IMG/VR virus record: IMGVR_UViG_3300021182_000140
Span: 1 to 46,393 of that record
Length of the DNA stretch: 46,393 bases
Origin: a virus
Direction: 5' to 3' (one strand)
A program made the position numbers and the translations under genes. The notes under the pieces were generated by a model, which had not been told where the DNA came from, did no database searches, and saw nothing but the letters and a program-made list of their open reading frames with translations. The stretch's first letter is position 1. The number at the start of each line of letters is the position of its first letter. Positions 1 through 46,393 of this stretch are shown piece by piece.

Positions 1-384
1 GATTTATCATAGGAACTTTCATTGGTATTTCAAACTCTACCAAGTCAAGTCCATGATTCACCAAGAGATTCTCTTTCTCATTCCAATAAGATCTAAGCAT
101 CTTCAATCCATCCTCTTTCATATACTCGTACAAATCCTCCTTGCTTGCGAACAGTTTCTCCTTGCCAAAGTTTGTTGTCATCATCTTCTTGTAAGAAGAT
201 TCTGGTACATGGCTTTGCTTCCAGTCTTGGAGGAATCTTTCTTCTACTTTGTTGAAGTCTCCTGCTTGCCACGCTCCTCCAAAGTGATTGTCATACTCCA
301 AGTATATTGATTCAATAGCATTGTGAATTGCATTTCCATAATCCATATGAATGCGATCCTGCTCCAACTGCAGCTTCAACCAAT
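1..384. repeat. Terminal near-repeat, copy A
   Basis: Aligns without gaps to 46010-46393. The outermost 55 bp and innermost 49 bp match exactly, and the middle is diverged. I read it as an assembly bubble in a circular genome rather than a physical terminal repeat. Confidence 0.9.
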
Positions 385-478
385 CTCTGTAGTAGAATAA
401 CTTTGGACACTGTTCAAAGCAATCCAGCTGACTTGGAGATATTTTCTCTAGACCTATTTGTGCAGCTGTTAGCTTCAT
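1..478 (-). CDS. PD-(D/E)XK (RecB/Cas4-like) nuclease, N-terminal part, runs off the window start
   Basis: The ATG is at 478-476 and the frame runs leftward out of the window, so only the first ~159 codons are here. The N-terminus has the SPSQL...F..CP..FYY signature of RecB/AddB/Cas4-type nucleases, then a [10 protein letters not shown] helix holding the family's motif-I histidine. The missing C-terminal half, with the catalytic DFKTSK and QGQLY motifs, is supplied in frame by the gene at the other end of the window (45591-46393). Joined across the circle the protein would be about 298 aa. It likely trims DNA ends for recombination, together with the putative annealing protein at 686-1396. 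The specific substrate is unknown. Confidence 0.85.
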   Translation of the reverse strand, partial: MKLTAAQIGLEKISPSQLDCFEQCPKLFYYRDWLKLQLEQDRIHMDYGNAIHNAIESIYLEYDNHFGGAWQAGDFNKVEERFLQDWKQSHVPESSYKKMMTTNFGKEKLFASKEDLYEYMKEDGLKMLRSYWNEKENLLVNHGLDLVEFEIPMKVPMIN

Positions 479-480
479 AA

Positions 481-684
481 TTATGAATGGTTTTTAATAA
501 CTTGCAGCACTCCGACAAAGGTTGCAATCATCGCTAGGAAGAAAATCCAAAGCGTGAGACATTGTAAGTATCCCATGAATCCATTTACCACACCATCAAC
601 TGCTGAAAGAAAACCTGCAACAGCGAACAGACCTATTCCAAACCAGAACAAATAACTATGCCTCTCACTATAATCGCTAATCAT
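481..684 (-). CDS. Small membrane protein, two predicted transmembrane helices
   Basis: A 67-aa protein with two hydrophobic stretches (about residues 13-33 and 38-62) separated by a short polar turn, and a charged N-terminus. It lies 2 bp upstream of the nuclease gene in the leftward arm and only 1 bp after the annealing-protein gene, so it is co-transcribed. No family is recognised. Small membrane proteins in early phage operons can be host-takeover or superinfection factors, but nothing here shows that. Confidence 0.6.
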   Translation of the reverse strand: MISDYSERHSYLFWFGIGLFAVAGFLSAVDGVVNGFMGYLQCLTLWIFFLAMIATFVGVLQVIKNHS

Positions 685-685
685 T

Positions 686-1396
686 TTAGAATGTTACTTT
701 TTGTAATTTTTCTCTCTCCTGCTTGTAAAGTTTGCGAAGATATTCAAGTTGATTGTCTTTCAAGTTCTTTGCTTTCTCTTTCATCATCCGTCCAAACTCT
801 ATAAAGTCTGCATTGGTCTTTGCTAAAATAAGTTGATTTATTATTGGAGCAATTTCTCTTGCTTCTTCATGGCTCCCTATGAATCCATTCATTTTTGTTT
901 CTTCTTCCTCATCTTGTAATTCTACCTCGGAAAGTAAACCTGTGATTCCAAGCAGCCTGAACACTGCTCTGTCATAAGCTCTCTTCTCCGCCATCGCAGC
1001 AGGATTCCCACGACCTCTGGATCCAATATTGCTTCTGTTTGATTCACCCAGCTCATTGGCTTGCTCTCCTGTTTTCAGAAGAGTAACCGTAGCCTCAATA
1101 GTGGTCTGATAGTTGTTCATGGCGTCAGGCTGTGTTTTGAACTCATACTTGACCACCTTGGCCACTCCTGCACCATCAGCGATCTTCTTGACACCATCAT
1201 GACTGATGAGAGTACGAATGACTCTTCCCTTTGTTTGCCATGAGTCTGTTGGCTTCAAGAATTTCCTAATGGTAATCATTTTACCAGTAGCTAGTTTGAA
1301 CTCTTGGTCAAGACCATCATCAAGTTTCTTGATTACTTTCTCCTTTGGAGGTTTTTCTTTTACCTTGCTTGGCTTTGTTTTACTAATGTGTTTCAT
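686..1396 (-). CDS. Putative Rad52-like single-strand annealing / ssDNA-binding protein
   Basis: A 236-aa protein. A lysine-rich N-terminal tail (1-27) precedes an alpha/beta core. The most telling part is residues 119-153, ending GNPAAMAEKRAYDRAV..LLG, a conserved block I associate with phage and archaeal Rad52/Sak-like DNA-binding proteins encoded beside RecB-type nucleases. It is separated from the RecB-like nuclease gene only by the small membrane gene, which fits a recombination pair: the exonuclease makes single strands and this protein anneals them. The C-terminal ~50 residues are a charged helix. The start overlaps the upstream gene's stop by 4 bp. The family call rests on one motif plus context. 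Confidence 0.55.
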   Translation of the reverse strand: MKHISKTKPSKVKEKPPKEKVIKKLDDGLDQEFKLATGKMITIRKFLKPTDSWQTKGRVIRTLISHDGVKKIADGAGVAKVVKYEFKTQPDAMNNYQTTIEATVTLLKTGEQANELGESNRSNIGSRGRGNPAAMAEKRAYDRAVFRLLGITGLLSEVELQDEEEETKMNGFIGSHEEAREIAPIINQLILAKTNADFIEFGRMMKEKAKNLKDNQLEYLRKLYKQEREKLQKVTF

Positions 1397-1578
1397 ATTC
1401 CTTTAGCTATTATTTCAATTGACTTCAATATATTTTTTATCACTCTTTCCTCTCCTTCTTTTTCTGCTTGAAGAATTCTTTCTTCAAAAAACTTTGCAAT
1501 CTTTTCATGGTCATCATTCATGAAAGTAAAATTCCATGAACCATTCCAATTTGCTTCAACACTAGAGAAATAATTCAT
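1393..1578 (-). CDS. Hypothetical small protein
   Basis: 61 aa with an aromatic-rich start (YFSS..NWNGSWNF) followed by a charged amphipathic helix. The start ATG overlaps the TGA stop of the upstream gene (ATGA), and its own end overlaps the next gene by 4 bp, so it sits in a tightly coupled leftward operon. An internal ATG at residue 20 is an alternative start. No family recognised. Confidence 0.5.
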   Translation of the reverse strand: MNYFSSVEANWNGSWNFTFMNDDHEKIAKFFEERILQAEKEGEERVIKNILKSIEIIAKGI

Positions 1579-1781
1579 ATCATTTTATTATCTTCTGCTA
1601 TTTTCTTGAGACAGTCCTTATGAAGTTCTATTTTAGTTCCATCAACATAAAATGATTCTTCAACATCCCAATAGGGTTTGCTTTCTGTTGAGTTTCTGTC
1701 AAGCACAAAGTCTTTTTTGCACAAATTGCAAATTGGTTTCTCAACTGTATATTCAACTTTGAATTTGTATTGTACAATCAT
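1575..1781 (-). CDS. Hypothetical zinc-binding protein
   Basis: 68 aa. A CNLC pair near residue 18 and a later HKDC (about 55-58) could form one four-ligand zinc site, with a beta-rich middle containing YWDVEES. It ends in TGA inside an ATGA overlap with the next gene. It is one of a run of tiny metal-binding proteins in this arm. Function not recognised. Confidence 0.55.
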   Translation of the reverse strand: MIVQYKFKVEYTVEKPICNLCKKDFVLDRNSTESKPYWDVEESFYVDGTKIELHKDCLKKIAEDNKMI

Positions 1782-1783
1782 AA

Positions 1784-1942
1784 TTATTCTTCATCTATTT
1801 CTTCATCATCATCGTCATCGTTGTCTGGAGTCTCTTCTTCATCATCTTCGTCTGCTCCAATATCATCGACCATTGCTTCTGCTTCGTCTTCTGGTAGACC
1901 AGACTCCATTGCTGTGTCTTTCATCATTTCATCCTCAGACAT
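1784..1942 (-). CDS. Small highly acidic protein
   Basis: 52 aa from ATG 1942. The C-terminal half is nearly all Asp/Glu (ending DDDDDEEIDEE). I chose this start, not an upstream one, because a separate small gene (1944-2066) fills the upstream sequence in another frame and stops 1 bp before this ATG. Acidic tails occur in SSB proteins and in DNA-mimic inhibitors of nucleases, but no OB-fold is visible and the function is unknown. Confidence 0.5.
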   Translation of the reverse strand: MSEDEMMKDTAMESGLPEDEAEAMVDDIGADEDDEEETPDNDDDDDEEIDEE

Positions 1943-1943
1943 A

Positions 1944-2066
1944 TTATTCTTGACTATTAAGCTCTTCAAATTTATCACATTCACAATCTGATGAAAGACA
2001 TGCTCCTTCATTGTTGATGTGCATGCGGGCAGACTCTCCACACAAACAGTATTTTTCTTCGTCCAT
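1944..2066 (-). CDS. Tiny cysteine-rich (zinc-knuckle-like) protein
   Basis: 40 aa, start ATG 2066-2064, stop TAA 1946-1944. Cysteines at 7, 9, 23, 28 and 30 with His16 suggest a compact zinc site (CLCG early, CECD late). It lies between the 156-aa gene and the acidic protein, 1 bp from the latter's ATG, exactly as expected for an operon gene. No family recognised. Confidence 0.55.
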   Translation of the reverse strand: MDEEKYCLCGESARMHINNEGACLSSDCECDKFEELNSQE

Positions 2067-2071
2067 ACAAT

Positions 2072-2542
2072 TTATTTTAGCTCAACATAATAATAAGTCT
2101 CATTGTCCATTTGGCTCTGATAGTCTTTGTAGCGTTTTATCTTCAGATCCTTGTACTTTGGTTTGAGGCCAGCCATTTGGTTGAGAGCAGGACGCACAGA
2201 CATCGGTAAACTTCCTGCTGCAGCCAACTTGACTGCACGCCAACCATTCTTCATCTCATTTCCTTCTAACTTTGATTTAATTCTGAAGCCAATCACTTTG
2301 TTTGTTGCATCGTGGTAGAGTTTGTAGAATTGCTTAGCAATCCCCAAAGTCCTCACGACTCCTACTCCAAGGGACAGTACTCCTGTCTTTAAAGTCAAAG
2401 ATGCCGTCAGTTTCTGATTCTCTGGTTTGAGCTTGCTGTACTTTTTTGTCTCTACGAAGTACAGCTTCTTTGTCCCAGGATTCATCTCCACAGCGCGAAT
2501 CGCAGAGGTGCTCCCCATGGTTTCTTCCATTGCTGTGTTCAT
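2072..2542 (-). CDS. Hypothetical early protein
   Basis: 156 aa, mixed alpha/beta and basic (pI appears high), with no transmembrane segment. The middle is Gly/Val-rich (about 53-66), and the C-terminus is rich in Lys and Tyr. The start overlaps the upstream stop as TAATG. Its place between zinc proteins and the recombination genes suggests a DNA-related role, but I recognise no family. Confidence 0.55.
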   Translation of the reverse strand: MNTAMEETMGSTSAIRAVEMNPGTKKLYFVETKKYSKLKPENQKLTASLTLKTGVLSLGVGVVRTLGIAKQFYKLYHDATNKVIGFRIKSKLEGNEMKNGWRAVKLAAAGSLPMSVRPALNQMAGLKPKYKDLKIKRYKDYQSQMDNETYYYVELK

Positions 2543-2769
2543 TAGTTTGCATTTTTGTTTTTAATTACAGTGTTGTAACAAGCATCGACATCTTTCTCTG
2601 TAATGTAATAATCTTTGAGCACCTCTGTTGTGGTTATCTTCCTGTCGAACATTTTGCGAATCTCAGCACCCAAAGCAACTTGGTCTTCTGGCTCCATCAC
2701 ATCTTGATAGGCCATGAAGCGTTTAGTTGCTTTGTAGTCTGAGAATATCTTTGCTCCTGCAGTTTGCAT
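2542..2769 (-). CDS. Hypothetical early protein
   Basis: 75 aa, mostly helical and charged. The central stretch resembles a small helical DNA-binding fold (TTTEVLKDYYITEKDV reads like a helix-turn-helix), but that is only an impression. It overlaps the next gene by TAATG. No family recognised. Confidence 0.5.
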   Translation of the reverse strand: MQTAGAKIFSDYKATKRFMAYQDVMEPEDQVALGAEIRKMFDRKITTTEVLKDYYITEKDVDACYNTVIKNKNAN

Positions 2770-2792
2770 ATAGTTATTATTGGTTAGTTAGG

Positions 2793-2951
2793 TTATTCAT
2801 AATCTGAACCTTCTGCGGGAAATTGGCTCGAATCGTTAGTGTCTGGGGCTTGTCTATCTTCCATACAAGAAGCGTTGTAATGAAATTCGTAAGCCTCTGT
2901 AGACATTACTTTAGGATTTATCCAATCTCCACAATAAGCACATCTTTCCAT
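2793..2951 (-). CDS. Small zinc-ribbon-like protein
   Basis: 52 aa, ATG 2951-2949, stop TAA 2795-2793. CAYC at residues 4-7, then His24 and Cys29, make a possible CCHC zinc site. The C-terminal 20 residues are acidic and probably disordered. It fills a gap between the 75-aa gene and the next zinc protein, in the same direction as its neighbours. Confidence 0.55.
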   Translation of the reverse strand: MERCAYCGDWINPKVMSTEAYEFHYNASCMEDRQAPDTNDSSQFPAEGSDYE

Positions 2952-2978
2952 AAACTCAATAATCTAATTTAATGTTAA

Positions 2979-3104
2979 TTAAAGGATAACCACTGAACCG
3001 TCTTTCTTTGTAATTCTTTGTGTTTCGCGACAATCTTGACACACATAATGCAATTCACCGTTGTACTCGAATTCTTTACAAATTAAATGTTCACATTTTT
3101 CCAT
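2979..3104 (-). CDS. Small zinc-ribbon protein
   Basis: 41 aa from ATG 3104. Ligands C4, H6, C9 and the CQDC pair (22-25) suggest a zinc ribbon, followed by a basic tail. A longer reading to 3170 is open, but it would run through the inverted repeat upstream and adds low-quality sequence, so the short start is preferred. Confidence 0.5.
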   Translation of the reverse strand: MEKCEHLICKEFEYNGELHYVCQDCRETQRITKKDGSVVIL

Positions 3105-3133
3105 ACTATTTAATATATTTTCTTTTAATTGTG

Positions 3134-3247
3134 GGTTGATTTGCTGGGAGGGAGAGGCAACATCAACCAATCTTCACGCTTTCAGTAGGCTGTTGCACCA
3201 TCTGAAAATACATTTTGGTTTACTCTCCCCTTCTCAACAAATCAACC
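3134..3247. repeat. Imperfect long inverted repeat in an intergenic spacer
   Basis: GGTTGATTTG (3134-3143) pairs perfectly with CAAATCAACC (3238-3247), and the arms continue with interrupted G-rich/C-rich pairing (3144-3157 with 3224-3237). The ~65-nt interior is not obviously coding. It sits in the leader of the leftward gene at 2979-3104. Confidence 0.65.
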
Positions 3248-3253
3248 TTTATT

Positions 3254-3457
3254 TTAGACTGATACTGGAACTGAATAACTTGGCTTCTTAGCTTGTTCAA
3301 GAACTCTCATGCCTCCCATCCTACCACAAGTATAACAAGTCAGATATTCTGTGACAGCATCTATGTTGTCAGGACAATTATACTTCATGGTTAGCTTTGG
3401 TCTGTGATGTTTGCACTCAAAGGTTGTGAGATAATACTTTACATTAATTGTTTTCAT
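3254..3457 (-). CDS. Hypothetical zinc-binding protein
   Basis: 67 aa. Cys15 with the histidines in CKHHRPK, Cys28, and a CYTC pair (41-44) give two candidate metal pairs. The last ~12 residues are probably disordered. It overlaps the SprT-like gene upstream by 14 bp. No specific family recognised. Confidence 0.55.
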   Translation of the reverse strand: MKTINVKYYLTTFECKHHRPKLTMKYNCPDNIDAVTEYLTCYTCGRMGGMRVLEQAKKPSYSVPVSV

Positions 3458-3803
3458 ATTTTTGATTTAGGCTTCTTTCCTTCATAAGCCATCTGTCCGA
3501 AATATCGATGACCTTCAAGTTGTTTAAGGATCCTAGGAACTTTGAGTGGTGTCCTGAATGCTGACTTGCTAAATGTGCAATCTCATGTCTGATGCAGAGT
3601 CTGAACTGTTGTTCATTATATCCTTCATCTTGGTCTAAGAATGCATATTTGAATCCAATTTCTTTTCTGAACCAATTGCAATAGCCAACCCAGCTCCTCT
3701 TCTTTTCATACCAGTACCAACTCACAGAAGAAAAGTGCCATTTATTCAGCAGGGGATATAAAATCCTTTTTGCATTTTGGTATTCTTCTCTAATTATTGA
3801 CAT
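3444..3803 (-). CDS. SprT-like zinc metalloprotease
   Basis: 119 aa from ATG 3803. HEIAH (residues 73-77) is the zinc-protease HExxH motif, and the downstream QHSGHHSKF supplies the third histidine, as in SprT/Spartan proteins. Family members act on DNA-bound or DNA-crosslinked proteins, so the phage version may clear roadblocks during replication. I prefer this start over the longer in-frame one because GAGGAG lies 7 nt upstream of the ATG and the overlap with the upstream gene falls to 14 bp. The protein is short for SprT and has no visible C-terminal zinc ribbon. Confidence 0.75.
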   Translation of the reverse strand: MSIIREEYQNAKRILYPLLNKWHFSSVSWYWYEKKRSWVGYCNWFRKEIGFKYAFLDQDEGYNEQQFRLCIRHEIAHLASQHSGHHSKFLGSLNNLKVIDISDRWLMKERSLNQKYENN

Positions 3804-4008
3804 TGCCCACTCCTCTTTTATTCTGCTTGTTTTTCGTTTCATACCAATCTACAACTAACTTTGTATCTGCATAATCTGCAACAGCTGCTTTCAGAACTTT
3901 GCTTGCTGCTTTGTCAAGAATATCTTTAAATACTGCAAGCTCTTCCTGAGAGCATTCATCATTAATTCTTATCTCTACGAAAACAACCTGTGTTACATCT
4001 CTTTTCAT
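3790..4008 (-). CDS. Hypothetical early protein
   Basis: 72 aa from ATG 4008 (a TTG start at 4035 would add 9 residues). It has a beta-strand start (VTQVVFVEIRI) and then a long amphipathic helix rich in Ala/Lys. No metal site or transmembrane segment. It follows the large inverted-repeat spacer and overlaps the SprT-like gene. No family recognised. Confidence 0.5.
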   Translation of the reverse strand: MKRDVTQVVFVEIRINDECSQEELAVFKDILDKAASKVLKAAVADYADTKLVVDWYETKNKQNKRGVGNVNN

Positions 4009-4040
4009 ATTAGTTTTGTTTTCCTCTATGCTCAACTCCT

Positions 4041-4078
4041 CCCTTACGAGTAGGAGCAGAGCACAGAAGACGTAAGGG
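4041..4078. repeat. Hairpin in the 4009-4214 spacer
   Basis: CCCTTACG (4041-4048) and CGTAAGGG (4071-4078) form a perfect 8-bp stem. CTCCT (4036-4040) can alternatively pair with AGGAG (4052-4056) inside the loop. Confidence 0.7.
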
Positions 4079-4094
4079 TTTATAATTCTTCTCT

Positions 4095-4191
4095 ATACTA
4101 GTTCGCTGAGAGGAGGATGCAAAGTCGCATATCTTTGCTTTTATGGGGATATACCGCCTGGAAATAATCCTCCTCTCAGCGAACTAATATA
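4095..4191 (-). ncRNA. Putative structured RNA element with a perfect 20-bp stem
   Basis: 4099-4118 and 4167-4186 are perfectly complementary over 20 bp, extended by four more pairs after one mismatch (4094-4097 with 4188-4191). Inside, GCAAAG (4119-4124) pairs with CTTTGC (4133-4138), leaving ~28 nt of mostly unpaired, G/C-containing sequence. The element sits between the MazG-like gene and the next gene of the leftward arm, so it would be read as RNA. No T-run follows, so it is not a classic terminator. The known alternatives are an RNase-III-type processing site, a regulatory leader, or a DNA site such as an origin. Confidence 0.55.
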
Positions 4192-4198
4192 AGTAGTC

Positions 4199-4216
4199 AG
4201 CGGAATTGCTTCCGCT
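4199..4216. repeat. Short hairpin at the end of the MazG-like gene
   Basis: AGCGGAA and TTCCGCT form a perfect 7-bp stem around a TTGC loop, overlapping the TAG stop of the leftward gene. No T-run follows on either strand, so termination is doubtful. Confidence 0.6.
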
Positions 4217-4469
4217 AACCATAATATCCTCTGTCTCGATTCTTCTTGACAGTGGCTGTTTTTATTTCTTCAAGAGTGAATATCGTGTTCCTCTCGAAGT
4301 ATTTGCGAACCAGAGTTTCTGCAGCGTGAAGAATGTCTACGACTTCTTTTGCTTGACGCTCTGGATCTTTTTCTTCTTCGAACTCTGAACACTCCTCACG
4401 AACTTTATTGAGGTAGTGTTTCAGTTCCCAGTGCTTGACTGGATCTATTAATGGAAAGTGAAATTCCAT
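4215..4469 (-). CDS. MazG-like nucleoside triphosphate pyrophosphohydrolase
   Basis: 84 aa from ATG 4469. The helical core contains EECSEFEEE and EVVDILHAAET, the E..E plus E..D pattern that binds Mg2+ in all-alpha NTP pyrophosphohydrolases (MazG / phosphoribosyl-ATP pyrophosphohydrolase-like). Phage members cleave nucleotides such as dUTP, or (p)ppGpp as proposed for MazG, to feed or protect phage synthesis. AGGAG 8 nt upstream supports this start. An open extension to 4607 covers alternative hairpins and is better read as leader. It is the first gene of the leftward arm. The C-terminal ~30 residues are divergent. Confidence 0.65.
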   Translation of the reverse strand: MEFHFPLIDPVKHWELKHYLNKVREECSEFEEEKDPERQAKEVVDILHAAETLVRKYFERNTIFTLEEIKTATVKKNRDRGYYG

Positions 4470-4702
4470 TTTGTCGTCTCCTATTAAGTTGTCAACGAAC
4501 TTCTTTTCCTCTACGACATTCCGAGGTATACTTAGGAGAGAGCTATTCCGAACTTTCCCTCCTCTAACTCTAATTAAACTGCGGAATGGGTAAATAGTAA
4601 AGCCCATTCTGGCGAATAGGAGTTGATAACTCTAAAATCTTCATAAATTCCCTTTATTTACACAATTCTTTACTTATTGGCAATTTCGTTTCCAAACTTT
4701 AT
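4470..4702. promoter_or_regulatory. Divergent control region between the two genome arms
   Basis: Leftward and rightward genes diverge here. It holds the palindrome at 4620-4632, the box CCCTTTATTTACACA (4650-4664), and a leftward leader with a perfect 7-bp hairpin (GAATGGG 4584-4590 / CCCATTC 4603-4609). Part of that hairpin (CGGAATG at 4582-4588) could instead pair with CATTCCG further down the leader. Competing hairpins suggest a regulated leader. Promoter elements are not clear to me on either strand. Confidence 0.5.
4620..4632. promoter_or_regulatory. Palindromic operator-like site 1
   Basis: GAGTTGATAACTC, with arms GAGTT/AACTC around GAT. The core AGTTGATAACT recurs at 5282-5292 and, inverted, at 6188-6198, always in non-coding DNA. 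It is probably the site of a dimeric DNA-binding protein. Confidence 0.55.
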
Positions 4703-5005
4703 ATGGCTCTTTTAGAGAAAGAAATTCAGGCTCAAATTATAGAATACTTAAAGTTGAAAAGAATATTTTTCTGGAGAAATAATATCGGAGCTGGACAATT
4801 AAAAGGAGGAAGATTTGTACGCTTTGGAGTTCCTGGTGCACCTGACTTGTTTGTATTGAAAGAGGGAAAGCTCATCGGAATAGAAGTAAAGCGTGCTAAG
4901 ACCAAATTATCACCATTGCAAGAGGAATTTGGAGCAGAGATGCAGAAGAATGGAGCTACTTATATTGTGGCACGAGACTTGGATGATGTGATGGCAGTTC
5001 TATAA
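4703..5005 (+). CDS. VRR-NUC domain nuclease
   Basis: 100 aa, a complete minimal VRR-NUC (PD-(D/E)XK superfamily). GVPGAPDLF (42-50) carries the conserved Gly and catalytic Asp, IEVKRAK (60-66) the E-x-K, and Q73 the family's conserved Gln. Stand-alone VRR-NUC proteins in phages are thought to resolve branched DNA such as Holliday junctions or flaps. It is the first gene of the rightward arm. No Shine-Dalgarno site is visible. Its TAA stop is followed directly by the tRNA-Pro gene. Confidence 0.9.
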   Translation: MALLEKEIQAQIIEYLKLKRIFFWRNNIGAGQLKGGRFVRFGVPGAPDLFVLKEGKLIGIEVKRAKTKLSPLQEEFGAEMQKNGATYIVARDLDDVMAVL

Positions 5006-5078
5006 CAGTCTATCGCCTAATGGTATGGCATCTCATTTGGGGTGAGAAATGATGGAAGTTCGATTCTTCCTAGACTGA
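5006..5078 (+). tRNA. tRNA-Pro (anticodon TGG)
   Basis: A cloverleaf can be drawn: acceptor CAGTCTA/TAGACTG, D-stem GCC/GGC, anticodon stem TCTCA/TGAGA with loop TTTGGGG (anticodon TGG), and T-stem GGAAG/CTTCC around TTCGATT. Its first base directly follows the stop codon of the VRR-NUC gene. A full CCA end is not encoded. Confidence 0.92.
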
Positions 5079-5084
5079 CAAGTT

Positions 5085-5243
5085 ATGAACCAACAAGATT
5101 CAATCTGTCCATTTGGTGAAAAGAAATGATATGCGAGTGAAAGACGAGCAAGAGAGGTCAGGAAACATCTCGTAATAAACAAATTGAGGATTTACAAGTG
5201 TCCCAACTGCTACAAATTCCATCTCACAAAACGCTTGAGCTAG
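5085..5243 (+). pseudogene. Zinc-ribbon protein gene interrupted by an in-frame TGA
   Basis: The frame from ATG 5085 to TAG 5243 reads as a typical small phage zinc-ribbon protein (C..G.KK.Y.SE..A...., then LRIYKCPNCYKFHLTKR) but has one TGA at 5127-5129, codon 15, between KK and YASER. The reading frame and the family pattern continue perfectly on both sides, so a single base change or a recoding event explains it. TGA ends about ten other genes here, so it is not reassigned genome-wide. It could be a nonsense mutation, a sequencing error, suppression, or (less likely) selenocysteine. Confidence 0.65.
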
Positions 5244-5280
5244 ACCTTTCCAAAACTCAAAAAACAGTTTGTAATTTCAG

Positions 5281-5293
5281 AAGTTGATAACTT
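5281..5293. promoter_or_regulatory. Palindromic operator-like site 2
   Basis: AAGTTGATAACTT, a perfect palindrome around the central base triplet. It lies 3 bp upstream of a TTGACT -35 element, a position suited to repression or activation of that promoter. Confidence 0.6.
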
Positions 5294-5296
5294 TGC

Positions 5297-5325
5297 TTGA
5301 CTGTTTTCAGATAATCAGGTTTAAT
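5297..5325 (+). promoter_or_regulatory. Predicted sigma70-type promoter
   Basis: TTGACT (5297-5302), exactly 17 bp, then TTTAAT (5320-5325). It would transcribe the hairpin-rich spacer and then the genes from 5693 on. It sits next to operator-like site 2. Confidence 0.55.
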
Positions 5326-5692
5326 TGAAGAAGAAAGACAGTTGCATGTTCGAAGAGTCTGAAGTCCTGGGAACGGACTTTTCGAACAGACAGTTGTCTG
5401 TAGTTGGTATAGTGAGGGCTAACTCACACTATAGCTATACTAGCTCCCTTAAGTGTGAGATGTCAACTTTCGAGAGTCGTTGCTCTTCAGAGTAATCTTG
5501 AAATTGAAATCACTTCAGCGTAGTTTAGATTCCTGAACGCTGAATATCCACTGAATGCGTTTTCACGCCTCTTCAGATAGTCTGGGATGAGATGTTGCAG
5601 AGAGAAAACTGCCAGAAAAAACATCGAAACCAAGCATCTACTGTGTAGGGCTTTTCTTTCTCAATATCTTGCTTTCAGAGCAAAACAAATTT

Positions 5693-5866
5693 ATGGAATG
5701 GAGTCGTTTAAAACACAACAAATGTCCTAATTGTGGCAATTATCCACTCGTACAAGAAGTGAATGTTATGAAATGTCCTGTTTATTCAAAAGGTTGTACA
5801 TTTGTTATTTCAAAACAAAAATATTTTAATATAGCAGGAGCAATACCAAAAATAAAGACAAAATAG
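5693..5866 (+). CDS. Small zinc-ribbon protein
   Basis: 57 aa from ATG 5693 (an in-frame start at 5669 would add 8 residues). MEWSRLK is a typical start for a common family of tiny zinc ribbons with a CPNCG pair and a second pair, here a CPVYSKGC-type spacing, followed by ISKQK. The family's role is not known to me. It ends in TAG 6 bp before the next gene. Confidence 0.65.
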   Translation: MEWSRLKHNKCPNCGNYPLVQEVNVMKCPVYSKGCTFVISKQKYFNIAGAIPKIKTK

Positions 5867-5872
5867 ACAAAT

Positions 5873-6106
5873 ATGAGAAAGCAGCGTAGTGCAATTAGGT
5901 TGAAGAATCTGAGATCTGGTGAGGTTGATTTAGAAATTCTTGTGGCACATGACTATCTGGTTGAACAGCTGCAAACATATCACTTTCGCATAAACAAGAG
6001 ACTTGATGTGTGGCCAAGCTCCAAAGTCTGGATGGATGTGAAAACGAGGAGAAAGGGGAAATATGATGACCTCATAGATTTTGTTGAGACTTATTTCATG
6101 GTATAA
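5873..6106 (+). CDS. Hypothetical protein
   Basis: 77 aa, basic, with an N-terminal KQRSAIRLKNLRSGE stretch and a helical middle. No cysteines or membrane segment. It lies between the zinc-ribbon gene and tRNA-Thr, whose first base is 4 nt after this gene's TAA. No family recognised. Confidence 0.5.
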   Translation: MRKQRSAIRLKNLRSGEVDLEILVAHDYLVEQLQTYHFRINKRLDVWPSSKVWMDVKTRRKGKYDDLIDFVETYFMV

Positions 6107-6109
6107 TAA

Positions 6110-6182
6110 GGGATGGTAGCTCAAGTGGCAGAGCAGCTCATTTGTAACGAGCAGGTTGTGGTTTCGAGTACCATCTGTCCCT
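6110..6182 (+). tRNA. tRNA-Thr (anticodon TGT)
   Basis: Acceptor GGGATGG pairs with CTGTCCC including G-T pairs. D-loop AGTGGCAGAG, anticodon stem GCTCA/CGAGC with one A-C mismatch, loop TTTGTAA (anticodon TGT), and T-stem GTGGT/ACCAT around TTCGAGT. The palindrome AAAAGTTATCAACTTTT starts 2 bp after it. CCA is not encoded. Confidence 0.92.
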
Positions 6183-6184
6183 CT

Positions 6185-6201
6185 AAAAGTTATCAACTTT
6201 T
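6185..6201. promoter_or_regulatory. Palindromic operator-like site 3 / hairpin after tRNA-Thr
   Basis: AAAAGTT-ATC-AACTTTT, a 7-bp perfect palindrome containing the core of sites 1 and 2 in reverse orientation. It could also act as a weak terminator for the tRNA transcript, since it ends in TTTT. Confidence 0.55.
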
Positions 6202-6217
6202 ATAGTATTCAAAGCCC

Positions 6218-6246
6218 TTTACTTTTACACAGAAAGACCTCATAAT
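6218..6246 (+). promoter_or_regulatory. Predicted promoter
   Basis: TTTACT (6218-6223), 17 bp, CATAAT (6241-6246). It overlaps the box CCCTTTACTTTTACACA (6215-6231), which closely matches 4650-4664 at a similar distance after the palindrome. Confidence 0.45.
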
Positions 6247-6263
6247 TATCAGTAGGATCTTTG

Positions 6264-6389
6264 ATTGATATTTTACAGCTCTGTGAAACTCAACTTCACC
6301 GTGCATGTCTTTCAACAGAAGACATAAACAGACAACTCAGCTTCTGCTTCCAAGGCTAAGAACTTTGGACAGAGCTGTAAGCTATCAAT
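6264..6389 (+). ncRNA. Structured 5' leader with a long stem ending 3 nt before the next ATG
   Basis: ATTGATA-TT-TTACAGCTCTGT (6264-6284) pairs with ACAGAGCTGTAA-GC-TATCAAT (6369-6389): 12 bp, a 2-nt imperfect step, then 7 bp. It encloses ATGTCTT/AAGACAT (6305-6311/6319-6325) and a weaker hairpin near 6337-6361. The stem would cover the ribosome landing area of the gene at 6393, so opening it could control translation. Confidence 0.6.
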
Positions 6390-6392
6390 ACC

Positions 6393-6707
6393 ATGTCAGT
6401 AAACAAAGAGGCAGTACAAGAAATTTATAAGCGTGATGGATTCCAGTCAGCAGGAGTGTATCTCACCACTCATGAGAATATGTCATCACAAGAGGCTATA
6501 GATTACTTGCACAATCAAATACTTTTTAATGCAAATTCAGCAGCATCTCCAACATATAATGTAAGCAAGGAAAATGGTTTCTTGCAATTTTATCATGAAT
6601 GCTGCAACACAGTAGATGAGCTTGATGATTATGTCCATGAATGCAATACAACGATTTCTCAAAAAGTAAAGAGTTGGTTCAAAGAAAAATATTATGGACA
6701 TCAGTAA
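6393..6707 (+). CDS. Hypothetical protein
   Basis: 104 aa, helical, with a hydrophilic start and three cysteines in the last third (HECCNTV, HECNTT). No recognised motif. It begins 3 nt after a long RNA stem (6264-6389), which suggests translational control, and overlaps the next gene by 14 bp. It is the first of a short operon that leads into the terminase genes. Confidence 0.5.
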   Translation: MSVNKEAVQEIYKRDGFQSAGVYLTTHENMSSQEAIDYLHNQILFNANSAASPTYNVSKENGFLQFYHECCNTVDELDDYVHECNTTISQKVKSWFKEKYYGHQ

Positions 6708-6879
6708 ATACAGACCACACTTCGTAGGAACTGCAGAGCAAAGAGCTCAGCAGTTTCCTGCTGGCAGAGTTTGTCTGATGTGTCCAACTGGATTAGATAC
6801 AACTCTTAAGTACTACTGCTCAGGAGGATGCATAGAGAAAGCTAAACAAGAAGGAATATATGGTCATGAAAGCAACTAA
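6694..6879 (+). CDS. Small zinc-binding protein
   Basis: 61 aa. Two cysteine pairs, CLMC (about 28-31) and C..GC around residues 43-47, could bind one zinc. It starts inside the end of the previous gene and overlaps the terminase small subunit gene by 20 bp. No family recognised. Confidence 0.5.
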   Translation: MDISKYRPHFVGTAEQRAQQFPAGRVCLMCPTGLDTTLKYYCSGGCIEKAKQEGIYGHESN

Positions 6880-7348
6880 AGAAATAATAGCTCTTGATAA
6901 ACTTGAAACTCCTGCTAAGAAGCAGCATGGAGGAAAAAGAGCAGGAGCAGGACAACCAAAAGGTAATCAACAGATTGCAACAGTTGTAAGAGCAATGGAG
7001 CTTGCAGATATTCAATCATCTGTAAAGCTGATGGCAAAGAAACTTGTCAACTCACAAGCAGTTGCAGCTCTTAGTGCACATAAAATGGTTATTCTTGACA
7101 GAGATGAGAATGGAAAAGTTCACATGACACAGATTAGAGATGACAACATGATGCAAGAGCTTCTGGACACTGGAGAGTATGGAAAGGACTATGTCATTGT
7201 TGAAGCAAGAGAAGGAGACTGGAAAGCTGCAGATGCTTTGCTTAACAGAGCATTTGGCAGACCAAAGGACACAATAGAGCACAAGGGAGCAGTGAGCATG
7301 GTTCATCTAATTGCATCATTGGATAAAGAGCATGGAAACTCTAGCTAA
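6860..7348 (+). CDS. terS: Terminase small subunit (putative)
   Basis: 162 aa. The N-terminal GGKRAGAGQPKG segment (about 24-35) and the C-terminal ADALLNRAFGRPKDTIEH stretch are the usual marks of small-terminase-like proteins that recognise phage DNA for packaging. The middle is helical with a beta insert. ATG 6866 is an equally good start. It lies about 2.4 kb upstream of the large subunit, unusually separated by seven genes. The call rests on motif resemblance and location. Confidence 0.6.
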   Translation: MVMKATKEIIALDKLETPAKKQHGGKRAGAGQPKGNQQIATVVRAMELADIQSSVKLMAKKLVNSQAVAALSAHKMVILDRDENGKVHMTQIRDDNMMQELLDTGEYGKDYVIVEAREGDWKAADALLNRAFGRPKDTIEHKGAVSMVHLIASLDKEHGNSS

Positions 7349-7772
7349 ATTTACACGTTTCTCCTACAAGAGAAAACTCTGCATTGAAGACAGAGTTAAG
7401 ATCGTAGTCCTTTACGAAGAAGGCTATGCAATAAGCAGGATAGCCGTAGCAGTCAAAGTTAGAACTCATTCCATCAGACATCATCTTATGGCAATGGGTG
7501 TTCTTGAGAAGCACAGGACAATAAAACGCTGGGGTCAAGATGCACAATTGTCTCCGCATGGTGAAGCGATTGATGCAGTACCAAAACACTTGCCTCCTCA
7601 CATTCAAGAAGTGTACAGGAAAATGTACATTGAGGATGATGAAATGAGAAGGAGATTGCAGCCAAGGAATAAACATGGCAAAAGACATGTCATGCATAAA
7701 GAGATTCTCGCTGCAGATCCAAGGAAGTTTGAAAAGAAGCCATTCAAAGCATCTTACTCGATAACTCTATGA
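7332..7772 (+). CDS. Helix-turn-helix DNA-binding protein
   Basis: 146 aa from ATG 7332. Residues ~20-50 (VKIVVLYEEGYAISRIAVAV.....SIRHHL) read as a resolvase/transposase-like helix-turn-helix. The rest is basic and probably helical. It overlaps the small-terminase candidate and ends with TGA in an ATGA overlap. It could help select the packaging site or regulate late genes; nothing decides between these. Confidence 0.55.
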   Translation: METLAKFTRFSYKRKLCIEDRVKIVVLYEEGYAISRIAVAVKVRTHSIRHHLMAMGVLEKHRTIKRWGQDAQLSPHGEAIDAVPKHLPPHIQEVYRKMYIEDDEMRRRLQPRNKHGKRHVMHKEILAADPRKFEKKPFKASYSITL

Positions 7773-7978
7773 AAGAAGAGAAATGGGGAGCAGGAGTGAA
7801 AAGAGATCTTGGCAATGGAGAGTTGAGACCAGACTTGAAAAGATTATTGAATCATGCATTCAAAGAGAAGCATGTCAATCATGAGTGGAAGGATCTGTCA
7901 AATAAAAATGATGACAGAATAGGAAGAGTCAGGCTTAGATGTCTGCACAGAGGATGTCCTGAAGTGAAGTTTATTTAA
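7769..7978 (+). CDS. Hypothetical small protein
   Basis: 69 aa, basic, with Cys/His near the C-terminus (CLHRGCPEVKF) that might bind metal. It is coupled to the upstream gene by an ATGA overlap. No family recognised. Confidence 0.45.
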   Translation: MKEEKWGAGVKRDLGNGELRPDLKRLLNHAFKEKHVNHEWKDLSNKNDDRIGRVRLRCLHRGCPEVKFI

Positions 7979-7991
7979 TAACAATATAATT

Positions 7992-8129
7992 ATGGTTGCA
8001 AGAATATTCTGGGGTTTGTCTCTTGTGCTCATAGGTTTGCTTGTTATTGGTTATTTATTTCCAGGAATCAATCAAGCTGCTGGTGCATCATTGGTGGTTG
8101 CAGGTCTTGCTACAATATTAGGTTATTAG
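7992..8129 (+). CDS. Very small membrane protein
   Basis: 45 aa. Residues 5-23 and 29-44 are hydrophobic and glycine-rich, forming a helical hairpin with a PGINQ turn. It lies 13 bp after the previous gene, and its stop is followed 1 bp later by the next ATG. It could be a membrane regulator or accessory holin. Function unknown. Confidence 0.55.
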   Translation: MVARIFWGLSLVLIGLLVIGYLFPGINQAAGASLVVAGLATILGY

Positions 8130-8130
8130 C

Positions 8131-8541
8131 ATGACTGATGAGGAGAAGAAAAAGAAGTTGCGTGATTACAAAACAGCATGGCAATGGAATAAAAGACATC
8201 ATGGTGGATTGCAGAAACAATTACCATCAAAAATAGGATTTGTGAAATTCAAGAAAAGACACACAGGAGGAAAGAAGGCAGAGTTGGCTTCTGCAGAAGA
8301 GCAGGAGAAAATTAGAGAGTACAAGAGGGTGCTGCAGTGGAAGAGGCGTCATCCGAATGGTGAACCTTGTCCTCCTAATAGCAGATTGTACATTAAGAGA
8401 ACAAGAAACAACATTGGTGATGTGAGCAACAATGTCATCATCAAGAGCAAGTGTCCTCATTGTGAAATAATAAATCCAGATTCATATCACGACTGCTTGA
8501 CAACACCAGCTATTTATCAGGGAATATTACAAAATGATTAA
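8131..8541 (+). CDS. Hypothetical basic protein with an internal repeat
   Basis: 136 aa. Two related segments (KLRDYKTAWQWNKRHHGG and KIREYKRVLQWKRRHPNG, about residues 8-25 and 52-69) form an internal duplication typical of a small basic DNA- or RNA-binding module. A CPHC..........C pattern near the end may bind zinc. It overlaps the GroES gene by 8 bp. Confidence 0.5.
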   Translation: MTDEEKKKKLRDYKTAWQWNKRHHGGLQKQLPSKIGFVKFKKRHTGGKKAELASAEEQEKIREYKRVLQWKRRHPNGEPCPPNSRLYIKRTRNNIGDVSNNVIIKSKCPHCEIINPDSYHDCLTTPAIYQGILQND

Positions 8542-8869
8542 ACCACTTGCAGACAGAATAATAGTGAAGGAGCTTGAAAAAGCAAAAGAGAAAATGTCTG
8601 CTGGTGGAATAATCCTGACAGGACAGGACAAGTCTTCTCGTCACATTGAGGGTGTTGTTGTTGCTGTTGGCAGAGGAAGGATTGCAGAGCCTCAATCTAT
8701 TCCTGACTCTGGAGTTGGACTGTCTATGACAAACTGGCCTTTCTATCCAATGGAAGTCAAAGTGGGTGATGAAGTTGTATTTTCTTTCGGAGAAGAGTAT
8801 ACAATTCGTGGTGAGAAGATGTATATTCTTAAGGAGAATGATATATTAGCAATAATCTCTAAAGAATAA
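8534..8869 (+). CDS. groES: Co-chaperonin GroES
   Basis: 111 aa. It follows the Cpn10 pattern throughout: IKPLADRIIVKELE at the start, a mobile-loop region with GGIIL, GVVVAVGRG, then VKVGDEVVFSFGEEY and a closing IL.E.DILAII. It is slightly longer than bacterial GroES because of a ~15-residue insert (about 58-72). No GroEL is encoded, so it should work with the host chaperonin, as T4 gp31 does, presumably to fold a capsid protein. It is embedded in the packaging/head operon. Confidence 0.93.
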   Translation: MIKPLADRIIVKELEKAKEKMSAGGIILTGQDKSSRHIEGVVVAVGRGRIAEPQSIPDSGVGLSMTNWPFYPMEVKVGDEVVFSFGEEYTIRGEKMYILKENDILAIISKE

Positions 8870-8870
8870 T

Positions 8871-9029
8871 ATGGCTGGTTACATGGCAAAGAATGGAAGC
8901 AAAGGACTCAGCAAAGACAAAGTAGGCCACATCATGATTGATGGAATGCCGAAGCATCTTGACAAAGGATCTGGCAATTGTTCAATGTGCGGAAAGGCAA
9001 TGCCGAAAGAAAAGAGTGATAAGAAATAA
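8871..9029 (+). CDS. Tiny hypothetical protein
   Basis: 52 aa, starting 1 bp after the GroES stop. It is lysine- and glycine-rich with one CSMC pair (about 38-41), which may be half of an intermolecular zinc site. It ends 2 bp before the next ATG. Function unknown. Confidence 0.55.
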   Translation: MAGYMAKNGSKGLSKDKVGHIMIDGMPKHLDKGSGNCSMCGKAMPKEKSDKK

Positions 9030-9031
9030 AC

Positions 9032-9781
9032 ATGCCTCCTCCAATCTTGAAGACAAATGCAGACAACACAGCTCTCGCTGCTCTTCAGACACAAGAGAAA
9101 CCATTGCTTGCTGCACAGAATGACAGTCCAGTAACGAAGCCAAGCTCTCTGCTACAGAAGTATATTGATACTGGAGAATCAGTGTTCAAAGATGCAGCTG
9201 GATCTGCTATGAATGCATTGAGCAATGGAGGAGATTCTTTTCTTGCAGCAATCAAAGCTCCTGCAGTTAAAGCTACAGAGTTTGCACAATCAGAATCAAG
9301 TGCATTATTCAAGCCATTGGTTGATACTGCACGCAAAGCTGCTGATATGTTTGGATCTACTGAAACTGTTACAAAACTTCCTGGTCTTCCATACTCACAG
9401 CTTCGTGGTTCTGATGCTTCAGCAATTCTCGATAAGACATTGTCAGGCATTGCAAGTAATGAAAGTGGAGGAAAGAAAGATCCATACATGGCCATCAATC
9501 ATAACACCAATGGTACGACAGACTATGGAAAGTATCAGGTGAACAGCCAGACTCTGAAAGAGCTTGCTCCAAAGTATCTTGGACAATCAGTTACTCCTGC
9601 ACAATTCATTGCTTCTCCTGCTCTTCAAGAGAAGTTTGCAAAGAACAGAGCTGACCATATGCTTCAGCAAGGCTATTCAGACCAAGAAGTAGCATCAATG
9701 TGGCATTATGGAGCCAGTTCAATATTCAATGCAAACGATCCATATGTCCAAAAATATGAGGAAGCTACTTCATCAAAATGA
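9032..9781 (+). CDS. Virion-associated transglycosylase-like protein
   Basis: 249 aa. Residues 1-125 are Ala/Ser-rich and low-complexity. Residues 133-235 resemble a lysozyme-like lytic transglycosylase: IASNESGGKKDPY has the catalytic-type Glu (E144), followed by YGKYQVN and a helical end with WHYGAS. Encoded just upstream of the large terminase, it is more likely a virion enzyme that opens the wall during entry than the endolysin. It ends in TGA overlapping the TerL start. Confidence 0.7.
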   Translation: MPPPILKTNADNTALAALQTQEKPLLAAQNDSPVTKPSSLLQKYIDTGESVFKDAAGSAMNALSNGGDSFLAAIKAPAVKATEFAQSESSALFKPLVDTARKAADMFGSTETVTKLPGLPYSQLRGSDASAILDKTLSGIASNESGGKKDPYMAINHNTNGTTDYGKYQVNSQTLKELAPKYLGQSVTPAQFIASPALQEKFAKNRADHMLQQGYSDQEVASMWHYGASSIFNANDPYVQKYEEATSSK

Positions 9782-11445
9782 CCACTCAAGAGCATATAGA
9801 GAATACAAAATCTACATTGCTCAATAAAGAGTGGCGCATGAACCATCTCTACAAGATAAAGACAAAAGAGAAAACACTTGTCACATTCAAGCAGAACTTA
9901 GCACAGAAGAACTTCAACTACAACAAGACAAAGAAGAATCTGATTCTGAAAGCACGTCAGCTTGGCTTTACCACTGAATGCTTGATTGACTTTTTTGATG
10001 ATGTTATTAACAATCCTCATACTACTTGTGCAATCATTGCTCATAAGCAAGACAAGGTTGTCAAGATGTTCGAGATTGTGAAGAGAGCATATGACAATAT
10101 GCCTGAGGAGATTGATATAAATGGAGAGCTGTATCAGTGCAAGCCTAAATCCTCTTTGGAGAATAGGAATGAGATTTATTTCCCAGAGTTTGACAGCAAG
10201 ATATATGTTACCATGGACACACGATCTGAAACAGTGAATGACTTGCACATTTCAGAAGCTCACTTCATCAGGAATGCAGAAGAGATGCTTGCTGGTACAC
10301 TTGAGTCTGTTCCTAAAGATGGAAATATAAATCTTGAATCAACAGGCAATGGTGTTGCAGGAAAGTTCTATGAAGAGTGGGAGGATCCTGAATCAGAATA
10401 CACAAAGCATTTCTACAATTGGCTCTGGGAAGAGGAGTATCAAGAGCTAACAACAAAGACTCTCGCGCAGCTTCAAGAAGAGTATCGCATACTTGCCATG
10501 CGATTTGGAACTATTCCTGACATATATGAAAAGTTTGACTTGACAAAGGAGCAGTTCAACTGGTACATTGGAAAAGTAAAGAGACATAAACAGTTGGTTG
10601 TACAAGAATATCCTACCACTCCTCTTGAAGCATTTCTTGCTACTGGCAGGAATGTATTCCATATGAATGACATACAAAAACATCCACAATTGCCTCCAAT
10701 CGAGAGGAAATATGGAGATCTTCTCATCTGGGAGTATCCACTCAAAGATTTTCGTTATGTTATTGGTGTTGATGCATCGGAAGGTCGTGGTGGAGACAAT
10801 GCTGTCATCTCTGTATTGAATGCTTACACAGGTGAGCAAGTGGCTGAATATGCAAACAACTTCACTCCTCCTAACAAGCTGGCTCAACTTGCCATAGAGA
10901 TTGGCCATTACTATAACAATGCAATGATTGTTCCTGAAAGCAACAACCATGGCCATGCTGTCATCCAAGTTCTTAAGCCTGCATATTGGAATCTCTATCG
11001 TCGTGAGACAGTAGACAAGTCAACTGGTGGAAAGACAGAGATAATTGGTTGGAATACGTCTGGCATGACAAAGCCTTTGTTGGTAGACAATTTGGAAGAG
11101 GCTGTTCGTGAGATGCAAATACAAATCCATTCAGAAGACTTGTTGAAAGAGCTGAAAATCTTTGTTCAGACTGATGAAGCAAACAAACAAGGCTATGGAG
11201 CAGAAGGATCTGGTAAGGATGACAGAGTAATTGCTGTAGGTTTGGCTGTTCAAGGAATTTGTGATACTCCTCGCCAAAAGAAACTTGAGACACAAGCACA
11301 GACCAGAATGAGAGAATATGCTACAAAACACAGTCTTCCCACAAACTTTAACACAGCAGACGATGTTATATTTCCTCCTGACATGCCAGTCCCATCAGGA
11401 GTTGTAACTAGCAGGAATCGTCCAAACAGTGCGATGAGGAAATAA
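9778..11445 (+). CDS. terL: Terminase large subunit
   Basis: 555 aa, normal length. The ATPase domain has a Walker-A-like KARQLGFTT (58-66) and a Walker B DLHISEAH with catalytic Glu (155-162). The nuclease domain has VIGVDASEGRGGDN (Asp332), VPESNNHG, and a late DDRVIAVGLA with the acidic pair. It packages DNA into the prohead through the portal encoded next. The ATG overlaps the previous stop (ATGA). Confidence 0.95.
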   Translation: MTTQEHIENTKSTLLNKEWRMNHLYKIKTKEKTLVTFKQNLAQKNFNYNKTKKNLILKARQLGFTTECLIDFFDDVINNPHTTCAIIAHKQDKVVKMFEIVKRAYDNMPEEIDINGELYQCKPKSSLENRNEIYFPEFDSKIYVTMDTRSETVNDLHISEAHFIRNAEEMLAGTLESVPKDGNINLESTGNGVAGKFYEEWEDPESEYTKHFYNWLWEEEYQELTTKTLAQLQEEYRILAMRFGTIPDIYEKFDLTKEQFNWYIGKVKRHKQLVVQEYPTTPLEAFLATGRNVFHMNDIQKHPQLPPIERKYGDLLIWEYPLKDFRYVIGVDASEGRGGDNAVISVLNAYTGEQVAEYANNFTPPNKLAQLAIEIGHYYNNAMIVPESNNHGHAVIQVLKPAYWNLYRRETVDKSTGGKTEIIGWNTSGMTKPLLVDNLEEAVREMQIQIHSEDLLKELKIFVQTDEANKQGYGAEGSGKDDRVIAVGLAVQGICDTPRQKKLETQAQTRMREYATKHSLPTNFNTADDVIFPPDMPVPSGVVTSRNRPNSAMRK

Positions 11446-11490
11446 AACCGTATTCAAACTTAAACACATTTACAAGGTAAACTTATTAAA

Positions 11491-13602
11491 ATGGCTCTCA
11501 AAAAGAAAGATGACAAGAATGATGGCAAGCCTGTAAAAGCAGACATCATCACATCTGAGCGTAAAGCCTCTGTCATAGAGACTATGTCTGACGACAAGGT
11601 TGTCTCACAAGACGATAACACAGCAGCAGAGAAAGCAGGATATATACCTAAAGGAGAAGAGGCTAAGATCTATCGCACATGGCGCAACAGAAAGCAAGCT
11701 CTATTGCAGTCTCGTAACAATGTCTATGGTCTGAATATTGACCAAGAAATGAGACGCTTCGATAAGCTGTATTTCCGTCGTGCTGCTGACATTCCTGCTT
11801 CAGAGCTTGATGCTAATCAGCGTCCTCTTGCAATCAACAATGCTTTCGGGAAAGTAAATACTGCTCTTGGCATATTGGTAGACAGTTCTCCTGAGTACAT
11901 TCTTGAAGAGGACAATCCTAAGTATTCATCAACCAGAGCATTTGTCAAGTCTCTTGGAGAAAAGTCTTTTCGTAATACAAATTCACTCGGTCAATTCAAA
12001 CTGTCTGTTCACAATGCAGCAAAGCGTGGATGGTTTGTTGGTAGGACTTTCAATAAGCAAATTATGCATGATGCTCGTTTCCTGAAAGGAGTCAGCAAGA
12101 CAGGAATGCGTCGCTATGAAACTCGTCTTGTTACAAAGATGGATGACATTGCATACATGAACATCAACAACTACAATGCTTGGTTGGATGAGCAGACTCG
12201 TCCTGAAGACATGCTGTCTACTCGTGATTGGATGTGGCGTGAAGTCTGGTACATTGATGACCTCAAGAGAACTTTCCCTAAAGCAGAGTTCCCAAACATG
12301 GCTTATGTTAAGGCTGGTGGTGATACTCGTGAATCAATACAAGGAGTATTCTCTCGTAACACCTCAAATATGACTGGAGTTTCTCCTCAAGCCCAGAAGA
12401 AAGGAATGGTTGAAGTATTTTTCTATGAGAATCAATACTCTGACTTGTTCATCATGGAGGCAAACAATGTGATGGTTATCTCTGAGCCTCTTCCTCAAGA
12501 CAATAAGAAACTTTCCTGCACTTATGGTTATTGGTCTTTGCGTGGTGATGATACTATTTATGGCATTGGTATAGTTGAAGCAATGGAGAATGATGAAGAG
12601 CTCATCGATCGCATACTCAACATGAACATGCGCCAATTGCTCCTTACCATTTCTCCGATGGGCTTCTATTCTGGTACATCAGACTTTGAAGATGAGAACA
12701 TCAAGATAACTCCAGGCATAATGCGCAGGACATTGGATCCTAAGTCAGTCAGCTGGTTGCAGATTCCTCAAGGTAATCAAACAGGACAGCAGGCTATTGA
12801 ATGGCTTGAAACAAAAGAGGATGCAAAGACAGGAATCACTCCAAAGTTAGCAGGAGAGAATAATGACCAGCCAGGAAACATGACTGCATTCGAGGTGGGT
12901 GTTGACCGTGAGGCAGGACTGAAGCGTCTTGCTCTTCCATTGAAGTCTCTTCAGTATGCATTGTCTTGGGAGTTCTACAATCGCATTTCTCTTATTCAGC
13001 AAACATACACTGACTTTGAAGTTGAACACATCACAGATCCTCAAGAGATACAAGACTACTTGAAAGAAGTAAAAGGAGCTCGTGAGTTCTTCATGATTGA
13101 CAACGAAGGTGATGCAGGGAATGAAAAGTTCTATGCAAAGAGATATAAGATGGCATCACTCGGTGTTGAGAAAGGTCCAGATGGAAACTTTATTGAATCA
13201 GAGACAACTAAGTTTTTCCCAATCAAACCTGAATATGTGCAATTCTCTGGCTTTGTAACTGTTGACCAGCAATCTCTCTTGACGACTTCAGAGGCTCTTG
13301 ACCAAGCAAACACTCTTCGCATGACTAACTTGCTTGTTCCTCTTTTAGCTGGTCAGATGCAAATAAATGCAAAGCCTGCAAAACAATTGCTCAAGGCTTT
13401 CAATATGGAGCCAAAAGAATGGCTTCCACAAGATTGGATTGACTTCTTGGCTGGTAAAGCTCCTGCTCCAAAACCACCTCCCACTCCTGCAGAAGCAGCT
13501 GGAGCACCAGGAACAGGAGCAGAAACTGCAGTTCCTCCATCACCTCCAACTACAGTTGTTCCTCCAGCATCAGTGCAAAATCCACCTGACCAAGTAAAAT
13601 AA
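11491..13602 (+). CDS. Portal protein
   Basis: 703 aa, directly after terL with a 45-bp spacer, the standard place for the portal. The size is close to P22-type podovirus portals. The body is mixed alpha/beta with many W/Y/F motifs, and the last ~45 residues are Pro/Ala-rich and disordered. No catalytic motif. It forms the dodecameric DNA gate of the capsid. The identification rests on position, size and general character. Confidence 0.8.
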   Translation: MALKKKDDKNDGKPVKADIITSERKASVIETMSDDKVVSQDDNTAAEKAGYIPKGEEAKIYRTWRNRKQALLQSRNNVYGLNIDQEMRRFDKLYFRRAADIPASELDANQRPLAINNAFGKVNTALGILVDSSPEYILEEDNPKYSSTRAFVKSLGEKSFRNTNSLGQFKLSVHNAAKRGWFVGRTFNKQIMHDARFLKGVSKTGMRRYETRLVTKMDDIAYMNINNYNAWLDEQTRPEDMLSTRDWMWREVWYIDDLKRTFPKAEFPNMAYVKAGGDTRESIQGVFSRNTSNMTGVSPQAQKKGMVEVFFYENQYSDLFIMEANNVMVISEPLPQDNKKLSCTYGYWSLRGDDTIYGIGIVEAMENDEELIDRILNMNMRQLLLTISPMGFYSGTSDFEDENIKITPGIMRRTLDPKSVSWLQIPQGNQTGQQAIEWLETKEDAKTGITPKLAGENNDQPGNMTAFEVGVDREAGLKRLALPLKSLQYALSWEFYNRISLIQQTYTDFEVEHITDPQEIQDYLKEVKGAREFFMIDNEGDAGNEKFYAKRYKMASLGVEKGPDGNFIESETTKFFPIKPEYVQFSGFVTVDQQSLLTTSEALDQANTLRMTNLLVPLLAGQMQINAKPAKQLLKAFNMEPKEWLPQDWIDFLAGKAPAPKPPPTPAEAAGAPGTGAETAVPPSPPTTVVPPASVQNPPDQVK

Positions 13603-13605
13603 AAT

Positions 13606-13848
13606 ATGCCTCCAGACACATCAAAAGCAAGACAAAAGCGTTACAATGCAGCAAAGACTCAAGCATTGCTCAAGGAGTATGGTTCTATGCTTCAGGAAGT
13701 TATTGAAGAGACCATTCGTGAATATAGCGTTGATATAAATGAGTCTACTGTTGATGGTATAGCTATTGCATATTCAAAGAGTCAAGGAGCAAGACAAGCA
13801 GTTCAACTTTTGATGAAGAAATTGAATTCGCGAGCCAGTGATATATAA
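13606..13848 (+). CDS. Hypothetical head-region protein
   Basis: 80 aa, helical and charged (RQKRYNAAKTQALLKEYG at the start). It begins 3 bp after the portal gene and stops just before an HNH homing gene. It is probably a small structural or assembly protein. No family recognised. Confidence 0.5.
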   Translation: MPPDTSKARQKRYNAAKTQALLKEYGSMLQEVIEETIREYSVDINESTVDGIAIAYSKSQGARQAVQLLMKKLNSRASDI

Positions 13849-13849
13849 T

Positions 13850-14347
13850 ATGAGAACTGCATGGAACAAAGGAATAAAGTTGTCAGATGAAACTCGTAAA
13901 AGAATGAGTGTTGCTATGATGGGGAATAAAAATAGTCTTGGATTCAAATTCTCAGAAGTATCTAAAATGAAAATGTCCATTGCAAAAATTGGAAAGACAA
14001 GTCCTGTGAAAGGGATGCATTGGAAACTGTCTATTGAAGCTCGTAAAAATATTTCGGAAGGACACAAAGGTGAAAAGAGCCATTTGTGGAGAGGAGGAAA
14101 AAGTAAGTACAACCAGAGAAATACATTTGAGTACAAACTCTGGAGAGAATCTGTTTTTAAAAGAGACAACTATACTTGTTTGTCCTGTGGAGTAAGAGGA
14201 GGAGAGCTTCATGCACATCACATAAAACCATTTTCATTATTTCCAGAGCTTTGTCTTGCTATAGACAACGGAAGTACATTATGCAAAGAATGCCACAAGA
14301 AAACAGATACATATCTGTATAAAATGAATAAGTACAAAAACACATGA
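13850..14347 (+). CDS. HNH homing endonuclease with NUMOD3-type repeats
   Basis: 165 aa from ATG 13850 (an in-frame GTG at 13838 is less likely). Residues 1-85 contain NUMOD3-like DNA-binding units (NKGIKLSDETRKRMS, GFKFSEVSKMKMS, EARKNISEGHKGE). The C-terminus is an HNH nuclease: CLSCG, HAHHI, then N and CKECH. Such free-standing genes copy themselves into related genomes by cutting them. It ends in TGA overlapping the next ATG. A-rich codon use differs from the structural genes around it. Confidence 0.88.
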   Translation: MRTAWNKGIKLSDETRKRMSVAMMGNKNSLGFKFSEVSKMKMSIAKIGKTSPVKGMHWKLSIEARKNISEGHKGEKSHLWRGGKSKYNQRNTFEYKLWRESVFKRDNYTCLSCGVRGGELHAHHIKPFSLFPELCLAIDNGSTLCKECHKKTDTYLYKMNKYKNT

Positions 14348-14850
14348 GTGAAATAGAAACAAAGAAATGGAAAGTGCGCACAGCAGACAAGACGAAAGAG
14401 ATTTCGTTGTTCCCAACATTTGAAGTTGGAAAAAAACCTGATGAAGATCTCTCTGGTGCTACTGCTGGTGCAAAAGACATTGAGTGTACTTTTGTTGATA
14501 TTGAAATCTCTGATGATAAAGGAGGAACTCAATCAATGCGCATGAACTTCTTGGACTTGTACATGTTTGTCTACTTCATAGCAAATGAAGAACTGCGTCA
14601 ATCACTGCAAATGCGCTATGAGAGGAAGATAACAAACATACCATACGAAGTTACATTCAAACTAGACAAGGAAGAAATGCAGCGTGGCATGGCAAAGCGA
14701 CTGATTACTCTGGGAGTGGATGAAATCGCCATGGCTATCGCAAGATCTGACGCTCAACTGCTTAAAGGCAAGATTACTCCTGGGTCGGTGGAGGAATATA
14801 TGCATCGTAAGAATGCAGAGAAGCGTAAGGGAAATATAATTCTTAATTAA
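14344..14850 (+). CDS. Hypothetical head-region protein
   Basis: 168 aa, with a beta-rich first half and a helical second half. No catalytic motif or membrane segment. It sits between the portal and the scaffold/capsid block and may be a connector or assembly factor. I do not recognise the family. Confidence 0.55.
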   Translation: MSEIETKKWKVRTADKTKEISLFPTFEVGKKPDEDLSGATAGAKDIECTFVDIEISDDKGGTQSMRMNFLDLYMFVYFIANEELRQSLQMRYERKITNIPYEVTFKLDKEEMQRGMAKRLITLGVDEIAMAIARSDAQLLKGKITPGSVEEYMHRKNAEKRKGNIILN

Positions 14851-14856
14851 ATAAAC

Positions 14857-15000
14857 ATGTCACAATATAAAGTTATTGAAGAGACGACAGAAGGCAGCTC
14901 AATCGGTGCACATGAAGTTGGTGCTGTGGTAGAAATTGAAGACCAAGAAGCTGCAGACGCTCTTGTTGCATCAGGTCATGTAGAGGCTGTAACTGAGTAA
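14857..15000 (+). CDS. Very small acidic protein
   Basis: 47 aa (ATG 14857, TAA 15000). Acidic, with a beta-hairpin-like pattern, probably a single small domain (VVEIEDQEAADALVASGHVE). Reminiscent of the small beta-strand proteins often encoded near phage capsid genes. Function unknown. Confidence 0.55.
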   Translation: MSQYKVIEETTEGSSIGAHEVGAVVEIEDQEAADALVASGHVEAVTE

Positions 15001-15022
15001 GTTATTAACTAACGAAAAGAAT

Positions 15023-15772
15023 ATGATACTAGAAGAACTCTCTAAATCAGATCTTCTTCTCGAGATTCAAAAGTTTGGAAAGACTGTGAATCCTGGGAAG
15101 AAAAAGGAAGAGCTCATTTCTATATTGAAAGAGCTACAGAACGAGAAAGGAGAAATTGCAGAAAAAACTATTAATAATGATGCAAAGGAACTTCTTGATG
15201 CTGGATTCAAACAAGAACCAATTAAGAAAGAAGATGCTCCTCAATCAGACATGGACAAGATACTTGCTGCTATTGGTGGTGTTGCTACTAAAGTTGAAAG
15301 CATAGACAAGCGTCTGCGCATGGTTGAGAATGGTGATGCTAATGCCTTCAAAGAAGGAGCTAAAAAGGAAGATGTAGAGTTTGCAGAGACAAGCAAGCAT
15401 GCAAGCAATGTAGATCCACGCATTGCTTCTATTATTGAGAAGACTCTTGGTATAGACTTCGGCATTGAAGTAACTGGATATGATGATAAGCCTGGAATTC
15501 TTCTTACCATTCTTGTTCCTCAGAGGCTTTCTCCTGTTGCAACATCTTATCGTCCAATCAAAGACAAAGAAACAGGTGAATACATTGTTAATGCAAAGAC
15601 AGGACAGCCTGAAGAGGAGGAATACTGGCCTGGAGATCGTCGCTCTGTAGCCATGGGTGCGAATGACAGCTTTGAAGTTGTTCAGAAGCATGTGAATCGC
15701 ATTCGCTCATTCATCATGGCGACATATGCGAAATCAAATAGACCACAACCCCAATTCAATATAAAACAATAA
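15023..15772 (+). CDS. Hypothetical head-region protein with a SAP-like N-terminus
   Basis: 249 aa. Residues 1-40 look like a SAP-type helix-turn-helix (LSKSDLLLEIQKFG.....KKKEELISIL). A coiled stretch follows (~75-105), then a beta-rich domain containing PRIASIIEKTLGIDFGIEV. Its position before the scaffold suggests a head or packaging role. The SAP-like part could bind DNA. Family not recognised. Confidence 0.5.
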   Translation: MILEELSKSDLLLEIQKFGKTVNPGKKKEELISILKELQNEKGEIAEKTINNDAKELLDAGFKQEPIKKEDAPQSDMDKILAAIGGVATKVESIDKRLRMVENGDANAFKEGAKKEDVEFAETSKHASNVDPRIASIIEKTLGIDFGIEVTGYDDKPGILLTILVPQRLSPVATSYRPIKDKETGEYIVNAKTGQPEEEEYWPGDRRSVAMGANDSFEVVQKHVNRIRSFIMATYAKSNRPQPQFNIKQ

Positions 15773-15784
15773 TAAATAACAAAC

Positions 15785-16222
15785 ATGGAATTCACAATAC
15801 AAAGAAAATATCTTCTTGGACTAGGAAACTGGCTTATGCAATTGTCTCTTCAGGGACAAGATTCACGCAATCGCACTAAGTTCGTAGAGCAACTGTCTGA
15901 AGAGGTCAAAGAGCAGGAGGAAACTCGTCTTGAAATAATCAAGAAATATGCTACTATTGATGAAACAACTGGAGAGCCAGTTCTTGTTAAAAAAGAAGGA
16001 CAAGCAGACCACTATGACATCAATGATGCAAATATGCCTGCTTTCGAAAAAGAGATTAGTGATTATCTAAACAAAGAATACATTTGTGGTGGTCCTGGAT
16101 TGAAGACTCGTCTTCTTGCAATCAAGGATATAGTGTTGAATACCACAGAGAAAATCGATGGTCGCACTGCAACTGATTATGATGCTTGGTGCAATGCATT
16201 CGAAAACATGAAAGAGGAGTAA
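15785..16222 (+). CDS. Hypothetical head-region protein
   Basis: 145 aa, helical with long charged stretches and no catalytic motif. It ends 221 bp before the scaffold gene, and that gap holds a structured RNA-like element. Possibly an assembly factor; family not recognised. Confidence 0.5.
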   Translation: MEFTIQRKYLLGLGNWLMQLSLQGQDSRNRTKFVEQLSEEVKEQEETRLEIIKKYATIDETTGEPVLVKKEGQADHYDINDANMPAFEKEISDYLNKEYICGGPGLKTRLLAIKDIVLNTTEKIDGRTATDYDAWCNAFENMKEE

Positions 16223-16282
16223 GATTCAAACCTCTTATAGAAATGGAACATACTATAAGGAGGAACGAACATTAATAATAAA

Positions 16283-16393
16283 ATAGTTCTATCAGGCAGC
16301 ATTCATGGTTGAACCCTCTCTCTGAGGGGATTCTTCTTCGGCTCTCGATCTTCGGATCGAGGGTTCAACCCTGGATCCATGCAGGGTAACTAT
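16283..16393 (+). ncRNA. Putative three-way-junction RNA element upstream of the scaffold/capsid genes
   Basis: Arms 16307-16318 and 16359-16370 are perfectly complementary over 12 bp. Inside, CCCTC/GAGGG (16314-16318/16324-16328) and CTCGATC-TTCG-GATCGAG (16344-16361, a stable UUCG tetraloop hairpin) compete with the inner part of the long stem but are compatible with its outer 7 bp. Outer pairs CATGG/CCATG and ATAGTT/AACTAT extend it. No T-run follows, so a plain terminator is unlikely. It may be a processing or stability element for capsid mRNA. Confidence 0.65.
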
Positions 16394-16443
16394 AGATTCC
16401 CTGGACGTCGCGTGTCCACGTAAATAAACCGTCGTAAAATCAT

Positions 16444-17166
16444 ATGGGAACAGACAATGGACAAGAGGTAACTCTTGAAGGGTTGCAAGAGCAGATAGGC
16501 AATTTGAACAAAGGCATAGCTACTTATCGTGATGAAGCTCAGTCTGCAAAGACTGCAGCAGAGTCAGCAAAGTCTGAAGCAGCAGCTGCTAAAGCAGAAA
16601 CTGCAAAGGCTATTGCAGAAGTTGAAGCTCTTAAAAAAGACAAACCAGAAGACAAAACTGTAAAACTCAATTCAGAAGACGAAAAGCGTCTTGAGGCTTG
16701 GGCTAAAGAAAAAGGTTTTGTCTCCAAGGCTGAACTAGAGGAGCAGAAGATGACTCTATTTCAGGACACTATAAAAGGTGCAGAGACACAGGCTGTGGGA
16801 GAGTTCCTTGAAAAGCATCCAGAGTATTCTGACAAGGAGAAATGGGCTGCAGTTCAAAAGGAATTCGAACAATATAAACAACCTACTAATCTCACTCAAT
16901 ATAGGTCTCTGCTCAATAAAATCCATCGTGAGCTTTCAGATGACGAGGAAAAGTCTGCTGAAGTGCGCGCAAAGGATGAGCAGAAAAAGCGTCTTGGCCT
17001 CGGTGGTCGTGGTAGCTCATCTGACAACTCAGAGAGTGAAATGACTATGGAGAAACTTCGTGAAAAGTATCCACGTCTCTCGGAAGAGCAAATTACAGAT
17101 CGTCTTGCCGAGATTAATGACCTTGCAGCTGATCGTGCTAAAAAGAATGCTGCAAGAAACAAATAA
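16444..17166 (+). CDS. Scaffold-like protein
   Basis: 240 aa. A long coiled coil (about 15-65, Ala/Lys/Glu-rich) and helical remainder, hydrophilic, directly upstream of the decoration and capsid genes: the typical profile of a prohead scaffold. The C-terminus is basic (AADRAKKNAARNK), as in scaffolds that bind the capsid protein. It starts ~50 bp after the structured element. Confidence 0.7.
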   Translation: MGTDNGQEVTLEGLQEQIGNLNKGIATYRDEAQSAKTAAESAKSEAAAAKAETAKAIAEVEALKKDKPEDKTVKLNSEDEKRLEAWAKEKGFVSKAELEEQKMTLFQDTIKGAETQAVGEFLEKHPEYSDKEKWAAVQKEFEQYKQPTNLTQYRSLLNKIHRELSDDEEKSAEVRAKDEQKKRLGLGGRGSSSDNSESEMTMEKLREKYPRLSEEQITDRLAEINDLAADRAKKNAARNK

Positions 17167-17178
17167 TTTACAAATAAA

Positions 17179-17628
17179 ATGGCTATAAAAGTAGTAGACA
17201 CTTTGTTCTCCAAACTGCCAAAGATGGCAGGGACTACAAAGGCAAATCAAGCCTACACTGTTGCTCAACTCCTCATGGAGGACAAGACCAATGCTGAAGT
17301 CATTCCTGCAACATCAAGTGTTTCGACACTCAATGTTCTGGGTGTAGGCACAAAGGCTTTCACAGCAGGAGCTGCTGATGCCATCCGTGGTATTCAGTAT
17401 ATTCCGATCGCAACTGGAGCAGTATTTGTTATTGCAGATTGCACTAATGTAACTGCAACTAACCAGTTGCACAAAGACCATCTTATGACTGACTCAAACT
17501 TCGTCAACAACACAAGCACTACTAGCACTTCGCTCAACGGTGTGTTCCATGCTCTTGCTATTGTTGGTGCAGTAGGTGGCACGAAACTGTATGGTTACTT
17601 TATTCGCTCAGGTCAGGTAACAGTATAA
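17179..17628 (+). CDS. Capsid decoration-like protein
   Basis: 149 aa, beta-rich, Ala/Thr/Gly-rich, no cysteines in a motif. It lies between scaffold and major capsid genes, the place where head-stabilising decoration proteins are commonly encoded. The start is preceded by A/T-rich sequence without SD. Position-based call. Confidence 0.55.
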   Translation: MAIKVVDTLFSKLPKMAGTTKANQAYTVAQLLMEDKTNAEVIPATSSVSTLNVLGVGTKAFTAGAADAIRGIQYIPIATGAVFVIADCTNVTATNQLHKDHLMTDSNFVNNTSTTSTSLNGVFHALAIVGAVGGTKLYGYFIRSGQVTV

Positions 17629-17632
17629 TTAT

Positions 17633-18637
17633 ATGGCATCAAACCCAACCAACACACCTTTCGACCTTGATGCTGCATCTGACCTGACTGACCTCTCCAT
17701 TCAGGAGATTTGGATAAAGTCCCCTGCAGATCTCGAGGAGTATCACAAGGACTACTACTATGTAGAGCCTGTGAGTGATTACATCACAAAAGACAGCTCT
17801 CTTACTTCGATCTCTACGTTCAGCAAGATTCCTGAAAACGGAAACATTCCTGCTGACTCTCCGTATGAAGGATTTCGCCAGACTTATACCCAGAGCTTCT
17901 TCTCAGGTATGCTGCGCATCACTCGTCCGATGTGGCGTTATGGCATTCAGACTCGTCGTCTTGAGGCTATCGTCATGGAGCTCAAGAATGACGCTATCCG
18001 CTTCAAGGAAACTGTCCTTGCAAACGTGCTCAACAACGCAACTTCAACTTCTTTTACAGAGACTACTGGTAAGTTTGCCTTCCCTGTCACCAACACTGGT
18101 GGCGATGGTGTAGCATTCCAATCTTCTTCGCACACTCGTGAAGATGGTGGCACCAACTGGTCAAATGTAATCACCGACGGCACAACCAACAACATGTCAT
18201 TTGACTATGGTGCTTGGAAAGCAGCTCTCAAGACTGGTCAGGCCATCTTGGGTGGTGTAGGTGAAATAATTGACTTGGATTTGGATCGCATTCTTTGCAA
18301 AAAGAATTCATCAGTACACTTCCGTGCTCAAGAAATTCTGAAGTCTATTCAGAAAGGTGAAAATCCTCTTACTGCTTCTCGTCTTGGTGCACTCGATCGC
18401 TCATTCTCAATCGCTCCGAATCCTTATCTGACTTCAGATACTGCTTGGGGTGCTGTTGACTCTGGCAAGATCAGTCCTAAGTTCGGCTTGCAGATGAAAG
18501 AAGGAATGCCGCTTGTTCTCGATCCACAGTTCATAGACTACGACAACAAAGAAATGAAGTACTCTGCTGGTGCAGACTTTGCTTATGGTTTCAATGATGC
18601 TCGTATTCTTCCTTGGTCTACTGGTCTCAACGTATAA
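17633..18637 (+). CDS. Major capsid protein
   Basis: 334 aa, after scaffold and decoration genes. It begins with an N-arm and a helix containing Y-rich sequence (EEYHKDYYYVEP), and ends with a beta-rich region, consistent with an HK97-type fold. Codon use is strongly biased to CGT, ATC and AAC, as expected of the most expressed gene in the genome. It is followed by hairpins and a homing-type nuclease gene. Confidence 0.78.
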   Translation: MASNPTNTPFDLDAASDLTDLSIQEIWIKSPADLEEYHKDYYYVEPVSDYITKDSSLTSISTFSKIPENGNIPADSPYEGFRQTYTQSFFSGMLRITRPMWRYGIQTRRLEAIVMELKNDAIRFKETVLANVLNNATSTSFTETTGKFAFPVTNTGGDGVAFQSSSHTREDGGTNWSNVITDGTTNNMSFDYGAWKAALKTGQAILGGVGEIIDLDLDRILCKKNSSVHFRAQEILKSIQKGENPLTASRLGALDRSFSIAPNPYLTSDTAWGAVDSGKISPKFGLQMKEGMPLVLDPQFIDYDNKEMKYSAGADFAYGFNDARILPWSTGLNV

Positions 18638-18656
18638 TACTCGTGGTAACTGTTTT

Positions 18657-18677
18657 GAGAGTTCAGTAAAAACTCTC
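18657..18677 (+). terminator. Hairpin downstream of the major capsid gene
   Basis: GAGAGTT (18657-18663) and AACTCTC (18671-18677) form a 7-bp stem. There is no clean T-run, so it may attenuate, process or stabilise capsid mRNA rather than fully terminate it. Confidence 0.45.
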
Positions 18678-18723
18678 CCACTATTGGTACGAAACTTTAC
18701 TCTCCAAGATCGTTACTAAGGAA

Positions 18724-19047
18724 ATGAGAGTTATTATCAAACGACGCTCTTCAACAAAGCCAGAAAGAATCTTTAGTGAGATACTGAAGAAACATCACAT
18801 TCCATTTGATTACTCAGTAATTATAGATGGAAAGGAAATTGACTTCATTATCGGTAACTATGCAATAGAGATTGATGGACATGAACAAAGTTCTCAGCGC
18901 AATGCTTGGCTGATAAAACTTGGATATGTTCCTCTACACTATGCAAACCATGCTCTAAGACACAATCGGGCTGAAGTTGAAAAAGATATAATAACTAAAT
19001 ATGTCAGCTTATACAGCAAGACCTCTTCCCGCAGCTTTAGCAGGTAA
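18724..19047 (+). CDS. Homing-type PD-(D/E)XK (DUF559/Vsr-like) endonuclease
   Basis: 107 aa. KPERIFSEILKKHHIPFDYS then IDFIIGNYAIEIDGHEQ: the ID.II....IEIDG pattern is that of very-short-patch-repair/DUF559-like nucleases. Similar small stand-alone genes beside T4-like capsid genes act as homing endonucleases. It is inserted between the major capsid gene and the fibre-like gene and overlaps the start of the latter by 47 bp. Confidence 0.68.
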   Translation: MRVIIKRRSSTKPERIFSEILKKHHIPFDYSVIIDGKEIDFIIGNYAIEIDGHEQSSQRNAWLIKLGYVPLHYANHALRHNRAEVEKDIITKYVSLYSKTSSRSFSR

Positions 19048-21061
19048 TCCTGCAGACTTCGTTACTTCTATAGGTGTTATCAACACACAAGGTGCCACTG
19101 CACAAGTAGGAACTCCTACTGTAACAGTTTGGCAACTTGACAATTCAGGAATGGTTTTTGAGTCTTCTGGTGCTACAGTTCCGACAAATGGTGATGCAGG
19201 ATATGCAACGGGTTGTCTCTTCATAAAGACAACTGGTGGCTCTGCAACAACTTGGTATGTCAATGAAGGAACCAACACGAGTGCTACATTCGTAGGTTAT
19301 GGTGCTCCTTCTGGCGGAGGTGGTGGTGGTGGACTCAGCATTCCTTTCGCTGAAACTGATGCAATAACTACTACTGGCACTTCAGTAGGTGTTAGCTCTA
19401 CAGCAGTTACTTCTGGTTCAATATTCAAAGGCACAGCAGCAACTGGTGTATTCACGACTGGTGGTGCTGTCTTCAATGCTGCAATGAATGCAGTGGTTGC
19501 GGGAAATGGCTTCGTAGCTACTACGACTGGAGCTTACACAGGCACTGGTCTTCTTGTTCTCACAGCAAACTCCGCAACTACTGGTACTGTAGCTGCAATT
19601 TCTGCAACTGCTCTCACGACTGGTAAAGGACTTGTAATCACTACCAGCACAGGTATGACTGCAGCAACTGGTGCTGCTCTAAGTCTTCAGATGGGTGCTG
19701 GAGTCGGTGGTCAGGCTCTTCTTGTTACTAACTCTGGTGCTTACACTGACACAGCAGGCATCTTGTCTGTTGTTGCAAACTCACTCACGACTGGTACTGT
19801 TCTCTCAACTTCTTCAACTGCACAGACTTCAGGAACTCTTATCTCCATAACAGGAGGTGGTGCAAACATTACGACAGGTATTGTTCTTGACTTGGAGCTT
19901 GGCGCAGCTATTGCAGGTACTGGCTTGAAAGTTCTTACCTCTGGTGTGTTCGCTGGTTCAAACAACCTTGCACTCTTCTCTGCAAACTCAGCAACAACTT
20001 CTACTGGCATCGTATCCATAACAGGAACTGGCTTGACTTCAGGCTCAGGACTTTTGGTTACTGGTGGCGGAGCAAACTTTACTTCAACTGGTAAAGCAAT
20101 CGAAATTGCCATGGGAGCAGCTACTGCAGGCATCGGCTTGTCAGTAACATCCACTGGTGTTTATGCAACTGGTTCTGCTGGTCTCATAGATGTCGTTGCA
20201 AACTCTGCTACTACCACTACTGGTCTAGTTCAGATTTCTGGTACTGGTTTAACCTCTGGTGCAGCTTTGCTTGTAACTGGTGGTGGTGCAAATGCGACCT
20301 CTGGTGGTTCAACAATACTTCTCACTCATGGTGCATCAACTACTGGTATCGGATTGGGAATTACATCAACAGGTGTATATACTGGAGCATCAGGGAATGG
20401 TCTCTTGAACATTACTGGAAACTCTGCGACGACTACTGCTGGTTTATTGCAAGTTTTTGCCAATGGTCTGACGACTGGAAATGCAGCTCTTATTTCTTCC
20501 ACAGGAACAATTACTACAACTGGTTCTGTATTGAAAGTAACAGGTAGCTCTGCAACAACTGGTAACATTGCAATATTGAATGGCACTGGTCTTACTACAG
20601 GTCTTAACTTGGTTCTGAATGCAACTGCAGCTACTTTGACGACTGGTCGCTACTTGTCTGCAAACGATGCTGCTGGTGAAGTATTTGGCATAGGTGCCAA
20701 TGGTCACATACACTCTACTGTTGGTGCAACTGCACCTACCATTGCTGTAACTACACAAAATGGTATCACTGCTGCTGCAATAACAGCTGGTGGTTCAGAT
20801 ACTTGTGGTGTTATTACTACGACAGGTACTAACAATGCTGGTGGTGATACTGTTCTTACTGTTACATTCAACAAAACCTACACGACAGCTCCAAAGACAG
20901 TTCTCCTCACTCCTGCAAATGCAGCAGCAGCTAAAGTTGCTACTACTGCTTTGACTAGTGCTTGGATTAGTGCTACTACTGCAACGACATTCGTAATGCA
21001 CATACCATCTGATGCAGCAGCCGTTGCAACTCCAAGCTATCAGTACGTTGTAATAGCATAA
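19001..21061 (+). CDS. Tail fibre-like repeat protein
   Basis: 686 aa. Residues ~110-550 are Ala/Thr/Ser/Gly-rich repeats of about 25-30 residues (variants of SATTGTVLSISATALTTGKGL), which suggests a long beta-helical or trimeric fibre shaft. The N-terminal ~95 residues and C-terminal ~115 residues are non-repetitive and could be the virion anchor and the tip. It has very few charged or aromatic residues. Receptor binding is inference. Confidence 0.65.
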   Translation: MSAYTARPLPAALAGNPADFVTSIGVINTQGATAQVGTPTVTVWQLDNSGMVFESSGATVPTNGDAGYATGCLFIKTTGGSATTWYVNEGTNTSATFVGYGAPSGGGGGGGLSIPFAETDAITTTGTSVGVSSTAVTSGSIFKGTAATGVFTTGGAVFNAAMNAVVAGNGFVATTTGAYTGTGLLVLTANSATTGTVAAISATALTTGKGLVITTSTGMTAATGAALSLQMGAGVGGQALLVTNSGAYTDTAGILSVVANSLTTGTVLSTSSTAQTSGTLISITGGGANITTGIVLDLELGAAIAGTGLKVLTSGVFAGSNNLALFSANSATTSTGIVSITGTGLTSGSGLLVTGGGANFTSTGKAIEIAMGAATAGIGLSVTSTGVYATGSAGLIDVVANSATTTTGLVQISGTGLTSGAALLVTGGGANATSGGSTILLTHGASTTGIGLGITSTGVYTGASGNGLLNITGNSATTTAGLLQVFANGLTTGNAALISSTGTITTTGSVLKVTGSSATTGNIAILNGTGLTTGLNLVLNATAATLTTGRYLSANDAAGEVFGIGANGHIHSTVGATAPTIAVTTQNGITAAAITAGGSDTCGVITTTGTNNAGGDTVLTVTFNKTYTTAPKTVLLTPANAAAAKVATTALTSAWISATTATTFVMHIPSDAAAVATPSYQYVVIA

Positions 21062-21070
21062 TATAAATTG

Positions 21071-21108
21071 GCTCCTCACTCAGTCCGTCATGGACTGGGA
21101 TGAGGAGC
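21071..21108. repeat. Strong two-step hairpin between fibre-region genes
   Basis: GCTCCTCA/TGAGGAGC (21071-21078/21101-21108) enclosing CAGTCC/GGACTG (21081-21086/21092-21097). No T-run follows on the coding strand, so it is not a classic terminator. It lies 17 bp upstream of the next ATG. Confidence 0.7.
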
Positions 21109-21124
21109 TAAGAATAAAAATAAC

Positions 21125-21547
21125 ATGCTAACATTCCCAAGTAAACAGTTCCCATCAAGACCAGTATTTGCAGCAGCAACTGCTCTCACTAATGCATATG
21201 TTGCAGGAGCTATTATGTCTTGTGATGAGGCAAACATGATAGCAATTGATGTTATCTACACTAAAGGTGATGAAACTTCAATACAGATTAAAGTAGAAGG
21301 AACAAATGATACAACTCCTGCTTCTGGCTCCGCATGGTACCAGCAGATAACTCAAACAGCTTCAGGTGGCACTGTTACCATTGCTCCTGCCATCTACTCA
21401 ATGACAGCTGCATCAGCTGCAACAATTCAAAACTTCACATTCATCATCAATCCTGTTAAAGGATCTGGATTCCGCATATCAGTTCAAGCGACTGGTGGAA
21501 CTCCGACAGGAACATTCAGTGTTCAAGCATATACAGGCTGGGTATAA
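21125..21547 (+). CDS. Virion structural protein (beta-rich)
   Basis: 140 aa, beta-rich with pattern IDVIYTKGDETSIQIKVEGTN and a C-terminal SVQAYTGWV. No signal peptide or catalytic motif. It sits among fibre-like genes, so a tail or decoration role is likely. Specific family not recognised. Confidence 0.5.
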   Translation: MLTFPSKQFPSRPVFAAATALTNAYVAGAIMSCDEANMIAIDVIYTKGDETSIQIKVEGTNDTTPASGSAWYQQITQTASGGTVTIAPAIYSMTAASAATIQNFTFIINPVKGSGFRISVQATGGTPTGTFSVQAYTGWV

Positions 21548-21553
21548 ACTATT

Positions 21554-22279
21554 ATGGTTGCTTCAGAAAAACAGATTGAGAAAAATAATCTTGAAGCACA
21601 CTCAGCAGTTCTTACTCAGGAAATAATTGATAGAACTAGTGAGCTTAATTCCATCACTAAATCAGTTGATGAAGCTAAAGCCATTCTTATTGAATCAAAC
21701 ATAGCAAAGAAAGAAGTTCAAGAGCTTTCTGCATCAGAGACCAAGAAATTGGATGATGCAAGAACAAGATTGTCTGAAGAGAGAATACAGTATGAGTCTG
21801 AAAGGTCTGCTGCTACATCTTCTCTCTCAGAGATTCTTGCAAAAATAAAAAGGAGCGATCGTAAACTTGAGAAAATAAACTTCTCCTGTCTCAATGCTCA
21901 AACAGATCTTGAAAGTATAAACAAGCAGATTCAAGAGGCAAGAGAAGCTCTTTCTCCTCTAACAGACTTGGTAATAAAGTATGAAGAGATAAAAGAAAGT
22001 ATCAGACTTGCAGAGATTGAAAAGAGTAGGATTGACAATTCAATTGCAGAAGCTAAGAGAAAAAGTGAAGTTGATTTGAAAGAAGCAAGAGAGCAGCTTT
22101 CAGACATTCGCAATGAAGCTCAAACAAAGAGCATGGAGCGTGATGCTGCTGCCTATGATTTGAAATCATATACTGACCAACTCTACACGAGCATGAATGA
22201 TTATCAGACAATTCGTTCTCGTCTTGAAGGAGTTTGGAACAAGACCTTTCCTGAATTGGAAATACCACTAACTTTATAA
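21554..22279 (+). CDS. Long coiled-coil protein
   Basis: 241 aa, almost entirely heptad-like (Glu/Lys/Ser/Ala with regular Leu/Ile) from residue 5 to ~215, ending in a short aromatic segment (VWNKTFPELEIPLTL). It is probably a rod-like virion or tail-assembly component. It is directly followed by an HNH gene. Family not recognised. Confidence 0.55.
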   Translation: MVASEKQIEKNNLEAHSAVLTQEIIDRTSELNSITKSVDEAKAILIESNIAKKEVQELSASETKKLDDARTRLSEERIQYESERSAATSSLSEILAKIKRSDRKLEKINFSCLNAQTDLESINKQIQEAREALSPLTDLVIKYEEIKESIRLAEIEKSRIDNSIAEAKRKSEVDLKEAREQLSDIRNEAQTKSMERDAAAYDLKSYTDQLYTSMNDYQTIRSRLEGVWNKTFPELEIPLTL

Positions 22280-22280
22280 T

Positions 22281-22796
22281 ATGGCACTTCCCAAAGGATT
22301 CAAAATGAGCGATGCGACTAAAGAGAGGATGAGAAACTCTTCTCTTGGAAATACGCATGGATTCAAAAAAGGAAGAATGAAAGAGGAAACTAGACTGAAA
22401 ATTGTAAAATCATTGATTGGAAATAAGAGGGGAATTGGTTATAAACACACAAAAGAGTGGAGAGAAAATGCAAGCAAAAGAATGTCAAAGCAGAATCATC
22501 CACAATGGATCTCAGATCGCTCAAAAAGGATTGATGTAAATACGATGTCTCCTTTGTATTGCGAATGGAGACTTTCTGTTTACAAGAGAGATGGATATAT
22601 CTGCAAAATATCAAATGATAGTTGCAAGGGGAAAATAGAGGCGCATCATATTCTAAGAAAGTCGTTGTATCCTGAATTGATGTTTAATTTGAACAATGGA
22701 ATTACTCTCTGTCAGTTTCACCATCCAAGAAAGATAAAGGAAGAGAAAAAATTTATTCCTGTTTTTAAGAATCTAATTGAAATTCCATGGCTCTAA
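22281..22796 (+). CDS. HNH homing endonuclease with NUMOD3-type repeats
   Basis: 171 aa. N-terminal NUMOD3-like units (PKGFKMSDATKERMRN, GFKKGRMKEETRLKIV, GYKHTKEWRENASKRMS) precede an HNH core with GKIEAHHI, then NGITLCQFHH. It overlaps the next gene by 10 bp and is 1 bp from the previous stop, so it is neatly seated in the operon. It resembles the gene at 13850-14347 in architecture. Confidence 0.85.
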   Translation: MALPKGFKMSDATKERMRNSSLGNTHGFKKGRMKEETRLKIVKSLIGNKRGIGYKHTKEWRENASKRMSKQNHPQWISDRSKRIDVNTMSPLYCEWRLSVYKRDGYICKISNDSCKGKIEAHHILRKSLYPELMFNLNNGITLCQFHHPRKIKEEKKFIPVFKNLIEIPWL

Positions 22797-24454
22797 TACC
22801 TGTGACCATTTTCGGAAGCCAGTTTACTTCTACTGAAGTTACTTTTCTTGCTGGAATGGCAGATCTTTCTGTTGCTCAAGGTGATATTTATTATATCAAT
22901 TCATCTCTTCAGGCTGCTGTTCTTGCTCCTGGAGCATCTGGGACTGTCTTGGCTTCACAGGGAGCAGGAGCAAATCCTCACTGGATTGCAGCTGCAGGAT
23001 CTGGTACTGTTACTGCAGTTTCAGTTGCTACTGCTAATGGTTTCTCTGGTACTGTTGCAAACTCTACTACCACTCCAGCAATTACGATTATTGCAGGAGC
23101 AATAGTTCCTAACACAGTTGTTGCATCTGATGCTACTACTCCTCACATTGATACTACTTCAGGTTCAACAAATACAGGATATTTCTTAGTAAATGGAAAG
23201 ACTTCAGGATCGCTCAAGATAACTGCAGCTGATGCAACTGCTCAAGCAATCACTCTTACTGTTGCAGCTCAGACAGTAGGTGCAGCAACACTGACAATTC
23301 CTAACATGGCCAATGTCAGCAAGACTGTTGCATGGCTTGAGTCTCCTTCATTCACCACTCCAACTCTTGGTGTTGCATCTGCAACTACGATAAATAAAGT
23401 AACAATTACTGCTCCTGCGACTGGTTCGACTCTCACTATTGCAGAGGGAAAAACTCTGACAGTAAGCAATACGATGACTTTTGCAGCTGGAGCTGATAGC
23501 CAAACTTGGACTTTTCCTTCAAGTTCAGATACTGTTGTTACTCTTGGAGCTACACAAACTCTTACTGCAAAGACTCTTACAACTCCTGTTATCAATGGAA
23601 CAATAACAGGAACTGGACAAGCCACTGCTGCTACTGCATCAACTATAGCTATGCGTGATGCTAGTGCAAACTTGACTGCAAACAATCTCATTGATGGTTT
23701 CACCACAACTGCTACTGCTGGTGGCACTACTGCTCTTACCATTACATCTACTGGAGTTCAAGTATTTACAGGAAGTACAACACAAACAGTAACACTTCCT
23801 ACTACTTCAGTAGTAGCAGGTGGACAATACACAATAATCAACCAAAGTTCTGGAGCTGTTACTGTTCAAAGCTCTGGAGCTAACACAATAACAGTCCTTG
23901 CTGCAAGCACCAGTGCAACTTTCACTGCAGTCGTAGCAACTCCGACGACATCAGCAAACTGGAACTCACAGTATTATGGAAGCATTGTTACTAGTGCTAA
24001 AAGTTTGAGTGTTAGCAACACAATTACTCTTGCTGGCACTGATGGAACGACAATGACTTTCCCAGGATCGTCTGCTACTGTTGGAGGACTGGGAATTGCA
24101 CAGACATGGACTGGTCAAAACAAGTTCAATAACATTGTCGATGTGAATAATGCTATTGCTGCATCAAGCAGTGCAGCTACAGTTCCTGTTACATATAGAT
24201 TGAACACTGTTACAAATGATGCAGCAGGAACTCTTACAATTACAATGACAACAGCATCTGCAGTAGATGGTCAAATGACTATTGTTAGAATTCTCGACCA
24301 TTCTGGAGTTGCACAAACCACCACTTGGGTAAACACAGAAAATAGCACCGTTACTGCTCCTGTTACTTCAAATGGTTCAACGACATTGTTTCAGACTGTT
24401 GGCTTTATCTATAATGGTGCAACTTCAAAATGGCGTTGCATAGCTTCTGCTTAA
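22787..24454 (+). CDS. Tail fibre-like protein
   Basis: 555 aa, Ala/Thr/Ser/Val-rich, with strings of short beta-strand repeats, similar in feel to the 686-aa protein but less regular. The C-terminal ~120 residues are less repetitive and end in YNGATSKWRCIASA, a type of C-terminus common in metagenomic phage tail proteins. Probably a host-contact protein. Confidence 0.6.
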   Translation: MALIPVTIFGSQFTSTEVTFLAGMADLSVAQGDIYYINSSLQAAVLAPGASGTVLASQGAGANPHWIAAAGSGTVTAVSVATANGFSGTVANSTTTPAITIIAGAIVPNTVVASDATTPHIDTTSGSTNTGYFLVNGKTSGSLKITAADATAQAITLTVAAQTVGAATLTIPNMANVSKTVAWLESPSFTTPTLGVASATTINKVTITAPATGSTLTIAEGKTLTVSNTMTFAAGADSQTWTFPSSSDTVVTLGATQTLTAKTLTTPVINGTITGTGQATAATASTIAMRDASANLTANNLIDGFTTTATAGGTTALTITSTGVQVFTGSTTQTVTLPTTSVVAGGQYTIINQSSGAVTVQSSGANTITVLAASTSATFTAVVATPTTSANWNSQYYGSIVTSAKSLSVSNTITLAGTDGTTMTFPGSSATVGGLGIAQTWTGQNKFNNIVDVNNAIAASSSAATVPVTYRLNTVTNDAAGTLTITMTTASAVDGQMTIVRILDHSGVAQTTTWVNTENSTVTAPVTSNGSTTLFQTVGFIYNGATSKWRCIASA

Positions 24455-24457
24455 TAT

Positions 24458-25306
24458 ATGTCAGCCAATGTAAGTGTACTGGTAGTAGCAGGAGGAGCAG
24501 CTGGAGGTGGCTGTAAGGCTTCTGAGTCTGGAGGAGGTGGAGGAGCAGGTGGTTACCTCACAAATGCAGCATATGCTGTTACTTCTGGAGTTGGATATAC
24601 AGTAACAGTTGGTGCAGGAGGAACAGGTGTTGCTGATACAGCAGGAGGAACTGGAGGTAGTTCAGTTTTTGATACCATGACTGCTGTTGGAGGAGGTGGA
24701 GGAGGTAGAAATGAAGCTAATGGTGTTGCTGGTGGATCAGGAGGTGGTGCAGGAGGTATTTTTACGACAACTACAGGAGCAGCTGCAACACAAGGAAACT
24801 CTGGTGGTGGTACTGGTTTTGGAAATGCAGGAGGTAATGCTAGTGGTGCATCAGCTGCATCAGGAGGAGGTGGAGGTGCGAATGCAGTTGGACATGATGG
24901 TACAGCTGGAGGTGCTGGAGGTGATGGTGGTGCAGGTAAAGCATACGATCCTGGTTCTGGTTCTGTAACATATGCGGGTGGTGGTGCAGGAGGTTATTCA
25001 TTAAGCGGCACAGGAGGTGCAGGTGGAGGAGGTAATGGAGACAATTCAGTTGGTTCTGGAGGTTCCGCAGGTACTGCAAATACAGGAGGAGGAGGAGGAG
25101 GAGCAGCAAACACCAGTGCAAAAGCTGGTTATTCAGGAGGTTCAGGTATCGTAATTATTTCTGCACCAACAGGAACAATTACTTCAGCAACAGGAGGAAC
25201 AAAAACGACTGGTGGAGGAAATGACATTTGGACATTCACAGCAAGTGGCACATGGACTCCCACTATTTCAGCAGGTGTCAAGCCAAACTTCTTGACATTC
25301 ATGTAA
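24458..25306 (+). CDS. Polyglycine-rich putative adhesin
   Basis: 282 aa. A short N-terminal strand (VSVLVVAGGAAGGG) is followed by ~200 residues dominated by GGGG, GGAGG and similar runs, then a ~45-residue C-terminal beta segment (DIWTFTASGTWTP). This matches the organisation of glycine-rich tail adhesins, where PGII-type glycine sandwiches display receptor-binding loops (as in phage S16 gp38). Adhesin function is inference from composition and from its place among fibre genes. Confidence 0.6.
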   Translation: MSANVSVLVVAGGAAGGGCKASESGGGGGAGGYLTNAAYAVTSGVGYTVTVGAGGTGVADTAGGTGGSSVFDTMTAVGGGGGGRNEANGVAGGSGGGAGGIFTTTTGAAATQGNSGGGTGFGNAGGNASGASAASGGGGGANAVGHDGTAGGAGGDGGAGKAYDPGSGSVTYAGGGAGGYSLSGTGGAGGGGNGDNSVGSGGSAGTANTGGGGGGAANTSAKAGYSGGSGIVIISAPTGTITSATGGTKTTGGGNDIWTFTASGTWTPTISAGVKPNFLTFM

Positions 25307-25309
25307 AAT

Positions 25310-25633
25310 ATGGAAAATCTCTCTCCAATAGAAAAGGTAAAATTGATAGGAATAAATTCTCCTGGAATCCATGGCACTCCTATTGAAATTCTACAATCTG
25401 CAATGATGCAGCACTTTGAAGATGATAAAGAATTTGCTGCAAAAACACATGAATCAATGGAAGACTTTTATAAACTTCTAAAAAGCATAGATGAAAAGTT
25501 AAAACCAATTTCAGAAACTTATTCAACTGTATCTTCTCTTGGTAAATGGAGCATGGCATTACTTGTAGCACTTTCTCTGATTGCAGGTATTGTTTATGCT
25601 GTGTTTGAGATTCTAATATACTTCAAAAAATAA
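25310..25633 (+). CDS. Single-pass membrane protein, holin- or XhlA-like
   Basis: 107 aa. The first ~75 residues are hydrophilic and helical, and residues ~82-103 (MALLVALSLIAGIVYAVFEILI) are a transmembrane helix followed by YFKK. This soluble-helix-then-C-terminal-anchor layout is seen in haemolysin XhlA-type proteins and some holins. It lies far from the endolysin, so an entry or envelope role is also possible. Confidence 0.5.
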   Translation: MENLSPIEKVKLIGINSPGIHGTPIEILQSAMMQHFEDDKEFAAKTHESMEDFYKLLKSIDEKLKPISETYSTVSSLGKWSMALLVALSLIAGIVYAVFEILIYFKK

Positions 25634-25634
25634 T

Positions 25635-26084
25635 ATGGATCCAATTCAAACACAAATAAATAAAATATCTAGTGATATAACTTCTCTCAGAGGTTCTTTG
25701 AATAATACCTCTATGATTCTTTCAATTCACAAGCACAGCGGACAAGACCAGACAAGTAAACTGAATTCTGATTATACAAGAGTTGTTCTTCTTGACCAAG
25801 CAACTATTGCTACTGATGCAACTCTTGGAAGACATTTTTATGTAACTCTTGCAGGAAATAGAACTCTTGGAAAGCCAACTGGAATGAAAGGAGGACAGAG
25901 GATCCTTTATGAGTTCATTCAGGACGGAACAGGAAGCAGGACAATAACTCTAAATTCTGCATTCGATGTCGGAGCATTTACTGTTACTTTGACAACAACT
26001 GCCAGTAAAAGAGATTTTATGGAGGCTGTTTATAGTGATACTGATGGAAAGTTCTATGTTATTAGCTTCGTGAAAGGATACTAA
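25635..26084 (+). CDS. Virion structural protein
   Basis: 149 aa, beginning with a short helix and then a beta-rich domain (TRVVLLDQATIATDATLGRH, GNRTLGKPTGMKGGQRILYEF) typical of phage tail/spike accessory domains. 1 bp precedes the next gene. Family not recognised beyond this. Confidence 0.55.
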   Translation: MDPIQTQINKISSDITSLRGSLNNTSMILSIHKHSGQDQTSKLNSDYTRVVLLDQATIATDATLGRHFYVTLAGNRTLGKPTGMKGGQRILYEFIQDGTGSRTITLNSAFDVGAFTVTLTTTASKRDFMEAVYSDTDGKFYVISFVKGY

Positions 26085-26085
26085 C

Positions 26086-27816
26086 ATGACAGATGACAAC
26101 AAACAGAATCAATCAGCTAATTCTTCTCAGAAGATGTATATTGACCTTTCTGGTCGTGGTGGACTTGGACCACGCTGGTATGGAGATGAAGGAGACACTC
26201 TTTCACAATATCCTCAATATCGCTACATAGGAGATTCAGACCAAAAGACAGCTACTATAGGCATGTCTACTGCAACAGAGCTTGCAGCTGGAGTATACAA
26301 TCCAACTAGACGCTATGGATATATGGCTCCTGCTCCAAACTCCTTTACAACTGTTGCTGGAAGTTTTAATGCAGACCAGCCTTCTTTTGCAAATGAATGG
26401 AGTGCAACTGTATTTGATTCTGCTGGTCATGCATGGTTTGGAGAGAATGGAAATTTTATTTGGAGAGAAACGACAGGAGGAACATACACTCCAATAAGAG
26501 AGCCTTTTGTATTTGGAGGTGCTCTTCCAGGAACAAATGTAAGAATAACTGATTTTGAAATATATCAGATAAATGGAGTTAGAAATATATTCTATTCTTA
26601 TCAGGAAACTGCAGCAGGAGGAAATATAGGAAATATAGTATCTCCTGATAGTGGAGGAAGTCAAACATGGCTTCAATCAACCTGTGCAGGTGGATTTTAT
26701 CTTGGTAAAACCAATGCACACTTTATGGTTGTAGCTGACAATGGATTTATGTACATAGGAGACGGAAATGCAATGCACAAGATTGATGGCACTGCTGCTA
26801 CAGGAGGAGCAAATGGAACTGCAACTCAAAATGTTCTAGTTGATGTTTCTGGATACTCTTTTGTTGATGCGATTGACTACAAAGGAGCTCTTTGGATTGC
26901 AAGAGAAGAGAATCCTCCAGTTGCTTCAGCTATAATAGCATCTGCTTCATTCAGTGGAAATAAGTGTGGTGTGTATGTTTGGGACAGACTTCAGACTGTT
27001 GTGAACATGACTGACTACATTCCTCTTGTTGGAGTTAAAGCAATAAGGAAAATATATGTTACTCAAAATGGAGAATTAAGAGTTCTTGTTCTCACATCAA
27101 AAGACACTGTGCAAATTAGGCAATATGATGGAAACATATTTGCAATTGTTGATGAAGCTCTGTTTACTGCATGGCCTACTTATAGAGACTCATTTACTGT
27201 CGCAGGAAATCTTGTTTATTGGTTAGGACAGGATGCAAGACTTTATGCACATGGACCAATTGTCATAGGAGAATCTGATTCATTATATTGCATTGGTGAT
27301 ACATCATCAGTAATAACAGGTTCATATGATACTGGTTCTATATTGTTTGTTGACGATCTTAACAGCAAGACAAAAACAAGAACAGCATTAATGTTCTCCA
27401 TAATATCTCAAGGCTCTCCTGCAGTAACCAATAGGATCTGGTATCCAAATGGAGTTGGAGCAACACCTTTGATAGGAAATGTATATACTATGGTGAAATA
27501 CTTTCCAGGACTCGTAAAGGTGAATTATGCAAGAGTGTATCACAATGTTGGAACTGTAAGCAATGCTGCGACAGTTCAAGGAACTCTAAATATTTATCTC
27601 AACCAAGCAACCAGCAATCCTGCAACATACTCAATTACACAGTTAGATGTCGGAAAAGGATTCAAGTATTGTCCTATAAACCAAGGTGCTCGCAATGCTG
27701 TATTTGGCATCCAGGCACAGATTCAGTGGGCTACTGGCACAACTACAGCAGATGCCACAGACTGGCTTCCCAGAATACTTGAGATTGACTACACGTCTAT
27801 AGAAAAACTGATGTAA
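26086..27816 (+). CDS. Large virion protein, possibly beta-propeller-like
   Basis: 576 aa, soluble, aromatic-rich beta-strand protein with recurrent WFGENGNFIW, MYIGDGNAMHKI and LRVLVLTSKDTVQIRQY-type segments, suggestive of propeller blades. Near the fibre/tail block. A tail hub or tail-needle-sheath role is possible; I recognise no specific family. Confidence 0.5.
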   Translation: MTDDNKQNQSANSSQKMYIDLSGRGGLGPRWYGDEGDTLSQYPQYRYIGDSDQKTATIGMSTATELAAGVYNPTRRYGYMAPAPNSFTTVAGSFNADQPSFANEWSATVFDSAGHAWFGENGNFIWRETTGGTYTPIREPFVFGGALPGTNVRITDFEIYQINGVRNIFYSYQETAAGGNIGNIVSPDSGGSQTWLQSTCAGGFYLGKTNAHFMVVADNGFMYIGDGNAMHKIDGTAATGGANGTATQNVLVDVSGYSFVDAIDYKGALWIAREENPPVASAIIASASFSGNKCGVYVWDRLQTVVNMTDYIPLVGVKAIRKIYVTQNGELRVLVLTSKDTVQIRQYDGNIFAIVDEALFTAWPTYRDSFTVAGNLVYWLGQDARLYAHGPIVIGESDSLYCIGDTSSVITGSYDTGSILFVDDLNSKTKTRTALMFSIISQGSPAVTNRIWYPNGVGATPLIGNVYTMVKYFPGLVKVNYARVYHNVGTVSNAATVQGTLNIYLNQATSNPATYSITQLDVGKGFKYCPINQGARNAVFGIQAQIQWATGTTTADATDWLPRILEIDYTSIEKLM

Positions 27817-27857
27817 GATTCATTCTTATATGGTAAAACACAGTATAATTAACTAAA

Positions 27858-29114
27858 ATGTCAACCAATCTATCAGCTCTGAATACCGTAATAAATGATA
27901 GGCGCAGGGATGTGTCTGCCAATTCAATAGACATGACGACTGTTGGTTTCAGAGCAATCAACAGCACTCTTGAGATATGGAATGAGATCCATGATTGGCC
28001 TTGGACAATCAAACAAGTCAACTTCAATTACAATCCTGGTGTTGATACTTATGCTCTTGATTCTATTGTCACAGACTTCAAATATGCTCTTACTCTGAAG
28101 TTCTACAAACCAGGACAGCGCATTACTGAGTTCACCATGGTATCTCCTTTGCGCTTTGACTCTGCATTCCTTTGGTCTCGTCGCTTTGCAGTTCAGGTTG
28201 TTGCAGGTGTACAGACACTAAGAATGAAATCTGTTGATGGTAATAATGCAGCTCTCAATACTGCGACTGCATATAACCAGAATGGAACATGGGTTGGTGC
28301 ATCTGCAATTGGAACTGTTGGCACTGATAGCTATGAAGGATTCTCATTGGGAGCATCAGTATCATTCCTTTACAATGGAACTTCAGGAACTCTGACTAAT
28401 GATGGCAATACATACACTACATTCAAGCCTGTTGACATGACTACTTACAATAACAGAAGCAATATCTATTTTGATATTGACTTCTCTTCTGTAACAAATC
28501 TCTCATCATTGACTCTGAAATGGGGAACAGACTCAAGCAACTACTTTACAGCAACTGTTACCACAGACTATCTCAGCAATGCATTTACAACAGGATGGAT
28601 CCGCATTAAGATTCCTTGGAGCTCTGTTCCCACGACTGTTGGCACTCCAATTATATCATCAATTAAGTATTTGCAATTGACTGTTTCCACAACTGGCTCA
28701 AACAATCTTGGACTTGTTCGTGTGCAGAACTTCTTCGTTTCAGAGAATGTTCCTGTTGTATTGACTTACTACAGCACCAACATGGTCACAACTCTTGCAG
28801 GAGCACAGGCTCAAATCTTTGCAAGTGCTGCTGCAACTACAGACACTCCTCTTTGGTCTGGTCGTTGGGACATGGCTTCAGAGCCTTTCATCAATTCTGT
28901 TCTTGAAATCTTATTCTGGATAACAGGAGAAACTACAGACATGATGATTGCAAAGAGCAAGATAGCAGAAATTGTCAAGCCTCTGAAAGAACGCTATCCA
29001 AGCCAGAGGAGATATAATACTGCACAAATAGTTCCAGACATCAATTATCAAGGAGGAGGAAATTCAGGAGGTCGTCAAATATATTGGAATAATAATGGTC
29101 AATCAAACGACTAA
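27858..29114 (+). CDS. Tail/head-completion-like virion protein
   Basis: 418 aa. The N-terminus (helical with WNEIHDWPWTI and a beta segment YNPGVDTYALDS) resembles the adaptor domain of podovirus tail-tube/head-completion proteins, and a carbohydrate-binding-like beta sandwich appears inserted at ~100-310. The C-terminal ~80 residues return to helical adaptor-like sequence with a Gly-rich end. Tentative. Confidence 0.5.
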   Translation: MSTNLSALNTVINDRRRDVSANSIDMTTVGFRAINSTLEIWNEIHDWPWTIKQVNFNYNPGVDTYALDSIVTDFKYALTLKFYKPGQRITEFTMVSPLRFDSAFLWSRRFAVQVVAGVQTLRMKSVDGNNAALNTATAYNQNGTWVGASAIGTVGTDSYEGFSLGASVSFLYNGTSGTLTNDGNTYTTFKPVDMTTYNNRSNIYFDIDFSSVTNLSSLTLKWGTDSSNYFTATVTTDYLSNAFTTGWIRIKIPWSSVPTTVGTPIISSIKYLQLTVSTTGSNNLGLVRVQNFFVSENVPVVLTYYSTNMVTTLAGAQAQIFASAAATTDTPLWSGRWDMASEPFINSVLEILFWITGETTDMMIAKSKIAEIVKPLKERYPSQRRYNTAQIVPDINYQGGGNSGGRQIYWNNNGQSND

Positions 29115-29120
29115 AATAAT

Positions 29121-30344
29121 ATGGCATTAGGAGATTTGAATCAAAATGTTGCAGCAGGAGCAGGAACTCCTGGATATACATACACCAATGGTGTATTGAG
29201 CAGTGTTGGAGGAACTTCAACTGGAAATACTCCTTCTCTAACATCAAGCAATCCAACACAAACTTCTCCAACTCCTACTCTAACAGGACCAACTGCTCTG
29301 TCTGGAGATGCTTTGAATGCATATCTAAATAATTCTTTTAACAATAGTGGTCAGCCTCAGACCATTATTGACTCATACAATTCTGCTGTGGCTGCAGACA
29401 CTGCAGCTTCACAAGCAAATGCAAAAGTTCTTACTGATACTGGCAAAGCAAACATTTCCAACCAGAACTATAATGCTGCAATAAGCACTGAGAACCAGCA
29501 AGATTCACAGCGTGGAGGTGTAATGAATCCAGGAGCTATGTCAGTGATTCAAAACCAATCAAACAATATTGTTCGTCAACTTACTCAGCAGATGAATGAT
29601 GCTCTTGCAAATAATCAAGCTTCTCTTGCATCAACCAATGCAAATTTGATTGCACAGGAAAATACAAATATGATTACTGCAAGACAGAATTTCCTGAGCA
29701 ACTACTTCCAGACTCAACAGGAGGCTCGTGCACAAGCAAGTTTCCAGACTCCAGAGCAGCAGCAAGTCATTACTCTTTCTGGTCAATATCCGAATGCTGG
29801 CATCACTCCTCAAGACACTCTTGCTCAAGCAGAACAAAAGATTACTGGATCTGCTCAATACAAGCTTGGTCAATCTGCTATTGTCTCTGGTATTAATCTT
29901 CAGGGTTCACAAGCTGGTCTTGCTTCTGTACAGGCTCAACAGACTTCAATCATCAACAAGTTTATGTCGGGCAATACAGTTCAATTCAAACCAGACATTG
30001 ATGGACTTGTCAATGGATCTGTTACTGACCAGACTCTTCATGCAAAATATGATAACTTCCCAGGAGGTGCTGGTGGGGCAATAATAGCAAGCATAGAAGC
30101 ACAGGCACAATCTCAAGGATGGAATCCACAAGCATCAAAACTAAAAGCTGATGCACAATCTCAGCAAAACAGCGCACTCAACTCTGGCAATCCTTTCACA
30201 TTGTTTGGAGCTGGTGTTACTCAAAGTTTGTCTGCTGCTGGTTCTGCATTCACAGGTCCTGGTAGCATCTACAACACATTCAAGCCTAACACGACAGGAG
30301 CAGGAGTAACTTCAAGTGGAATCAAATACAACATCACGCAATAA
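29121..30344 (+). CDS. Internal virion / ejection-like protein
   Basis: 407 aa. Gln/Asn/Ser/Ala-rich, helical, with low-complexity ends and no membrane helix. Such composition and position (after the tail genes and before a second Ala-rich protein) resemble internal or ejection proteins of podoviruses. Inference only. Confidence 0.45.
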   Translation: MALGDLNQNVAAGAGTPGYTYTNGVLSSVGGTSTGNTPSLTSSNPTQTSPTPTLTGPTALSGDALNAYLNNSFNNSGQPQTIIDSYNSAVAADTAASQANAKVLTDTGKANISNQNYNAAISTENQQDSQRGGVMNPGAMSVIQNQSNNIVRQLTQQMNDALANNQASLASTNANLIAQENTNMITARQNFLSNYFQTQQEARAQASFQTPEQQQVITLSGQYPNAGITPQDTLAQAEQKITGSAQYKLGQSAIVSGINLQGSQAGLASVQAQQTSIINKFMSGNTVQFKPDIDGLVNGSVTDQTLHAKYDNFPGGAGGAIIASIEAQAQSQGWNPQASKLKADAQSQQNSALNSGNPFTLFGAGVTQSLSAAGSAFTGPGSIYNTFKPNTTGAGVTSSGIKYNITQ

Positions 30345-30349
30345 TTACA

Positions 30350-32434
30350 ATGGCTACTGTTACATTCGAAAATGGAAAAAGTGTGGTCTTCCAGGGAACT
30401 CCAACTCCTGCTGATATAAATGAAGTAGCAGCAAAGATGAATATCCAGCCTGCTTCTTCTGGCTTTCCAAGTCTTAGTGATATTGGAACTGGTCTTGGAA
30501 AGATTGCAAACAATATAGAGCAGCCATTTATTTCTGTTGCAGCTGCTCCTGTCCAACTTCTTGCTAAGGCAATGGGACAGAAAGATCCATATGCAAACAA
30601 TGCATTCCCAGGACCAAATGGACAAGGTGTTCCTGTTGCTCCTGCTACTCCTGCAGGATTCCTTCAGAAAGCAGGTCAAGCAGGTCAGATTGCAACTCTT
30701 GTTGCTTCTGGTGGAGCTTCAACTGTTCCTCAGATGGCTTTGCTTGGTGGAGCTTCAGGACTTTCACAGTCTGTTGCTAATGGCAATACAGATCCTGGAC
30801 AGCTTGCAAAGGACACTATTTATGGCACTATATTCGGAACTGCTCTTGGCTTTGGAGGAAAGTTCCTCTCATACATGGGCAAGACGGAAGCTGCAAGGAC
30901 TGGTGTTGAAGGAGCTGTGGCTGATGCTATCGACCATACAGATCCAGAACTACTTTCACAATACATTGATGCTAGTGCTAACCATGGAGACACAATGGCC
31001 TCTTTGGGACAGCCTAATGCTGTTGGTCTTGCAGAGGACGAGTTTGATAAAAGAGCTGCCCTACTTACTGACAAGGTTATTCCTGCAGCTGGAAAAGCTC
31101 TTGGTGCAGCTAGAGATGCAGCAGGAGATGCTCCAATTGTTTTGAATGTTGAAGGATCTCCAGTAACTGGTTCTGATGCTGTTCATACTATGACTGACAA
31201 TATAAATGAGGTGATGCAGAATCTCACAAGACATCAATTCTCAGCATATGCAACAGGAGAAAACTCTGCTCTGAGTATAAGCAATTATGCAGAAGGAGCC
31301 TCTACTGCAGGGACAGGAGTAGAAGGAGACATTGTTCCTCTTCCTGGCAGGAATGTAGACTTGTCTTCTACTGAACAAAAACAATTGCAATACCTTTCTG
31401 ACCAGCTTGCAAAATTGAAGGACACTCCAACTCTACAGACTGCAATGGATGTAAAAACAAACCTTTCAACAGAAGTTGGAAAGTGGAGCGATCCACAGTT
31501 TGGATCTGCAAACTCTCCTGTTCAGGGAGTTATGAAGTATGCCTATGGACAAGTTGCACAAAGCATTTCTGATGTTTCTCCTGAGATTGCAAAAGTAACA
31601 GATGATTATTCAGCTCTCATGAACTTGAGAGACCAATTGTCTGCTCAAGCAGGAAAGGATGGACAAAACTCTGCTCTTATGATGCGTCGTGTTCTTTCAG
31701 GAGACAAGTCAAACTCTGTTGTTCCAATCCTCAATCAGCTTGATGCTGCTACTGCTCCATTCAGAGAAGGAGATGCTACTTCACTTGTTCAGCACTCAAT
31801 ACTTTCAAGCTGGGCTACCAATCTGTTTGGAGATGAATCAACTAAAGGTCTTTTGTCACAAGCTATAAGCCAAGGAAATAAATTGTCAAGTGAAGGCTCA
31901 AGCATCTTTGGCTATCCAAAACAATTCATGAACTATTTGGTTCGTGGATCTTTGTCTGCTTTGAGTCCAGATCCTGAAGCATATGCCATGGCTCTTTCTG
32001 AAGGAAAGCCATACTCTCTGAATCCTCTCATAAGATACATTGATGCTGCAATGAACAAAACTACTTCAATTCCAATCATAGGAAGCTTCACAACAGCTCT
32101 TAAGAATCTTGGAGTCTCTGCTACTGCAGCAGAGCCTGCAGCCAAGACTCTTTTCAAGATATTCTTGATGCAGCAGCTCACAAGGAGCAATAGTTACACT
32201 CCTCCACAAGGAGCTCCTGCAACTCTTCCTGTAACAAATACTTTATCATTCCCTCCTGCTCAGCAGTCTCAATCAATGGCAGCTCCTTCAACTCCTCCAT
32301 TGTCAATGGCCAATGCTGGACAGACTGCAAATGCAATAAAAACTCTTACCCCACAGACATCAGGACAAGGAATGAGTCGTACTCTTGGAGTGTCTACTCC
32401 AGGTAAATTAAACATGACAACTTCTCTAACATAA
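30350..32434 (+). CDS. Large internal virion / ejection-like protein
   Basis: 694 aa. A short N-terminal fold (MATVTFENGKSVVF....TPADINEVAAKM) precedes an Ala/Gly-rich, weakly hydrophobic helical region (about 60-175), then long helical segments and a Pro/Ser/Thr-rich disordered tail from ~630. Amphipathic Ala/Gly regions of this kind are seen in proteins ejected across the host envelope. Family not recognised. Confidence 0.5.
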   Translation: MATVTFENGKSVVFQGTPTPADINEVAAKMNIQPASSGFPSLSDIGTGLGKIANNIEQPFISVAAAPVQLLAKAMGQKDPYANNAFPGPNGQGVPVAPATPAGFLQKAGQAGQIATLVASGGASTVPQMALLGGASGLSQSVANGNTDPGQLAKDTIYGTIFGTALGFGGKFLSYMGKTEAARTGVEGAVADAIDHTDPELLSQYIDASANHGDTMASLGQPNAVGLAEDEFDKRAALLTDKVIPAAGKALGAARDAAGDAPIVLNVEGSPVTGSDAVHTMTDNINEVMQNLTRHQFSAYATGENSALSISNYAEGASTAGTGVEGDIVPLPGRNVDLSSTEQKQLQYLSDQLAKLKDTPTLQTAMDVKTNLSTEVGKWSDPQFGSANSPVQGVMKYAYGQVAQSISDVSPEIAKVTDDYSALMNLRDQLSAQAGKDGQNSALMMRRVLSGDKSNSVVPILNQLDAATAPFREGDATSLVQHSILSSWATNLFGDESTKGLLSQAISQGNKLSSEGSSIFGYPKQFMNYLVRGSLSALSPDPEAYAMALSEGKPYSLNPLIRYIDAAMNKTTSIPIIGSFTTALKNLGVSATAAEPAAKTLFKIFLMQQLTRSNSYTPPQGAPATLPVTNTLSFPPAQQSQSMAAPSTPPLSMANAGQTANAIKTLTPQTSGQGMSRTLGVSTPGKLNMTTSLT

Positions 32435-32439
32435 CAAAT

Positions 32440-32562
32440 ATGATTGTCAGTAATAAAATAAATAAATATGAAATAAAAAACAAAATAACTGTCTTCAAAT
32501 ATACGATGAAGAGTATCAAAAATGCAAACCAAAGTATGCAATTTATTAGTAAGTTCACTTAG
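32440..32562 (+). CDS. Possible tiny basic protein
   Basis: A 40-aa frame (ATG 32440, TAG 32562), Lys/Asn/Ile-rich, in an AT-rich gap before the holin candidate. It could be chance in such sequence; the only support is its fit to the gap and correct strand. Confidence 0.25.
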   Translation: MIVSNKINKYEIKNKITVFKYTMKSIKNANQSMQFISKFT

Positions 32563-32581
32563 AAATTATACCTTGGATTTG

Positions 32582-32604
32582 TGGTTTAGTAAAGTTATAA
32601 AAAT
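32582..32604 (+). promoter_or_regulatory. Possible promoter just upstream of the holin candidate
   Basis: A TTGGAT -35-like element (about 32573-32578), 17 bp, then TATAAA (about 32596-32601), 4-5 bp before ATG 32606. The -10 is so close to the ATG that transcripts would be nearly leaderless or would use the second ATG at 32618. Chance is possible in AT-rich DNA. Confidence 0.25.
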
Positions 32605-32605
32605 A

Positions 32606-32869
32606 ATGAATAATACAATGAACAATGGCATTTTCAAATTAGACTGGACAAGCATAGGAGATGCAATTCTCACAGCAGTTGTAACAGCAGTATTTGTGGC
32701 TCTATATGGTATAGTTACCACTGCAGGCTTTGATGTGTTTACAGCTAATTGGCTCCTTATTGGCCATAACATGGTGAATCTTGCGACTATAGCTGCTGTA
32801 GTTTCAATCGGTAAAGACTTCTTCTCAACGAATGCAGGAAGTTTCTTAGCGATTGGTCCTTCTAACTAA
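32606..32869 (+). CDS. Putative holin
   Basis: 87 aa from ATG 32606. Two hydrophobic segments (about residues 17-40, AILTAVVTAVFVALYGIV, and 50-67) with short polar ends make a small two-helix membrane protein. It lies 2 bp before the endolysin-like gene, the standard holin position. It would permeabilise the inner membrane to release the lysin. Confidence 0.65.
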   Translation: MNNTMNNGIFKLDWTSIGDAILTAVVTAVFVALYGIVTTAGFDVFTANWLLIGHNMVNLATIAAVVSIGKDFFSTNAGSFLAIGPSN

Positions 32870-32871
32870 TT

Positions 32872-33975
32872 ATGGATCCCAAAGATATATTAGGAGTTGA
32901 CCCATCAGGAGCTCAAAAGAGTCCTTATGATAGCAGAGACCATCTCTATAAAGAGGTTGGTTATGGCTCTGCTCCATTTGATTGGAATGCAGGTTATGAT
33001 ATCGAGGAAGACATTGCAACTCAATTGAATCTTCCTGGATTCAAAGTAATAATTAAAAATCAAGGTGCATCAGGATCTTGTGGTGGCCAAGCTGAAGGAT
33101 ACTATGGTGCACAGCTTTCTGCATTCTTCGATAAAGTATACAATGAAAAATCAGCCAAATTCACATACGCTCCTGTTGCTGTTCCTGGTGGTGGCTCTGC
33201 TGGTCGTGCTCTTGCCGATAGATCTGTAAATGTAGGATGGGGAGAAGAATCATTGACTTCTTCTTATGAGAATGGCAATCCTCCTTCAGAGTCCTTTATG
33301 GAACAGATTGCAGACATAACTGATGCTGCTACTGTTGCAGCTAAAAGAGATCGTGCTCTTAGTTATGCACTCGTCAATCTTGACATAGATTCAGTTGCAC
33401 AGGCCATTCGTGATAACAAAGGAGTTCGCATTGGTGTTATTGGAAGCAACAATGGAACATGGTTATCTCCATTTCCTAAGCCTCCTGTAGATGGTGAAAA
33501 CCATTGGTATCATTGGACAACCTTAGGTAAGGCAAAGCTCATTAATGGCAAGAAATTCGTTGGTTTTCCAAATTCATGGGGAATTAGTGTGGGCGAAAAT
33601 GGCTGGCAATGGTATGGAGAAGACTACTTTGGTACAGCCCTAACCAATGACCAGTATGGAAACACCAGAGCTTTCTTTGAAGCTCGTACCTATGTATTCA
33701 ATCCAATTGCTCCTCCAACTTCTCTTCATCACATCTTCAACACAGACTTGCAACTTGGAATGACAGGTCCAGAAGTTCAACTTCTTCAGACTGCATTGCA
33801 AATTGATGGTTGCTTTCCTGCAAATATTTCTCCGACCATGTACTATGGAAATATAACAAAGCAGTCTGTTCAGAAGTATCAATTGAAATATGGAGTGGTT
33901 GCTGCTGGTGGAGCTGGATATGGTCGCTGTGGTCCATTGACTCGTGCTCAACTCAATAAACAATTTGGACAATAG
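32872..33975 (+). CDS. Papain-like cysteine peptidase with a C-terminal peptidoglycan-binding domain; putative endolysin
   Basis: 367 aa. The N-terminal domain has all three landmarks of C1A papain-type peptidases in order: NQGASGSC (Gln64, Cys70), a His at 211-214 in HWYHWTTLGK, and FPNSWG (Asn234). Residues ~287-366 fit a PG_binding_1 domain (LGMTGPEVQLLQTALQIDG). Paired with a holin, it is the best endolysin candidate. Papain-fold endolysins are rare compared with amidases and lysozymes. No signal peptide is visible, consistent with holin-dependent release. Confidence 0.78.
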   Translation: MDPKDILGVDPSGAQKSPYDSRDHLYKEVGYGSAPFDWNAGYDIEEDIATQLNLPGFKVIIKNQGASGSCGGQAEGYYGAQLSAFFDKVYNEKSAKFTYAPVAVPGGGSAGRALADRSVNVGWGEESLTSSYENGNPPSESFMEQIADITDAATVAAKRDRALSYALVNLDIDSVAQAIRDNKGVRIGVIGSNNGTWLSPFPKPPVDGENHWYHWTTLGKAKLINGKKFVGFPNSWGISVGENGWQWYGEDYFGTALTNDQYGNTRAFFEARTYVFNPIAPPTSLHHIFNTDLQLGMTGPEVQLLQTALQIDGCFPANISPTMYYGNITKQSVQKYQLKYGVVAAGGAGYGRCGPLTRAQLNKQFGQ

Positions 33976-34025
33976 ACATCCCAGACAAGATGTAAAACTG
34001 TTTGTTCTTTACAAAGGAGGAGTCA

Positions 34026-34427
34026 ATGAAGGAAAGAATCGTCAACATGCTTTGTTGGCTCGGAATCTTTCTTGCTGGTGCTGGTATTTCTAGCATCGTT
34101 ATTGCGACAAGAGTTCATGGCCATGATATGCCAGGAGCTACTCCGCAGATGCAGGAATGGTACAAGAATGCAAAGACCAATCCAGAAGCACGACCAACAT
34201 TCACCTCACCATGGACACTCTGCTGCAACCATGCGGAAGTGATTCCTGTAAAGGACATCATCTTCCCAACCAGCGAGCATGGATGGCAATGGAATGATGA
34301 GGGAGTAGTTAAGAACATCCCTGATGTCATCATCCATTGGAGTGAATCTGCTCCAGACAACCAGCCTACGCTGTTTGTTTATCTGGGTCAAATGACCTGT
34401 TTCTATCCACCACAAGGAGGAGCGTGA
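34026..34427 (+). CDS. Exported or membrane-anchored protein of the SD-rich block
   Basis: 133 aa from ATG 34026, preceded by AAAGGAGGAGTCA, a textbook Shine-Dalgarno site. Residues 5-27 are a hydrophobic signal/anchor; the mature part has conserved-looking CCNHAE, HWSESAPDNQPTLFVY and CFYPP motifs. I associate this pattern with small hypothetical proteins of Alphaproteobacteria and their phages. Function unknown. It overlaps the next start (TGATG). Confidence 0.65.
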   Translation: MKERIVNMLCWLGIFLAGAGISSIVIATRVHGHDMPGATPQMQEWYKNAKTNPEARPTFTSPWTLCCNHAEVIPVKDIIFPTSEHGWQWNDEGVVKNIPDVIIHWSESAPDNQPTLFVYLGQMTCFYPPQGGA

Positions 34428-34654
34428 TGCGCGTCAAGTTGTGCAACAACTGTGTCTACACTCCCGAGGACTTGGGAGCGAACTACGACCCCGCAGCGGA
34501 TACGTTCTGCTGTGGACGTTGTCCCTCACAGGGACTGCAATGTTATGCCACGGGTTACTACATCCGTGAGCCGACAAAGTGGAACCGCAATCCAACCAGA
34601 ACTTTCTGGTACAAGAGGCAGGAGAGGGAACATGAAAATCCCCATCTTCTATAG
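34427..34654 (+). CDS. Cysteine-rich small protein
   Basis: 75 aa from ATG 34427 with AGGAGGAG 6-7 nt upstream. Cysteines at CNNC and CCGRC pairs and a later CYATGYYI suggest a zinc ribbon. Base composition is more GC-rich than the rest of the genome. It overlaps the next gene's start. Function unknown. Confidence 0.6.
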   Translation: MRVKLCNNCVYTPEDLGANYDPAADTFCCGRCPSQGLQCYATGYYIREPTKWNRNPTRTFWYKRQEREHENPHLL

Positions 34655-34802
34655 GTGTGCCGAGTGCGATGCAGAAGAACCTAAGATAATTACGCTCTTC
34701 ATCCGTGAACACTACTGTGGGCGTTACTGCCTATCAGAAGGCCAACTCAAATACCATCGCATGATGTTGCGACAAATAGCAGAGGAAGTTGAACATGGCT
34801 AA
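34632..34802 (+). CDS. Cysteine-rich small protein
   Basis: 56 aa from ATG 34632, overlapping the previous gene by 23 bp, with GGAG upstream. CAEC and CGRYC pairs make a zinc-ribbon-like site; the last 20 residues are helical. A longer frame begins upstream but would run through the previous gene. Function unknown. Confidence 0.6.
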   Translation: MKIPIFYRCAECDAEEPKIITLFIREHYCGRYCLSEGQLKYHRMMLRQIAEEVEHG

Positions 34803-34953
34803 CACGAACCAGTGTTTCAGATGCAAACGACCTTTTGGTCTGACGCGTCAGAAGTATCATGGCAATGCCTTCTGTACTCTGAAGTGCTTAGAAGCATATA
34901 AGAGTGGTGTGCCACCTGACGACCAGTACGAGCTTCCTTTTCCTGACTCGTAA
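34795..34953 (+). CDS. Tiny cysteine-rich protein
   Basis: 52 aa, ATG 34795, TAA 34951-34953, overlapping the previous gene by 8 bp with AGGA upstream. Two pairs (CFRC, about 7-10; and CTLKC at 32-36) form a zinc ribbon of the kind seen in small phage proteins. It is the last rightward gene. Confidence 0.6.
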   Translation: MANTNQCFRCKRPFGLTRQKYHGNAFCTLKCLEAYKSGVPPDDQYELPFPDS

Positions 34954-34994
34954 GCGCATGGTCGCAAACACGACTCACAGCGATACGCGCTCTC

Positions 34995-35017
34995 TCTAGT
35001 GCTCTCCCTGCACTAGA
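34995..35017. repeat. Hairpin before the convergent terminator
   Basis: TCTAGTGC (34995-35002) and GCACTAGA (35010-35017) form a perfect 8-bp stem with a 7-nt loop, 4 bp... roughly 8 bp upstream of the main terminator. Confidence 0.6.
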
Positions 35018-35024
35018 CAAACTT

Positions 35025-35054
35025 AATAACCCTTTCATTAGGGTTATTTCTTTC
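35025..35054. terminator. Terminator between converging arms
   Basis: AATAACCC (35025-35032) pairs with GGGTTATT (35041-35048), 8 bp perfect, followed on the + strand by TCTTTC. It separates the end of the rightward arm from the end of the leftward arm. Being symmetric it may also slow leftward transcription, though there the tail is less U-rich. Confidence 0.75.
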
Positions 35055-35056
35055 AA

Positions 35057-35263
35057 TCAATGAGGCTTTGGCCAACAGTAAAGCAAACAACCTTTTTGTT
35101 CTTCTCTTGTTTTTATATATCTTACTCCACATTTGCAGAGAATAATTGGTGTTTTTTCTTTCTTTTCAACCCAGAGATTTCCTTCTTTGAATGTTTTATT
35201 TGCAAGCAACTGATGCAAATGGAATTTCTTATTCTCAATCATAATATTTTTTATACTTTTCAA
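35057..35263 (-). CDS. Hypothetical small protein
   Basis: 68 aa, basic. A CKCG motif and a C....C pattern towards the C-terminus suggest a metal site. It is the last leftward gene, 2 bp from the terminator region, and overlaps the HNH gene by 29 bp; ATG at residue 8 (MIENKKF) would reduce the overlap. No family recognised. Confidence 0.45.
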   Translation of the reverse strand: MKSIKNIMIENKKFHLHQLLANKTFKEGNLWVEKKEKTPIILCKCGVRYIKTREEQKGCLLYCWPKPH

Positions 35264-35558
35264 TAAATTGTCTGTCTAATTCTGTCAACTCATACTGAAC
35301 AGAATCTAGGAATTCTCTGTTGATTGCAAGCATTTTTCTGACATATGGTTCAGTTCTTAACTTTCCATGTATCTGAATATGACACTTATAATTGCACAAC
35401 CATGCACAGTTAAGAATTGAACTCTCTTCATCATGTCCTTTTATTCCTCTTCCAACTATATGATGCTGAGCACTGGCTGTGTTCATTCCACACAGGAAGC
35501 ATCTCCAGCTATCCTCAAACAGATATCTTAGTTCCTTCGGAAAGCTGTTTGTTCCCAT
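35235..35558 (-). CDS. HNH endonuclease
   Basis: 107 aa. CFLCG, AQHHIVGRG, then CNYKCHIQIHG is a compact HNH with its zinc pairs. It lacks NUMOD3 repeats, unlike the other HNH genes here. It overlaps the end of the polymerase gene by 44 bp. It may be a homing gene or, given its place in the replication block, a recombination/packaging nuclease similar to NinG. Confidence 0.75.
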   Translation of the reverse strand: MGTNSFPKELRYLFEDSWRCFLCGMNTASAQHHIVGRGIKGHDEESSILNCAWLCNYKCHIQIHGKLRTEPYVRKMLAINREFLDSVQYELTELDRQFIEKYKKYYD

Positions 35559-38500
35559 TCTTTTTTTCTTGTTCTTCCTGATAAATTCTTAAGTTCATGA
35601 CTTTGTTCACAAAAAACATCCTGATTCCACTTCCCATTTTCCCACGAAGCATGATAACATCACCTGTCTTACTCTGCTCAAAGATTAGGTTTGCATACTC
35701 TGGATACTTGAGATGACTCAATCTGCAAGTTAAGAAGTCGGAATCATCCTCAATGACAAAGTTTGCGAATCTGTACTGCTGTATTATTTCATAGTCAACA
35801 TTCAACTGCCAGTCATTCCTACCACTCCTTGGTTTGTATTTTGTGAACTGGTCAAATGTCATATATGGTGATACTCCTGCTTTTGGTTTCATGATATGAA
35901 TGATGTTGTACTTCTTCATGTCAATAGACTTTCCTTTTGTTGCACTGACTTCTCTTGCATCTCTCATGTTCTTGTCATATACAATTCCATAGAGAACAAC
36001 ATCAGGCTCATTGAATCCTGTCTTCATATCATTCAACTTCTCTATTGCAGTTGGAAGATCTTTGAATGGATGAGGATGATTAGCCAGTATATATGGCAGC
36101 CATTTCTTTGTTATCTCAAAGTCAATATCCCAAGGACACAGATTGAATCTGTCTTCAAATGATATTATACCTTTTGAATATGGTGGAGAACTTGTTCCAA
36201 ACAGATCCTCAACACAAGAGGCTTTCTCAATAGAGTCAAATGCTCCCAAGTCAATCAATAATTGTCTTACTTTCTCAGAAACTGTGTGTCCTTTCGGTAG
36301 ATGAATTGTGTCCTGATAATTCTTATATGGCTGATGTCTGACCAGCTTATCAGCTGCTCCATCGCCAATGCCTTTGACGTCTTTGAAGCCTATGCGTAGT
36401 CCTTCATCATCAATAGTAAACTCTTGCTTGCTTCTGTTGATGTCTACTGGAAGAACTTTGAATCCCTCACGCTTGTACTCTTTAATTATTTTCTTTCTCT
36501 TGTCTTCCATTTCTGTGATGGCTAAGATTGATGCATAGAACTCAATTGGGTAGTGAACTTTTAACCACATTGTCCAATAACTGATGAATCCATAACTGAT
36601 GGAATGACTGTTGTGGCTAACAATACCATTTGCAATAAATGAAGGTCTAGACTTGTCCTCCATTTCTATGTCATACACTTTCTCTTTTTTAAGTTTCTTT
36701 ATACTTACAATTTTTTCAAATAGAATAGGAAATCCCTTTTGCCACACTTTTGTTCTTCCTATTTTATATTCTGCCATTTTGTGGCAACTAACACAAAGCC
36801 ATTCAAGTATTGAATTTGGAGCATTCCTAGTAACATGGTGCACTTCCATTCTATCAAAAAGAGCATCACAATGTTCACAATTCTTTCCAATGTTTAATTC
36901 TTTGAATCTCTTAACTTCATAGGTTGAGCCATCTGTAGAATCTCCTGCTCCTCCAACTCTTCCTTTTCTCCACCCTTTTCCAAGAGCTCCTTTTGAAATA
37001 TATTTAGTTTCCTGATAGCCTCCATTGACTGCAATAAAATCACCTTCAGAGAACTTGTGAAGTTTTTTGAATCTATTATTAGACAAGAATCTATGATTAG
37101 AAGTAGCTTTAATCTTCTTTCCAGACTCTGTTGTTATTTCAAACACTTGATGAACTCCTTTGAAGAATACATCTTTTATTCTTGATGGTCTTATCTGTCC
37201 ATCCAAATCCATTCCCAATGTATTCATTTTCTTGTATGCATTTGGTTGTAACTTCCATTTTGGAGATGCATAACCTTTGTTTTTGAAAAGATTTTCTATG
37301 GTTATTTGTTTTCCAACAAATTGATTAGGATTGCAATTTTCAATTAAAGTATCTCCTGTTATACATTTATTGAAAGCCCACGAACCATAGGAGCACATCT
37401 CATCCCAGATCTTGCTTGCCACTTCTTCAGACAGTCCGTGTCCCAAGGCTCCTGGCATAAACTTGGCTCTAAAGCTGTTGAAAGCCTCAACTCCCAAGGA
37501 TCTGGACATGTTCTTACGGATTGCTGAAGTATCTTCCCAGCTCATGTCTCCAATCTCACGCATGATGCGCATAACCTGCTCTTGGTAAATAACCACTCCA
37601 TATGTTCCTCCAGTAATTCCTTCCATAATCTTATGGACATATGTTACTTTTTGTTTACCAGATCTGCGCATGATGTACTCTGTTGTGTTTCCAGAGTTCA
37701 ATGGTCCTGGTCTTGCCAATGCTGAAACTGCAGACAAGTCTTCAAAGTCTTTTGGTTTTATTTGTCTGCTTACCTGATTCACAGCCTGACCATCAAACTG
37801 GAACACTCCGAAGAGTTTCTCTTCTCTGAATCCTTTATATGTCTTCTTATCATCAAGAGGAAGAGTGTAAGGATCTATTATTTTATTATGGCGTTCTTTG
37901 ATGTATCTCATTGTCTTTGAGACAACAGAAAGAGTTGAGAGTCCTAACACATCAATCTTCAATAGACCAATATCTGTCACATCCTTGTAGTCCATACTAA
38001 GGACAAATTCATCCTTCACTTTGTAGAGAGCACAGAAGTTTGTGATTGGCTCGTTACTGATTACCACACCTGCAGCATGCTGTCCCATTTGACGATACTG
38101 TCCTTCAAGGTCTATTGCGTACTTTAACTCTGGATAGAGCTTGAGAGCCTCTGCTGGTTTTGTAAATGTTTCATTGGTAAATGTATCAGCCAATGTGAAT
38201 CCTGCACGAGAGTCTCCTCCAGAGCGTTCAAGAACCAGACCTTTAATCTCATCAATCACAACAAATGGAATCTTGAATACTCTTCCAATGTCCATGAGAG
38301 CAGACTTTCCTTTGAACTCTGCAAATGTAGGAAGTGTTCCAACCTTGTCATAACCATACTTCATTTGCAAGTATGTCTTCACTTCATGGCGTCTTGCATC
38401 TTCGAAGTCAATGTCAATGTCTGGTAGGTCTGCACGATTGATGTCTATAAAGCGTTCAAAGATGAGTCCATAGACAATAGGATCGACTTCTGTTATTCTT

Positions 38501-39618
38501 AAAGCACAGCAAGCCAAACTTCCTGCAGCAGAACCACGACCAGGACCAACCAGAATGCCATTGTCTTTGCTCCAGTTTATCAAGTCATGAATAACTAAGA
38601 AGTAGTCAATGAATCCTTTTTTATTTATTAGGTCAAGCTCATATGCAAGTCTTTCAATATAAACTGGATCTTCATTCTTTCCCATACGAGCAAGTCCTTC
38701 CATGCATTTATGAAAGAGAAAATCGCTCTTCATTGACTCTTCCATTGGGAAGCTGATTGGCTTTGCTGTTGGGAACTTGAAGTCAATGCTCTCTGAAATC
38801 TTCACAGTATTATCAAGAGCCTCTGTGAAGTCATAGTCAGGATGGCACTCGTTAAGAGACTCCTCCATTTCTTTTCTACTCTTCAAGTGAAAGTCTTCTT
38901 GGTCAAAGTGCCAATGGCTTGGATTGCTCATTTCATCGTTTGATTGAATACAAAGAAGAACTTCCTGTACTTTGGCTTGCTCTTTCTTTACATAGTGGCA
39001 ATCATTTGTTGCAACCATCTTGACTCCCTTCTTCTTAAGAGTCTTTTCATATATCTCAATAGCCTTTTGATAAACAGGAAGTCCTTCCTCAAACATGATA
39101 GGCTGCATTTCAAAATAGAAGTCGTCAAGTTTCTCATGAAACATCAAGAACTCTTCTGTTGCTTCTTTCTCTCTTCCTTTCTTTATCTTGTCCATGAATG
39201 GAGATGACAAGCAGCCAGAGAGAACAATCAATCCTTCCTGATGGTCAAAAAGATCTTGGTATGTGATTCTTGGCTTATAATAAAATTGTTCTGTCCATGC
39301 TCTTGTAACCAGCTTCATCAAGTTCTTGTAGCCTTTGTTGTTCTTTACTAGAACAATCATGTGATTGTAGTCTCTTTCTCTAATATCATTCTTGTCCTTC
39401 ACTATGTACATTTCACAGCCTAAAATTGGCTGAATACCAGCTTTGTTACATCCTTTATAATGCTTAAAATGGCTACTCACATTACCATGATTTGTCGTAG
39501 CAAGTCCTGGCTGTCCAAGTTCAACAGCTCTTTGTATGTACATTGCAGGAGTTCCATATCCATCTTGAAATGAATAGTGGTCATGCACATGCAAATGAAC
39601 AAAGTTATCAGGTTTCAT
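35515..39618 (-). CDS. dnaE: DNA polymerase III alpha-type (DnaE) replicative polymerase interrupted by an intein
   Basis: 1367 codons; 1115 aa after intein removal, a normal DnaE size. The N-terminal PHP domain starts HLHVHDHYSFQDGYG. The palm has GRGSAAGSL and DIDIDFED (about 398-406), the catalytic aspartates. A helix-hairpin-helix (IGFKDVKGIGDGAADKL) and a late OB-like region follow. Residues 752-1003 are the intein, inserted between FNK and SHS. The polymerase would replicate the phage genome. No helicase or primase was recognised in the window. Confidence 0.95.
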   Translation of the reverse strand: MKPDNFVHLHVHDHYSFQDGYGTPAMYIQRAVELGQPGLATTNHGNVSSHFKHYKGCNKAGIQPILGCEMYIVKDKNDIRERDYNHMIVLVKNNKGYKNLMKLVTRAWTEQFYYKPRITYQDLFDHQEGLIVLSGCLSSPFMDKIKKGREKEATEEFLMFHEKLDDFYFEMQPIMFEEGLPVYQKAIEIYEKTLKKKGVKMVATNDCHYVKKEQAKVQEVLLCIQSNDEMSNPSHWHFDQEDFHLKSRKEMEESLNECHPDYDFTEALDNTVKISESIDFKFPTAKPISFPMEESMKSDFLFHKCMEGLARMGKNEDPVYIERLAYELDLINKKGFIDYFLVIHDLINWSKDNGILVGPGRGSAAGSLACCALRITEVDPIVYGLIFERFIDINRADLPDIDIDFEDARRHEVKTYLQMKYGYDKVGTLPTFAEFKGKSALMDIGRVFKIPFVVIDEIKGLVLERSGGDSRAGFTLADTFTNETFTKPAEALKLYPELKYAIDLEGQYRQMGQHAAGVVISNEPITNFCALYKVKDEFVLSMDYKDVTDIGLLKIDVLGLSTLSVVSKTMRYIKERHNKIIDPYTLPLDDKKTYKGFREEKLFGVFQFDGQAVNQVSRQIKPKDFEDLSAVSALARPGPLNSGNTTEYIMRRSGKQKVTYVHKIMEGITGGTYGVVIYQEQVMRIMREIGDMSWEDTSAIRKNMSRSLGVEAFNSFRAKFMPGALGHGLSEEVASKIWDEMCSYGSWAFNKCITGDTLIENCNPNQFVGKQITIENLFKNKGYASPKWKLQPNAYKKMNTLGMDLDGQIRPSRIKDVFFKGVHQVFEITTESGKKIKATSNHRFLSNNRFKKLHKFSEGDFIAVNGGYQETKYISKGALGKGWRKGRVGGAGDSTDGSTYEVKRFKELNIGKNCEHCDALFDRMEVHHVTRNAPNSILEWLCVSCHKMAEYKIGRTKVWQKGFPILFEKIVSIKKLKKEKVYDIEMEDKSRPSFIANGIVSHNSHSISYGFISYWTMWLKVHYPIEFYASILAITEMEDKRKKIIKEYKREGFKVLPVDINRSKQEFTIDDEGLRIGFKDVKGIGDGAADKLVRHQPYKNYQDTIHLPKGHTVSEKVRQLLIDLGAFDSIEKASCVEDLFGTSSPPYSKGIISFEDRFNLCPWDIDFEITKKWLPYILANHPHPFKDLPTAIEKLNDMKTGFNEPDVVLYGIVYDKNMRDAREVSATKGKSIDMKKYNIIHIMKPKAGVSPYMTFDQFTKYKPRSGRNDWQLNVDYEIIQQYRFANFVIEDDSDFLTCRLSHLKYPEYANLIFEQSKTGDVIMLRGKMGSGIRMFFVNKVMNLRIYQEEQEKKNGNKQLSEGTKISV
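36610..37365 (-). mobile_element. Intein in DnaE with an HNH homing endonuclease
   Basis: 252 aa. It starts with Cys (CITGDTLI, block A), has a block-B TSNHRF, and ends VYDIEMED ... FIANGIVSHN, with Ser as the first residue after it: all splice-junction residues are present, so it should be active. An HNH core (CEHC ... MEVHH ... CVSCHK) lies at about 910-955 of the precursor. It sits in the conserved FNKSHS motif, three to four residues from where cyanobacterial split DnaE inteins insert (before CFNKSHS). Confidence 0.93.
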
Positions 39619-39842
39619 GATTCTAATTCTTTTATATATATTCCAATTCGTCTGAAGTCTCGAAACACCATGCTTGCTTTATTCCAGTCTCCTGAAGACG
39701 AACTTACTGTTATTGTTTTGTTCGATCCTATTGGATAACAGATATAGTGATTTCCACTATATCGGATCCTGTCGCAGTACTTACTTAATATATTTATCAA
39801 CTCTCTTTGATTCTTTGGATTATTAGATTTTTCTTTTTTCAT
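39615..39842 (-). CDS. HicA-like dsRBD-fold protein
   Basis: 75 aa. The pattern GNHYICYPIGSNKTITVSSS followed by a helix with VFRDFRRIGI matches small HicA/YcfA-like proteins, in which a histidine (here in GNH) is the catalytic residue of mRNA-cleaving toxins. No HicB partner is adjacent. Phages often carry such proteins alone. It overlaps the DnaE start (ATGA). Confidence 0.6.
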   Translation of the reverse strand: MKKEKSNNPKNQRELINILSKYCDRIRYSGNHYICYPIGSNKTITVSSSSGDWNKASMVFRDFRRIGIYIKELES

Positions 39843-39988
39843 ATTGTATTATATATTACTAATGTTGATGAACTCTTTGTATCTAACTTTCCATTGTTTC
39901 TGTCTTTATCACATTTCTTGCAAATCCATCCTTCACAAGATTTTCTGCAGTAAAAACATTTATTCTTTTTAGTTGTATGTTCCTTCAT
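39839..39988 (-). CDS. Small zinc-binding protein
   Basis: 49 aa from ATG 39988. CFYCRKSCEGWICKKC has four cysteines with CxxC pairs, a zinc-ribbon. A longer frame to 40066 overlaps the next gene and is unlikely. It overlaps the HicA-like gene by 4 bp. Function unknown. Confidence 0.55.
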   Translation of the reverse strand: MKEHTTKKNKCFYCRKSCEGWICKKCDKDRNNGKLDTKSSSTLVIYNTI

Positions 39989-40118
39989 GAAGATCGCATC
40001 TGTCGCAAATCCTTCCATTGAACTCTTTCTCATATATTGACTCCATATAGAGCCAATCATGACCAACTATATAGCACCACATTCTTATTAAGCACTTTGC
40101 ATCCTCAATTGTGTTCAT
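39969..40118 (-). CDS. DUF1660-like small zinc protein
   Basis: 49 aa from ATG 40118. GHDWLYMESIYEKEFNGRIC followed by DRCDLHE resembles the DUF1660 prophage family: a GH.W start and CxxC near the end. Role unknown. It overlaps the next gene by 20 bp. Confidence 0.55.
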   Translation of the reverse strand: MNTIEDAKCLIRMWCYIVGHDWLYMESIYEKEFNGRICDRCDLHEGTYN

Positions 40119-40177
40119 ATAGTTTATTATACCTCTTTTTACCAGATCCTCCTCCAGAGAGAATCTTGGTTTTATAA

Positions 40178-40333
40178 CTAGCGACCTGCAATCCAACGAC
40201 CGAAAGAAGTGTGAGAACAATTTCCTGATGCTTCACCATTCTTCCAGAATATACGTGTAGGAGTAACCTTTAATATAGTGCGTGAACCTGTTGAACCTTT
40301 CACTTTCTGACCTTTTTTGTATGTTGTCGCCAT
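40178..40333 (-). CDS. Tiny basic protein
   Basis: 51 aa (ATG 40333, stop TAG 40180-40178). It begins MATTYKKGQKVKGSTGSRTI and has a short beta-rich body, probably an SH3-like or KOW-like small barrel. No cysteines in a motif. It follows ThyX in the leftward arm. Confidence 0.55.
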   Translation of the reverse strand: MATTYKKGQKVKGSTGSRTILKVTPTRIFWKNGEASGNCSHTSFGRWIAGR

Positions 40334-40386
40334 ATTTGTGATTTATTTTATTAATGCTTTATCTTGCAGCTGGAGTCCTACAAGTT

Positions 40387-41226
40387 TTAAGCTCCATTTG
40401 GTGAACTCAGTAATTTTTTATTTATTTCACCACAATCGCACTGGCTGTTCTTTCCGAAACTGGTATCTCTTGTCCATTTGTGAACATGCTCTTTGCGCCA
40501 TCCTCTTGCTACACAGTCAGGACAACCTCTGTCAAATCTTGATAGCCAAACACAGCGTCCAGACATTTCACATCTGTCAATCATTGATGCTCCTAGAATT
40601 GGGTCAACTTCAGTAACAAGAGCTTTTATTTGTTTTGCAGCTTTCTGCCAAAGAGGATGAGCCTGTGAAGAAAGGCGGTCAGCCATTGTTTCACGCAATG
40701 CACGGAAAGTAACAGCAGTCTGCATCGCAGTAGGATACCACACTCCAATAACATTCCTTGCGTCTTGCTGGTCAATCTTCTGTTTAATCATTTCTGAGTA
40801 GATAATCATTTGTCGCTTCATCTCTTGCTCCATCAATTCAGCCATTGGTACTTCATCTCCTGTGAATGGATGAGTGAACTTCTGTCCTTCAAGACTAGGC
40901 ATTGCACTCCAATCATAATCATCAACAGGATTTCTTAGATTTGCATCAAAGAAACGTAGACTTCTTTCTGCATAACTCCATCCAACTCTGTGGCGCACCA
41001 ACTGTGCTCTCAAGAATATCGGAATGTCTTCCCAGAAGAAATTGAATGATGCAAACTCTAAAGGAGCTGTGAGATGGCTGCTAAATATCTCTTTCAGAGT
41101 ATCTTCAGCCTCTGCATCTGTTATATCATCAAGAGATCTGACATCTTTCCCTATCCCCATATTTAAGAAGGCTGCTGCAATAGCTTTCCGAGGCTGGGGA
41201 GTGTGTGTAACCAATTTTATGTCCAT
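40387..41226 (-). CDS. thyX: Flavin-dependent thymidylate synthase (ThyX)
   Basis: 279 aa. AQLVRHRVGWSYAERSLRF (about 74-92) is the ThyX signature, though Ser89 is spaced RHR-X8-S rather than the classic RHR-X7-S, and the C-terminal RETMADRLSSQAH..W matches the substrate-binding helix. ThyX makes dTMP from dUMP with FAD and folate. A ~35-residue C-terminal tail with HVHKW and CDCG looks like an added metal site. It neighbours dCTP deaminase and an Nmad1-like gene, which together supply or modify thymidine nucleotides. Confidence 0.88.
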   Translation of the reverse strand: MDIKLVTHTPQPRKAIAAAFLNMGIGKDVRSLDDITDAEAEDTLKEIFSSHLTAPLEFASFNFFWEDIPIFLRAQLVRHRVGWSYAERSLRFFDANLRNPVDDYDWSAMPSLEGQKFTHPFTGDEVPMAELMEQEMKRQMIIYSEMIKQKIDQQDARNVIGVWYPTAMQTAVTFRALRETMADRLSSQAHPLWQKAAKQIKALVTEVDPILGASMIDRCEMSGRCVWLSRFDRGCPDCVARGWRKEHVHKWTRDTSFGKNSQCDCGEINKKLLSSPNGA

Positions 41227-41227
41227 A

Positions 41228-41551
41228 CTAATTTCCTTTCTTCATATTTCTAATATACAGGAGGAACAAGAAAGCATAATTCCCCAAGTCAATTGCTGTG
41301 TCTTCCAAACTCTCATCGACCTGATATTCTGTCTTCTTTGCTACTTTGTTATACAGACGATCGTACTTACGCTTTATATCATGGAACTTTCCAATGGTGT
41401 GGAACTCATCATACTCTTGAACGAAGTTCTTTCCCTGATAATCATTTGACTTCCTGTTTGAAAGCTCTAGAGCTTCAATAAGAATATCTATGAATCCAAG
41501 TTCTGCATGAGGATATAGCTCGTGCATCTTATCTTTCAATTCACTATTCAT
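41228..41551 (-). CDS. Nmad1/DUF1599-like protein
   Basis: 107 aa. The C-terminal KRKYDRLYNKV....YQVDESLEDTAIDLGNYAFL pattern is that of the DUF1599 / nucleotide-modification-associated domain 1 family, often encoded near thymidylate synthase or DNA-modifying genes in phages. Exact reaction unknown. 1 bp separates it from ThyX. Confidence 0.7.
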   Translation of the reverse strand: MNSELKDKMHELYPHAELGFIDILIEALELSNRKSNDYQGKNFVQEYDEFHTIGKFHDIKRKYDRLYNKVAKKTEYQVDESLEDTAIDLGNYAFLFLLYIRNMKKGN

Positions 41552-41934
41552 AATTTTTTCTTAAATCTTCCTAATTTGTCTCTTCTTTTAATATTTTCTT
41601 TCAACCATTCTTTTGTGTGTTTCCAACCTGTCCTCCTCTTATTTGATGATGCGATTATATCTTTGTACTTCTTTTTCTTCATTCTTTTCGATGCTTTTTC
41701 CTTAAACTCTTTAGAATGTTTAAATCCAAGAGAATTAGCATTTCCTTTTGCATCTTTCTTTCTGTGACAAGATCTGCATCTTGGTTTATATCTTTTGAAA
41801 TTTAGAGAATTTCCGATCTTTCTATCAAAAGACCAGTCTTTAGCTTTTTCTTTGCAGTCAACACAATTATGCATAGATGCTTTTCCTCTAGACTTGGCAA
41901 GTCTTTTATGAATTACTCTATTGCTTAGTTTCAT
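41548..41934 (-). CDS. HNH/NUMOD-type homing endonuclease
   Basis: 128 aa, very basic. CVDC..KAKDW.. and CRSCHRKKD carry the zinc/HNH-like pairs, and the C-terminal half has NUMOD3-like units (GFKHSKEFKEKASKRM, GWKHTKEWLKENIKRR). The nuclease part comes first, reversing the order of the other NUMOD3 genes here. It may be degenerate: the catalytic His is not obvious. It sits between two nucleotide-metabolism genes with 4-bp overlaps on both sides. Confidence 0.65.
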   Translation of the reverse strand: MKLSNRVIHKRLAKSRGKASMHNCVDCKEKAKDWSFDRKIGNSLNFKRYKPRCRSCHRKKDAKGNANSLGFKHSKEFKEKASKRMKKKKYKDIIASSNKRRTGWKHTKEWLKENIKRRDKLGRFKKKL

Positions 41935-42893
41935 TCTATTATTTTTTTCACAATGGCTTCAGCATCTCTTATTGTTGAGTCCATCAATTCTTTTCCTGAC
42001 CATTTTCCGAAACGTCCAAGCAAATGAATGTTATCATTGTCCAATGTTTTTATAATTGAATTTCTTTTATCTGATGACAATCCGAATATTCTTCCTGTGT
42101 GCCATTTATATTTATTTCCTGATTTAATTTCATAATCGAAGAATCTGCTTAGTCTAGTGTTCATCTTGTACTCATCAATTTCACCCATCTCTGTTACAGA
42201 TTCCATTGATATTATGTTATTGAGCACAGTTATTCTATATGGCAAGAAGTTCTTGTCTGGAATATATAGACTTATAAGCCAGTGAGGAACTATGTTTTTA
42301 GTTTCATAATTTACAATATGTATCGGAACACTTTTTAGTTCAAGATTTATTCCTAGCATTTCAGAAAACTTGTCAAGAGGAGCTGTGCTAATAAGATGCA
42401 AATATTCAATTGATGTCTTATCATTGAATATAGCCTTGTGTTCATTTGAGCCAATTCCAAATAGATCTTTATTCCAGAGGAAATGTTCTTCTCCAATATA
42501 TTCATACATCTTTCTCAGCAACTCATTCATGTCATTGTTTTCTGGTAAGTATGTTTCCCATGAGCGTCTTCCTGGATCCATAATAGAAGATGGCAATCTT
42601 GTATTCATAACTTTCATTGCATATTCTATTGCTTGAGGAATGCTTGCTGACTTCATAAACAAGTCCTGTCTTGGATACCAGATCTCTTCGATGCATTCAA
42701 TCTTCTTCAAAGGAAATTCAAATGGCAATCCAAGATCGTTGCTGTGAAGATAGTGAACACCATTGCTAAGATTCAAAGGAAGAGATGCTGATTTTTCAAT
42801 AATCAAGAAGTCATTTTCTCCTCTTGACTTTAGAAAAACTCCTGCAGCCAAACCTCCAATTCCTGCACCCACCACTAATACTTTTGTCTTCAT
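41931..42893 (-). CDS. FAD/NAD(P)-dependent oxidoreductase (Rossmann fold)
   Basis: 320 aa. VLVVGAGIGGLAAG (5-18) and IIEK (31-34) are a dinucleotide-binding fold with an FAD-type acidic end. The rest does not match a family I recognise; the overall layout recalls UDP-galactopyranose-mutase-like and amine-oxidase-like flavoproteins. Coupled with ThyX, Dcd and an Nmad1-like gene, it may take part in base modification or nucleotide synthesis. It overlaps the Dcd gene by 4 bp. Confidence 0.7.
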   Translation of the reverse strand: MKTKVLVVGAGIGGLAAGVFLKSRGENDFLIIEKSASLPLNLSNGVHYLHSNDLGLPFEFPLKKIECIEEIWYPRQDLFMKSASIPQAIEYAMKVMNTRLPSSIMDPGRRSWETYLPENNDMNELLRKMYEYIGEEHFLWNKDLFGIGSNEHKAIFNDKTSIEYLHLISTAPLDKFSEMLGINLELKSVPIHIVNYETKNIVPHWLISLYIPDKNFLPYRITVLNNIISMESVTEMGEIDEYKMNTRLSRFFDYEIKSGNKYKWHTGRIFGLSSDKRNSIIKTLDNDNIHLLGRFGKWSGKELMDSTIRDAEAIVKKIIE

Positions 42894-43459
42894 ACAATCT
42901 CTTCTCCTATCTTGCTAATAACTGGACCAGATTGTCCTTGGTACTTTGAATCTTTCTTCTTGTTGTATGCATTTTCTGATACTTCTGAAGAGCGTGCGAA
43001 TACCATTTGGCAGATTCTTATGTCTTTTGGAACTATGAGAGGAACATCAGTCATATTTGTTACCTCAAGAGTTATTGTTCCCTCAAAGCCAGGATCCACG
43101 AAGCCTGCAGCATGAATCTGAAGTCCAGCACGAGCTATAGAGCTGCGTCCTTGCACGAAGCCAGAGATGTTGTTCGGGAACTTAATACGCTCTTTTGTTG
43201 AAAGAAGCATGAAGTCTCCTGGATCTATTCTTATCTCGTCCCAACCATTGTGCTCTTTGTGCAATAGAGACATGTCTTCTCCAATCCTAAATGCACGATA
43301 GGGAGATTCAAACTCTGGTGTTGCAGGAATTATGATAGCCTTGTTGTCAAGATGCAAGTCAAGAGAACTTGGACCAATATACAATTCACCAGCCCAGCCA
43401 GACACAACTATATTCCCCTTTCCTATTTCGTCTTTTATTTCTGTGTCGCTGAGTATCAT
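42890..43459 (-). CDS. dcd: dCTP deaminase
   Basis: 189 aa. GRSSIAR (104-110), GFVDPGFEGTITLE (119-132, with catalytic Glu132) and a C-terminal SKYQGQSGP are the Dcd/dUTPase-superfamily signatures. It converts dCTP to dUTP, feeding ThyX after hydrolysis to dUMP by the host dUTPase, a bifunctional activity or the MazG-like enzyme. Bifunctional Dcd-Dut activity cannot be told from this sequence alone. Confidence 0.92.
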   Translation of the reverse strand: MILSDTEIKDEIGKGNIVVSGWAGELYIGPSSLDLHLDNKAIIIPATPEFESPYRAFRIGEDMSLLHKEHNGWDEIRIDPGDFMLLSTKERIKFPNNISGFVQGRSSIARAGLQIHAAGFVDPGFEGTITLEVTNMTDVPLIVPKDIRICQMVFARSSEVSENAYNKKKDSKYQGQSGPVISKIGEEIV

Positions 43460-43746
43460 TGTGGTAACTGAAAACTGTCGCTAATAAGTTTCTCTCCTGC
43501 TTCTGTATTGCCATAGCCACTACCTGCTGCCATTCCATCTTCATCGAACAGACCACGCATATACTCTGCAAGACCTTTCTTCTTGAGCGAGCGACAAGCA
43601 CGACTTACCTGTTTCAATTCAAGTCCAGTTTTTGCTACAATGCTCCTGAAGTAAACATAAGCAGTGTCTCCAGTCTCTGCACTTCTTGAAACAAGATAGT
43701 CTAGCACCTTTTTCTCATTTTCATTTATTTTAATTTGTTCATTCAT
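43456..43746 (-). CDS. Winged helix-turn-helix protein
   Basis: 96 aa. NENEKKVLDYLV.......YVYFRSIVAKTGLELKQVSRACRSLKKKGLAEY is a MarR-like winged helix with a recognition helix at about 39-55 and a Gly-rich wing. It is a candidate for the protein that binds the AGTTGATAACT palindromes, though nothing links them directly. It overlaps Dcd by 4 bp. Confidence 0.7.
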   Translation of the reverse strand: MNEQIKINENEKKVLDYLVSRSAETGDTAYVYFRSIVAKTGLELKQVSRACRSLKKKGLAEYMRGLFDEDGMAAGSGYGNTEAGEKLISDSFQLPQ

Positions 43747-43949
43747 ATCTTTTTCTTCAACAATTCCATCAAGTCTTTATGCTTCATCTCAAACTCAAAC
43801 CTTGCTTGCACATAAGCAATCCACTGCTCCTTTGGTACTTTTATCTTAATAGGAGCTGGGAACAATCCAAAGTCATAATCATAATGTACTGCTGATTTGA
43901 CTCCAACGTCTACTTTTTCTTTTCTGTCTTTTTGTTTGATATTCCCCAT
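43743..43949 (-). CDS. Hypothetical small protein
   Basis: 68 aa, charged, with a beta-strand segment YDYDFGLFPAPIKIKVPKEQW followed by a C-terminal helix. No metal motif or membrane segment. It overlaps neighbours on both sides. Not recognised. Confidence 0.5.
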   Translation of the reverse strand: MGNIKQKDRKEKVDVGVKSAVHYDYDFGLFPAPIKIKVPKEQWIAYVQARFEFEMKHKDLMELLKKKI

Positions 43950-44293
43950 CTTAATTCATGCTTCAAGCAAGTGCTGATTGTCCAATCGAATCCTCCTTTG
44001 TCTGCAAGATACTTCATCTTGTCAAGACACCAAAGTGCATCCTCCAAATCTTGGTTGCAACTTAATAGGAGATTCTTTGCCTGTGCTGCTAATCTTCCAT
44101 ACGAATAACGACCTTCGTAGAATTTCTTTGGCTTGCCATCCAGATTCATCAGTTTATAGTAAGTGTTTACTACTTCATGAATTGGATTAATCTTCTGACC
44201 ATTCTTTTCAGAGAACTCTTTGAGTTTCTGCAAGTGTTCAAGATATGGATTCTTCTTGAATATATCAGCCATTGACTTTATATCACTTTCCAT
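43910..44293 (-). CDS. Hypothetical replication-region protein
   Basis: 127 aa, helical. YGRLAAQAKNLLLSCNQDLEDALWCLDKMKYLADKG and SWTIS..LKHELRWG-like sequence are reminiscent of helicase-loader or primase-linker helices, but no catalytic motif is visible. It lies among replication and recombination genes. Function unknown. Confidence 0.5.
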   Translation of the reverse strand: MESDIKSMADIFKKNPYLEHLQKLKEFSEKNGQKINPIHEVVNTYYKLMNLDGKPKKFYEGRYSYGRLAAQAKNLLLSCNQDLEDALWCLDKMKYLADKGGFDWTISTCLKHELRWGISNKKTEKKK

Positions 44294-44681
44294 AGCCTTG
44301 TATCCATGATTCTAATATTGCACAAGCATTAGAGAGTCCTTTGATGTCTAGCTCCTTGGTGCTTTCCTTTATCTCACCCAATGCTTTCAATGATTGCTTC
44401 AGGTCTGTCTTTATGTCTTCTGGTTTGGTATTGCTAATCTCTGCATAATCATTGATGAGAGAATGCATCTTTTTCCAGAACTTCTTCTTTAGGTCTACTG
44501 GCTCTGGTGGAGGAAGAGTGATATCAACTTCAACCAAGTGCACCATAAACTCAGTTCCTATATCCTTTGATACCAGCTCAGAAATATCTTGGGAGAATCT
44601 AGCATCAACTCTGAGTGAGATAATGTTGTCTCCCATCACATTCTTGCTGAATCTGTTGAATTGTGCTGGGAATGCTTTCAT
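44283..44681 (-). CDS. Hypothetical recombination-region protein
   Basis: 132 aa. The first half is beta-rich (IISLRVDARFSQDI, FMVHLVEVDI) and the second helical, with KKKFWKKMHSLINDYAEIS and a coiled end. It resembles phage NinB-like or Cascade-accessory folds only loosely. It overlaps its neighbours by 4-11 bp. Confidence 0.45.
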   Translation of the reverse strand: MKAFPAQFNRFSKNVMGDNIISLRVDARFSQDISELVSKDIGTEFMVHLVEVDITLPPPEPVDLKKKFWKKMHSLINDYAEISNTKPEDIKTDLKQSLKALGEIKESTKELDIKGLSNACAILESWIQGYGK

Positions 44682-44827
44682 GTCTTCATTTTTTCTAATT
44701 TAATAATTTGGTCTTCGATGCAATCTAGAATAACTGCAATAGCTCCTCTCTCTACTGCATTTAATAAATAATTTGCCTTTAGATAGCGAAGCTCTTGAAT
44801 TATTTGCGATAGTTTTTCAGCTTCCAT
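44678..44827 (-). CDS. Hypothetical small helical protein
   Basis: 49 aa from ATG 44827, mostly one helix with a coiled-coil-like pattern (MEAEKLSQIIQELRYLKA). An open extension upstream overlaps the SSB-like gene and is less likely. Function unknown. Confidence 0.5.
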   Translation of the reverse strand: MEAEKLSQIIQELRYLKANYLLNAVERGAIAVILDCIEDQIIKLEKMKT

Positions 44828-44828
44828 A

Positions 44829-45203
44829 TTACCAGCTTGCCTGCGCAGGAGCCTCCTCTGCATCATCAACAGGAGTTACTTCACCCTCTTCTGCAACTTC
44901 CGCTCCATCTTTAGTCACAGTATAGAAGCTTTTATTATTGGCTTTACCCATCTTGATTGTAACGACATCACCCTCCTTGCATTTTGCCAGCTTGGACACC
45001 AAACCTATTGAACCTGTGAAGATTGTTTTCTGAACACCATCTTCTTCAACCAAGTACTTCATACCCTTTACTTGTCCTCCTTTACCATCTGGAATGGTAT
45101 CTTCTTTGTCTTTCAAGAGCTTAACAGTGTGTGCGCTCAAGTCGTTAAAAGATATGCGATCCTGTAGACCATTTGCCTTCATGTAGTTTTCTGAGTTTTG
45201 CAT
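44829..45203 (-). CDS. Possible SSB-like / OB-fold protein
   Basis: 124 aa. The middle (about 40-100) is beta-rich with a charged loop pattern, KGMKYLVEEDGVQKTIFTGS and EGDVVTIKMGKANNKSFYTV, plausibly an OB-fold, followed by an acidic C-terminus (EEGEVTPVDDAEEAPAQASW) similar in style to SSB tails. It sits in the recombination/replication block of the leftward arm, one gene from the nuclease. The SSB call is tentative. Confidence 0.5.
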   Translation of the reverse strand: MQNSENYMKANGLQDRISFNDLSAHTVKLLKDKEDTIPDGKGGQVKGMKYLVEEDGVQKTIFTGSIGLVSKLAKCKEGDVVTIKMGKANNKSFYTVTKDGAEVAEEGEVTPVDDAEEAPAQASW

Positions 45204-45204
45204 T

Positions 45205-45594
45205 TTATTTATTTTTAGTTTTATGTAATCTAGTGTGTTCTCCTCTCTCCATAACCATTAAGTTTCTTTTTCTGTTGTCTGTTTTTATTCCATTTTTATG
45301 ATGAACTACCTCAGTCGACTTCAGTTTCCTGCCGATATGTTTTTCCATTATTAATCTATGCTCTCTTTGAGTTTTTCCTCCTTTTATTGCATCTGTTATG
45401 TGTATATATCCAAGAAACTGTCTTTTCCCTTTGAATAATGGATGTTTAATGCCAATTCTTTTTCTTGGTGCATTTATGAATTTGGCTTTATGCTCAGGAG
45501 TCATATTGTGGATCGCCTTCAATAATGCTTTTTTGTGATTAGGTTTCATCCAATTTTTTAATCCTTTATTCCAAGAAGTTCCTGTGTTGTTCAT
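45205..45594 (-). CDS. HNH homing endonuclease (HNH_3-type)
   Basis: 129 aa. The N-terminus has NUMOD3-like units ([27 protein letters not shown]), and the C-terminal core [15 protein letters not shown]......[19 protein letters not shown] carries the HH..N..N pattern of HNH_3 nucleases found in phage homing genes. It lies within the recombination operon, its start overlapping the nuclease gene's stop (ATGA). Confidence 0.88.
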
Positions 45595-46393
45595 ACAGAT
45601 GTCCCTAATCTTGGAAGTTCAACTCCTCTAACAGAAAGTATCATTTCGTATTTTTTGCATTCACACCATGAGGCATGTCCAATTAAAGGAGCTGAGAAGT
45701 TTCTTTGACTTATATTAGTAAGAATAGCCTCTACTCTATGATAAAGAGCTTGCATATCAGCTTCATCATATTTTAGAGTTACAACTTCTATTCTATCATC
45801 TCTTGCCAGATCTTTCCTGAGTACAATGTAGTCAAATTCTCTATATCCTTTAACAAAACAATACAGTTGTCCTTGAATCTTTTTACGAGTCTCATCCACA
45901 TCATACTTTCCTTTGCTTGTCTTGAAGTCTGCTCCCTTTTTACCATCTCTTGTCTCTGCATCTATGCGGAGTGAAAGAGGAATGGGAAGTCTCTCTGCTG
46001 GATTGCTGGGATTTATCATAGGAACTTTCATTGGTATTTCAAACTCTACCAAGTCAAGTCCATGCTCAACAAGAAGCTTTTCTTTATTGTCCCAGTAAGA
46101 CATCAGCATCTTGATGCCATCTTCTTTCATGTACTCATAGAGAGCTTCTTTGCTCAGAAATTCTTTTTCCTTTCCAAAGTTTGTGCTCATCACCTTGTCA
46201 TAAGACGATTGAGGAACATTGCTTTGCTTCCATCCAGACAGGAATCTCTCTACAACTTTTTTGAATTCTCCTGCCTGCCAACCACCTCCAAAGTGATTGT
46301 CATACTCAAGATAGATTGACTCTATTGCATTATGGATTGCATTACCATAATCCATATGAATGCGATCCTGCTCCAACTGCAGCTTCAACCAAT
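45591..46393 (-). CDS. PD-(D/E)XK nuclease, C-terminal part, runs off the window end
   Basis: Continues the gene cut at position 1; the true N-terminus is in copy A (1-478). Here are motif-I His ([10 protein letters not shown]), the acidic residue in RIDAETRDG, the catalytic D.KTSK (ADFKTSKG) and the QGQLYCF helix, then a C-terminal WCECKKYE pair. With the CPKLF cysteine of the N-terminus, this leaves an iron-sulphur site possible but not clear. The join restores one reading frame of ~298 codons. Confidence 0.9.
46010..46393. repeat. Terminal near-repeat, copy B
   Basis: Aligns base for base with 1-384 at a constant offset of 46,009. First 55 bp and last 49 bp are identical; the interior is a diverged allele of the same gene segment. 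Confidence 0.9.

Follow-up and report, generated by a model that had tools for sequence, protein, structure and literature searches.

An in-frame TGA in a small phage Cys/His gene, probably a recent nonsense mutation, and a candidate structured noncoding RNA beside it

A small frame of a phage is interrupted by a single in-frame TGA, raising the question of whether this codon is recoded or the gene is broken. We analyzed a complete IMG/VR virus record of 46,393 bases (the window) and compared it as a whole with its nearest relative, IMGVR_UViG_3300048581_000054 (G001). A preliminary description had placed a broken zinc-ribbon gene, carrying one TGA, between two tRNA genes and beside a hairpin-rich spacer; the frame coordinates and both tRNA genes were confirmed (Table 1).

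Table 1. Features of the interrupted gene, its surroundings and the spacer RNA in the window
Feature	Position	Strand	Remarks
VRR-NUC-like nuclease gene	4703..5005	+	syntenic in G001 (L005:4846-5151)
tRNA-Pro(TGG)	5006-5079	+	directly after VRR-NUC stop, 5 nt before ATG of broken gene
Interrupted frame	5085-5243	+	ATG 5085, in-frame TGA 5127-5129, TAG 5241-5243
5' part	5085..5126	+	ATG and 13 codons (MNQQDSICPFGEKK); conserved Cys8, Lys13
In-frame TGA, codon 15	5127..5129	+	sense-codon column in homologues
3' part	5130..5243	+	YASERRAREVRKHLVINKLRIYKCPNCYKFHLTKRLS, then stop; remaining family residues Y16, A22, Y37, C39, C42, H46, L47, T48
Promoter-like TTGACT-17-TTTAAT	5297..5325	+	before spacer RNA; -10 without A2
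Candidate structured noncoding RNA	5332..5660 (ends approximate)	+	conserved in G001, L005 ~5510-5900
H-type pseudoknot	5406..5459	+	stem A 5406-5412/5435-5441, stem B 5423-5430/5452-5459
RNA hairpin	5514..5544	+	loop strongly conserved, 1 compensatory change
RNA hairpin	5551..5576	+	2 compensatory changes
RNA hairpin	5591..5625	+	1 compensatory change
Terminator-like hairpin	5632..5660	+	hairpin 5632-5653, then TTCTTTC; absent from consensus scan listing
tRNA-Thr(TGT)	6110-6183		tRNA prediction

Identity of the interrupted frame

Translation of positions 5085-5240 gives MNQQDSICPFGEKK and YASERRAREVRKHLVINKLRIYKCPNCYKFHLTKRLS, separated by the single in-frame TGA. Because another in-frame TGA lies upstream at 5076-5078, ATG 5085, which begins 5 nt past the last base of tRNA-Pro, is the sole ATG able to start the frame; past the interruption, the frame offers neither ATG nor GTG as a start, just a late TTG. 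Searching the PHROGs profiles matched the frame to phrog_15216 with an E value of 4.9e-6 when TGA was read as Arg, 7.3e-5 when it was read as X and 9.5e-5 for the part after TGA alone. The zinc-ribbon pattern reported earlier on both sides of the TGA was borne out, as the family residues are intact 5' and 3' of the stop: all residues conserved in phrog_15216, from C8 to T48 (Table 1), are present. The uninterrupted reading frame that goes with membership of this family is cut by the TGA at codon 15, and frame 5085-5243 is a broken copy, not a working phrog_15216 member.

Scanning IMG/VR with the family pattern yielded 88 stretches. Besides the window itself, our alignment of 79 distinct sequences holds 77 homologues and the G001 copy, 78 in all. 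The homologues compared are distant, roughly 27-44% identical to the interrupted frame, and near-identical records may be omitted from the collections searched. A profile of the 78 viral homologues, with the window excluded, detected a single significant locus in the six-frame translation of the window (E 2.7e-11; next best 0.16). Together with the independent PHROGs match, this points to the relic of a real gene, not to a chance match. The family of tiny Cys/His proteins to which it belongs is widespread in phages, with dozens of homologues across IMG/VR. The phage codon-usage model does not favour this short frame (-0.33 per codon), so that its status as a gene rests on homology. The pattern C...K..Y.....A ... 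Y.C..C..[WF]HLT is shared with phrog_15216, a family of unknown function, and with related small phage Cys/His proteins, including an unannotated one of Thalassomonas phage BA3 and the C-terminal part of Arthrobacter phage Atuin gp210; unlike its phrog_15216 relatives, the window copy carries a nonsense codon, located at a variable column. A single-sequence scan of IMG/VR for protein relatives confirmed none, a strict DNA pattern for close homologues had no match, and an alignment-guided scan of prokaryote genomes revealed one distant Erythrobacter homologue, with a sense codon at the TGA column.

AlphaFold2, run on an alignment of 41 sequences, predicted fairly confidently (mean pLDDT 82.6) a strand-helix-strand-strand fold in which residue 15, the TGA position, falls in the first strand. 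The C-x2-C-x3-H knuckle of the family protein may provide Cys and His ligands for putative zinc binding. Among predicted viral structures, those nearest to it belong to uncharacterised phage proteins (best E 0.0094), and a fold search of the PDB with the predicted structure gave no meaningful match.

Possible readings of the TGA codon

TGA had been described as a normal stop elsewhere in this DNA, excluding simple code reassignment. We agree: TGA is the stop of 13 of the 60 window genes, including gene ends 39615 and 43456 where it lies in ATGA overlaps, and a genetic code with TGA reassigned was rejected on these grounds. The only tRNA genes are those for Pro(TGG) and Thr(TGT), neither of which is a suppressor, and no tRNA-Sec was found among the phage tRNA genes. 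Reassigned stop codons are found in phages, for example in the code 15 crAss-like phages (PMC9523058), and a stop codon within a coding frame is what the present locus has in common with them; unlike in those phages, one gene is affected, TGA serves as stop in 13/60 genes and no suppressor tRNA is encoded.

Alignment of homologues had been put forward as the test that could refute recoding. At the TGA column, a sense codon is present in each of the 78 distinct viral homologues and a stop in none, Arg being the commonest residue (28), followed by Gly (9), Ser (8), Thr (7), Val (6), Cys, Lys and Ala (4 each), Pro (3), Tyr (2) and Gln, Asn and His (1 each). Since the IMG/VR scan pattern covered the downstream motif only, this set is not biased against stops. 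Arg also scores best at this column in both the profile of the 78 homologues and the PHROG profile, reaching in the latter 27.5 bits vs at most 24.8 for the ten alternatives tested, X included. A scan for TGA-TAY plus the family motif returned 11 matches and no homologue with an in-frame TGA: seven are family homologues with TGATAY out of frame (FDT/YDT codons), one (L015) has the TGA in frame within an unrelated frame holding other stops, and three are unrelated sequences. Recoding of TGA 5127-5129 is not supported, as these comparisons provide nothing positive in its favour. Among the options listed by the preliminary description, nonsense mutation, which it had named first, stood; selenocysteine did not, and a conserved TGA, which would have spoken for readthrough, was seen in 0/78 homologues.

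Programmed or leaky readthrough, yielding a full-length protein of 52 residues peculiar to this phage lineage, would explain why the frame is fully kept on either side of the stop. The weak GGTC stem noted earlier about 25 nt downstream does exist and could be enlisted for such a function, but it is not stronger than many shuffles (z -1.1 to -1.9), and TGA is absent at the column in all 78, albeit distant, homologues. In E. coli, TGA followed by T is a strong termination context, and T is the base next to TGA 5127-5129; furthermore, the 14-residue product has no evident use. We consider readthrough improbable. Selenocysteine insertion could draw on the presence of Cys (TGC) at the column in 4 of the 78 distinct homologues, G001 included; however, residues vary at this column and most are not Cys, both profiles rank Cys lower than Arg, the local fold is weak, the phage carries no tRNA-Sec, and an Rfam scan of 4000-6400 gave no match to a SECIS family at E up to 5, making this reading barely credible. 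Equally hard to believe is a shorter product from an internal start past the TGA: the in-frame TTG at 5184, for example, would leave RIYKCPNCYKFHLTKRLS, holding the C-x2-C-x3-H knuckle only, but in-frame ATG and GTG codons are missing after the TGA and the stub would lack two elements of the family fold, its first strand and its helix.

The TGA might also reflect one base misread in sequencing or misassembled, or a minor allele that entered the consensus, the true gene being intact. A one-base lesion that leaves all conserved residues in place, in a metagenome-derived record, is what such an error would look like. Yet in a comparison restricted to real genes, the 28,575 window bases that align to G001 coding sequences contain no other premature stop or frameshift; two G001 alignments contained stops, both upstream of the start codon. 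Several frameshifts surfaced in G001 in the same comparison, indicating that it can detect errors. With no further lesion in these 28.6 kb, it is unlikely that the window sequence is error-prone in general; the 95% upper bound of about 3 lesions per 28.6 kb translates into at most about 0.016 expected in the 156-base frame. We regard an error as an unlikely origin of the TGA.

We favour, as the likely explanation, a nonsense mutation at 5127-5129 in a dispensable small phage gene, recent and probably derived from an Arg codon. A common small phage Cys/His gene would have been inactivated recently by this one codon: translation from ATG 5085 would end after 14 residues, 5' of the helix and the knuckle, and therefore no folded protein would be expected, while the intact remainder of the frame suggests that the lesion is young. 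That the other conserved residues are intact is something a functional readthrough gene would also show. The TGA itself carries little weight, since it would represent a dispensable small phage gene seen shortly after inactivation; the evidence from homologues closes a tempting claim of recoding.

The slot behind the VRR-NUC-like gene

In the window, the slot runs from the VRR-NUC gene through a tRNA and a small ORF to the structured RNA. In G001, the VRR-NUC gene is followed by tRNA-Gly (L005:5155-5228), a different intact ORF (5242-5471) and then the spacer, and the G001 homologue of the zinc-knuckle protein is located elsewhere, beside thyX (L008:1495-1659); it is ~32-40% identical, depending on the alignment, and has Cys at the TGA column. 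By this comparison, the slot behind the VRR-NUC gene appears to be a variable cassette, and because in G001 it carries another tRNA and another ORF, loss of its small gene is plausibly tolerated.

Aligning the two phages also revealed apparent frameshifts of G001 in otherwise conserved genes, at about 914, 3492, 10630 and 21843, as well as a duplicated end region in which about 47-49 kb resembles 0-3 kb; these are probably sequence or assembly errors. Elsewhere in the window, positions 4094-4191 form an intergenic, near-perfect 25-nt inverted repeat with a 48-nt loop (fold z -7.5), for which no counterpart was found in G001, and the minus strand encodes a DNA polymerase III alpha-like protein of 1367 aa (35515-39618) in which, judging by eye, an intein seems to be present (CITGDTL ... 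VSHNSHS).

A candidate structured noncoding RNA in the spacer

The spacer that had been called hairpin-rich is indeed so and proved to hold a conserved RNA. Positions 5297-5660, whose counterpart in G001 is L005 ~5478-5900, fold more stably than their shuffled versions, with z -3.1 in the window and -4.2 in G001, and the RNA core at 5508-5612 is 83% identical to G001 vs about 66-79% for most coding matches. From the sequences of the two phages we drew eight helices, one pseudoknot included; both sequences form every one of the 46 pairs, and 8 double changes are compensatory, whereas slid controls had 32-38% of cells paired and zero double changes. As the structure was drawn from both sequences, the control on percentage paired is partly circular, which does not apply to the double changes. 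In the shuffle test of pairing, 1 of 500 shuffles reached the observed values. The pseudoknot accounts for 4 of the double changes, of which stem B has three and stem A one. The predicted structure is well supported, from two phages.

The promoter-like signal in front of the RNA, at whose matching place G001 has TTGACT-17-CATACT, is suggestive only, by its resemblance to the consensus; likewise, it is by consensus resemblance only that the hairpin at the 3' end may be a terminator, G001 having at the same place a hairpin of different sequence followed by TTTT.

A second conserved element is found at 6264-6389 (G001 L005 6236-6340), directly 5' of ATG 6393, with a long outer stem (TTGATATTTTACAGCTCTG / ACAGAGCTGTAAGCTATCAA) and a diverged interior. 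It is preceded by TTTACT-17-CATAAT (TTTACT-17-TTTAAT in G001) and resembles a 5' leader or small RNA. The motif AAGTTGATAACTT occurs in two perfect copies of opposite orientation, at 5281-5293 and 6187-6199, so placed that one copy shortly precedes the promoter-like site of each RNA, and these copies are a possible operator; allowing up to 2 mismatches, the motif counts 7, a number reached in 5 of 100 shuffles.

Rfam yielded no family for the spacer 5297-5660, either at gathering thresholds or at E up to 5, apart from tRNAs and chance-level matches, and a Blast search of the spacer RNA against phage and plasmid records returned no match. Scanning IMG/VR with the RNA pattern recovered G001 only, plus a match within a coding gene of L112 that was rejected as chance, and a covariance model run over 45 loci and 34 viral records identified the window and G001 only. 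GOLLD and ROOL RNAs occur near tRNA genes, as does the spacer RNA. Like these large ornate RNAs (PMC12286853), it would be a structured noncoding RNA in phage or mobile DNA; unlike them, it is about 330 nt long, differs in architecture and has no Rfam match at E up to 5.

We think it very likely that the spacer encodes an undescribed class of ~330-nt phage noncoding RNA. It would comprise an H-type pseudoknot and three conserved hairpins, have its own signals resembling a promoter and a terminator, and keep its place in two phages between the tRNA/small-ORF cassette and the genes that follow. Our guess is that it is transcribed from a promoter of its own and interacts with the host or acts in regulation. 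Being conserved above most neighbouring genes, showing covariation that includes the pseudoknot and belonging to no curated family, the spacer RNA matters more than the TGA and is a concrete candidate for a new phage RNA with a role in regulation or in interaction with the host.
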